A DNA stretch of 42,215 nt from an uncultured Candidatus Saccharibacteria bacterium (lineage in GTDB: Bacteria > Patescibacteriota > Saccharimonadia > Saccharimonadales > Saccharimonadaceae), in NCBI GenBank assembly GCA_947306055.1, contig CAMZFK010000004.1, forward strand, positions 1-42,215, read 5' to 3'. The notes beneath the pieces are model-generated. The model ran no database searches. It had not been told where the DNA came from and saw nothing but the letters and a program-made list of their open reading frames with translations. The number at the start of each line of letters is the position of its first letter. Position 1 is the first letter of the stretch. Positions 1 to 42,215 of the stretch are shown piece by piece. The position numbers were made by a program, and so were the translations under genes.

Positions 1-155
1 TTTTTTAGTTGTATGACCATGGTGGTTCTTTGATTTGTACCTCTCTTATGAAATTGCTCTTCCTTAATATACATTGTAATATATATATATATATATGGTC
101 AAGGGGGTTTTGTGACTAATTTTTATACAGAGTGGGGCGGGGAAGGAAGTCGGTC

Positions 156-3100
156 TTATTTCGCGACGCAGCGGACTGAGTAGCCATAATAACTACGATC
201 CGCCAAGAAAGGATATAAATTATATGTATTGACTTCTTGTACATACACACCACTACCCCGATCACCACCAGTAGAGGACCAGAAAACTGTGTAAGAATTT
301 ATAGCGACAATGTTTTTGGCATATCCATACCCATCGTATTTTCCTGAATAATTAATTTGCAGAGCGTTTACAAAGTCAACAATATTACTATTGAAAAATT
401 CTCCATATAATATTTGAGCTTCACCTCTGTAGGTGCCCGTAGGCAAGCGCCAACCGGATGGGCAAATGTCATATGTAGCATTACCACCTTTTACGGTGCT
501 TTCGTAGCAATACGTGCCAGCGGTCGCTGCGCAATAATTGTAATATACACCGAGTCTACCGTTATATCTGACCGTGCCGGCCTCATATGGGAGAGCATTC
601 TTTTTAGCGGCATAAACCTTCGGGATAGTGTAATTCTCTCCGAAAGCCGTGCCGATGTTTTCTGGTGGAGTCCAGTTGGAGATGATATTAGTATTCGCTG
701 GGGTAAGAGTCCCCGTAGTGGAAGGATCTAGCCTTAGATTGTCTAGAAGCCAACATTTACCGTCTGCAAGCTTCTGGATGGTATAGACTTCATTGTCGCG
801 AGTATCATAGGCTAATGTCGGAGTAGTAGGGCAGGATGCGGTGGTCGTATTTTGGAGCGCAACTATAGAAGAGTGCGAGGCCCACATGGCGTAGAAATTA
901 CTCGTGTTTGTCCTAGTCTGAGTAAAATCTATATTATAATAATTGCCTGGATAGTTGATATTGCCAGAGCAGGAATCTATGCCATTTGAATTAGTCGGCC
1001 GAGTATCACACCAGCCGATAAAGCTGTACCCGGACCTACTAGGAGTGCTATTTGTTAGTATAATATTAGCACTATTGGTATTCCCGGATTGAGTGGCCGG
1101 GATACCAGAGACTGGGTCTGTAGTATTTTTATCGTACGAGATGGAGTAAGGAACAATATCATTAAGTACACATCGAACCGGAACGTAATGTTTTTCATCT
1201 ATATAATAAGAACCAACACCATTAGAACTGGCAGACATGACATAATAGTCCCATATGTTGCTGGCGGTAGACGTCCAGGAGTAGCCGCTCTTCCCCCAGT
1301 CAGACATCATCGAAGCTGCTCCAGAAAATGGAACATGGAGTATGTTTATAAAATCCCTAGATTCTACTGGATAATACATGTTAAGAGCTACAACCTCCCC
1401 ATATTTTCCGAATTCTCCAGCAGATGGTAAACGCCAGTTTTTAGGGCAAACATCGTATACGGCATCGCCACTGCTACATTGACTTCCAGCAGAAACAGCG
1501 CAAAAATTATATGAGACGCCTGCTTTTCCTTGATACCCATCAGGAGGTACCAAGTTTTTATACTTAGTTACGATTTTAGCCTCATAGCTACTCGTCCATT
1601 CACCGCCGGCTGGCAGAGTGAAATTAGAAGCAATATTTGTATCGCTTGGTGTCAACGTGATAGGACTTTCGCCACCCAGTCTTAAATTGTCCAGGAGCCA
1701 GCATTTACCGTCTGCGAGCTTTTGAATGGTGTAGACTTCATTGTCACGAGTATCATATACCAACATCGGCGAAGTAGAACAGGTGGATATAGTGATGTTT
1801 TGGATAGCCGTCAGAGACGCGTATGCCGCCCACATCGCATAGAAGGTAGGGCTCTGACCCACTTGGTCTGCCCCATAGCTTGCACTTGGGAGGAAAGTCT
1901 CTCCAGGGCAAGAATCTATATTGTTTGAGCTGGTCGTATGAGTATTGCACCAACCGATAAAAGCATACCCTGATCTAGTTGGGATATTCTGTGGGACTTC
2001 GGCTTTTCTGATAGAATTAGTGTTTGCGATCTGGGAAGACGGCATATTACCGACAGAATCTGCGGTGTTCTTGTTGTATGATGCGGAAATCGTTTTTTGG
2101 TTATCTAAAATACAGCGCATCGAAAAGCCATAATAACTATTACTTCCACTTTGCACGTTTATACTGGAGCTAACGCTCAACAATTTATTATATGTAGACG
2201 ACCAGAAGTAGCCATACGAATTCCGAGAAGTAACTGAGCCATAATAGAAATATCCTGAAAGTGGCGTCCTGAGGGCGTTTTTGAAATCCGCGGCATTTTT
2301 GCCGTAGGCCGTGTAAAGGGCCCCGTATTCTCCGCTTTCATCACCAGTAGGCATACGCCAGCCTGCAGGGCAGACATCTTCTGTAGCTGGGCTATTTGGC
2401 GGGAATGGAGTAGCTGAACTATCCCAACAATACGAGCCGGCGGAAGCGGCACAGAAATTATAGTATACGCCCACCTTGCTATTACCGTCCCCATAAGTAA
2501 TCTCGTTGTTTTTGTCTGCGGCGTAGACTAATGGGTCCGAATAACTACTCTTGTTTAGGCCCGCATCAACCCAATCGGCTGCCGCCGATATTGCATACTT
2601 ATCCGAGCTAGTACCAGTCTTCACGCCTTTGAGATATTCCAGAGTTTCATCTAGGGCGTTAGTATTGCCTTTAAGCTTGTCTAGCGGGACACTCGCTGGG
2701 TCTAGACGTAAATTATCTAGCAGCCAACAATTACCATCCGCAAGCTTCTGGATTGTATATATTTCGCCATCACGATTATCATAGACTAGCGTCGGAATGG
2801 TAGTACACATATCTGGAGTGATGTCTTGGATAGCGTCTTTGTCCTTTTCCCACATCGCATAAAGCGTGGCGGTGTTTGCCGTAGTCTGGTCTATACCATA
2901 AGTCAGATTGGTGCCATCGCCATTAGGATTGTAAATTGTGGCGGTAGCTCCAGTGTCTGGATTTGTACCAGTACAAGAATCTACACCATTGTTGTTGACC
3001 GGCAAGACATTACACCAACCAAGGAAGGTGTGGTGTTCGCGAACCGGGACATTGTCCGCTATGGTAATCGCAGTATCCGTGATGGCGCCCGTAGTAGAGG

Positions 3101-3893
3101 CGGTCGGCATATTTGATATCATATCCGCAGTATTAGCATTATAGTAAATGACGTACGGAGCTGGGTTGGCTAAAACCGTGAGAGTAAAAGACTTGGTGTA
3201 GCTGCCGGTCTTAAATGAATGATTGGCCCTAGCACCTACGGCTATTTGATAATTCGTAGCATCTGCCAAATTATTATCGATACTATTTGCTGTAGTAGTC
3301 CTATCTAGGATAGTAGGGGAGGTAGTAGGCGAAGGGAGGTATATCGCATCGATACCAGTATTATTTATCACCGTATCCGTATCGGCATCTAAGTATCTGC
3401 TTGGCTTATAGCCCCATTTGCCATTAAGTGTGATGTTGTCCGCATCAGCAAAAGCGTCTTTCGTAAGCGATGAAGGAATAGTCTCAAAATAGTAGTCACC
3501 GTTGAGGACGTTTACCAATTTGCCCTCATCATCGTTAGCCTTGATACTCAGAATGTAGCCTGTGTAATTATTGGTAGTGATGACGAAGCTGGCGGCGTTA
3601 GTACTATCCGAGCTAGCAAAAGTACCTTCGGCTGATGTCGGGGACATGACTAGCCTAGCTTCGGAACTTAGGTTGGTAAAAGTAAGCGAAGTCGTGGCGG
3701 CACTAGCCGTACCTGTGGCGGCTTCAATATTTTGTTTATCTATAGCTGGGCTCAATACGAGGAACGACAACAAGAAGAATGCTACACTTGATGAAATACC
3801 TAGCGTCTTAAGTCTTCTGGCATTTTTAATCTTATATCTCAAAAGGGGAGAGATCTTTTCTTTAAAAATGTCTAATTCTTCCGGATTTTCCAT
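156..3893 (-). CDS. Large secreted/anchored surface protein with three FISUMP-type domains alternating with Listeria-Bacteroides (InlB B-repeat-like) repeats
   Basis: Motif (I/V)YTIQKLADGxCWLLDNLRL occurs three times, each followed by ICPxGWRxPTG and YYGxSxRCV; GYxFxGWC...FYAMW repeats; N-terminal hydrophobic segment. ATG at 3893 (MENPEEL) preferred over GTG at 3929, which lies upstream of the putative -10 TATAAG (3915-3920). Confidence 0.85.
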   Translation of the reverse strand: MENPEELDIFKEKISPLLRYKIKNARRLKTLGISSSVAFFLLSFLVLSPAIDKQNIEAATGTASAATTSLTFTNLSSEARLVMSPTSAEGTFASSDSTNAASFVITTNNYTGYILSIKANDDEGKLVNVLNGDYYFETIPSSLTKDAFADADNITLNGKWGYKPSRYLDADTDTVINNTGIDAIYLPSPTTSPTILDRTTTANSIDNNLADATNYQIAVGARANHSFKTGSYTKSFTLTVLANPAPYVIYYNANTADMISNMPTASTTGAITDTAITIADNVPVREHHTFLGWCNVLPVNNNGVDSCTGTNPDTGATATIYNPNGDGTNLTYGIDQTTANTATLYAMWEKDKDAIQDITPDMCTTIPTLVYDNRDGEIYTIQKLADGNCWLLDNLRLDPASVPLDKLKGNTNALDETLEYLKGVKTGTSSDKYAISAAADWVDAGLNKSSYSDPLVYAADKNNEITYGDGNSKVGVYYNFCAASAGSYCWDSSATPFPPNSPATEDVCPAGWRMPTGDESGEYGALYTAYGKNAADFKNALRTPLSGYFYYGSVTSRNSYGYFWSSTYNKLLSVSSSINVQSGSNSYYGFSMRCILDNQKTISASYNKNTADSVGNMPSSQIANTNSIRKAEVPQNIPTRSGYAFIGWCNTHTTSSNNIDSCPGETFLPSASYGADQVGQSPTFYAMWAAYASLTAIQNITISTCSTSPMLVYDTRDNEVYTIQKLADGKCWLLDNLRLGGESPITLTPSDTNIASNFTLPAGGEWTSSYEAKIVTKYKNLVPPDGYQGKAGVSYNFCAVSAGSQCSSGDAVYDVCPKNWRLPSAGEFGKYGEVVALNMYYPVESRDFINILHVPFSGAASMMSDWGKSGYSWTSTASNIWDYYVMSASSNGVGSYYIDEKHYVPVRCVLNDIVPYSISYDKNTTDPVSGIPATQSGNTNSANIILTNSTPSRSGYSFIGWCDTRPTNSNGIDSCSGNINYPGNYYNIDFTQTRTNTSNFYAMWASHSSIVALQNTTTASCPTTPTLAYDTRDNEVYTIQKLADGKCWLLDNLRLDPSTTGTLTPANTNIISNWTPPENIGTAFGENYTIPKVYAAKKNALPYEAGTVRYNGRLGVYYNYCAATAGTYCYESTVKGGNATYDICPSGWRLPTGTYRGEAQILYGEFFNSNIVDFVNALQINYSGKYDGYGYAKNIVAINSYTVFWSSTGGDRGSGVYVQEVNTYNLYPFLADRSYYGYSVRCVAK

Positions 3894-3966
3894 TTTTTGT
3901 ATTGACCTATTACGCTTATAGTTTAACACGGATTTATGGAGTTGGCAAGAGGGAAAAACTATGTGC

Positions 3967-3978
3967 TATAATTATCTT
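3967..3978 (+). promoter_or_regulatory. -10 element TATAAT plus 6 nt directly before the smpB ATG (leaderless geometry)
   Basis: TGTGCTATAAT-TATCTT-ATG; TTGGCA at 3942-3947 is a possible -35. Confidence 0.7.
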
Positions 3979-4395
3979 ATGAAAAAGAAAAAGGTCCCAG
4001 ATAGTGTGTCGGTCAATCGACGAGCTTACTATGATTATCAGCTCGGCGATGAACTTGTTGTCGGGATGTCTCTTTCTGGGCCAGAAGTTCGCTCCATACG
4101 CGATCACCACGTGCAGCTTAAAGGCTCTTTCGTAACGATTCGAAATGATGAGCTTTGGCTAAATAATCTAACGCTCGGGGCAGATACAGCTCGAAATATC
4201 AAGCTCTTAGCGACCAAAAAGCAGATTGGTGCCCTCATGCGCGAGAAAGTCGCTGGCTCGACCATTGTGCCGACGAAGTTGCTTGGTGGGGGAAGGTATA
4301 TTAAGCTCGTTATCGCCGTAGGTAAAGGTAAGAAAAAATACGACAAGCGCGAAGCGATTAAAAAGCGCGATATCGCAAGGGGATCATATGCTTAG
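3979..4395 (+). CDS. smpB: SsrA-binding protein SmpB
   Basis: NRRAYYDYQLGDELVVGMSLSGPEVRSIRDHHVQLKGSFV and KKYDKREAIKKRDIAR are SmpB hallmarks. ORF-track start 3961 lies within the promoter; ATG 3979 preferred. Confidence 0.95.
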   Translation: MKKKKVPDSVSVNRRAYYDYQLGDELVVGMSLSGPEVRSIRDHHVQLKGSFVTIRNDELWLNNLTLGADTARNIKLLATKKQIGALMREKVAGSTIVPTKLLGGGRYIKLVIAVGKGKKKYDKREAIKKRDIARGSYA

Positions 4396-5347
4396 TGGCG
4401 GGTCCTGCCCGAATGGCTCTTTCTCGGGCCGCTCCAGGGCGCTTGCCCAAGTCTTAGGCCCTTCGAAAGAGCCATTTCGGTCACCCGCCACAATAAGACT
4501 ATTCTCCTGGAATGTAAACGGGCTTCGTGCGGTGCTTAGAAAAGGAGAGTTGCAAAAGTTTTTGGCAGAGTACCGACCAGATGTTTTGTGTCTTCAAGAA
4601 ATCAAATGCAAACCAGAGCAAATAGATTATGATTTTCCAGGATATAAGGTGGTCTGGAACCCAGCGAAGAAGCCTGGCTATTCAGGCACGGCTATACTAG
4701 TTTCTGAGAGTGACTTGCTCGCCAGAAATGTCATACGCTGGGCGTCTGGGGGAACCGCCCCTAACGGGGCGAACCCCTCGGCGCCGTCAGGAATATACAT
4801 TTCTGGACTCGCAAATCTAGAGATACTCTCAGAAACTAGTATAGCCGTGCCTGAAGGCCGGATTCTTGCACTAGAATTCCCAGAGTTTTACCTTGTAAAT
4901 GTCTATACTCCGAATTCTAAACCAGATTTATCAAGATTGAAATTGAGGGAAACGCAGTGGGATCCAGAGTTTTTGGCGTTTTTAAAAGAGCTTGAAAAGA
5001 CGAAGCCGGTGGTAGTTTGTGGTGATTTCAATGCGGCGCACGAAGAGATTGACCTTGCACGGCCAAAGCAGAATCGTCATAATGCTGGATTTACCGATGA
5101 GGAGCGCCAGGGGATTACGAATTTAATTAGCGCTGGGTTTGTCGATACCTTCCGCGCTTTGAACCCAGATGCGCAGCGCTACACTTGGTGGAGCCATTGG
5201 GGCCACGCGCGCGAAAACAATGTAGGTTGGCGGATTGATTATTTCTTCATCTCGAAAGCCTTAAAGAAAAACTTAAAAGCCGCGGAGATCTACGAAAATG
5301 TTAAGGGCTCGGACCATTGTCCGATATCTATTGAACTAGATTTTTGA
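4388..5347 (+). CDS. xth: Exodeoxyribonuclease III / AP endonuclease family
   Basis: LFSWNVNGLRAV, LQEIKC, VNVYTPNSK, CGDFNAAH, GSDHCPISIEL. ATG overlaps the smpB stop (ATGCTTAG). Stop codon TGA. Confidence 0.9.
   Translation: MLSGGSCPNGSFSGRSRALAQVLGPSKEPFRSPATIRLFSWNVNGLRAVLRKGELQKFLAEYRPDVLCLQEIKCKPEQIDYDFPGYKVVWNPAKKPGYSGTAILVSESDLLARNVIRWASGGTAPNGANPSAPSGIYISGLANLEILSETSIAVPEGRILALEFPEFYLVNVYTPNSKPDLSRLKLRETQWDPEFLAFLKELEKTKPVVVCGDFNAAHEEIDLARPKQNRHNAGFTDEERQGITNLISAGFVDTFRALNPDAQRYTWWSHWGHARENNVGWRIDYFFISKALKKNLKAAEIYENVKGSDHCPISIELDF
4391..4497. repeat. Palindromic hairpin element, ~33-nt imperfect arms and 41-nt head, at the smpB/xth junction
   Basis: CTTAGTGGCGGG..GAATGGCTCTTTC pairs with GAAAGAGCCATTTC..CCCGCCACaATAAG; head TCGGGCCGCTCCAGGGCGCTTGCCCAAGTCTTAGGCCCTTC. 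Confidence 0.85.
4681..4855. repeat. Inverted repeat with 31-nt perfect arms inside xth
   Basis: TTCAGGCACGGCTATACTAGTTTCTGAGAGT (4681-4711) is the exact reverse complement of 4825-4855; inner arms CCAGAAATGT/ACATTTCTGG; GC-rich head hairpin CGCCCC taac GGGGCG. Confidence 0.95.
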
Positions 5348-5359
5348 CGGAGCGCCCAG

Positions 5360-6139
5360 ATGGATTTTTTCAAAAAAATCGAAGACGACCCATACACCGA
5401 CTTAGCCTGGAATATCCCAGAGCAAAAACAGGGAAGCATTAATATTATTGGTGGAAACGGGCAAAATTTTCGCACTGTGATAAAGACGGCGGAATTTCTC
5501 ACCAATAAATACCCCATCCGAGACGTCAAGATAGTGCTTCCAGACGCATTAAAGGATAAACTTCCTCCACTTGATAATCTGATTTTCGTGAATTCGACCG
5601 AAACCGGCTCTTTCGGAGAAGACAGTAAGTTGTCTGACATCATAAATGTCGCTGATTATAATATTCTAATCGGCGATTTATCAAAAAATTCTATCACAGA
5701 AAAAGCTGTAGGGAGCGCGGTCAAAAGTTCCGAAAAACCCCTGTTAATTACGCGAGACAGCGTGGACGTCATCGCGAATGATAGTGTCGCTCAGACACTG
5801 CTCAACGAAAACCTCATTATCTTCGGCACAATGCCACAAATACAGAAGATTTTCCGCGCTGCATATTATCCAAAAGTATTAACCTTATCCCAACCGCTTC
5901 TGCAAGTCGCTGAGGCACTACATAAGTTCACCTTGAGCTATCCAGTATCCATCATAACTCTCTGTGGCGACCAAATCTTGTGTGCTAAAAATGGGCTGGT
6001 TCAAAGCGTAGCACTTAACAAATCTGGATTTTCTCCGCTTATGTTTTGGGGTGGCGAGATGGCTGCAAAAATTGCTGCAGCAAATCTCTTTAATCCAGGA
6101 AAAACACTCGAAGCAGCTATTTTTGCAATCTTTAACTAA
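5360..6139 (+). CDS. Ribokinase-like protein resembling ADP-dependent NAD(P)HX dehydratase (YjeF C-terminal domain family)
   Basis: INIIGGNGQNFRTVIKTAEFL, ILIGDLSKNSITEKAV, PLLITRDSVDVI resemble the family fold; fold-level call only. Confidence 0.5.
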   Translation: MDFFKKIEDDPYTDLAWNIPEQKQGSINIIGGNGQNFRTVIKTAEFLTNKYPIRDVKIVLPDALKDKLPPLDNLIFVNSTETGSFGEDSKLSDIINVADYNILIGDLSKNSITEKAVGSAVKSSEKPLLITRDSVDVIANDSVAQTLLNENLIIFGTMPQIQKIFRAAYYPKVLTLSQPLLQVAEALHKFTLSYPVSIITLCGDQILCAKNGLVQSVALNKSGFSPLMFWGGEMAAKIAAANLFNPGKTLEAAIFAIFN

Positions 6140-7377
6140 TCTTTGTGGGATTTTTTAATTTCTTCAATGAATTTTTCGAGCTCTTTTATACGGCGAGAAC
6201 TACGGACTTCGTCGCGGTGTTTAAGTAAAACTTTGCTCATTTTTTCTAGCTCTTCTGGGTGAGAGATAAGGTAATTGATGGCCTTAGCGATAGATTTCGG
6301 GTCTGGGCCTTCCGCGAATAAATATCCTCCTTCTGGCAAAACCTCTTTCAAATCTGGGTCCACAAATAGCGACGGCACACCGGCCGATTCTGCCTCTATC
6401 AGCGTCATACCAAAGGTGTCAAAATTGTACGAAGCAAGGATGTCCAGGTGGCTTTTTGAGAGTTTGTAGTAGGCGGAGTCAAAATCTACGTTGCCATGGA
6501 ATAACACCCTTAAGTCATTTTTCCTAACATAGCGCCTAGCGCGAGAATAATCACCACCACTGCCATAAACGTCCAATTTGTATCCGTCCTCGACATATCT
6601 CAAAGCTTTCAAAAATGGCATCATGCGCTTCTCTGGAGATATACGTGAATGCCAAATTATCCTTAGTGTATCACCGCTGTTTAAAACTCGTGGCTTTAGG
6701 TTTGGCTCGAAAAAATCATCAGAAACACTATTTGGCAAAACTTTGATTTGGCGTTTGACGCCGTAATGCTTGAGTTTTTTGGCGAAATGTTCGGATGGAG
6801 TGACTACATAATCTGCAAAATTAGCGTGGTTTACCATCAACGTCCACATTTTAGCCTTCGCAAAAGAATCTGCTAGGTAATTATCTCGCGAGACTTTCGT
6901 ATTATGTGGAATATACCAAGAGTGAAAAAGATTCAAGGCCGAGGCCACAAAAGTGCGAAAACCGAAAGGGATGATACTAGACTCGCCCATATCTTCACGG
7001 CCATGCATCACTTGGATTGACGGGATATGGAGCTTCTTCGCTAGGCGCAAAGCAGCGATAGAGCACCCTGCTTCATAATGTATATAAAAGCAATCATAAT
7101 CCTCTAGCTCTGGATGATACCGAACCAGCCAATCTTCAATTACTTTTGGACGGCGCGCAATTGGCGCGATCCCGCGGCCAATAAATCTACAACTTGGTAC
7201 CACGAAAATATTTTTTCTAGCGAGACGAACATCTTCCGTGCGTGATCTCGGATATGCGCTCGAATAAACTTGAACTGTATGTCCACGCTTTTCGAGCTCT
7301 TTTTTTTGCGCTGCAATAGAGGTGGTAATGCCGCCAGTAAGGTCTAAATAACAATCTGAAAAAATTGCTATCTTCAT
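6136..7377 (-). CDS. Glycosyltransferase, GT4-like
   Basis: MKIAIFSDCYLDLTGGITTSIAAQKKELEKRGHTVQVYSS N-terminus; RIIWHSRISPEKRMMPFLKAL and GMTLIEAESAGVPSLF C-terminal motifs. Confidence 0.85.
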   Translation of the reverse strand: MKIAIFSDCYLDLTGGITTSIAAQKKELEKRGHTVQVYSSAYPRSRTEDVRLARKNIFVVPSCRFIGRGIAPIARRPKVIEDWLVRYHPELEDYDCFYIHYEAGCSIAALRLAKKLHIPSIQVMHGREDMGESSIIPFGFRTFVASALNLFHSWYIPHNTKVSRDNYLADSFAKAKMWTLMVNHANFADYVVTPSEHFAKKLKHYGVKRQIKVLPNSVSDDFFEPNLKPRVLNSGDTLRIIWHSRISPEKRMMPFLKALRYVEDGYKLDVYGSGGDYSRARRYVRKNDLRVLFHGNVDFDSAYYKLSKSHLDILASYNFDTFGMTLIEAESAGVPSLFVDPDLKEVLPEGGYLFAEGPDPKSIAKAINYLISHPEELEKMSKVLLKHRDEVRSSRRIKELEKFIEEIKKSHKD

Positions 7378-7379
7378 GT

Positions 7380-7389
7380 TATAATTATA
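7380..7389. promoter_or_regulatory. Overlapping divergent -10 boxes (metK on +, glycosyltransferase on -)
   Basis: + TATAAT at 7380-7385; - TATAAT at 7384-7389, followed by 6 nt and the glycosyltransferase ATG. Confidence 0.65.
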
Positions 7390-7407
7390 TCATAAAAGGA
7401 GGAAAAA

Positions 7408-8373
7408 ATGTTTTATAAAACCGCTGAAAGCGTTTCACCGAAGCATCCAGACAAACTGTGTGATCAAATTTCGGATGCCATTTTGGATGCTTATCTAGAA
7501 AAAGATGCCGATGCGAGAGTTGCAGCTGAGACTTGTGGTGGACATGGCGTAGTATTCGTTACTGGAGAAATTACTTCTACAGCTTCAGATATAGACATCC
7601 CGGCAATCGTAAAAAGAATCGCTGGCGACGATATCGAAGTGCACACCAAAGTCGTCAAACAGTCCCCAGAAATCGCCCAGGGCGTAGATACTGGTGGTGC
7701 TGGTGACCAAGGAATTATGATTGGTTTTGCCTGCGATGAGACTCCAGAGCTACTACCGCGCGAAGTGGTGCTTTCTCGCCGCCTAAATCAATTTATCTAC
7801 GAAAAACATCCTTATGACGGTAAGACTCAGGTGACGATTGCCCCAGACGGGTCAATTGATTCTATCGTAGCAAGTTTCCAAAATGTATCTCACGATGAGC
7901 TTGAGGCTTTGGTAAAAGAATTCATTGCGAATAATGGGCTTACTGGTAAACTCGAGCTTCATATCAACCCGGCTGGTGACTGGAATCAAGGCGGATTCGA
8001 TGCCGATACCGGTCTTACTGGTCGCAAACTTATCGTAGATAACTACGGGCCACGCGTCGCGATTGGTGGTGGCTGCTACTCTGGCAAAGATCCAAGCAAG
8101 GTAGACCGCTCTGCCGCTTACATGGCACGCCGTATTGCTGTAGATTACCTCAGGAAGCGCAAAGCTCATGAAGTATTAGTGCGCCTAGCTTATGCTATTG
8201 GTTATGCCGAGCCACTAGAAAAGACCGTAATCATTGACGGCAAGCCAGAACAAATCGAAGGATATGACCTTACCCCACGCGGTATCATCAAATATCTTGA
8301 TTTGAAGCGCCCAATTTACGAGGCTTCCGCTCGCTATGGCCACTATGGTGAAGGTTTCGACTGGGATAAATAA
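7408..8373 (+). CDS. metK: S-adenosylmethionine synthetase, compact version (321 aa)
   Basis: ESVSPKHPDKLCDQISDAILDAYL, GAGDQGIMIGFA, DTGLTGRKLIVDNYG, GGGCYSGKDPSKVDRSAAYMAR. SD AGGAGG upstream. Confidence 0.95.
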   Translation: MFYKTAESVSPKHPDKLCDQISDAILDAYLEKDADARVAAETCGGHGVVFVTGEITSTASDIDIPAIVKRIAGDDIEVHTKVVKQSPEIAQGVDTGGAGDQGIMIGFACDETPELLPREVVLSRRLNQFIYEKHPYDGKTQVTIAPDGSIDSIVASFQNVSHDELEALVKEFIANNGLTGKLELHINPAGDWNQGGFDADTGLTGRKLIVDNYGPRVAIGGGCYSGKDPSKVDRSAAYMARRIAVDYLRKRKAHEVLVRLAYAIGYAEPLEKTVIIDGKPEQIEGYDLTPRGIIKYLDLKRPIYEASARYGHYGEGFDWDK

Positions 8374-8387
8374 TCTGAATCAACAAA

Positions 8388-8409
8388 ATAAGCCCTTCGG
8401 GGCTTTTTT
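8388..8409 (+). terminator. Intrinsic terminator after metK
   Basis: AGCCC-TTCG-GGGCT followed by TTTTT. Confidence 0.75.
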
Positions 8410-8495
8410 GGTGGGCGAAGAGGGAATCGAACCCTCACGATATTGCTATCACCAGATTTTGAGTCTAGCGCGTCTACCAATTCCGCCATTCGCCC
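8409..8495 (-). tRNA. tRNA-Leu (anticodon CAA), CCA encoded
   Basis: Reverse complement GGGCGAATGGCGGAATTGGTAGACGCGCTAGACTCAAAATCTGG...GGGTTCGATTCCCTCTTCGCCCACCA; acceptor, anticodon and T arms pair; long variable arm. Confidence 0.92.
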
Positions 8496-8543
8496 ATTGG
8501 TATTATATTAGCATATTTCGACATTTTGTGCTATAATTTTTTT

Positions 8544-9686
8544 ATGAATCCAGACGACGGTGGGCAATCTTCAAGTGACCTTCAGAGAAGGACTGCAGCC
8601 GAAATCGCTAGAAGGAAAGTTCTAGCGGCCTATACTCAGCGAGCTCAAAAATCAGCCGCCTCAAATCTGACAGATATGTCTAACCGAACACACTTAAAAG
8701 ATGCCGCTCCTAAAATTGACTCTGAATCTTGGAAAAAATACCACACAGCTTGGCAGGATTATTACCAAAAATATTACAGCGAATACTACGCTAATGCCGC
8801 AAGAGACTATATCGCGAGAGAGCGCCTCAAGGATGCTCGCGAACAGGCTGAAGAAGATGAAGTAATCTATGCCTTGACGCACACAACCAAAAAGACCGAC
8901 GGGAATACCGGTCTCAAGATGAAAATACAGGAAAAAGCTTCTGATGAGGCTAAAAAGTCCAAACGTAGACGCAAATTTGTCCCGATTTTTGCTGGCGTTT
9001 TCGTGGTGCTTTTGATACTATTTTTGCAGTATAATCGCTTAATCTTCGCTCCTATCATGGCCTATATTTCTCCTGGGAATGCCCCAGCAAAAGAGATTGA
9101 GGCGCTTGACCCAACTATCACGCAGACGATCTCAAGCGATCCGCGTCTCATTATTCCAAAATTAAATATTGATGTCCCGATCCGTTTCGGTATTTCACTT
9201 GATGGCGTCTTCTCCGCCATGAATAATGGCGTAGTACATTATCGTCTTTCTGGGGCAAGCGCTTACCCTGGAGAAATTGGCAATTTCATTATTACGGGGC
9301 ACTCGGCAGGCGATATTTATAGTTCTAATCCATACAAATATATCTTTTCGGGTCTAGAACGCTTACAGGACGGTGATTTGATCTACGTAAATTATAATTC
9401 TACTCGCTACACATATAAGGTAGTCAAAAAAGAGATCATCGAACCTACCAATGTCGCCGCATTGATTATGCAGACCGATAAACCTTTGATTACGCTCGTA
9501 ACCTGCACCCCGCTTGGCACGTCTAGATTCCGTCTACTTGTGATAGGCGAGCAAATTTCGCCAAGCTACGAAAACGCGACGCCTTCTATCGACGAGGAGA
9601 CTCCAATAATAGACAGCAACCTCAACCTGCCAGCCAACGAACCATCCTTCTTCGAAGGGGTATGGAACTTCCTTACTGGCAACTAA
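8544..9686 (+). CDS. Membrane-anchored sortase with long cytosolic N-terminal region
   Basis: TM FVPIFAGVFVVLLILFL; catalytic motifs FIITGHS, LITLVTCTP, SRFRLLVIGE. ATG 8544 preferred over 8526 (TATAAT at 8532-8537). Confidence 0.85.
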   Translation: MNPDDGGQSSSDLQRRTAAEIARRKVLAAYTQRAQKSAASNLTDMSNRTHLKDAAPKIDSESWKKYHTAWQDYYQKYYSEYYANAARDYIARERLKDAREQAEEDEVIYALTHTTKKTDGNTGLKMKIQEKASDEAKKSKRRRKFVPIFAGVFVVLLILFLQYNRLIFAPIMAYISPGNAPAKEIEALDPTITQTISSDPRLIIPKLNIDVPIRFGISLDGVFSAMNNGVVHYRLSGASAYPGEIGNFIITGHSAGDIYSSNPYKYIFSGLERLQDGDLIYVNYNSTRYTYKVVKKEIIEPTNVAALIMQTDKPLITLVTCTPLGTSRFRLLVIGEQISPSYENATPSIDEETPIIDSNLNLPANEPSFFEGVWNFLTGN

Positions 9687-9689
9687 TCT

Positions 9690-11117
9690 TTATTTCGCGA
9701 TAACTTCACGGATTAAATTGCCGTCACTAAAATAATACATCCATTTGTCGTTGGTGATTGTGACAGGGAAATGACTTGAGACATTATTTGAGAGAGCACG
9801 ATGGTTGAGCCCGTCAAAATCATATACCGAAAGCTCTCCGTCATACACTGCATATATCATGCTATTATCTAGCCACCCAAAATCTGCAGCTGGCACGCTC
9901 CACTCTATTACTTCCATTGCTTCCATGTCGATAGTAGCAATTCTGTTGCCATCGCTCGCCACTATAAAATCTCCGCCATAACTCGCGCGAATCTTTTGTG
10001 GGGTAAAACTTAATGTATTAGATAAAACTTCTTCAAACTTCTCCTTGGAATACATAGTGATTAAATCATTTTTGATAGTCGTGATGTATTTTTCATCATA
10101 AAAACGGCTGATTAGGAGCTTCGCGGCTAAATCGGTCGTTTTTAATTCGGTGATTTTATCATCTCCAAGCTTTAATAAACCTATGTAGTATGGCTTCTTG
10201 CCGTCTTCGGCTTTTTCATCTTCGGTATCCTTTTTGGCATCTTCGGACTTAGCAGAAAATACTACTAGCCCATCATGGAAATCGAAATCATAGACGTCTT
10301 TTGCGAGCGTCGCTGAAATCTGGCGAGAAGAAACGTCTATTTTATGGAGATTGCCGGCGACTACGGCAAGGAGTGTGTTCGCGGAATTGTCTATGATTTT
10401 GATATTTTCAAAATTTGCGGCAAAATCACGGGTAAGATTGATGCTAGATGAAACATTTTTGACATTCAAAATTACCCACTCGACCTTTGAGTCTTTTTTA
10501 GAACTAATCAGAATATGCTCGTCGTCACGGCTCCAATTAGCGGTTAAAATTTGACCCTTAAAAAGGTTTGTAGACGAACTATCGGTAGAGAAGACTCCCG
10601 ACACGTCTATTCTTGTTGGTGATAAATTCTCATTGTCTAGCGAGAGCAATGTCCATGAAGTAGTATTATTTGCAAGGAGCATCGAATTGCGATCTGGGGA
10701 GACCGTAGCTAGCGTAGCGGTAGCAGAATTATATACTGGCTTCTTTTCACGTTCTTTTAAAAATAGCCTTGGGTAGCCAATTCGGTAAAGTAGTCCTTCT
10801 TTGATATTTACCGTCTTGGACCAAGAGTCATATTCGTCTTTAGAAAGAGTCACTGTGTGCTCACCACTAGGGAGGACCTTACTGGTGTTTGTGCGTTGGA
10901 GCCATGCGCCTTCGCCGTCTATCTTAACATCCGCACCTGTAGGCATTGAAGAAATTTGCAACAGCCCTTGGCGCTCTACTTCAAAATTAGAATTGAGCCA
11001 ATATCCAGAAACCACAAAAGCCAAAATCAATACCGTCACGGCAACAGTCACGACCATCAATATTTCTGAGACAATTACACGATAGCTTTGGCGTCTAGCA
11101 CGCTTTTCAAAATCCAT
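9690..11117 (-). CDS. PEGA-domain membrane protein with a probable beta-propeller-like region
   Basis: One N-terminal TM; LLQISSMPTGADVKIDGEGAWLQRTNTSKVLPSGEHTVTLSKDEYDSW matches PEGA. Confidence 0.7.
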   Translation of the reverse strand: MDFEKRARRQSYRVIVSEILMVVTVAVTVLILAFVVSGYWLNSNFEVERQGLLQISSMPTGADVKIDGEGAWLQRTNTSKVLPSGEHTVTLSKDEYDSWSKTVNIKEGLLYRIGYPRLFLKEREKKPVYNSATATLATVSPDRNSMLLANNTTSWTLLSLDNENLSPTRIDVSGVFSTDSSSTNLFKGQILTANWSRDDEHILISSKKDSKVEWVILNVKNVSSSINLTRDFAANFENIKIIDNSANTLLAVVAGNLHKIDVSSRQISATLAKDVYDFDFHDGLVVFSAKSEDAKKDTEDEKAEDGKKPYYIGLLKLGDDKITELKTTDLAAKLLISRFYDEKYITTIKNDLITMYSKEKFEEVLSNTLSFTPQKIRASYGGDFIVASDGNRIATIDMEAMEVIEWSVPAADFGWLDNSMIYAVYDGELSVYDFDGLNHRALSNNVSSHFPVTITNDKWMYYFSDGNLIREVIAK

Positions 11118-11215
11118 ATTATTTATATTATAACACTTTTTAAGCTTTTTTATTTAGCACTTGCTTTTTGGTTATGATTAATATATTATTAATATAGATA
11201 AAGTGAAGGTAATAA

Positions 11216-11980
11216 ATGCACAATTTAGATAAGAAAAAAGCTATTTCAGCGCGTCGCAAAATAAAGGTTTCCAGTGCTAAAAACCGCAGAGAGATGAAGC
11301 GCGTAATTTCTGTAGATGAGCCTAAATTTGAGCCAGCTAAGTGTGATCTTTCTAAGATTAATAAAAAGATAAAAGAACGCATGCAGGCCGAACCAATTGT
11401 CGTAAACAGGCTTTCGGCGAAAGAGATAAAAGATCAGGCTATCAAGAAGGCCATCGCCTCTACTACCCGCGTAAAGGACACTGACTTAAAGAGCAAAGAG
11501 ATTCGACCGGGCTTCGGTTGGAAGCGTTTTATACTGATTTCTGCTTGCGCTACTTTGATTGTTGCGGCTTTCGTGTTTATGTCTCATATCACTTCGTCAG
11601 ATGTCTCTCTCAAGGTTGCAGCTATGCAGTCTGGGATTGACGCTTCTTATCCATCGTACGTGCCGCGTGATTTTAATATCTCCGACATCACTTCCGAGAA
11701 TGGCAAAATTACATTAAACTTTGTCAATAATTCTTCTAAAGCCTCTTTCGTATTGACCGAGGAAACTTCTTCTTGGGATTCGGCCGCTCTCCTCTCTAAC
11801 TATGTGCAAGATTTCTATGGCAAGGATTACACTACCGTAAAAGATCAAGGACTTACTATTTACATCGGCACAAACAAAAATGGTGCTGCTTGGGTGACTG
11901 GCGGAATTGTATATAAAATCAACGTTACTTCTGGTGTTTTAAGCAAAAAACAGCTTGTCTCGATTGCAGAATCACTCTAA
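11216..11980 (+). CDS. Hypothetical single-pass membrane protein; extracytoplasmic domain possibly DUF4367-like
   Basis: Basic N-terminus, TM RFILISACATLIVAAFVFM, then SYVPRDFNISDITSENGKITLNFVNNSSKASFVLTEE. Confidence 0.5.
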   Translation: MHNLDKKKAISARRKIKVSSAKNRREMKRVISVDEPKFEPAKCDLSKINKKIKERMQAEPIVVNRLSAKEIKDQAIKKAIASTTRVKDTDLKSKEIRPGFGWKRFILISACATLIVAAFVFMSHITSSDVSLKVAAMQSGIDASYPSYVPRDFNISDITSENGKITLNFVNNSSKASFVLTEETSSWDSAALLSNYVQDFYGKDYTTVKDQGLTIYIGTNKNGAAWVTGGIVYKINVTSGVLSKKQLVSIAESL

Positions 11981-11998
11981 AAGTGGTATAGTAATAAT

Positions 11999-13438
11999 AT
12001 GAAAGCTATAACTCGTTTTGCGCCGAGCCCAACCGGCTATATTCATATTGGAAACGTTCGCTCTGCGATTTATCCTTATCTTGTTGCACGTCAAACTGAC
12101 GGCAAGATGATTCTTCGCATCGAAGATACCGACAGGGAACGCTATGTAGAAGGCGCGACCGAGCTAATCGAAGACACCCTTAAGTGGCTTGGGCTAGATT
12201 GGGACGAGGGCCCAATTATTGGCGGGGATAATGGCCCGTATTTTCAAAGTGAAAGACTTGAGATTTATCACGCATGGGTAAAAAAGCTTCTTGATTCTGG
12301 GCGCGCCTATGCTGACCCTACACCCGCAGAAAAAATCGACGAGTATCGCCGTGAGTGTACCGAGAAAAAAATCCCATTTCTATATCGTAATTTTCGCCCA
12401 GAAAACCCACCGGAGTGGGAGCCTGGAATGCCGATTCGCTTCAAATCCGAACCAAAAGAATATTCTTGGACTGACGCCGTAATGGGTGAAATGCACACCG
12501 GTCCAGAAGTGCTTGATGACATTATCTTGATCAAACGCGATGGCTATCCGACTTATAATTTTGCGCATATTGTAGATGATGCGGAAATGGGCGTAACACA
12601 CGTGATGCGTGGCGTAGAATATCTTTCTAGTACGCCAAATTACCTTGCTTTGTACGAGGCTTTTGGGCTAGAGCGGCCAGTGTTAGTATCTCTGCCACAC
12701 ATTCTTGCTCCTACTGGCAACAAAAAGCTCGGCAAACGTGACGGAGCTAAGTCTGTTACAGAATATCGCGACGACGGCGTGCTAGCTGAGGCTATGCTTA
12801 ATTATCTTGCGTGTCTCGGTTGGAATGATGGCACCGAACAAGAAATTTATACAAAAGAAGAGCTTGTTAAACATTTCTCGATAGACAAAATTCAGACTTC
12901 GGGGGCGCGTTATGACGAGACCAAACTTCTTTGGATGAATGGTCAATGGATTCGTAGAATCTTTGATGAGCAAGGCGCCAGGGCATTATACGATCGGACT
13001 GTTGGGTTCTGGCCAGAATCAGCAGAGAATTACGATGAAGAATATCGCATCAAAGTACTTTCAATCATCTACGACCGCTTAAAAGTTCTCTCTGATTTGC
13101 GAGAAATGACTACTTACTTCTTCGAGGATCCTGAAGTTAATGTCTCAATGATTGCCGAAAACAAATTTCTCAAAAAACTATCCGAAGCAGAGATTGAAGA
13201 TTTGCTCAAGAAGACCATCACGAAGCTCAGCGGAGTTACTGAATGGAATGCTGACAATTTGCAAATCGCGCTAAACGAATTGCTTGAAGAAACTGAGCGT
13301 AAACCAGCAGAGCTATTTTCGCTTATTCGCCTAAGCATATCTTTTGCACCATTTAGCCCTGCACTTAATCTTACGCTTGATGTGCTGGGTCGTGAGGTAT
13401 CTCTAGCACGACTAAATGCTGCCGCTAGAAGCATCTAG
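11999..13438 (+). CDS. gltX: Glutamyl-tRNA synthetase
   Basis: TRFAPSPTGYIHIGNVRSAIYPYL, RIEDTDRERYVEGA, KKLGKRDGAKSVTEYRDDGVL. Confidence 0.95.
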   Translation: MKAITRFAPSPTGYIHIGNVRSAIYPYLVARQTDGKMILRIEDTDRERYVEGATELIEDTLKWLGLDWDEGPIIGGDNGPYFQSERLEIYHAWVKKLLDSGRAYADPTPAEKIDEYRRECTEKKIPFLYRNFRPENPPEWEPGMPIRFKSEPKEYSWTDAVMGEMHTGPEVLDDIILIKRDGYPTYNFAHIVDDAEMGVTHVMRGVEYLSSTPNYLALYEAFGLERPVLVSLPHILAPTGNKKLGKRDGAKSVTEYRDDGVLAEAMLNYLACLGWNDGTEQEIYTKEELVKHFSIDKIQTSGARYDETKLLWMNGQWIRRIFDEQGARALYDRTVGFWPESAENYDEEYRIKVLSIIYDRLKVLSDLREMTTYFFEDPEVNVSMIAENKFLKKLSEAEIEDLLKKTITKLSGVTEWNADNLQIALNELLEETERKPAELFSLIRLSISFAPFSPALNLTLDVLGREVSLARLNAAARSI

Positions 13439-13445
13439 ATTGCCT

Positions 13446-13479
13446 ACAAAAAACAGGTGCGCTCGCACCTGTTTTTTGT
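13446..13479. terminator. Bidirectional terminator hairpin between convergent genes
   Basis: ACAAAAAACAGGTGCG ct CGCACCTGTTTTTTGT, 16-bp perfect stem. Confidence 0.85.
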
Positions 13480-13485
13480 TGTATA

Positions 13486-14411
13486 CTATTTTTTGAATTT
13501 CGCTATCATGAAGAAGGCTGAGCCAGCTGCTGCAGCAACGCCTGCCGTCACCATCAATCCGGTCACCATCGGTGTACCTTCTTCTACAGTTGACGACGCA
13601 GTAGTGACACCTTGAGGCGAAGCAAAGGCGGTGCGAACATCGCCAGTAGCGATGTCTGTACGCTCGGTGGTGGTAGTAGTCGCTACAGGAAGACTCTGGT
13701 TACCAGTCGTAGTACTTGTTTTGACGGTACGATCTTCTACGGAGTCATATGATGGATTATTCACTGAGGTATCTTCTGGGACAACTGGGTTAACTGGAGT
13801 AACTGGATTAGTGCTTTCGCTAATTACGCCAGAAACCACACTGATGACTACGGTATTAGCATAAGTACCAGAATCTTTGTCCATACCGGCTTTAGCGCCG
13901 AAATAAATTGGCTGATTAAGCGTAGTGGCATAATTTGGGTTAGCAATCGTGATGGCATTTAAATCTAGCGCGGAATAACTTGCCGAAGAACTACCTGCGT
14001 CAGTGTCATTGACAGAATAGCCCCAGCGATTGACTGGGAAATTTTCTGCGGTAGTCGTAGCGGCGAGTGTAGGAATCACGACGGAGCTCTTGCCTTCGGT
14101 CTGGTTGACAAGATTAGTCGTGGTCTTGCTAGCCATTGATGCTGTAAAACCAGCTGCGTTATTGGATAATACGTTTAAAATGATTTTGTTTCTAAGCAGG
14201 TCACTCTGTCCGGTAGTAGAGTCAATATCACCTGCGGCCCATTCATCTGGTCTAGTAAGAGAAACGGTCAGAACTTCAGTAACATCGACATTAAAATCAA
14301 TGTTTTTTGTATCATTTCTAGCCGCTGATACATTAAAAGTTGATAGGAGTGGCATCATTGTTGCAATCAACACGCCACTTATTTTTTGAGCTTTGTGTAT
14401 TTTCCGGACCA
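13486..14411 (-). CDS. Secreted surface protein with C-terminal TM anchor, possible sortase substrate
   Basis: Signal peptide; region resembles the N-terminal domain of the 156-3893 protein (RWGYSVN.., YFGAKAGMDKDSGTYANTVVISVV); C-terminus GTPMVTG + hydrophobic segment + KFKK. ATG 14411 preferred over 14430 (TATAAT in between). Confidence 0.7.
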
Positions 14412-14489
14412 TAAGCACATTATAACACATATTTTTATTTTGTGCTAAAATTATAGTAAATTAATAATTAAATGATCGGAAAATAGTAG

Positions 14490-15662
14490 ATGCCTGTGGA
14501 AAACTCTAAAAAATCTCTGGAAATTTGGTTTTTGATTTCTGGCATTTTAGGTGTTGTCGGTGGCATCACTATGGCACTTATCGGACTTTTGACACCAAAA
14601 GAAGACTTGCCTGATTTGATCTTCCCGGATACTACGGCCATAGTGGACACTGGGGTTTATAGCAGATTGACAGGGTTACCGCTCGAAAATGCGGAACTTT
14701 TAACCGCGCCCGCTTACTGCGTGCAAATTCCAAATGGAACCGACGGTGGGCGGCCACAAGCTGGATTAACTGAGGCTGGAGTAGTGTTCGAGGCTATTGC
14801 AGAGGCGGGAATTACACGTTTTGCGGCGATCTATCAAAACCCAAGTTCTAGCATTATTGGGCCAATTCGTTCACTTAGGATTTATTATTTGCAGTGGGAC
14901 ACACCATTTGATTGCACAATCGTGCATGCTGGCGGTTCTGGCGATGCTTTGGCAGCGGTACGGGCAGGTGGTTATAAAGATTTAAGTGAAAATTACACTT
15001 ATATGTATCGCGGGACTTATGGTTCTAGACGCTGGAATAATTTATTTACTACAGCAAAAAATCTCGCTGCAATGAATTCAAATTTTGAGCATGGTGGCTC
15101 AAATATTTCTGGCTTCAAGCGAATGACGCCTAGCGAGTCGCTAAAATCGCGCATCGACGCTAGCGCAGTGTCGAGATTAGTGATTACGGAGCCTTCTCCT
15201 GGTGATACTTCAGCGACTGTTGCAAAAGTGCCACAAGTTGCAATTAACTTCGGTAGTTGGGCAACTTTTAATGTACGATACAGCTACAATGCCGACACGA
15301 ACACTTATGCGCGAAGTTATGCTACTGGAGCAAAACATGACGTCTACCAGTGTCCGGCCGGCGACAAAGGCAACGCAAACCCAGAAGACGTCTGCGATCT
15401 GGTGCAATTATCGCCGTCCGTGATTGCCGTAATAGTCGTTAACGAAAAGCGCGCTTCTGATAATTACCATGAAGATATCACAACGATAGGGGCAGGGAAA
15501 GCATATGTTTTCCAAAATGGTATCGTCGTGCGCGGAACATGGAGTAAAGGCTCCGTAAACGAGCAGATTAAATTCTTTGACGAAAATGGCGAAGAGGTCG
15601 CACTCGCGCCAGGGCAGACATTTATCGAAGCGATTCCGAGCTACGGAAGTGTCAACTATTAG
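14490..15662 (+). CDS. DUF3048 (YerB-like) lipoprotein/membrane protein
   Basis: NGTDGGRPQAGLTEAGVVFEAIAEAGITRFAAIYQ and IGPIRSLRIYYLQ match the DUF3048 signature. Confidence 0.8.
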   Translation: MPVENSKKSLEIWFLISGILGVVGGITMALIGLLTPKEDLPDLIFPDTTAIVDTGVYSRLTGLPLENAELLTAPAYCVQIPNGTDGGRPQAGLTEAGVVFEAIAEAGITRFAAIYQNPSSSIIGPIRSLRIYYLQWDTPFDCTIVHAGGSGDALAAVRAGGYKDLSENYTYMYRGTYGSRRWNNLFTTAKNLAAMNSNFEHGGSNISGFKRMTPSESLKSRIDASAVSRLVITEPSPGDTSATVAKVPQVAINFGSWATFNVRYSYNADTNTYARSYATGAKHDVYQCPAGDKGNANPEDVCDLVQLSPSVIAVIVVNEKRASDNYHEDITTIGAGKAYVFQNGIVVRGTWSKGSVNEQIKFFDENGEEVALAPGQTFIEAIPSYGSVNY

Positions 15663-15695
15663 CTTGCCACAAGAAGTGGTATAATACAGATAATA

Positions 15696-16847
15696 ATGGT
15701 GTATTTAGATTTTGCAGCAACAGCGCCGATGCTGCCGGAAGTTTTAGACGCAATGCACGAGGCGGAAGGGCGGTTTTTTGCTAATGCGTCGGCCCTGCAT
15801 ACCCCTGGGCACTTGGCGCTAAACGAAATTGAACATGCGCGCGAAGTTTTGGCTGAATTAATCGGCGCGAAACCGACGGAAATTATTTTTACGTCTGGCG
15901 CAAGTGAGTCTAACAATACCGTAATTCGAACTTTTTCTGGTTGCCAAATTGATACTTCGCCACTGGAACATCATTCAATAATTGAGACGGCGGCAAAAGT
16001 GGCCGGCGATAAATTGCCGAAGCTCTACTCGTATATGTTAGCCAATAATGAGACCGGTGATATTTTAGATCTTGGTGAGATTGTGGCGGCAGCGCAAAAA
16101 ATCCCAGCGCCGGAGAAGTCGGAGTTATTTGAGTCGGTTTCGAACTGGGGCAAACCACTTGTAACAGATCGGCGGGGCGGGTATGTACATTCAGATTTGA
16201 CGCAAGCGCTCGGAAAAATCCCAGTAAATGTACATGAGCTCGGGATAGATTACGCAACTTTTAGCGCACATAAAATTGGCGGGCCAATTGGCGTAGGAGC
16301 GCTATATGTAAAAGAGGGGGTGCCGTTTACGCCACTGATTGTCGGCGGAAATCAAGAAGGGAAACGGCGCGGGGGGACTTATAACACGGTTGGAATTGTT
16401 GGTTTTTTGGCGGCGCTTTTAAAACTTCGAGATGAGAAAAGTTGGGAGCTTTACGATACCCGCGTACGGGAGCTACGTGACCGGCTGGCCGAACGAATTT
16501 TAAAGGAAATTCCAGGCAGTAGCCTAAATACCGACCTCACGCCGGGGAAGTCGCTGCCAAATATTTTAAATGCTTCGTTCCAGGCGGCGGAGGGGGAATC
16601 GATTCAGCTATATCTGGATGCGGAAGGGGTAGTGGTCTCGACCGGCTCAGCTTGTGCGGCGGGTGATATTAAACCGAGCCACGTACTGATGGCAAAGACT
16701 GGTGATGCCGAGGTGGCGCATTCATCGATTCGTTTCTCTTTTGGCTTAGATAGCACTGCTTCTGACATCGAAAAAGTAATGGAAGTTTTGCCGGGCATTA
16801 TTGAACGCTTACAAAAAATTAGTACGATAAAGATGGAGGAAAAATAA
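15696..16847 (+). CDS. Cysteine desulfurase (NifS/IscS family)
   Basis: VYLDFAATAPMLPEVLDAM, TSGASESNN, SAHKIGGPIGVGALYV, STGSACAAGD active-site Cys loop. Confidence 0.93.
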   Translation: MVYLDFAATAPMLPEVLDAMHEAEGRFFANASALHTPGHLALNEIEHAREVLAELIGAKPTEIIFTSGASESNNTVIRTFSGCQIDTSPLEHHSIIETAAKVAGDKLPKLYSYMLANNETGDILDLGEIVAAAQKIPAPEKSELFESVSNWGKPLVTDRRGGYVHSDLTQALGKIPVNVHELGIDYATFSAHKIGGPIGVGALYVKEGVPFTPLIVGGNQEGKRRGGTYNTVGIVGFLAALLKLRDEKSWELYDTRVRELRDRLAERILKEIPGSSLNTDLTPGKSLPNILNASFQAAEGESIQLYLDAEGVVVSTGSACAAGDIKPSHVLMAKTGDAEVAHSSIRFSFGLDSTASDIEKVMEVLPGIIERLQKISTIKMEEK

Positions 16848-17242
16848 TGGAGAATCAAGATTGGGTTTATTCGAACATCGTAAAGGATCATTTTTTGAAT
16901 CCACGAAACTTTTTGTTTGGAGACGAAAAACAATTTGAGTTTGATGCGGTAGGTACGGTTGGAAACCCGATTTGTGGCGATCAAATGAGAATGTATATTA
17001 AGGTTAGTGACGACAGAATCGTTGATGTGCGCTGGAAAACCTATGGTTGCGCATCGGCGATTGCGTCTACATCGGCGCTTTCGGAACTAGTAAAAGGTAA
17101 GACTCTGGATGAGGCGCTAAAGATTGACGCGAAAGCGATTGATGATTATCTGGGCAATCTACCGAAGCATAAATTTCACTGTTCGGTTTTGGGGCATGAA
17201 GCTCTGGCTGAGGCAATAAAAAAATACCGCGACGGTAGTTGA
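16847..17242 (+). CDS. Fe-S cluster scaffold protein, IscU/NifU N-terminal type
   Basis: DHFLNPRNF, GNPICGDQMRMYIKV, TYGCASAIASTSALSELVKGKT, KFHCSVLGHEAL; overlaps the desulfurase stop (TAATG). Confidence 0.92.
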   Translation: MENQDWVYSNIVKDHFLNPRNFLFGDEKQFEFDAVGTVGNPICGDQMRMYIKVSDDRIVDVRWKTYGCASAIASTSALSELVKGKTLDEALKIDAKAIDDYLGNLPKHKFHCSVLGHEALAEAIKKYRDGS

Positions 17243-17274
17243 TTAATAAGATATAATATGATAAAATAATTGTA

Positions 17275-17303
17275 TGGTTCCGTAGGCCTTCGGCCTTCGA
17301 AAC
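17275..17303. repeat. Hairpin upstream of tRNA-Glu whose 5' arm copies the tRNA 5' end
   Basis: GGTTcCGtAGGCC ttc GGCCTtCGaAACC; GGTTCCGT repeats the tRNA start at 17353. Confidence 0.6.
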
Positions 17304-17312
17304 CTCGTTCGC

Positions 17313-17342
17313 TTAGAAAACTAAAACTTGTTTTAGTTTTCT
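17313..17342. repeat. 14-bp perfect hairpin upstream of tRNA-Glu
   Basis: TAGAAAACTAAAAC tt GTTTTAGTTTTCTA. Confidence 0.8.
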
Positions 17343-17352
17343 AGCTGCACTC

Positions 17353-17429
17353 GGTTCCGTCGTCTAGTGGTCTAGGACGTCTGGTTCTCATCCAGAAAAT
17401 CGCGGGTTCGACTCCCGCCGGAATCACCA
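17353..17429 (+). tRNA. tRNA-Glu (anticodon CTC), CCA encoded
   Basis: GGTTCCGTCGTCTAGTGGTCTAGGACGTCTGGTTCTCATCCAGAAAATCGCGGGTTCGACTCCCGCCGGAATCACCA; all arms pair. Confidence 0.92.
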
Positions 17430-17470
17430 AGAATAAAAAAGAAGCCCTTCAGGGCTTGTTTTTTATTCTT
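17429..17470. terminator. Terminator hairpin after tRNA-Glu
   Basis: AAGAATAAAAAAgAAGCCC ttca GGGCTTgTTTTTTATTCTT. Confidence 0.75.
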
Positions 17471-17716
17471 TGATTTTTGACGGGAGGCGGACCCGTAGGG
17501 TTCGCTCGCCGAAGGCGAATAGCGAGCGCAAGCGAGCTAACTCCCGCCGGAATTCTGGATTTTTTGAGGCGACGCCCCACGAATTGTTTTTGCGTTTTAC
17601 GCAAAAACAAACCCCCGCCGAGATCAAAACCGCATGGATAGTAATAAATAATAGCAAGCCATACAGATTAGATGATTTTTCCTGCGGAACAGTGACAATC
17701 TGTTATAATTAGATGA

Positions 17717-18118
17717 ATGAATAAAAGCGAGAAGAAACAAGGCGTTTTTAAGCCTGCCGACAGAAGAGTGTGGCCGCACGAAGACCGCACTGCTAATATA
17801 TTGGCGTCACACGGACACTATATTGAGTTTTTACCAGAAAGTAGAATAAGTTCCGCTGATATACTTTTTGATGGCGTATTGTATGAGATGAAGTCGCCAA
17901 GATCGTTTAATACTAATTCTATGGAGCAACTAATTAAAGACGCGCTATATAAAAAACAATGTCCAAATATTGTTTTTGACTCACTTCGTCTAAAAAACGT
18001 TCGCGATGAAAAAGTCGTCGAGTTTTTAATTTCCCAAGCTAAAACTAGGAAAAAGATTAAGAATATGCTTTTCGTAAATAAGCGTCATGAGCTTATTGAC
18101 GTTTTTACCTTAATTTGA
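17717..18118 (+). CDS. Standalone nuclease-like protein resembling CdiA-CT tRNase domains (PD-(D/E)xK type)
   Basis: E(X)n SSADILFDGVLYEMKSP with an ExK motif, then KKQCPNIVFDSLRL; 133 aa; TATAAT 7 nt before ATG. Confidence 0.55.
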   Translation: MNKSEKKQGVFKPADRRVWPHEDRTANILASHGHYIEFLPESRISSADILFDGVLYEMKSPRSFNTNSMEQLIKDALYKKQCPNIVFDSLRLKNVRDEKVVEFLISQAKTRKKIKNMLFVNKRHELIDVFTLI

Positions 18119-18190
18119 TAAAATAAAAGCATTGAAACCCCGCACGACTCCGAAGGAATCTACCGCGGGGTTTCCTAGTTTTTGCGACAA

Positions 18191-18219
18191 GAAAATCCCC
18201 CGTTTAGTCGGGGGATTCT
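18191..18219. terminator. Terminator-like hairpin at the 3' end of the transglutaminase-like gene
   Basis: AATCCCCCG tttagt CGGGGGATT. Confidence 0.5.
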
Positions 18220-18971
18220 TCAGTCTCCTTGATCAAGCGCTTAGTCTGGCGAATGTCGCGTTTTTTGGGTTGTTTCGTTTTGCCGTGTAAGATAAACCGC
18301 CTCAGCGTTTGCTGAGAAATCGGTTTTTCGCGATTGTGGATATTGTAGAGTGTAATTTCTGGGCGCTTGCCAAATTCCGGCGAAGGCTCTATGCCACAAA
18401 TCTCGCAAAACATTTTAGAACCAAAACTGAGAGCCCGACGAAAAAACGCCAACTCGTGAAAAAGATAGGATCGCTCCGGTGTCTGCAGACAGTCATAAAA
18501 CTTGTTTATGACAGGTTTGGACCAAAATTCGTCGTAGCTTATAATTCTCTCATACTTGACGTGACCTTCTAATCTGTAAAGCAAGCGCGGGCGCGGGCAC
18601 GGCACGGGATGATACCAGGTGGTATCAAGCACCCACCAAACACCGTAAGCCTTTATCTCAATCCAAGCGTGGTCGAGTCGCGTTTTGTCATTACCTCTAC
18701 ACTCGGCAAAAACTAGGCGCGTGTTTCGCTGGCCATGCCAGATTAGCATCTCGAGTGCAGAAGCCTCATAGCAAAGGCCGTGGCCGAGATAATGGCCTAG
18801 ACGAGAAAAAGTGTCGTTTGCGTAATAGTCCCAAACTCTAAAGCCGTTTAGATAATATCTGTTAGCCAGTTCGATATTTTTAACGACAAGTTTATATACT
18901 ACCTGAAGATTTAGGCGAAAGATTCGCTGCAAAAAACGACTTGGCTGCTTAACAGGTTTCTGATCTGACAT
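18204..18971 (-). CDS. Transglutaminase-like/papain-fold protein
   Basis: Cys-His-Asp order: GHGLCYEASALEML, RLDHAWIEIK, WWVLDTTW; strong SD GAGGAGGTGA. Confidence 0.55.
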   Translation of the reverse strand: MSDQKPVKQPSRFLQRIFRLNLQVVYKLVVKNIELANRYYLNGFRVWDYYANDTFSRLGHYLGHGLCYEASALEMLIWHGQRNTRLVFAECRGNDKTRLDHAWIEIKAYGVWWVLDTTWYHPVPCPRPRLLYRLEGHVKYERIISYDEFWSKPVINKFYDCLQTPERSYLFHELAFFRRALSFGSKMFCEICGIEPSPEFGKRPEITLYNIHNREKPISQQTLRRFILHGKTKQPKKRDIRQTKRLIKETEESPD

Positions 18972-19194
18972 ATTGTCACCTCCTCATCTATAGAAACTGT
19001 GTTAAGGTACACTTATTTTTATAATATCATAAAACTTGGTTTTTCGCAAGTTTCGTCGCTGGCTTTCAGCGTATTATTGACAGCTTTAGAAATCATAAAA
19101 AAGAAGCCCTCAGGGGGAGTCCTCGTATCGTCCGACGGGCTCGATGATGTGTTGATATGCAATTATCAACCAAAATGGTAAAATCAAGAAGTAG

Positions 19195-19908
19195 ATGATT
19201 GTAAAAAATAACATTTCAAAATTTAAATTGATCATTTTTGATTTTGATGGCGTGATTGCTGATTCGCTTGGAAGTTACCGGGAATTAGACCGGCTGGTGA
19301 TTAAAGATTTGTATGGCGTGGATGAAAAAATCGACGAAATTGAAAAAATGTCAGAGCAGATCAAGACTGGTGCGATAAATAATAGCGAAAATGATTATTA
19401 TCGTTTTATCGACCAAAAATACGGGGATGGCAGAAAGTCTATTGATGAAATTTGGAATAAAATTTTTGAGCTTGCGCCAATTGTTCAGGCGAATATTTTG
19501 CCTAAGCCTGGTGTGATAGATGTTTTAAATAAAATACGACAAAAGACCTCTTGCCCAATTGCGCTAGTTACAAGCTCGAGCCGAAGTGATATTGATTTTT
19601 TCTCAACGGAAAAATCGAAAATTGGGCAGCAACTTAATTTAAATAATTTCTTCGACACGGTCGTCACTTTTGATGACGTGGTAAGGCCGAAACCTGACCC
19701 AGAATCGTTTCTGAAAGTGATAAATTTGTATAATGTGGCGCCTGAGGCTGTTTTGATTTTTGAGGATAGCTATTCTGGCGTTTTGGCTGGAAAGGCTGCT
19801 GGAGCAACGGTCGTTGCGATTGAGGATATCCATAATTACAAAAACAAGAAAGAAATAATCGAAACGGCAGATTTATATTTGGAAAATTGGGCCCAATTGC
19901 AGCTATAA
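19195..19908 (+). CDS. HAD-family hydrolase (beta-phosphoglucomutase-like)
   Basis: LIIFDFDGVIADSLGSY, ALVTSSSRSDIDFF, VVRPKPDPESFLKVI, IFEDSYSGVLAGKAAGATVVAI. Confidence 0.88.
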   Translation: MIVKNNISKFKLIIFDFDGVIADSLGSYRELDRLVIKDLYGVDEKIDEIEKMSEQIKTGAINNSENDYYRFIDQKYGDGRKSIDEIWNKIFELAPIVQANILPKPGVIDVLNKIRQKTSCPIALVTSSSRSDIDFFSTEKSKIGQQLNLNNFFDTVVTFDDVVRPKPDPESFLKVINLYNVAPEAVLIFEDSYSGVLAGKAAGATVVAIEDIHNYKNKKEIIETADLYLENWAQLQL

Positions 19909-20002
19909 AACCAGCTGGCAGTCTATGACTTTTTATTAAAACTCTTCGAAATCATCAAAAAATAAAACGTAACTTCTATAGCTTATTTTTATGTTCCTTA
20001 CA

Positions 20003-20031
20003 TTGACTTTTCCCTTAAAGTGTGCTATAAT
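20003..20031 (+). promoter_or_regulatory. Sigma-70-type promoter of der
   Basis: TTGACT (20003-20008), 17-nt spacer, TGcTATAAT (-10 at 20026-20031), 8 nt before ATG. Confidence 0.8.
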
Positions 20032-20039
20032 TAAAAGAT

Positions 20040-21527
20040 ATGAACAGGTTGCCGATTGTAGCTTTGATTGGTCAGACGAACGCGGGGAAGTCGTCTATTT
20101 TGAATCGCATGGCGCGAAAAAATATCGCTATTGTGGCTCGCGAAGAGGGCACGACGCGCGACAACGTGATGGCTACGATTGATAATTCTTTTATTTTGAT
20201 TGATACGGCTGGCTTGAAAGACCCGACCGATGATTTTGAGGCTTCGATTCAGGATCAAATTCAAGATGCGATCGAGGCGGCGGATGTGATTTTGGTGACG
20301 CTCGACTCGAGCAAGTATTTTGACCATCGTGATGCAAAAATCGCCAAAGATGCTCTTCGTTCGAAAAAGCCAGTATATCTAGTCTTGAATAAGTGCGACC
20401 TCGGCGAATCTTTGCCTTTGACTGAATTTCGTGCGCTTGGCGTCGCACCAGAAAACACTTTTTACGTTTCAGCTACGACTGGCCAAGGAATTGCAAAACT
20501 AAAGGATGGCATAAACGACCTTTTGAGGGGATTCCGGAGCGCGGCAGCGCGAGGTTTAGCGCGCGAGCCCCGTGGCGACGGGAGCGAGCGACGCGACCCG
20601 AAAAAGGTTGTTATGCCAGCCTTGAAGATCGCATTGATTGGGCGGCCGAACGTAGGGAAATCTAGTCTTTTCAATACACTTGGGAAGAAACAACAAGCGG
20701 TCGTAAGCTCTAGGCAGGGTACGACGCGCGACGTGAATCGCGTTCAGATTAAATACAAGGGGCGCGAGATTGAGATTTTGGATACCGCAGGTTTACGTAA
20801 ACCTGGCAAACGCGAGGTGGGGATTGAGAAATTCTCCGCTATTCGCACGCTCGCCGCGATCGAAGAGGCAGATATTTGCTGTCTCCTCGTTGATTCTACC
20901 GAGCCGCATTCCAAACTAGATCAGTCGCTTGCGGGGCAAATCGTGGAGGCTGGCAAGGGAATTATCGTCGTAGTCACGAAAATTGATTTAATCAGGGGTG
21001 AGCCAGTAGCTGCGATGTGTTCTGCGGAACATGAAGACTTGGCCAGAGCGGCCCGGAGCGTGTCCGAAGGACACGCCGCAGCTGCTGGCTCACCATATGA
21101 TAAAATCTTGGATGACCTTGAGTACGATTACAATTTCTTGCCGTATGCACCGGTGATTCTCACCAGTTCGGAGACTGGGCAGAATGCCACGCAGATTTTT
21201 GAGCTCGCACTCGAGATTGATGCGGCCCGCCATACAGAGGTAAAGACTTCGGAGCTTAATAAAATCCTCGCCGCGGCGATCGTCGAACATGCGCCGGCTG
21301 GGCTGAAAAACACCCGCCCGAAGCCAAAATATATCGTACAGACAGATACTTGCCCACCTTGGTTTGTGGTGCACGGGCACGAGCTGGGGCTTTTACATTG
21401 GTCATGGAAGCGATATTTGGAGCGAAGAATCCGCGAAAAATACCCATTTGTTGGCACGCCGATTATGTTTTCGTATCGGAGTGATGGAGATAAAAAGGTG
21501 GAGAAAGGAAGCAGCGATGAAAATTAA
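20040..21527 (+). CDS. der: GTPase Der (EngA)
   Basis: Two G domains: GQTNAGKSSILNRM...DTAGL and GRPNVGKSSLFNTL...DTAGLRKPGK; KH-like C-terminus. Confidence 0.95.
   Translation: MNRLPIVALIGQTNAGKSSILNRMARKNIAIVAREEGTTRDNVMATIDNSFILIDTAGLKDPTDDFEASIQDQIQDAIEAADVILVTLDSSKYFDHRDAKIAKDALRSKKPVYLVLNKCDLGESLPLTEFRALGVAPENTFYVSATTGQGIAKLKDGINDLLRGFRSAAARGLAREPRGDGSERRDPKKVVMPALKIALIGRPNVGKSSLFNTLGKKQQAVVSSRQGTTRDVNRVQIKYKGREIEILDTAGLRKPGKREVGIEKFSAIRTLAAIEEADICCLLVDSTEPHSKLDQSLAGQIVEAGKGIIVVVTKIDLIRGEPVAAMCSAEHEDLARAARSVSEGHAAAAGSPYDKILDDLEYDYNFLPYAPVILTSSETGQNATQIFELALEIDAARHTEVKTSELNKILAAAIVEHAPAGLKNTRPKPKYIVQTDTCPPWFVVHGHELGLLHWSWKRYLERRIREKYPFVGTPIMFSYRSDGDKKVEKGSSDEN
20508..20617. repeat. Palindromic element within der (between G domains)
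   Basis: GGCATAAACGACCTTTT ... AAAAAGGTTGTTATGCC near-inverted flanks enclosing a GC-rich core; encodes LLRGFRSAAARGLAREPRGDGSERRDPKKVV. Confidence 0.7.
20997..21094. repeat. Second palindromic element within der
   Basis: GGTGAGCCAGTAGCTGCG (20997-21014) pairs with CGCAGCTGCTGGCTCACC (21077-21094), one G:T mismatch; inner GCGTGTCC gaa GGACACGC hairpin. Confidence 0.88.
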
Positions 21528-21582
21528 TATAACTGCGAAAAAAACCAAAATCACCGCTATTAAAGTCCGAAGGAGCTTCTAA
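21517..21582 (+). CDS. Small basic ORF (21 aa) overlapping the der stop and pth start
   Basis: SD AAGGA then ATG; MKINITAKKTKITAIKVRRSF; TAATG overlap with pth. Confidence 0.4.
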   Translation: MKINITAKKTKITAIKVRRSF

Positions 21583-22112
21583 TGCGACTCATCGTAGGAC
21601 TTGGAAATCCCGGCGCAAAATATAATTTTACTCGACACAATTTCGGGTTTCTTGCGCTGGATTTTTATTTTAAAGTAAATAATTTAAAGTGGGAATCCAG
21701 CCCAAAATTCGGGGCAATCTGGGCCAAAACTAAGATTAGAGATGAAGATGTAATCTTCATAAAGCCGCAGGGGTTTTACAACGAGAGCGGGCGCGTGGTG
21801 CATGAATTTATGCATTATTACAAGATTGCCGCGCAGGATATTTTGGTAATCTGCGACAATTTTGATCTGGAATTTGGCAAAATTCGTTATCGTGCCGCTG
21901 GACAAGCTGCAGGGAATAATGGGCTGAAATCCATCGACATAGTACTAGGTAGTGGCGACTATCCAAGGCTTAGACTCGGCACAGGGAACGACGAACTCCG
22001 CAAAAAACTAGGGGATATAGACTTCGTTTTGTCACGATTTACCGAGGATGAAAAGGGGCGTCTACCAGAAATTTTGCGTACAGTATCAGATAAAATAGCC
22101 GAAATCATCTAA
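21582..22112 (+). CDS. pth: Peptidyl-tRNA hydrolase
   Basis: MRLIVGLGNPGAKYNFTRHNFGFLALD, KPQGFYNESG, AAGNNGLKSI, RLRLGTG. Confidence 0.95.
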   Translation: MRLIVGLGNPGAKYNFTRHNFGFLALDFYFKVNNLKWESSPKFGAIWAKTKIRDEDVIFIKPQGFYNESGRVVHEFMHYYKIAAQDILVICDNFDLEFGKIRYRAAGQAAGNNGLKSIDIVLGSGDYPRLRLGTGNDELRKKLGDIDFVLSRFTEDEKGRLPEILRTVSDKIAEII

Positions 22113-23033
22113 TTAGACTAGCACCCAAGTATTCGCCCCAAGCGAACGGACTCGCCCTTCAATCTCCAAAATGGTCACGGACTGACTAAAAACTTCTGCC
22201 GGTATTTTGGCTAACTTCATGATGTCCTCGCCGCAATTGACGCCCTCGCTTAGCGCCGCCAAAATTGCAGTCTCGACATCATTTTTGCCAGCCAATCGTT
22301 TAGACTTACGCCGTTTTTTGATAAATTCCTCTGGAAAAAGCACCCTCATCACGTCATCTGGCTCAGAATAGGGAAAAGCACCTTGTGCGATAAGTTTATT
22401 GCACCCCTGTGAATACGGGTTATCGATATTTCCCGGCACCGCGAAGACGTCTTTACCTTGATTTATCGCATGCGTAGCAGTACTCAGCGAACCAGAACGC
22501 ACCGCCGCTTCGACCACCACCACAGCATCCGCAAGTCCCGAAATTAGACGATTTCTCTCAAGAAAACTCACTTTTGGGATGATTTTTGCCCCTGGACCAT
22601 ATTCGCTCATAATCATCCCTCCAGTTTCGACAATTTGCTGGGCTAATTTCGTATGTGCACGCGGATAAATTTCGTCTATAGGGGTGCCAAGAATAGCGAT
22701 CGTGGTCCCCCCGGCGTCTAGCGCCGCCTGATGCCCGATACTATCAATGCCGAAGGCTAACCCAGACACAATGATCACGCCGTGGCTCGCTAATTTATAG
22801 GCTAACTCGTAGGCGACTTTCTCGCCGTAGCGAGTATTATGCCTAGAGCCGACAATTGCGACAACTTTTGGGCGTTCTGACCTATTATTTTTTGACACAT
22901 TTTGCGGTATTTTACCACAAAAATACAATGTTTTAGGCTTAAGCGCAATCGCTTCCAACACCTCTGTAAAATTACTCTCTAGGGGTGATATTTGGTTGAT
23001 ATTTTGAAAAAAGTGTGAAAAAAGTGTTGACAT
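22113..23033 (-). CDS. dprA: DNA processing protein DprA
   Basis: VAIVGSRHNTRYGEKVAYELAYKLASHGVIIVSGLAFGIDSIGHQAAL, FLERNRLISGLADAVVVVEAAVRSGSLSTA. Confidence 0.95.
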   Translation of the reverse strand: MSTLFSHFFQNINQISPLESNFTEVLEAIALKPKTLYFCGKIPQNVSKNNRSERPKVVAIVGSRHNTRYGEKVAYELAYKLASHGVIIVSGLAFGIDSIGHQAALDAGGTTIAILGTPIDEIYPRAHTKLAQQIVETGGMIMSEYGPGAKIIPKVSFLERNRLISGLADAVVVVEAAVRSGSLSTATHAINQGKDVFAVPGNIDNPYSQGCNKLIAQGAFPYSEPDDVMRVLFPEEFIKKRRKSKRLAGKNDVETAILAALSEGVNCGEDIMKLAKIPAEVFSQSVTILEIEGRVRSLGANTWVLV

Positions 23034-23055
23034 ATTATCTCCTGTGTGATATAAT
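23027..23055 (+). promoter_or_regulatory. Perfect consensus extended -10 promoter
   Basis: TTGACA (23027-23032), 17-nt spacer, TGaTATAAT (-10 at 23050-23055). Confidence 0.88.
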
Positions 23056-23061
23056 TAGTGC

Positions 23062-23373
23062 AGTTAGGGCACAAAAAGTGTCCTACACCGCACCTAAATA
23101 AGTTATAATTTCGCTATACTATCTTTAGTATAGCAGAAATTGCGTGCTTTTGAAACCCATTCGGGCTTTAGATTTCTTCAAAGGTTTAAAGTTTATAAGT
23201 ATTACCTCCACTTTGAATGGGATTCTTCGAAGGCATAGCAATCCCTCTAACCGGCGGGCCCCAATTTGTGTGAGGTGGGTCGCGCTTCCGGGGTCACCCG
23301 GTATAGAAGTGAAGCGTTAGAGGGCCAAAAAGAGCTCAAGTGATGCCCACCCTTACTTGAGCTCTTTTTAGTT
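23062..23373 (+). ncRNA. Candidate structured ncRNA (~310 nt), family unassigned
   Basis: Downstream of the consensus promoter; successive hairpins: TTAGGGCAC/GTGTCCTA, GCTATACTA/TAGTATAGC, ATTGC-TGCTTTTGAA-CCCATTC/GAATGGG-TTCGAAGGCA-GCAAT, CCCTCTAAC/GTTAGAGGG; ends in a 15-bp terminator; no ORF. Confidence 0.7.
23327..23369 (+). terminator. Strong terminator hairpin ending the ncRNA
   Basis: AAAAAGAGCTCAAGT ... ACTTGAGCTCTTTTT, 15-bp perfect stem. Confidence 0.85.
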
Positions 23374-23403
23374 TTTTAATAAATTTGTGCTATTATAATA
23401 TAT

Positions 23404-25884
23404 ATGTCTAAAAACCTAGTGATTGTAGAGAGCCCAGCAAAAGCCCACACCATCGAGAAGTACCTCGGTGATGATTTTAAAGTATTGGCAAGCGTGGGGC
23501 ATATTCGTAAAGATACCAAGGTAGATAAGACCACTTTTGATGTGACCTATGAAATTGATCCTGAACATAAAAAAATCATCGCGGAACTAAAAAATGAGAG
23601 CAAAGCTGCCGACAAAGTCTGGCTCGCGACGGATGAAGACCGCGAGGGAGAGTCGATTTCTTGGCATTTGTCTGAAGTGCTTGGGCTACCTAAGGATACT
23701 GCAAGAATTACTTTTCATGAGATTACGAAATCTGCCCTAGAGGAGGCTATTAAAAATCCTCGGACTATCGATATGGATATGGTCGCTTCGCAACAGGCGA
23801 GGCAAACGCTAGATATGTTGGTGGGGTATGACCTCTCTGACATTGTGCGTAAAAAAGTGCCTGGAGCGATTAGTGCGGGGCGCGTGCAGTCGCCAGCTTT
23901 GCGTCTAGTGGTGGAGCGTGAGAAAGAAATTGAGAAATTTGAAAGCAAATCGTCATTTAAGATTACTGGGGAGTTTCTCTCGACGGGTCCTGCCGCCGCA
24001 TCTTCCCCCACCGTCGCAGGGGCTCCGGCGGGGGTCCCCCAAGCGGCGTCACCCGTCGATAAAAACTCGTTCCCGGCTTCTTATGATGGCGAGGTGTCTT
24101 CCGATGAGAAATCTGCTCGGGAGTTGCTTGAGAAGTTGGCCAGCTCCAAATTTGTAGTAACTGAGGTGGAGGAGGCGGAGGGAGAGAAGGCCAACCCGGT
24201 GCCGTTTACGACAGCGGCGCTCCAGATTGAGGCGAATGCTAAGCTAGGGTTTTCATCGCGCACGACCATGAGTGCGGCGCAAGGGCTTTACCAGGCTGGG
24301 TTGATTACTTATCATAGAACCGACTCTTTGAATCTTTCTTCGCAGGCGGTGGCCGCGATGGCCGGCTATATTAAGGCAAATTTTGGGGAGAAATACCTAA
24401 AAACGCGCCATTTTAAGACTAAGGATGCTTCCGCACAAGAGGCACACGAGGCGATTCGTCCGACCGATTTTAACCGCATGGTGGCTGGGCGCACCGAATA
24501 TGAGAAAAAACTTTATCAATTGATTTGGGCGAGGACTTTGGCCACCCAAATGGCAAACGCCAAGGTCGCCAAGACCACCATACACATCTCGACGGGTCCT
24601 GCCGCCACAGCTTCCCCCGCTCTCGACGGGGCTCGAACGGGGGTCCCCCCAGTGGCGTCACCCGTCGATGCTACGTTTAGTGCCAAAGGCGAGGTGGTGG
24701 TGTTTGATGGGTTTTTGAAGGTGTATGGGAAGAGCAAAGATACGGAGTTGCCGAAACTTAATAAGGGTGATATTCTAAACTGCCTGGAATTGGTTGCGAA
24801 ACAGACTTTTGCGAAGCCGCCGGCAAGATACACGGAAGGGTCGCTAGTAAAGAAGCTCGAGGAGCTCGGGATTGGGCGCCCATCTACTTATGCATCCATT
24901 ATGACCGCAATTCAAGCGCGCGGATACGTCGTCAAGGGCGAGAGCGAAGGGGAGGAGCGTGAAGTTGTAGTCCTCTCGACGGGTCCTGCCGCCGCATCTT
25001 CCCCCACCGTCGCAGGGGCTCCGGCGGGGGTCCCCCAAGCGGCGTCACCCGTCGATGCTCACATCGAGCGCTCCGTCGTTACCGAGAAATACGGGGCGAA
25101 TAAGGGCAAGTTGATACCAACCGCGATTGGTGAGTTGGTCGCCGGATTCTTAACTGAAAATTTCAAGAATATTGTAGATTATAAGTTTACTGCGAATATC
25201 GAGAAGGATCTTGACCTCGTCGCGGATGCGAAGCTCGAGCGCGTAAAGATGCTTCGGGATTTTTATGGGCCATTTAGAGATACAGTCCTGATTGCGAATG
25301 GAGTAGAACGTTACAATAACGCTCGACTCCTCGGTCATCACCCAGAGACGGGACTGCCGATTTATGCCAAAGTAGGGAAAAACGGTGGGTTTATTCAGCT
25401 CGGCGACAACGAAAAATCTTCGGGTGAAAAGCCACAATTTGCGCCTTTACCAAAGCGGAAGTCCGTAAAGACCGTGACTCTTGAACAGGCTTTAAAACAG
25501 CTAGATTTGCCGGCTTTACCAAGGACTTTAGGTAAGGCTCCAGATGGTTCAGAGATCGTCGCCGCAAGCGGGCCGTTTGGGCCATATCTTAAATGCGGCA
25601 AATATAATATTCCGATGAAGGATTTGGACCCTTATACCGTGACTTTTGAAGAGGCTCTACCTTTGTACCAAGCCAAAGTAGACTCCATCATTGCGGATTG
25701 GGGCGAAATTATGATCATTAATGGCGCCTATGGACCATATGTAAAAGGTCCCGGCCGTCGCAACAACGCCAAAATACCAAAGGATGTCGATCCCGGTAAA
25801 ATTACGCTTGAAGAAGCTCGAAAAATGCTCGAAGAAAAGCCAAAAACTAGGCGTGGCAAGCGTGGCACACGCAAGAAAAAATAG
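23404..25884 (+). CDS. topA: DNA topoisomerase I
   Basis: KNLVIVESPAKAHTIEKYLG, WLATDEDREGESISWHL, ITYHRTDSLNLS, RYTEGSLVKKLEELGIGRPSTYASIM. Confidence 0.96.
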   Translation: MSKNLVIVESPAKAHTIEKYLGDDFKVLASVGHIRKDTKVDKTTFDVTYEIDPEHKKIIAELKNESKAADKVWLATDEDREGESISWHLSEVLGLPKDTARITFHEITKSALEEAIKNPRTIDMDMVASQQARQTLDMLVGYDLSDIVRKKVPGAISAGRVQSPALRLVVEREKEIEKFESKSSFKITGEFLSTGPAAASSPTVAGAPAGVPQAASPVDKNSFPASYDGEVSSDEKSARELLEKLASSKFVVTEVEEAEGEKANPVPFTTAALQIEANAKLGFSSRTTMSAAQGLYQAGLITYHRTDSLNLSSQAVAAMAGYIKANFGEKYLKTRHFKTKDASAQEAHEAIRPTDFNRMVAGRTEYEKKLYQLIWARTLATQMANAKVAKTTIHISTGPAATASPALDGARTGVPPVASPVDATFSAKGEVVVFDGFLKVYGKSKDTELPKLNKGDILNCLELVAKQTFAKPPARYTEGSLVKKLEELGIGRPSTYASIMTAIQARGYVVKGESEGEEREVVVLSTGPAAASSPTVAGAPAGVPQAASPVDAHIERSVVTEKYGANKGKLIPTAIGELVAGFLTENFKNIVDYKFTANIEKDLDLVADAKLERVKMLRDFYGPFRDTVLIANGVERYNNARLLGHHPETGLPIYAKVGKNGGFIQLGDNEKSSGEKPQFAPLPKRKSVKTVTLEQALKQLDLPALPRTLGKAPDGSEIVAASGPFGPYLKCGKYNIPMKDLDPYTVTFEEALPLYQAKVDSIIADWGEIMIINGAYGPYVKGPGRRNNAKIPKDVDPGKITLEEARKMLEEKPKTRRGKRGTRKKK
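23980..24060. repeat. In-frame palindromic element copy 1 in topA
   Basis: TCGACGGGT...ACCCGTCGA; encodes STGPAAASSPTVAGAPAGVPQAASPVD. Confidence 0.93.
24589..24669. repeat. In-frame palindromic element copy 2 in topA (diverged)
   Basis: TCGACGGGT...ACCCGTCGA; encodes STGPAATASPALDGARTGVPPVASPVD; paired change GCCGC:GCGGC to GCCAC:GTGGC. Confidence 0.93.
24976..25056. repeat. In-frame palindromic element copy 3 in topA (same peptide as copy 1)
   Basis: TCGACGGGT...ACCCGTCGA; encodes STGPAAASSPTVAGAPAGVPQAASPVD. Confidence 0.93.
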
Positions 25885-25909
25885 CCTTTTATCCTTATCT
25901 TGCTTATGT

Positions 25910-25962
25910 TTTTACACTTTTTTTTGAAATTGTAAAAAATATGCTACAATAGTAGTGTAAAA
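25910..25962. promoter_or_regulatory. Promoter region flanked by 9-bp inverted repeat upstream of the sigma-like gene
   Basis: TTTTACACT (25910-25918) / AGTGTAAAA (25954-25962) around -10 TACAAT (25945-25950). Confidence 0.45.
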
Positions 25963-26051
25963 CAAAGATTTTCATAGTTGATATTTACTCGCAGTTATGA
26001 TATTATTAAAAAAGTTAATAACTTAACAGAGTTGGGAATAAGGAAAAACTG

Positions 26052-27080
26052 ATGGACCAGAATGCGGAAATCCTAAAAAATGCAATATCCGGAAGTCTCA
26101 AAATTGTCGAGCAAGACCGCGAAAAAGAAATTATTTCACGAAGATTTGGACTGAACGGAAACAAGGAAACCCTTGAACAAATTGGTGAAATGTTGTCAAT
26201 TACGCGCGAACGTGTGCGACAACTTGAAAAAGCTATTTTGATTCGCCTTCAAATTTCCGCAGAGGAGAATCAAATTCCAGAGCTTGCTGCTGCTGAAAAA
26301 ATCCTTATCCGTAATCTTACTGAGATGGGTCGCCTTGCGAAGCTTACTAATCTTGCTGATAAGGTTTACGGGAGACCTGCTACCGCGTCCGAGAGAACCG
26401 GTATTTATTTTATTGCGACCTTTTCAAATAACCTGACCGTAGTAGAGGAGAATGACAAATACAATGCCGCTGTCGGTATTGCTGAATACGGCAATGAGCG
26501 CGCAATTCGTGAACGTGTGGATGAAATCGTAAATATCATCAAAGCCAATAAACAACCTATGACTCTAGACGAGCTTGACAGCAAGCTAAATTATGAGCAT
26601 CCTGACCATATTAGAGCAGTTGCGTCAATTTCCAAGCTTCTTGCTACCTTGAATGGTGTTTGGGGACTTGTAAAATGGCCTGCAGTTAATCCAAAAAATA
26701 TCCGCGACAAGATTTTCGTCATCTTGGAGAACAAAAAAGAGCCGATGCACTTCTCGGAAATTGCTAAAGAGATTGCTGATTCGAACTTCAAACGCAAAAA
26801 TGTCACCATCCAGGCTATCCATAATGAGCTTATTAAAGACCAGCGCTTCGTCTTGATCGGTCGGGGAATTTATGCACTTTCGACCTGGGGATATAAGAAG
26901 GGGACTATTTCCGAGATTATCAAATCCGTCCTTGAAAAGGCTGGCACGCCGCTTACTCGTGAAGAGATTGTTAAGCAAGTATTAAAAACTCGCAAAGTTA
27001 AAGAAACTACTATTCTTCTCAATCTACAGAATAAGAAACTTTTCAAAAAAGTAGACAAAAATTCCTACACTAATATTTAG
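26052..27080 (+). CDS. Sigma-70 region 4-like HTH fused to HARE-HTH-type domains; putative transcription regulator
   Basis: ISRRFGLNGNKETLEQIGEMLSITRERVRQLEKA is sigma region 4; C-terminal KEPMHFSEIAKEIADSNF..ALSTWG and GTPLTREEIVKQVL resemble HARE-HTH. Confidence 0.75.
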   Translation: MDQNAEILKNAISGSLKIVEQDREKEIISRRFGLNGNKETLEQIGEMLSITRERVRQLEKAILIRLQISAEENQIPELAAAEKILIRNLTEMGRLAKLTNLADKVYGRPATASERTGIYFIATFSNNLTVVEENDKYNAAVGIAEYGNERAIRERVDEIVNIIKANKQPMTLDELDSKLNYEHPDHIRAVASISKLLATLNGVWGLVKWPAVNPKNIRDKIFVILENKKEPMHFSEIAKEIADSNFKRKNVTIQAIHNELIKDQRFVLIGRGIYALSTWGYKKGTISEIIKSVLEKAGTPLTREEIVKQVLKTRKVKETTILLNLQNKKLFKKVDKNSYTNI

Positions 27081-27103
27081 GGATAGTATGATATAATTAT
27101 TTT

Positions 27104-29836
27104 ATGGAACATGTCATACATTTTGTTTTAATGCCAATATTCTGGATTCCAGCAATACTTATTTTGGCACTCCTTGTTTATTTTAATTATAAAAAATTAA
27201 ACAAGCTGAAGGTCCTGAATGTAGACTCTGTATTATTAATGCTCGAAATTCCACGCACCAACGACAAAAAAGAGTTGGCGGCGGAGCAGCTTTTTGCGTC
27301 ACTACATGGTATTTTACGTGATAAAACTGAACTCAAAAATTCTGGCGGCGTGCAAGAACATTTATCTTTTGAAATTGTTGCGACAGCTGGGCAAATTAAA
27401 TTCTATGTCTGGGTGCCAAAGATTTTAAGGAGTTTTGTTGAAGGGCAGATCTACGCTCAATATCCGACAGTACAGATTCACGCCGTAGATACTGATTACG
27501 TCGACAATCGCGCTAATTATCCTGTGACTTTCATGAGTGAGCTTAACCTCACCGAGCCTGATGCTTTACCTATTAAAACTTTTGACTCTTTTGAAGTGGA
27601 CCCTTTGGCTGGTATTACCGGGACACTAGCAAAACTAGATCCGGACAATAATGAGGAGATGTGGATTCAGATTCTGACCAGACCGATTGCTGATGATTGG
27701 CACAAAAACACAACCGACCGTTTCATTAGTCGCCTTAAAGCAGGGAAGCGTGCGCTGTCTAGCGGCAGTGTAGATTGGACGTGGCTCATCGAGGTAATGG
27801 GAGCACTTTTCCGCCCACCGGCTGGTGGATCTAGTTCAGAAGAAAAGATCGAGCTATCCGAAAGAGCGAAAACCCAGATTGCTAAAGCCGAAGAAAAAGC
27901 TACCAAGCTTGGCTATGAAGTAAAAATTCGCTTAGCTTATCTCGGCAAAGACGATACGGATGCTAAGCTAAATATGCAGGCGCTAGTTGGGACCTTTAAA
28001 CAATTTAACTCGACCAATTTGAATGGCTTTAAACAGTCCGGCGGAAGCTTCAACTCTAAAGATTTGGATGCTTATAAAGTACGACAATTCTCCGACCATG
28101 GATTCATTTTGAATATTGCTGAGCTCGCGAGCGTATATCATTTGCCGCATACTTCGGTAGAGACACCAAATATCGTCTGGGCGAATTCAAAGACCGCTGA
28201 GCCACCAGCACAACTCCCGGTAATTACTGGCAACGTTGATACTGATCAAAATATTTCAGCTTTTGGTTTGACGAATTTCAGAGGTATCAACCACCAATTC
28301 GGCTTAACTCGCCGCGATCGTTCTCGTCATGTTTACATCATCGGACAGACTGGGGCAGGGAAAAGCGGTATGCTTGAGCTCTTGGCGCTTTCTGATGTGT
28401 TTTACAATCAAGGCTACTGTATTATTGACCCGCATGGTGATTTTGCTATTGATAACCTCAAGTTCATACCAGAATCTCGCATAAAAGATGTCGTATATTT
28501 CAACCCTGCCGATACAGCGTATCCAGTAGCATTTAACCCACTAGAGATTTCTGATCCTTCAAGGAAGCCGAATATCTGCTCTGAGGTTATTGGGGTACTC
28601 AAACGTATGTTTGGTGATTCTTGGGGTCCAAGGCTTGAGCATATTTTGCGCTACACCTTACTCGCGCTCCTCGATCGTCCAGAGGCGACACTTCTTGATA
28701 TTTCTAGGATGCTTACAGATAAAGATTTCCGTAAAGAGACCTTGGACTATTGTAAAGATGTGACCGTACTGCAGTTCTGGAAACATGAATTTGGCCAATG
28801 GAATGAAAAGCAGGTAAATGAGTCCATCGCGCCGGTACTTAATAAAGTCGGTGCGTTCACAGCGAATCCAATTATCCGTAATATTATCGGTCAGCCGAAA
28901 TCCTCCTTTGACATCCGCAAAATCATGGATGAAGGGAAGATCTTGGTGGTTAATCTCTCCAAAGGGCTTATCGGTGAGGATAATGCTGGGATTCTGGGAG
29001 CTTTCCTAGTCACAAAAGTACAACTTGCGGCGATGTCTCGCTCTGATATCCCAGATGTCGCAGACAGAAGACCGTTTTATCTTTATGTGGATGAGTTCCA
29101 AAACTTCGCTACAGATTCCTTTGCCGTAATTCTCTCTGAGGCACGTAAATATGGCCTCAATCTGACCGTTGCGAACCAATATGTAGCCCAGATGACCGAT
29201 TCTGTGCGAGATGCTGTGTTTGGCAACGTCGGTACGACTATTAGCTTCCGCGTCTCTGCGGATGATGCGCCAATCCTCGTGAAACAATTCGAGCCGACGT
29301 TTGAAGCGGCCGACCTCTTACAGCTCAATAACCGCCACTTCGTGATCTCTATGATTATTAATGGCGAGAAAGTTCCAGCCTTCTCTGCTACTACTCTGTC
29401 CATCCCTGATACACCGAAGGACAATTTCGAGGCTATTATTGCGCATTCTAGGGCCAATTTCGCTAAGCCGAGGGCCGAAGTCGAAGCTGAAATCCGTGAG
29501 ACTATTGAGCAATCCGAAAAATATAAACAGGAACTTTCTGATTCTGGTAGGCAACCCGGCCTTGAGGGGCAAGGACAGGGAACATCAAAGTCTGAAAAAC
29601 CTGTGTTCTCCCCTGTTCCCACCCCTGTTCGTACCCCTGTTAGAAAGGTTGAGCATACTCCTCAAGGAGACTTCCGACGAGCCAAACTTAGCCCTAATGC
29701 CGCCGAAGGCAAAGATCGCCCAGGGCTCAAAGATCTCGCAAAACTCATTGGTGAAGAAAATCTCGCCGTAAATAACGAGAACCACAAAAAAGGGGAAAAT
29801 AAGAAAAATAAATCCCGCAAGTCGGACAAAAAGTAA
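27104..29836 (+). CDS. Membrane-anchored HerA/TraD/VirB4-superfamily ATPase (type IV secretion/conjugation-like)
   Basis: N-terminal TM; HVYIIGQTGAGKSGMLELLAL Walker A; FYLYVDEFQNFATDSF Walker B; Pro-rich C-tail. Confidence 0.8.
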   Translation: MEHVIHFVLMPIFWIPAILILALLVYFNYKKLNKLKVLNVDSVLLMLEIPRTNDKKELAAEQLFASLHGILRDKTELKNSGGVQEHLSFEIVATAGQIKFYVWVPKILRSFVEGQIYAQYPTVQIHAVDTDYVDNRANYPVTFMSELNLTEPDALPIKTFDSFEVDPLAGITGTLAKLDPDNNEEMWIQILTRPIADDWHKNTTDRFISRLKAGKRALSSGSVDWTWLIEVMGALFRPPAGGSSSEEKIELSERAKTQIAKAEEKATKLGYEVKIRLAYLGKDDTDAKLNMQALVGTFKQFNSTNLNGFKQSGGSFNSKDLDAYKVRQFSDHGFILNIAELASVYHLPHTSVETPNIVWANSKTAEPPAQLPVITGNVDTDQNISAFGLTNFRGINHQFGLTRRDRSRHVYIIGQTGAGKSGMLELLALSDVFYNQGYCIIDPHGDFAIDNLKFIPESRIKDVVYFNPADTAYPVAFNPLEISDPSRKPNICSEVIGVLKRMFGDSWGPRLEHILRYTLLALLDRPEATLLDISRMLTDKDFRKETLDYCKDVTVLQFWKHEFGQWNEKQVNESIAPVLNKVGAFTANPIIRNIIGQPKSSFDIRKIMDEGKILVVNLSKGLIGEDNAGILGAFLVTKVQLAAMSRSDIPDVADRRPFYLYVDEFQNFATDSFAVILSEARKYGLNLTVANQYVAQMTDSVRDAVFGNVGTTISFRVSADDAPILVKQFEPTFEAADLLQLNNRHFVISMIINGEKVPAFSATTLSIPDTPKDNFEAIIAHSRANFAKPRAEVEAEIRETIEQSEKYKQELSDSGRQPGLEGQGQGTSKSEKPVFSPVPTPVRTPVRKVEHTPQGDFRRAKLSPNAAEGKDRPGLKDLAKLIGEENLAVNNENHKKGENKKNKSRKSDKK

Positions 29837-30461
29837 AAACCGGCCGGTCATGGGCTGAATTGTTTATCGGCTTTTTGTGATAGTTGTAATGTCGCACAAT
29901 ACAGATTTTAAGACATTTAGGATAAATCCAAAAGACGTAAACTCATGCGTCTTCTACATAGCGATTCCGCTTATGCTAGCGTATAATGCGGTATAAACGG
30001 GAATCATCAGCCGTCGATTTGTGGCTAAATCTAGTCCGATAAATAATGCTAATCCTTTAAATAACTTATATTAAGAACTATCGTAAAACCCCCAAAAAAT
30101 AATCTGTCGTGAGGCTATTTGTAGTAACTTTTGATAAACTATTAAATTTGGCCAGCCGTGGCGAGGTTTGTGGGTCTTGTGGGGTTTTTGTGACTTTTGT
30201 GGGTTTTTCAGATTTTTACGTGGATTTTTTTAAATTTGACTTTTCCCCATTTTATTTCCCTTTTTATTATTTTTCCCTGTTATTTCGGAACTTTTGACCG
30301 CGGTTTCATTAAGTTTTTTATTGCCTATTTCCTAAAACCGAACAAAAACCGAACAGAAGAACAGAGAATCATACCCGTAAATCTCGCGTGTTTCCCTGTC
30401 CTATGCGATAAATGGGTGGGTCTTTCCCTGTTATTTAAGAGATATCGGGGGTATTTCCTTG

Positions 30462-31067
30462 TTATTCTAGGGGTTTCCAGTAGGCCTTGCGGTCGATTCG
30501 GACGTCAATATAGGAAAAATCCGCTACATTTATCCCTGATAGATACTTTATCATGCGGTCGGCATCCTCGACAGACACACCGCTAGCACGGTCGGTAGTG
30601 AGCTTAATGTAGCCAGTATAACCGTCGAGATAGAAGTCTACCTCTCTTACGGAGCCGATCGGGCGGACAACTTTCGTCGGGATGTAACCAGACTCACGAA
30701 AATCAGCCTCGGCTTGGCCGATATATTCTTTCATTGAACCGGTAATATCGCTTTTGAGCCCAGTCTCGGCATCGACGACTTCTATGGTCGGGGCGTATGG
30801 GACCGAAATAGTGGGGCTAAAAATGGCGTCCTCTTCGGTCTTAAAAATCGAGCTAAAGATGAAGATAATCAACGCGATAAACGCTACAAATCCTAAACTG
30901 GTAAAAATCACGCGGAGCTTCTGGTGCTTTTTGACTTTGTCGCGAGCGGCGGCGCGCTCGGAAGCGGTTTCGAGCTTTTCCCTGCGCTCGCCAATCGTCC
31001 GCCCAGACTTGATGGTCGAGTGGCGATTGGCTCTGGTACGAATAAGCTTTGGGGGCTCGTTTTCCAT
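30462..31067 (-). CDS. Membrane protein in ftsQ position, candidate divergent FtsQ/DivIB
   Basis: Basic cytoplasmic N-terminus, single TM, directly after murG; C-terminal FSYIDVRIDRKAYWK resembles the FtsQ end. Confidence 0.45.
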   Translation of the reverse strand: MENEPPKLIRTRANRHSTIKSGRTIGERREKLETASERAAARDKVKKHQKLRVIFTSLGFVAFIALIIFIFSSIFKTEEDAIFSPTISVPYAPTIEVVDAETGLKSDITGSMKEYIGQAEADFRESGYIPTKVVRPIGSVREVDFYLDGYTGYIKLTTDRASGVSVEDADRMIKYLSGINVADFSYIDVRIDRKAYWKPLE

Positions 31068-32297
31068 CTAGAGAGCTTCCTCTAAGATTATCTCAGCGAG
31101 ACGCTTAGCGGCATCGGAGCGAGCCTCTTCGTGCAATTTTTCGGCTAAATCAGCACGAAGCTTTGGACTTCTGATTATGTGTCGGATATCGTCTAGTAAT
31201 CTATTTGGATTTTTTTGCATTTCAGAATCTTTTAAAACGATGGCAGCATCGGCAGCTTCAAGACGCTCGGCGTTTTTGACTTGATGACCACCAGGAAGAC
31301 GCTCAAACGGGACTAAAATAACGGCTTTTTTCAGAGCGGCCAGCTCGGCGATGGTAGTAGCGCCCGCACGCGAAATCACCACGTCGGCAGCACCCATGAG
31401 TTCATTCATGGTAGTATTAAATTCCCACATTCTAAAATCCGACTCTAGTGAAGCATGATCCCAGTTTTCGTATTTCTTAAGATCGATAAAGTCTTCGTAA
31501 TGCTTGCGGCCGGCAACTAGGCCAACGGAAGCTATTTTTAGAAGCTCTGGCAAGATTACGCGGGTAGCTTCATCAAGGTTTAGAGAACCTTGGCTCCCGC
31601 CAGTGATGACGACGAGTGGCTTATCTTTGTTAAAAGAAAAGGCTTTTTTAAGGGCAGCTTGTTGAGTCGGGCTGACTGGCTTAAATTCTGGCGCGATAGG
31701 TGTGCCCGTCCAAACGTAATTTGGGTGCGCCGACGCAATTTCATCAGTCAGCGGCATGCCGAAAGCGACTCTTTTGGCTTTTTTCATCAGGACACGGTTG
31801 GCAAGGCCAGCGACGACATCAGACTCATGAATGACATATGGGATTCTAAATAGTCTCGCCACAAGACCTACTGGTAGACAAACATATCCTCCTTTGAAGA
31901 AGATGACGTTTGGACGATTTTTTTTGCGAGCAAGCCTAAAAAAGCTCACGAAAAGGCCCGACAAAAAGCCCATAAAACCTAAAATATTGCCAAGAATTAG
32001 GTCTTTTAAGGTGACGTCTAGATGTGTAAAATAATCTTTGAATTTCCAAGCGGCATATCGATGGAATTTACCTGCTGGGATGCGGCGAACACGGATATAT
32101 GTACCTCTTCTCGTCTCACGGCCATCAGCCCAAGACACACCTAACTCGCCACAAAGTTTTGTGACGTTTTTGTAATATTTGAAGTCTGTCCAAAAACTTA
32201 CCTCGGCACGAGGCTTGTTTTCTAAAATTTCACGGATTACGGCGACTGCTGGTGTGATGTGCCCGCCCGAGCCCCCGCCGACTACTAGTATTTTCAT
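31068..32297 (-). CDS. murG: MurG glycosyltransferase
   Basis: MKILVVGGGSGGHITPAVAVI, TGGSQGSLNLDEA, VISRAGATTIAELAALKKAVILVPF. Confidence 0.95.
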   Translation of the reverse strand: MKILVVGGGSGGHITPAVAVIREILENKPRAEVSFWTDFKYYKNVTKLCGELGVSWADGRETRRGTYIRVRRIPAGKFHRYAAWKFKDYFTHLDVTLKDLILGNILGFMGFLSGLFVSFFRLARKKNRPNVIFFKGGYVCLPVGLVARLFRIPYVIHESDVVAGLANRVLMKKAKRVAFGMPLTDEIASAHPNYVWTGTPIAPEFKPVSPTQQAALKKAFSFNKDKPLVVITGGSQGSLNLDEATRVILPELLKIASVGLVAGRKHYEDFIDLKKYENWDHASLESDFRMWEFNTTMNELMGAADVVISRAGATTIAELAALKKAVILVPFERLPGGHQVKNAERLEAADAAIVLKDSEMQKNPNRLLDDIRHIIRSPKLRADLAEKLHEEARSDAAKRLAEIILEEAL

Positions 32298-33453
32298 GCT
32301 TAGATACCTCTCTACTAGTATAGCATGAAATTTGCAAAACTAAGCCAATAGCAAAAGCAATAAAGACCATACTAGTACCACCATAAGATAGAAGCGGCAG
32401 AGTAATACCTGTGACTGGAACGAGTGAGGTCATGGCCATAATGTTAACCACTACCTGAGCAAGAGTCCAAGCAAACACCCCGATGACGAGATACTTCTCA
32501 TCTAGCGGAGTGGTATGCTCTGCAACCTTGACCATGCGAAGTAGCATCACGGCAAAAACTGATATTACTGTAATAAGTCCGACGAATCCGAAGGTTTCGC
32601 CCATGATGGCAAAGACGGAGTCATTGATGGACTCTGGCAAATATCCCGTAGCTTGGACAGAATTGCCAACACCGACGCCGAAGAATCCGCCCGTGCCGAT
32701 TGCAAGCATGGCATTTTCGATGTGGTAGGTAGAATCTGAACTTTCGCCACCAGTAAGCGTGGTGTACCATGCCTCTACGCGTTGCATACGATGTGAAGAT
32801 GTCGCAACTGCCCCAACCGTGATGGCCATGATTATAGCTAATACGATCAGATATTGTTTTGAAGAAACGCCAGAGATAAGGAGCATGCCGAGAATTATCG
32901 ATATCAACGCCACGCCGGTACCTAAGTCGCCTTGCGCTACGACCACGAGCCCAAGCGAAATAATACAAACTATCACAAATGGCACCCAGAACTCTTTGAC
33001 GTCGCCTATTTTCCCCTCTTCCTTTTTGCGAGCGAGGAAATCTGATAAATAGATTACGAGGGCGATCTTGATTGCTTCGGCTGGCTGAAAACTAATTGGC
33101 CCGAGCTGGAACCATCGGCATTCACCGAGTTCACATTTGGCAAGCGATGAGCCGGCTTTTGATAAAACCCATAATAATATCGACAAAGATAGCGCGATGA
33201 CTAGTATGATTTTGGCATATTTTCTAATAAATTTGTATGGTATAACCTTAAATGCCAAGAAAAACGCCACTAGCGCAAAAGCTACTGAGCGAAGCTGACC
33301 AATGAAAAAATCGTTCGTGCCGTAATTTGATCCGTAGGTCGAATTTAGAACGTTAGCGCGCATCGGGCCAATAGCATAAATTACGATAAGTCCAAGAGCC
33401 ATTAGGCCGAGCGCGGTAAATAGTATAACGATGTCTGATTTATGCTTTCGCAT
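32230..33453 (-). CDS. ftsW: FtsW/RodA-type lipid II polymerase
   Basis: Multi-TM; QPAEAIKIALVIYLSDFLARK, AQGDLGTG, PVTGITLPLLSYGGTSMV. Confidence 0.92.
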   Translation of the reverse strand: MRKHKSDIVILFTALGLMALGLIVIYAIGPMRANVLNSTYGSNYGTNDFFIGQLRSVAFALVAFFLAFKVIPYKFIRKYAKIILVIALSLSILLWVLSKAGSSLAKCELGECRWFQLGPISFQPAEAIKIALVIYLSDFLARKKEEGKIGDVKEFWVPFVIVCIISLGLVVVAQGDLGTGVALISIILGMLLISGVSSKQYLIVLAIIMAITVGAVATSSHRMQRVEAWYTTLTGGESSDSTYHIENAMLAIGTGGFFGVGVGNSVQATGYLPESINDSVFAIMGETFGFVGLITVISVFAVMLLRMVKVAEHTTPLDEKYLVIGVFAWTLAQVVVNIMAMTSLVPVTGITLPLLSYGGTSMVFIAFAIGLVLQISCYTSREVSKHENTSSRRGLGRAHHTSSRRNP

Positions 33454-34479
33454 CTAGATTGCACCTCCGGTAGCGGCCAAAAAGATGCCCACGATGGCAC
33501 AGACTCCGGCAAGAATCCAAAAACGCATTACGATCTTTGCTTCACCCCAGCCTTTAGCTTCGAGATGATGATGAAGCGGCGCGGAAATGAAGATTTTCTT
33601 CTTGAGTATTTTTTTAGAAAGAAGTTGAATGAGACTAGAAGACGTCTCGACGACAAACATTAAGCCAATCACAGGAAGGAGCAAGAAAGAATTCGTCATC
33701 ATTGCCACGATGCCAAGACCAGCACCAAGTGCAAACGAACCAGTATCACCCATCATAAAACGTGCTGGTGGAACATTAAACCAGATGTAGCTAAGCAGCC
33801 AGCCTACTACGGTCATACAGAAGGCAAAAAGTTGAACGTTCCCTTGCAAAAGTGCAATTATACCAAATGCGCCGTAAGCCAGCATTGCGAGACCTCCGGA
33901 AAGACCGTCTAGCCCGTCGGTGATATTTACGGCATTTGATGTGGCTACGACCGAAAAAGCAAAGATAATGATCATGCCCACAATCCCGACTTCGATGTTG
34001 CCAACGAATGGAATCAGAATACTTGTCCATCCTAGTTTAACGGCAAAGAACCAGCCTAGAACTACACCTACAATAGTGATGAGCAAGAATTTGACTGGTC
34101 CTCTAAGGCCTGCCGCACCGCGACCAGAACCAAAAATATTAATCGAATCGTCGATTACGCCGACGAATGAGCCACCCAGAAAGCCCACAAGCGGAAGCCA
34201 TGTCTGCCCACGATCAAAATTAAAGGCCCAGGTCACAAGTGTAACTGCGATAATGCCGATAAGTCCCGCCATGGTCGGGAAAGAACGTTTGAATTTATGT
34301 GCATGAAGTTTCGTCATCACCGGCAACGCTTTGCCGTCCACGGTAGTAACCTTTTGTTTTTTCCAGAAATGATATTTATACGCAAAAAAAGTATAGATTG
34401 GTGTAAGAACCATCGACAAAAGGAATCCTGCTAGTGCCAGCAAGAGCCCGTAAAAAATTTCTTCATCTATAATATCCAT
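33454..34479 (-). CDS. mraY: Phospho-N-acetylmuramoyl-pentapeptide transferase
   Basis: FPTMAGLIGI, GVIDDSINI, AVNITDGLDGLSGGLAM, MMGDTGSFALGAGLG. Confidence 0.95.
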   Translation of the reverse strand: MDIIDEEIFYGLLLALAGFLLSMVLTPIYTFFAYKYHFWKKQKVTTVDGKALPVMTKLHAHKFKRSFPTMAGLIGIIAVTLVTWAFNFDRGQTWLPLVGFLGGSFVGVIDDSINIFGSGRGAAGLRGPVKFLLITIVGVVLGWFFAVKLGWTSILIPFVGNIEVGIVGMIIIFAFSVVATSNAVNITDGLDGLSGGLAMLAYGAFGIIALLQGNVQLFAFCMTVVGWLLSYIWFNVPPARFMMGDTGSFALGAGLGIVAMMTNSFLLLPVIGLMFVVETSSSLIQLLSKKILKKKIFISAPLHHHLEAKGWGEAKIVMRFWILAGVCAIVGIFLAATGGAI

Positions 34480-34480
34480 T

Positions 34481-36220
34481 TTAGATACTCGGTTTAATTT
34501 TTAAATAGTCTATTACGTAATTAGAGAGTTCATCAAATAGCCCTCCCGCTTCCTGACCAGAAAGCGCAGCACCCTCTCCCCACATTTTAACCATTATTAC
34601 GTATTTTGGCAACTCCCCTTCTGGTCCAACGAAGCCGATATAGGAGCCGATCATCTGTTCGTAGTCATCATCATAAGAGCCGTTTACGATTGTCTGGGCC
34701 GTACCGGATTTGCCACCTATGGCATATCCTTTCTTATCGATGCCGCCTTTAACTTTATAGTCACGGTTGTGAATGAGCATTTCACGCATCATCTCCGAAG
34801 TCTCAGATTTTAAGATTTGTTCTCTGACTAAGTCTTTATGTTCAAAATCCACGATTTTACCGTTTTCGATTGTACCCTTCACGATAGTTGGAGTACGCCA
34901 ATAGCCACCATTTATGACGGCTGAAAAGGCAGTGGCAGTCTGTATCATCGTAGCGCTGAGGTTTTGACCGAATGTCATATTGGCATAGGCGGCATTTAGA
35001 CCATAAATTTCTGCATGTGGGTCCCAGATGAAGCCTTCTGCCTCCATTAGTTCGATGCCAGTATTATGGGCAAAACGGAATTTGTTGTAGTAGTAATCAT
35101 AGAGACGTTCCCTTCCCGTGGCAGTAATTTCATCTTTGTTGTCGCCGAGGAATTTAAGAGCTTGGATAGAGCCAACGTTTAGAGACCAATAAAGAGCGTC
35201 TCTCATCGTGATAGTCTGGTTCGTGATTTTGGCGCGTTGCTCAGCATTGCGAATTTGATTGCCATCAACGACAGTGTAGGCTTCATTATAGTATTCTGTA
35301 TCGGCGGTCATTTTCCCTTCGTTAATCGCGGCAGAAAAAGTGAAATTCTTGAAGATTGAAGCCGGCTCATAAGGGACTTCCGTCGTATAGTTTACATATG
35401 CCGAAGCGTCTTTGACGTTGCCGTAATCTCCTGGGTCGTAATTTGGCAAATTTGCCATCGTTAGGACTTCGCCCGTGTTTGGATCCATCACGAGTACCGC
35501 CGCACTAGAAGCATCAGTACTATCGATATGCTTCATGGCGATTTCCTCGATACCGCGCTCGAGACCACGATCGACAGAAAGTAGGATATTTTTCCCGTCT
35601 TCGGCTGGGATTTTGACGTTGTCGTCACCGATAGAAAGCGCTACATTATTGACGTCCGAAATTGTCTTGAGAAGCCCGTCTTTCCCTGACAAAATGTGAT
35701 TTAGAGAGCCCTCGACGCCATATTGGCCAAGCCCGTCGGCATTTACGAAGCCGAGTAGGCCTGAAGCCATTTCGCCCTCTGGATACACACGTTTGTTGCT
35801 TTTTTGGAACCAAACGCCCTCAATTCCCTCTTCGGCTATTTTTGCCGCATCCGTATGTGTGACATTTCTAGCGATAATATAATACCTCAACCCTTCCCTT
35901 TCAAAGATTTCGTCGATATCTGCCGTGATATTGTCCTTAGCGTACTTATTTAAAACAGTCTTTATGCCTTCTTTATCCGTAACGGCTGGGTCGATAATGA
36001 CCGAATAGGTCGTCTGATTCATTACTACAGCGACCGGTTCATCCCCATCCATCATATAAATCTCACCGCGACGCGCAACAATGTCTTTTAGCATCGTGTG
36101 CTGCTCGTTGGCCTTTTCGACCCAAGCGCTATGCTCGATGATCTGGATGAAAAAAAGCCGCACCGCAATAATCGCGAATGCGACAAAAACAATTCTTTTT
36201 AAAATTTTAGTTCGCTGCAT
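34481..36220 (-). CDS. ftsI: Penicillin-binding protein / FtsI-type transpeptidase
   Basis: PAS(I)FKNFTF (SxxK), YWSLNVGS (SxN), GKSGTAQT (KSG). Confidence 0.93.
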   Translation of the reverse strand: MQRTKILKRIVFVAFAIIAVRLFFIQIIEHSAWVEKANEQHTMLKDIVARRGEIYMMDGDEPVAVVMNQTTYSVIIDPAVTDKEGIKTVLNKYAKDNITADIDEIFEREGLRYYIIARNVTHTDAAKIAEEGIEGVWFQKSNKRVYPEGEMASGLLGFVNADGLGQYGVEGSLNHILSGKDGLLKTISDVNNVALSIGDDNVKIPAEDGKNILLSVDRGLERGIEEIAMKHIDSTDASSAAVLVMDPNTGEVLTMANLPNYDPGDYGNVKDASAYVNYTTEVPYEPASIFKNFTFSAAINEGKMTADTEYYNEAYTVVDGNQIRNAEQRAKITNQTITMRDALYWSLNVGSIQALKFLGDNKDEITATGRERLYDYYYNKFRFAHNTGIELMEAEGFIWDPHAEIYGLNAAYANMTFGQNLSATMIQTATAFSAVINGGYWRTPTIVKGTIENGKIVDFEHKDLVREQILKSETSEMMREMLIHNRDYKVKGGIDKKGYAIGGKSGTAQTIVNGSYDDDYEQMIGSYIGFVGPEGELPKYVIMVKMWGEGAALSGQEAGGLFDELSNYVIDYLKIKPSI

Positions 36221-36551
36221 ATCCTGTCACCGTAGAATCTTCCATCGCAGCGGCAACAGTGCTGTTTTTGGCGGCGGCAACTGAAGTGAGCCTGGCCTTT
36301 TCAACGGCGAGATCGTCGCGACGCGCGGTCATATCATCAATTTCGGCTTCAACGGCAGAAATTTCATAATCAAAACTCGTAGCCTTAGTACCTTCGGCGA
36401 CATAAATAAGGCCGAATACTAGCGTAATCATACTGACAACAAGAATTTGAGAAATCGCGCCTAGATTTCGTTTTGTGTAACGGACGGTGTTGCGGCCACG
36501 AGCAAAGCTGATGCCGGCATCTCTCCTTGTTACATAAGTTTGACTTCTCAT
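36207..36551 (-). CDS. Small single-pass coiled-coil protein, FtsL-like by position
   Basis: TM GAISQILVVSMITLVFGLIYVA followed by heptad-like region; immediately upstream of ftsI. Confidence 0.6.
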   Translation of the reverse strand: MRSQTYVTRRDAGISFARGRNTVRYTKRNLGAISQILVVSMITLVFGLIYVAEGTKATSFDYEISAVEAEIDDMTARRDDLAVEKARLTSVAAAKNSTVAAAMEDSTVTGYAAN

Positions 36552-36622
36552 TTTTGATTTTTCCTTTTTTGTATTTTTATTTTTGTTTTGGGTTACTCAT
36601 GAATGTTTGGATATGTTCCTAG

Positions 36623-36675
36623 TCCGGGACTCTTAAGCGCAGAGCTATAAGTAACGCTCAAGAGCTACCCCGGGA
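36623..36675. repeat. Intercistronic hairpin upstream of ftsL-like gene
   Basis: CTCTTAAGCG (36630-36639) / CGCTCAAGAG (36655-36664), 10 bp with one wobble, flanked by CCGGG/CCCGG. Confidence 0.65.
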
Positions 36676-36759
36676 AGGTCATACACTTTTTCACACTCTC
36701 TTTTTGAACCCTATATTTTGGTGAGCCTATTGGCTCATAACGCAGTTTCGGGGGTTCTT

Positions 36760-36785
36760 GGCGGGGCTACTGTGGGAGCCCCGCC
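36760..36785. repeat. GC-rich intercistronic hairpin
   Basis: GGCGGGGCT actgtggg AGCCCCGCC. Confidence 0.75.
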
Positions 36786-36795
36786 ACCGATTTCC

Positions 36796-36861
36796 TTAGC
36801 GGAAATTTACTTTGATTTTTTGTGCGCGAGATTTGTTCGCTACAATGATTTGCTTTGGCAT
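36796..36861 (-). CDS. Small basic ORF (21 aa) between rsmH and ftsL
   Basis: SD AGGAGG-caat-ATG; MPKQIIVANKSRAQKIKVNFR; followed by stable hairpin. Confidence 0.5.
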   Translation of the reverse strand: MPKQIIVANKSRAQKIKVNFR

Positions 36862-36896
36862 ATTGCCTCCTTTTTTGTTTTGTTTTTTTATTTTTA

Positions 36897-37766
36897 TCAA
36901 TTCCGCGCCGCTACTCGCAGCTTGGCGCTTCTAGCACGCGGGTTGATAACTAACTCCTGATTTCCCGCAACTATTGGTTTCTTTGTGATGGTGGTGAGCT
37001 CCGATTCTTCGCCATGGCTACTAGCCTCTTTGAAATAATCTTTGACCAACCTGTCTTCTAGACTATGAAAAGTGATTATCGCAAGACGACCGTCCTTTTT
37101 TAGTAGCTTAGGAAGAAGTGGCAGAGTTTTTTCGATTTCTGCTAGTTCGTCGTTTACTACAATACGGATCGCTTGGAAGATACGTGTGGCTGGGTGGACC
37201 TTACTGTATTTTGACTTTGCAATAATAATATCCGCTAGCTCTTTGGTGTCTTTGACTGGGCGATGATGCACGATTTCTCGAGCCAACATTTTAGCACGAC
37301 CCGGCTTCTCTTCGCCGTATCGGATAAAAATCTCGGCCAGTTCGCGCTCGCTATAGTGATTTACTATGTCGCTGGCGGTTAATTTTTGGCGCTGGTCCAT
37401 CCGCATGTCTAGAGGAGCTGGGGATTTAAATGAAAACCCACGCTCTGGCATATCTAGTTGCGGAGAAGAAACTCCAAAATCCGCAAGTATCATATCAAAA
37501 GTCTTTCCACACTCGAAAAGCTGCAGCACTGCACTATAAAAATCCGTGTGCATAATCGTCGCGCCTTCAAACTCGCTTTTTAGATGACTAATAGCGAATT
37601 CATCGCGGTCGACCAAGACCGAATCTTTGTAATCCTGTGTCGCATCCAAAATCTCCTTAGCGTGTCCACCGTAACCTGCGGTGAGATCTAGATAAGATTC
37701 ACCTTTTTTTGGCGATAGACTTGCTATGACTTCAGATAATAATACTGGGATATGTAATTTCTCCAT
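36897..37766 (-). CDS. rsmH: 16S rRNA m4C1402 methyltransferase RsmH
   Basis: HIPVLLSEVIASLSPKKGESYLDLTAGYGGHAKEIL, ADFGVSSPQLDMPERGFSF, LAIITFHSLEDRLVKDYF. ATG 37766 preferred over upstream start (TATAAT-ATAGGT-ATG). Confidence 0.95.
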   Translation of the reverse strand: MEKLHIPVLLSEVIASLSPKKGESYLDLTAGYGGHAKEILDATQDYKDSVLVDRDEFAISHLKSEFEGATIMHTDFYSAVLQLFECGKTFDMILADFGVSSPQLDMPERGFSFKSPAPLDMRMDQRQKLTASDIVNHYSERELAEIFIRYGEEKPGRAKMLAREIVHHRPVKDTKELADIIIAKSKYSKVHPATRIFQAIRIVVNDELAEIEKTLPLLPKLLKKDGRLAIITFHSLEDRLVKDYFKEASSHGEESELTTITKKPIVAGNQELVINPRARSAKLRVAARN

Positions 37767-38264
37767 ACCTATATTATACATCGTTTGAGAACGCTCAACT
37801 AGAAACTTAGCGTTTTTGTTTCTGCTTTGATTTTTGTTTGATAGCACAATTAATCCACCACGATTTTACCAGCGCGAAGCTAATCATAATATCGCAGCCG
37901 TTGAGAGACTTATTGTGTTTTTTGTGGCCATAAGGCCTATAGAGTTTTTATTGGGAGGTGTGTTTTTAAGGAAAGAACGCACGATTGTTTTTTCGCATCT
38001 CGCTAAATTTTAATGCGCGCTAAACTCCTAGTTGGCCGTTCTCAAACATTTTTAAGGTGCTTTTTTGTTTGTGGTTTTTGTAATCGCTTCCACTAACTTC
38101 AGTTTATTATATTTTTGACAAAAAAGCAAGTGCTTTTTTGGAGATTTTGCGACCTCTTGTACGGGGTAGTTTTCCACAGGTGCGAAAAACTTCCCTGTAA
38201 AAATCCCGAACACCTCAGTCTTGCATTTTTCAATATTCATGTTGTAAAAACCGAACATACAGAT

Positions 38265-38346
38265 AGCAATCAGGAATGCCTTTTTCGGACACGCTCAAGG
38301 GCGCTCGCCCAAGCTTATGGTCCTCAAAAGGCATTCCCTGATTGCT
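38265..38346. repeat. Palindromic hairpin element with 20-nt arms and 41-nt head upstream of the DUF4868-like gene
   Basis: AGCAATCAGGAATGCCTTTT ... AAAAGGCATTCCCTGATTGCT; head TCGGACACGCTCAAGGGCGCTCGCCCAAGCTTATGGTCCTC. Confidence 0.92.
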
Positions 38347-38385
38347 CGCGACATGGTATAATAAAACAAATAAGTGAGGAAAATT

Positions 38386-39372
38386 ATGGAAAATACTGGT
38401 GAGCCGTTTGATGTCTTTCTCTGGGCGAATGAGATTGATGAGGTAAAAAATAACGTTTCGGCGGAACTGTTTCTTTTTAACAAAAATTACACGCCATATA
38501 AGATTAAATACTCGGATAAGCTGACTGGCGCGGTGAAGGCGATGTTTATGCAGGAGGCGGTGTCTTATATTATTACAGAGGCGGATAAGGGGCTGGAATG
38601 CCGCGAATACGAAAAGGCCGATGGTGAGGACAAGGTAGTTTATCGTACTTCCCTTTCTAAGGTTGGTCGGGCGGAGACTTTGATCCATTTGATTGAGAAC
38701 GAGTATAAGGACATCGATTACTTCTCCGAGAATGAATATGACTTTAAGAAAGTAAAAGGTATCATTGCGAAGTTTACGTATCCTGGCGGCGATGATGGGG
38801 TGAAGACGTTCTATATCGCGAAGCTGATCTCGGCTTCGGCGGCGCTTAAGGGCGCGACATCCTGGGAGATTAACGGCGAGAGCTTTGAGCCGTTTTCGGC
38901 AGAGATTGCTCTTAAAATGCCAGACGATAACCAAGTAGCGATTGTAGACGGTACAATTATTGTGTTCAACCAAGCAAAATTTGAGAACCTTTTCCAGTAC
39001 GATTACAAGTCACAGGTAATTGCCGAGGCAAAAGCTAAGGAGCTGACCGAGAAATACAAATTGTCGTTTGCCGAGGGGCTAACGCTTGATTCCCTACTTG
39101 CGGACAAGAAGCCGATTTTAAAGAAAGTGCAGGCGATGGATATCGCTGAGGAGATGCCGCAGAATAAGCTACTTGAGTACGCGGACGAGATGCAACTTGA
39201 GCTAATGACCGATGATGATGGTTCGATTATTATTATGGATGACAAGGACCTTACGATGTTTGTAAATCTTTTGAACGAGGATTATTATGTGTCACCAGTG
39301 AATGGTAGGCGCTACGAGATTAAGTCCAAGAAGCTTCTCGGTGAGCCAGAGGGTGAACCACCAAGAGGATAG
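38386..39372 (+). CDS. DUF4868/KwaB-like protein
   Basis: IIVFNQAKFENLFQYDYKSQVIAEAKAKEL and MFVNLLNEDYYVSPVNGRRYEIKSKKLL resemble the DUF4868 (Kiwa KwaB) architecture; SD GAGG; ATG 38386. Confidence 0.5.
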   Translation: MENTGEPFDVFLWANEIDEVKNNVSAELFLFNKNYTPYKIKYSDKLTGAVKAMFMQEAVSYIITEADKGLECREYEKADGEDKVVYRTSLSKVGRAETLIHLIENEYKDIDYFSENEYDFKKVKGIIAKFTYPGGDDGVKTFYIAKLISASAALKGATSWEINGESFEPFSAEIALKMPDDNQVAIVDGTIIVFNQAKFENLFQYDYKSQVIAEAKAKELTEKYKLSFAEGLTLDSLLADKKPILKKVQAMDIAEEMPQNKLLEYADEMQLELMTDDDGSIIIMDDKDLTMFVNLLNEDYYVSPVNGRRYEIKSKKLLGEPEGEPPRG

Positions 39373-39397
39373 AAATAAGACGACTTATAAAAAGAGT

Positions 39398-39421
39398 AGC
39401 CTTTAAAAGGCTATTCTTTTA
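39398..39421. terminator. Bidirectional terminator between convergent genes
   Basis: AAAGAGTAGCCTTT / AAAGGCTATTCTTT hairpin. Confidence 0.65.
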
Positions 39422-39953
39422 TGTCTAGATATGGCTGCTCATAGATGTCGTTCTCGCCAAGAGATTTCATGGTCTTTGCGAGGGCGTCACGAAGCTCTGT
39501 GGCGGTGACGTCACCTTCGGACGGAAGAATGGCTTCAATCTTGGCATAAATCTTGCCGAGGCCATCTACTTCGTCTAGGTAAATCATCGTAGAATCACCG
39601 AGGCTAAGATCCTGGCGACGACGAGAAACTTCGCCGGCGAGCTTGAAGCCTAACTGCAAGATGATACTAGCGATACTAGCGTAATCTTCTACTGGGCTTT
39701 CTTCGATGATATCAATATCTGAATCTTCAATATGGCGACGAAGGATTAGCTTATACTTCGGTGGCTCATCTACAGCGTGCATCTCAGTGCAAAGAATTAA
39801 TCGCGGATAGTTCATACCTGGCTTGAAGCCGCGTGGGACATAGATACGGTCGTGCTGCCAATAAATAGCCGAGAAATCTAGGTCCATGTCACTTAAATTG
39901 TCTTCAAAGCGCTCACGATTCTTGAGCTGGTATTTGAGTATGACTTTCTTCAT
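39411..39953 (-). CDS. CYTH-like protein (class IV adenylate cyclase / triphosphatase superfamily)
   Basis: VILKYQLKNRERFEDNL, ILQLGFKLAGEVSRRRQDLSLGDSTMIYLDEVDGLGKIYAKIEA match the CyaB/CYTH pattern. Confidence 0.6.
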   Translation of the reverse strand: MKKVILKYQLKNRERFEDNLSDMDLDFSAIYWQHDRIYVPRGFKPGMNYPRLILCTEMHAVDEPPKYKLILRRHIEDSDIDIIEESPVEDYASIASIILQLGFKLAGEVSRRRQDLSLGDSTMIYLDEVDGLGKIYAKIEAILPSEGDVTATELRDALAKTMKSLGENDIYEQPYLDIKE

Positions 39954-40188
39954 ATCTTCATTATAACATGTTTTAGGTGGGGGTGTAAAATTTGAGTTTG
40001 GAGCTACGGGTGCAACTTGTAGATTATTATACCATAAAAAACGAGAGGAATCAGCCGAACGTATTATCTCACAACCTTTGCAACGAGTTAACTCTCGTAG
40101 TGTTTTTTCCGCGCTTCGAGCTTGTAGCTTTCAGCGCTTTAAGCCGGAAGTAGAGGACGGAGAAAACAGAGAAGACTGCAAAATCTAT

Positions 40189-42215
40189 CTAAGAACCAAG
40201 TATGCAACGGATAGAGGCCCCCCAGTTCAGATAAAATCCAAAACTGCAATCAGACTCCCATTCAGAGCTAAGTACTCCGTCCGATTTGGAATCGCCATTG
40301 TGCGTAGTAGATGACCAGAGTGCGCCTTGGTAGCCTTGACTAGTCATCCAGCCAGTATTGAAGTAGCCTGAAAGAGGAATACGAAGAGCTTTGGCAAAAT
40401 TAATCCTTTTCCGACTAGACTGGGCAGAGAGAGTACTATATTCTCCGCTATTACCACCCGTAGGCATACGCCAACCTACTGGGCAAATGTCTTCGGTAGC
40501 GTTGCCAGAAGATGTACCTGCGCTTGTGCCATCGCCATAGCAGTAACTACCAGCAGAAGCAGCACAGTAGTTATAATATACGCCTATTTTGCCAGAGCCA
40601 GATTGGCCCATGGCGAGAGGCGCCGTAGTGTCTTTAGTCCAGTCACCCTCGCCACCAGTACCACTGGTGGCAATTAGTGGATCTGAATAGCTATTTGAGC
40701 TAGCATAGTTCGGGCTACTTGCCCATTCCGCCACGCCAGAAGTAGCATATTTACCATTCGCATCAGTAGATGGATCTCTTGATGTGATACCTTTGAGGTA
40801 GTTTAGAGTCGTATTTGAGGCATTAGTGTTAGTAGAGGAGAGATTTGCTTTCACCGTAGCGTTAGTAAGGTCTAGCGCTAAGTTATCTAGGAGCCAACAT
40901 CTGTTATCTGCGAGTTTCTGAATAGTATATATACTATTATCGCGGTTATCATAAACCCGTGTTGCTGTGGTTGGGCAGGTAGCCGGAGTAACATTTTGCA
41001 TAGCTAGTGATGGAAAACTTTCTTTCCCACTAAGCGTTAGTGTCCCGGCGCCGGAAACGGTTAAGGTCGTAGAAGCAGAAGAAGTACTAGCTACGGAGAT
41101 ACTACCAGATGTAGACCAGCTGCTAAACTCATAGCCTGAAGCGTAGCTGCCAGAAATGGTATAAGTACCAGCAGTTAAGTCAACGCTAGTAGTATAGTTA
41201 GTGCTATTTATGGTAACACCAGTAGCGTTGCCGGTTAGAGCGAGTGTAACGGTGTATTTGGCTGTCCACATAGCATAGAGGGTGATGGTGCTGCCGGTAG
41301 GGGTAAGCTGGGAGCCTGGGGCGTAGGTGGTGCCGGAGCATGAGTCTGTATTATTGCTCGTGGTTGGTTGGGTAGTGCACCAGCCGAGGAAAGCATAGCC
41401 GGAGCGAGTAGGAGTATTGTTTGAAATTGTGATCGGGTTGACGAAATTGGCACTGCCGGTCTGCTCGGACGGCATGTTTGAGACGGTGTCGTTAGTGTTC
41501 TTATTATAAGTGACAGTGTAGGAGGCGAGTGGATCGAGGACACAACGGACTGAGTAGCCGTAGTAGCGGTTACTAACTTGGCTGATAGTTATAATCGACG
41601 CGCTGATATCCATGCGGTACATATATTTGCTACTGTAGCGCGTAGATGTCCAAAAGAGGCCGTACGAGCCCTGATTGCCCGCTGAACCATTGAGGAAGTT
41701 CCCGGAAAGAGGCATTTTAAGAGCATTAACGAAGGTTGCACCGTCACTAGAATAGGCAGTATAGAGAGCTTTGTATTCTCCGCTTGCTCCACCTGTAGGC
41801 ATGCGCCAACCTGCTGGGCAAATATCCTCAGTGGCATTACCGGAAGGTGAGCCTTCGCTTGTGCCATTGCCATAGCAGTAACTACCAGCAGAAGCTGCAC
41901 AATAGTTATAGTATACGCCTATTTTGCCTGTTCCAGATTGACCCATGGCGAGAGGTTCGAATTGATCTTTGTAGCCTGCATTAACGCGCGCAACGGAATA
42001 GCTATCTCCGGCGGTTAGGTTTCCTAAAGCACCATTGGCATATTGGTCTCCTGCAGCGCGATTGCCAGAGCGGAGGCTAGTAAGTGAAGCAGCTGAGGCG
42101 TTAGTGTTAGAAGTAGAAAGAGCATTTAGGACAGTAGAATCGGTAAGGTCTAGAGCGAGGTTGTCTAGGAGCCAGCATTTGCCATCAGCGAGCTTTTGGA
42201 TGGTGTAGATATTAT
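40189..42215 (-). CDS. Second FISUMP/InlB-repeat surface protein; 5' part beyond the window edge
   Basis: IYTIQKLADNRCWLLDNLALDL, DICPVGWRMPTGG, YYGYSVRCVL, RSGYAFLGWC..LYAMW; frame remains open to 42215, including another YTIQKLADGKCWLLDNL unit. Confidence 0.85.
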   Translation of the reverse strand, partial: NIYTIQKLADGKCWLLDNLALDLTDSTVLNALSTSNTNASAASLTSLRSGNRAAGDQYANGALGNLTAGDSYSVARVNAGYKDQFEPLAMGQSGTGKIGVYYNYCAASAGSYCYGNGTSEGSPSGNATEDICPAGWRMPTGGASGEYKALYTAYSSDGATFVNALKMPLSGNFLNGSAGNQGSYGLFWTSTRYSSKYMYRMDISASIITISQVSNRYYGYSVRCVLDPLASYTVTYNKNTNDTVSNMPSEQTGSANFVNPITISNNTPTRSGYAFLGWCTTQPTTSNNTDSCSGTTYAPGSQLTPTGSTITLYAMWTAKYTVTLALTGNATGVTINSTNYTTSVDLTAGTYTISGSYASGYEFSSWSTSGSISVASTSSASTTLTVSGAGTLTLSGKESFPSLAMQNVTPATCPTTATRVYDNRDNSIYTIQKLADNRCWLLDNLALDLTNATVKANLSSTNTNASNTTLNYLKGITSRDPSTDANGKYATSGVAEWASSPNYASSNSYSDPLIATSGTGGEGDWTKDTTAPLAMGQSGSGKIGVYYNYCAASAGSYCYGDGTSAGTSSGNATEDICPVGWRMPTGGNSGEYSTLSAQSSRKRINFAKALRIPLSGYFNTGWMTSQGYQGALWSSTTHNGDSKSDGVLSSEWESDCSFGFYLNWGASIRCILGS

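Follow-up and report, generated by a model that had tools for sequence, protein, structure and literature searches.

A putative class-wide micro-protein gene and a conserved structured RNA in the rsmH-ftsL gap of Saccharibacteria

Saccharibacteria are tiny epibiotic bacteria. Several bacterial leaders, among them TnaC, Erm and trp, are leader-peptide attenuators of transcription or translation, and in RNase P of the E. coli type a GGU pairs with RCC. In Rhodobacter sphaeroides, the 5' leader of the dcw cluster gives rise to a small RNA, UpsM (PMC5089854). Unannotated small bacterial proteins of less than 50 amino acids have been described (PMC8765459). The RNase P RNA of E. coli cleaves hairpins of 3 bp in vitro when these carry U at -1, A or G at 73, and CCA (PMC3874170), and precedents for RNase P processing of polycistronic mRNA are cited in PMC11143913 (its references 220 and 223).

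We analyzed the gap between rsmH and ftsL in a 42,215-nt stretch of DNA (the window) from an uncultured Candidatus Saccharibacteria bacterium. Because ftsL, ftsI, mraY, ftsW and murG are tightly packed or overlapping, a gap of 345 nt is unusual within the cluster; the initial annotation had remarked on this, and the gene coordinates agree. The features of the locus are as follows.

36897..37847, minus strand: rsmH, the 16S rRNA methyltransferase gene upstream of the gap (Pfam Methyltransf_5, 2e-93)
36552-36896, minus strand: rsmH-ftsL gap, 345 nt (rsmH ends at 36897, ftsL starts at 36551)
36866..36871, minus strand: Shine-Dalgarno AGGAGG of the micro-ORF, read from the sequence and kept in nearly all 91 Nanosyncoccus loci
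36796..36861, minus strand: probable micro-gene, 21 codons, MPKQIIVANKSRAQKIKVNFR (class-wide conservation beside rsmH; pN/pS 0.24)
36760..36785, minus strand: P1, a GC-rich variable hairpin GGCGGGGCU/AGCCCCGCC (arm also given as GGCGGGGCT), from the fold; variable or missing in relatives
36617..36740, minus strand: conserved structured RNA core (model R1), from covariation; own-genome match E 4.7e-20
36719..36737, minus strand: P2, hairpin U-GAGCC-AATA-GGCUC and then A-CCA, its 3' end acceptor-stem-like (helix 1, 99.1% of cells paired; RCCA in 53/54)
36673..36683, minus strand: near-invariant UAUGACCUUCC (alignment A3)
36624..36673, minus strand: P4a (CCGGG/CCCGG) and P4b (CUCUUGAGCG/CGCUUAAGAG) with conserved loop UUACUUAUAGCUCUG (helices 2 and 3)
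36207..36551, minus strand: ftsL, the gene downstream of the gap, placed by its position between rsmH and ftsI (the DivIC/FtsL-type match is weak, E 0.15, below cut-off)

The minus-strand start AGGAGG-caat-ATG and the 21-codon ORF described by the initial annotation were correct at every coordinate checked (GGAGG 36870-36866, caat, ATG at 36861, stop 36798-36796). The three hairpins it named were likewise found, with the GAGCC/GGCTC stem inside UGAGCC/GGCUCA (36737-36722, minus strand) and the CTCTTGAGCG/CGCTTAAGAG stem at 36664-36630 (minus strand). Positions 36552-36900 fold at -95.1 kcal/mol vs -64.35 +/- 4.68 for 100 dinucleotide shuffles (z = -6.57). Elsewhere in the window (40189-41946, minus strand), a 585-aa ORF with two similar repeats (MGQSG[TS]GKIGVYYNYCAASAGSYCYG...) resembles a repeat-bearing surface protein.

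Homologs of the gap were present in nearly all genomes of the same genus, Nanosyncoccus, always between rsmH and ftsL. An ORF of 21-24 codons with a strong Shine-Dalgarno lies in the same place at 91 distinct Nanosyncoccus loci, and a degenerate pattern of the ORF start, run over named genomes, retrieved 73 loci, nearly all from Saccharibacteria and including Candidatus Nanosyncoccus alces and oral taxon 351. All 75 distinct ORFs of 21 codons have M1, P2, Q4, I5, S11, R12 and F20 in common. A dN/dS-type comparison of these ORFs, as the initial annotation had proposed, gave a pN/pS of 0.15/0.64 = 0.24, an excess of synonymous change that indicates purifying selection; because synonymous differences are near saturation in this estimate, the true ratio is probably lower. 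The initial annotation had also named a lack of conservation in near relatives as the result that would count against it, and this was not what we found, since both the ORF and the hairpins are conserved there. At one locus (L032, genome G014) the gap has grown to ~950 nt with internal repeats (CATTGCCTGCGGT) and retains the micro-ORF and RNA core, and in genus g32 (L116-L119) copies of a TTTATTTTGACCGATAAA-like sequence follow the micro-ORF, upstream of the RNA element.

A profile HMM of the Nanosyncoccus peptide gave weak matches in many other families, directly downstream of rsmH, and loci from these families, when read, had an ORF of 19-21 aa directly after rsmH (MPIQVKNLSRAYKVKVRVG and variants). 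Loci for the counts were fetched by RsmH alone to avoid circularity. The ORF followed rsmH at all 30 of the rsmH loci drawn across the order, at 27 of 27 family loci (L219 included, whose ORF starts with GTG) and at 4/4 class loci beyond that order (MAIKVKALGNSLRAQKVEVKVLSLVRA, MSIKVQGVSRKVNITKRIRVKK, MSIKISNLSTKAVSVKVKVRKK and MTLVIKNRTPHARKVKVRVK). The encoded peptides are basic, 19-27 aa long, and have the class consensus MPIxVxxxSRAxKVxVRV. The median distance is 24 nt between the rsmH stop and the start of the ORF, with frequent overlap, and 94.5 nt between the end of the ORF and ftsL; a properly spaced ribosome binding site precedes the ORFs (L123 and L163 are the exception).

As a background, we used the class-peptide profile to score 1,097 micro-ORFs that follow a Shine-Dalgarno in 400 kb of the genome of a relative (G129). 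The best of these was that genome's own rsmH-adjacent copy, which was set aside, and the next best scored 5.0 bits. Of the class loci, 101/105 lay above this maximum (some genomes were fetched twice), scores that are partly by construction as the profile was built partly from these loci; this does not apply to the background or to the outgroup, where 0/26 loci from Patescibacteria of other classes exceeded the maximum and the micro-gene is absent. Two of the four class loci under the background score are diverged copies (L222 and L224), and the other two, from one genome (L123 and L163), have an ORF with no clear Shine-Dalgarno. Across 333 genomes of the phylum, there was no convincing match outside the class. 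The small-protein reading in the initial annotation is thus strongly supported by a 19-27-codon ORF that is under purifying selection and conserved class-wide, and the 21-codon ORF is probably a real, previously unrecognized micro-protein gene.

Conservation is spread over the peptide as an alternation, I-x-V ... S-R ... K-V-x-V-x-V, which we infer to be an amphipathic beta-hairpin that would be too short to fold by itself. Variants in one family (f1) are changed in the center of the peptide. Searches of Pfam and PDB found no relative of the micro-protein. Mimicry of the RsmH C-terminus (NPRARSAKLRV vs NKSRAQKIKV) was considered and dropped (p = 0.04 for the window peptide and 0.34 for the class consensus).

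An alignment of 54 Nanosyncoccus sequences (A3) supports helices P2, P4a and P4b in the RNA downstream of the micro-gene. Over these helices 89.3% of cells are paired, with two-sided covariation in 19/22 pairs (15/16 in helices 2 and 3). Cells with two-sided change numbered 218 vs 61.5 +/- 8.1 after shuffling (0/500 shuffles as high), and the covariation score was 0.523 vs 0.223 +/- 0.010 shuffled, while slid structures reached at most 0.178. In the same alignment, UAUGACCUUCC and the loop CACUUAUAGCUCUG are near-invariant. A further hairpin, P3, is present in most relatives and was left out of the RNA model because it is weak in the window's own copy. A covariance model of the core (~124 nt) matched 53/246 family genomes, all within 2/61 genera (Nanosyncoccus and one sister genus) and nearly always in a single copy. 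One genome with 3% contamination (G696) has two matches, at C28:4664-4790 and C19:20788-20915, from either a duplication or a mixed bin. A Nanosyncoccus subclade (L021, L030, L057, L059, L089 and L112) has the P4 loop CACUUAUAGCUCUG replaced by GCGAUGCGRUGGUGCGG-like loops, and its P2 RCCA signature is mostly gone; L087 retains just AUGACUUUC-helix-GACUA. No Rfam family matches the gap (best 17.9 bits vs a threshold of 43), and it contains no tRNA or tmRNA. The sequence after P4 is rich in A and has no U-tract. Among relatives, the distance between ORF and structure varies widely, as does that between structure and ftsL. An intrinsic terminator was rejected, as the gap has no terminator-like site on the minus strand. 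From the sequence comparisons, we regard the RNA as a feature separate from and narrower than the micro-gene.

In genera other than the two with the large RNA, a single hairpin usually occupies the interval from micro-gene to ftsL. Stems of 5 bp or more with RCCA directly after them were found in 43/80 class gaps vs 3.95 +/- 2.1 after dinucleotide shuffling; about half of the gaps show no match this strict, and other tetramers directly after the stem were much rarer for their abundance than RCCA. Among gaps whose strongest hairpin stops precisely at RCC, the most frequent stem lengths are 12-13 bp and G predominates at N+1; in Nanosyncoccus, P2 has U directly before a G..C stem and then RCCA in 53/54 sequences. 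Across the 400 kb of G129, 1 or 2 of 113 intergenic hairpins had an RCCA-type end, one being the rsmH-ftsL locus. The tRNA genes read here encode CCA, and the two in the window show the same ACCA-A-rich flank. The canonical GGU between P15 and P16 was not found in 6/6 Saccharibacterial RNase P RNAs inspected (Rfam alignments; L265-L270; L269:1501-1844), and an RNase P RNA of this type together with CCA-encoding tRNA genes looks like an unusual combination.

Such a hairpin could act as an RNase P site, in which case the enzyme would cut 5' of the acceptor-stem-like hairpin and its R-CCA and free an ftsL mRNA with a 5' hairpin. The stem lengths, the G at N+1 and the RCCA exactly after the stem are consistent with this, as are the P2 signature of Nanosyncoccus, the minimal hairpins cut by E. 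coli RNase P RNA and the polycistronic precedents cited above. However, the GGU that would pair with RCC is missing from all six RNase P RNAs inspected, CCA is detrimental in cyanobacteria, whose RNase P likewise has no GGU (PMC4264200), the U at -1 would be able to pair with R73, and the exact signature is missing in about half of the gaps, so we consider RNase P cleavage unlikely. It may instead be that hairpin-ACCA forms a tRNA-like 3' end that, as in tRNA, protects the rsmH-micro-gene mRNA once exonucleases have trimmed it back. The CCA-encoding local tRNA genes and the shared flank of the window's two point in this direction, but the same sequence data also fit RNase P, and we judge end protection quite unlikely. 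Because of the missing GGU and the cyanobacterial CCA effect, we kept the two as forms of one boundary idea.

For the Nanosyncoccus RNA, a riboswitch, a protein-binding ftsL leader or a processed trans-acting small RNA is possible but doubtful. Near-invariant UAUGACCUUCC and CACUUAUAGCUCUG between covarying helices, the normally single copy per genome and the precedent of UpsM favor such a role, whereas no conserved expression platform was seen between P4 and ftsL, Rfam gave no match, and only two genera carry the RNA. The initial annotation had proposed a leader peptide or attenuator controlling division genes, which would mean that ribosome stalling on the micro-ORF reshapes the RNA and sets ftsL translation or transcription. 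A short ORF of near-fixed length with a strong Shine-Dalgarno, placed immediately before a structured region and ftsL and conserved at the amino-acid level, is what this reading would expect, and a peptide of 19-27 aa fits within the ribosome exit tunnel, as a nascent-chain function in cis would have it. However, the gap has neither a U-tract after P4 nor a terminator-like site, and the distances from stop to hairpin and from hairpin to ftsL are not fixed. Within the family sample only two genera have the large RNA, yet the peptide persists in the others, and the distance of the micro-ORF is tied to rsmH rather than ftsL. The beta-strand pattern runs over the whole peptide with no C-terminal stall motif, and the f1 variants alter its center. 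We therefore regard stalling as distinctly unlikely; of the regulatory claim, the conserved RNA structure is borne out by covariation and the leader-peptide or attenuator role is not.

On balance, and with some reservation, we favor a trans-acting micro-protein encoded in a class-wide rsmH-ftsL operon, plus a separate intercistronic RNA boundary element. The micro-ORF would be an ultra-short protein gene and a regular member of the operon throughout the class, translated from its own Shine-Dalgarno and often closely coupled to rsmH, presumably by co-translation. Its basic, beta-hairpin-like amphipathic product would most likely work in trans and contribute a strand to a larger cytoplasmic partner. 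Action in trans is suggested because the ORF is near rsmH but far from ftsL and the peptide is kept where the large RNA is not; the basic character of the peptide and its position after rsmH make the 30S subunit or RsmH side a first guess for the partner. The RNA further downstream would mark where the rsmH-micro-gene message gives way to that of ftsL, probably via mRNA processing or end protection. This element would usually be a single hairpin, enlarged in Nanosyncoccus and one sister genus to the ~124-nt conserved RNA, whose invariant loops suggest a function more specific than a boundary. More tentatively, as a proposal that could well be wrong, the micro-protein may be obligatory in the division/cell-wall operon of the class as a beta-strand cofactor of RsmH, the 30S subunit or the divisome, with a tRNA-acceptor-mimicking hairpin that sets off ftsL and that evolved into a new regulatory RNA in Nanosyncoccus.

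A gene of 19-27 codons kept by nearly every class member examined, in a lineage with reduced genomes, is likely to matter. It falls below the usual length cut-offs of gene finding and would therefore escape Tn-seq, structural and comparative work on Saccharibacteria. Cultured Saccharibacteria with genetics exist (PMC10633639), so the need for the micro-gene in division or ribosome maturation is directly testable. With the covarying RNA and the tRNA-like hairpin between cistrons, the dcw operon would gain a layer of RNA processing. A literature search, which fell short of most subscription papers, found nothing on either the micro-gene or the RNA. Small proteins and structured intercistronic RNAs are known kinds, and both members described here appear to be new.

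The gap resembles the leader-peptide attenuators TnaC, Erm and trp in having a short Shine-Dalgarno-led ORF before a structured region and a regulated gene; unlike them, it has no terminator and no fixed geometry, and its class-wide peptide occurs without the large RNA. Like UpsM, the Nanosyncoccus RNA is a structured RNA inside a division/cell-wall cluster, but UpsM is located upstream of mraZ and has a Rho-independent terminator at its end, whereas the Nanosyncoccus RNA lies between rsmH and ftsL, after the micro-gene, with no U-tract. The gap hairpin shares U at -1, G+1:C72 and R73-CCA between cistrons with the minimal and polycistronic RNase P substrates (PMC3874170; references in PMC11143913). 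It differs from them in that the cognate Saccharibacterial RNase P RNAs inspected do not have the RCC-reading GGU, and it is a candidate substrate. Finally, the micro-gene is operon-embedded, Shine-Dalgarno-led and under purifying selection, as are the small proteins of less than 50 amino acids (PMC8765459), but unlike typical members of that group it encodes just 19-27 aa and is syntenic through a whole class.
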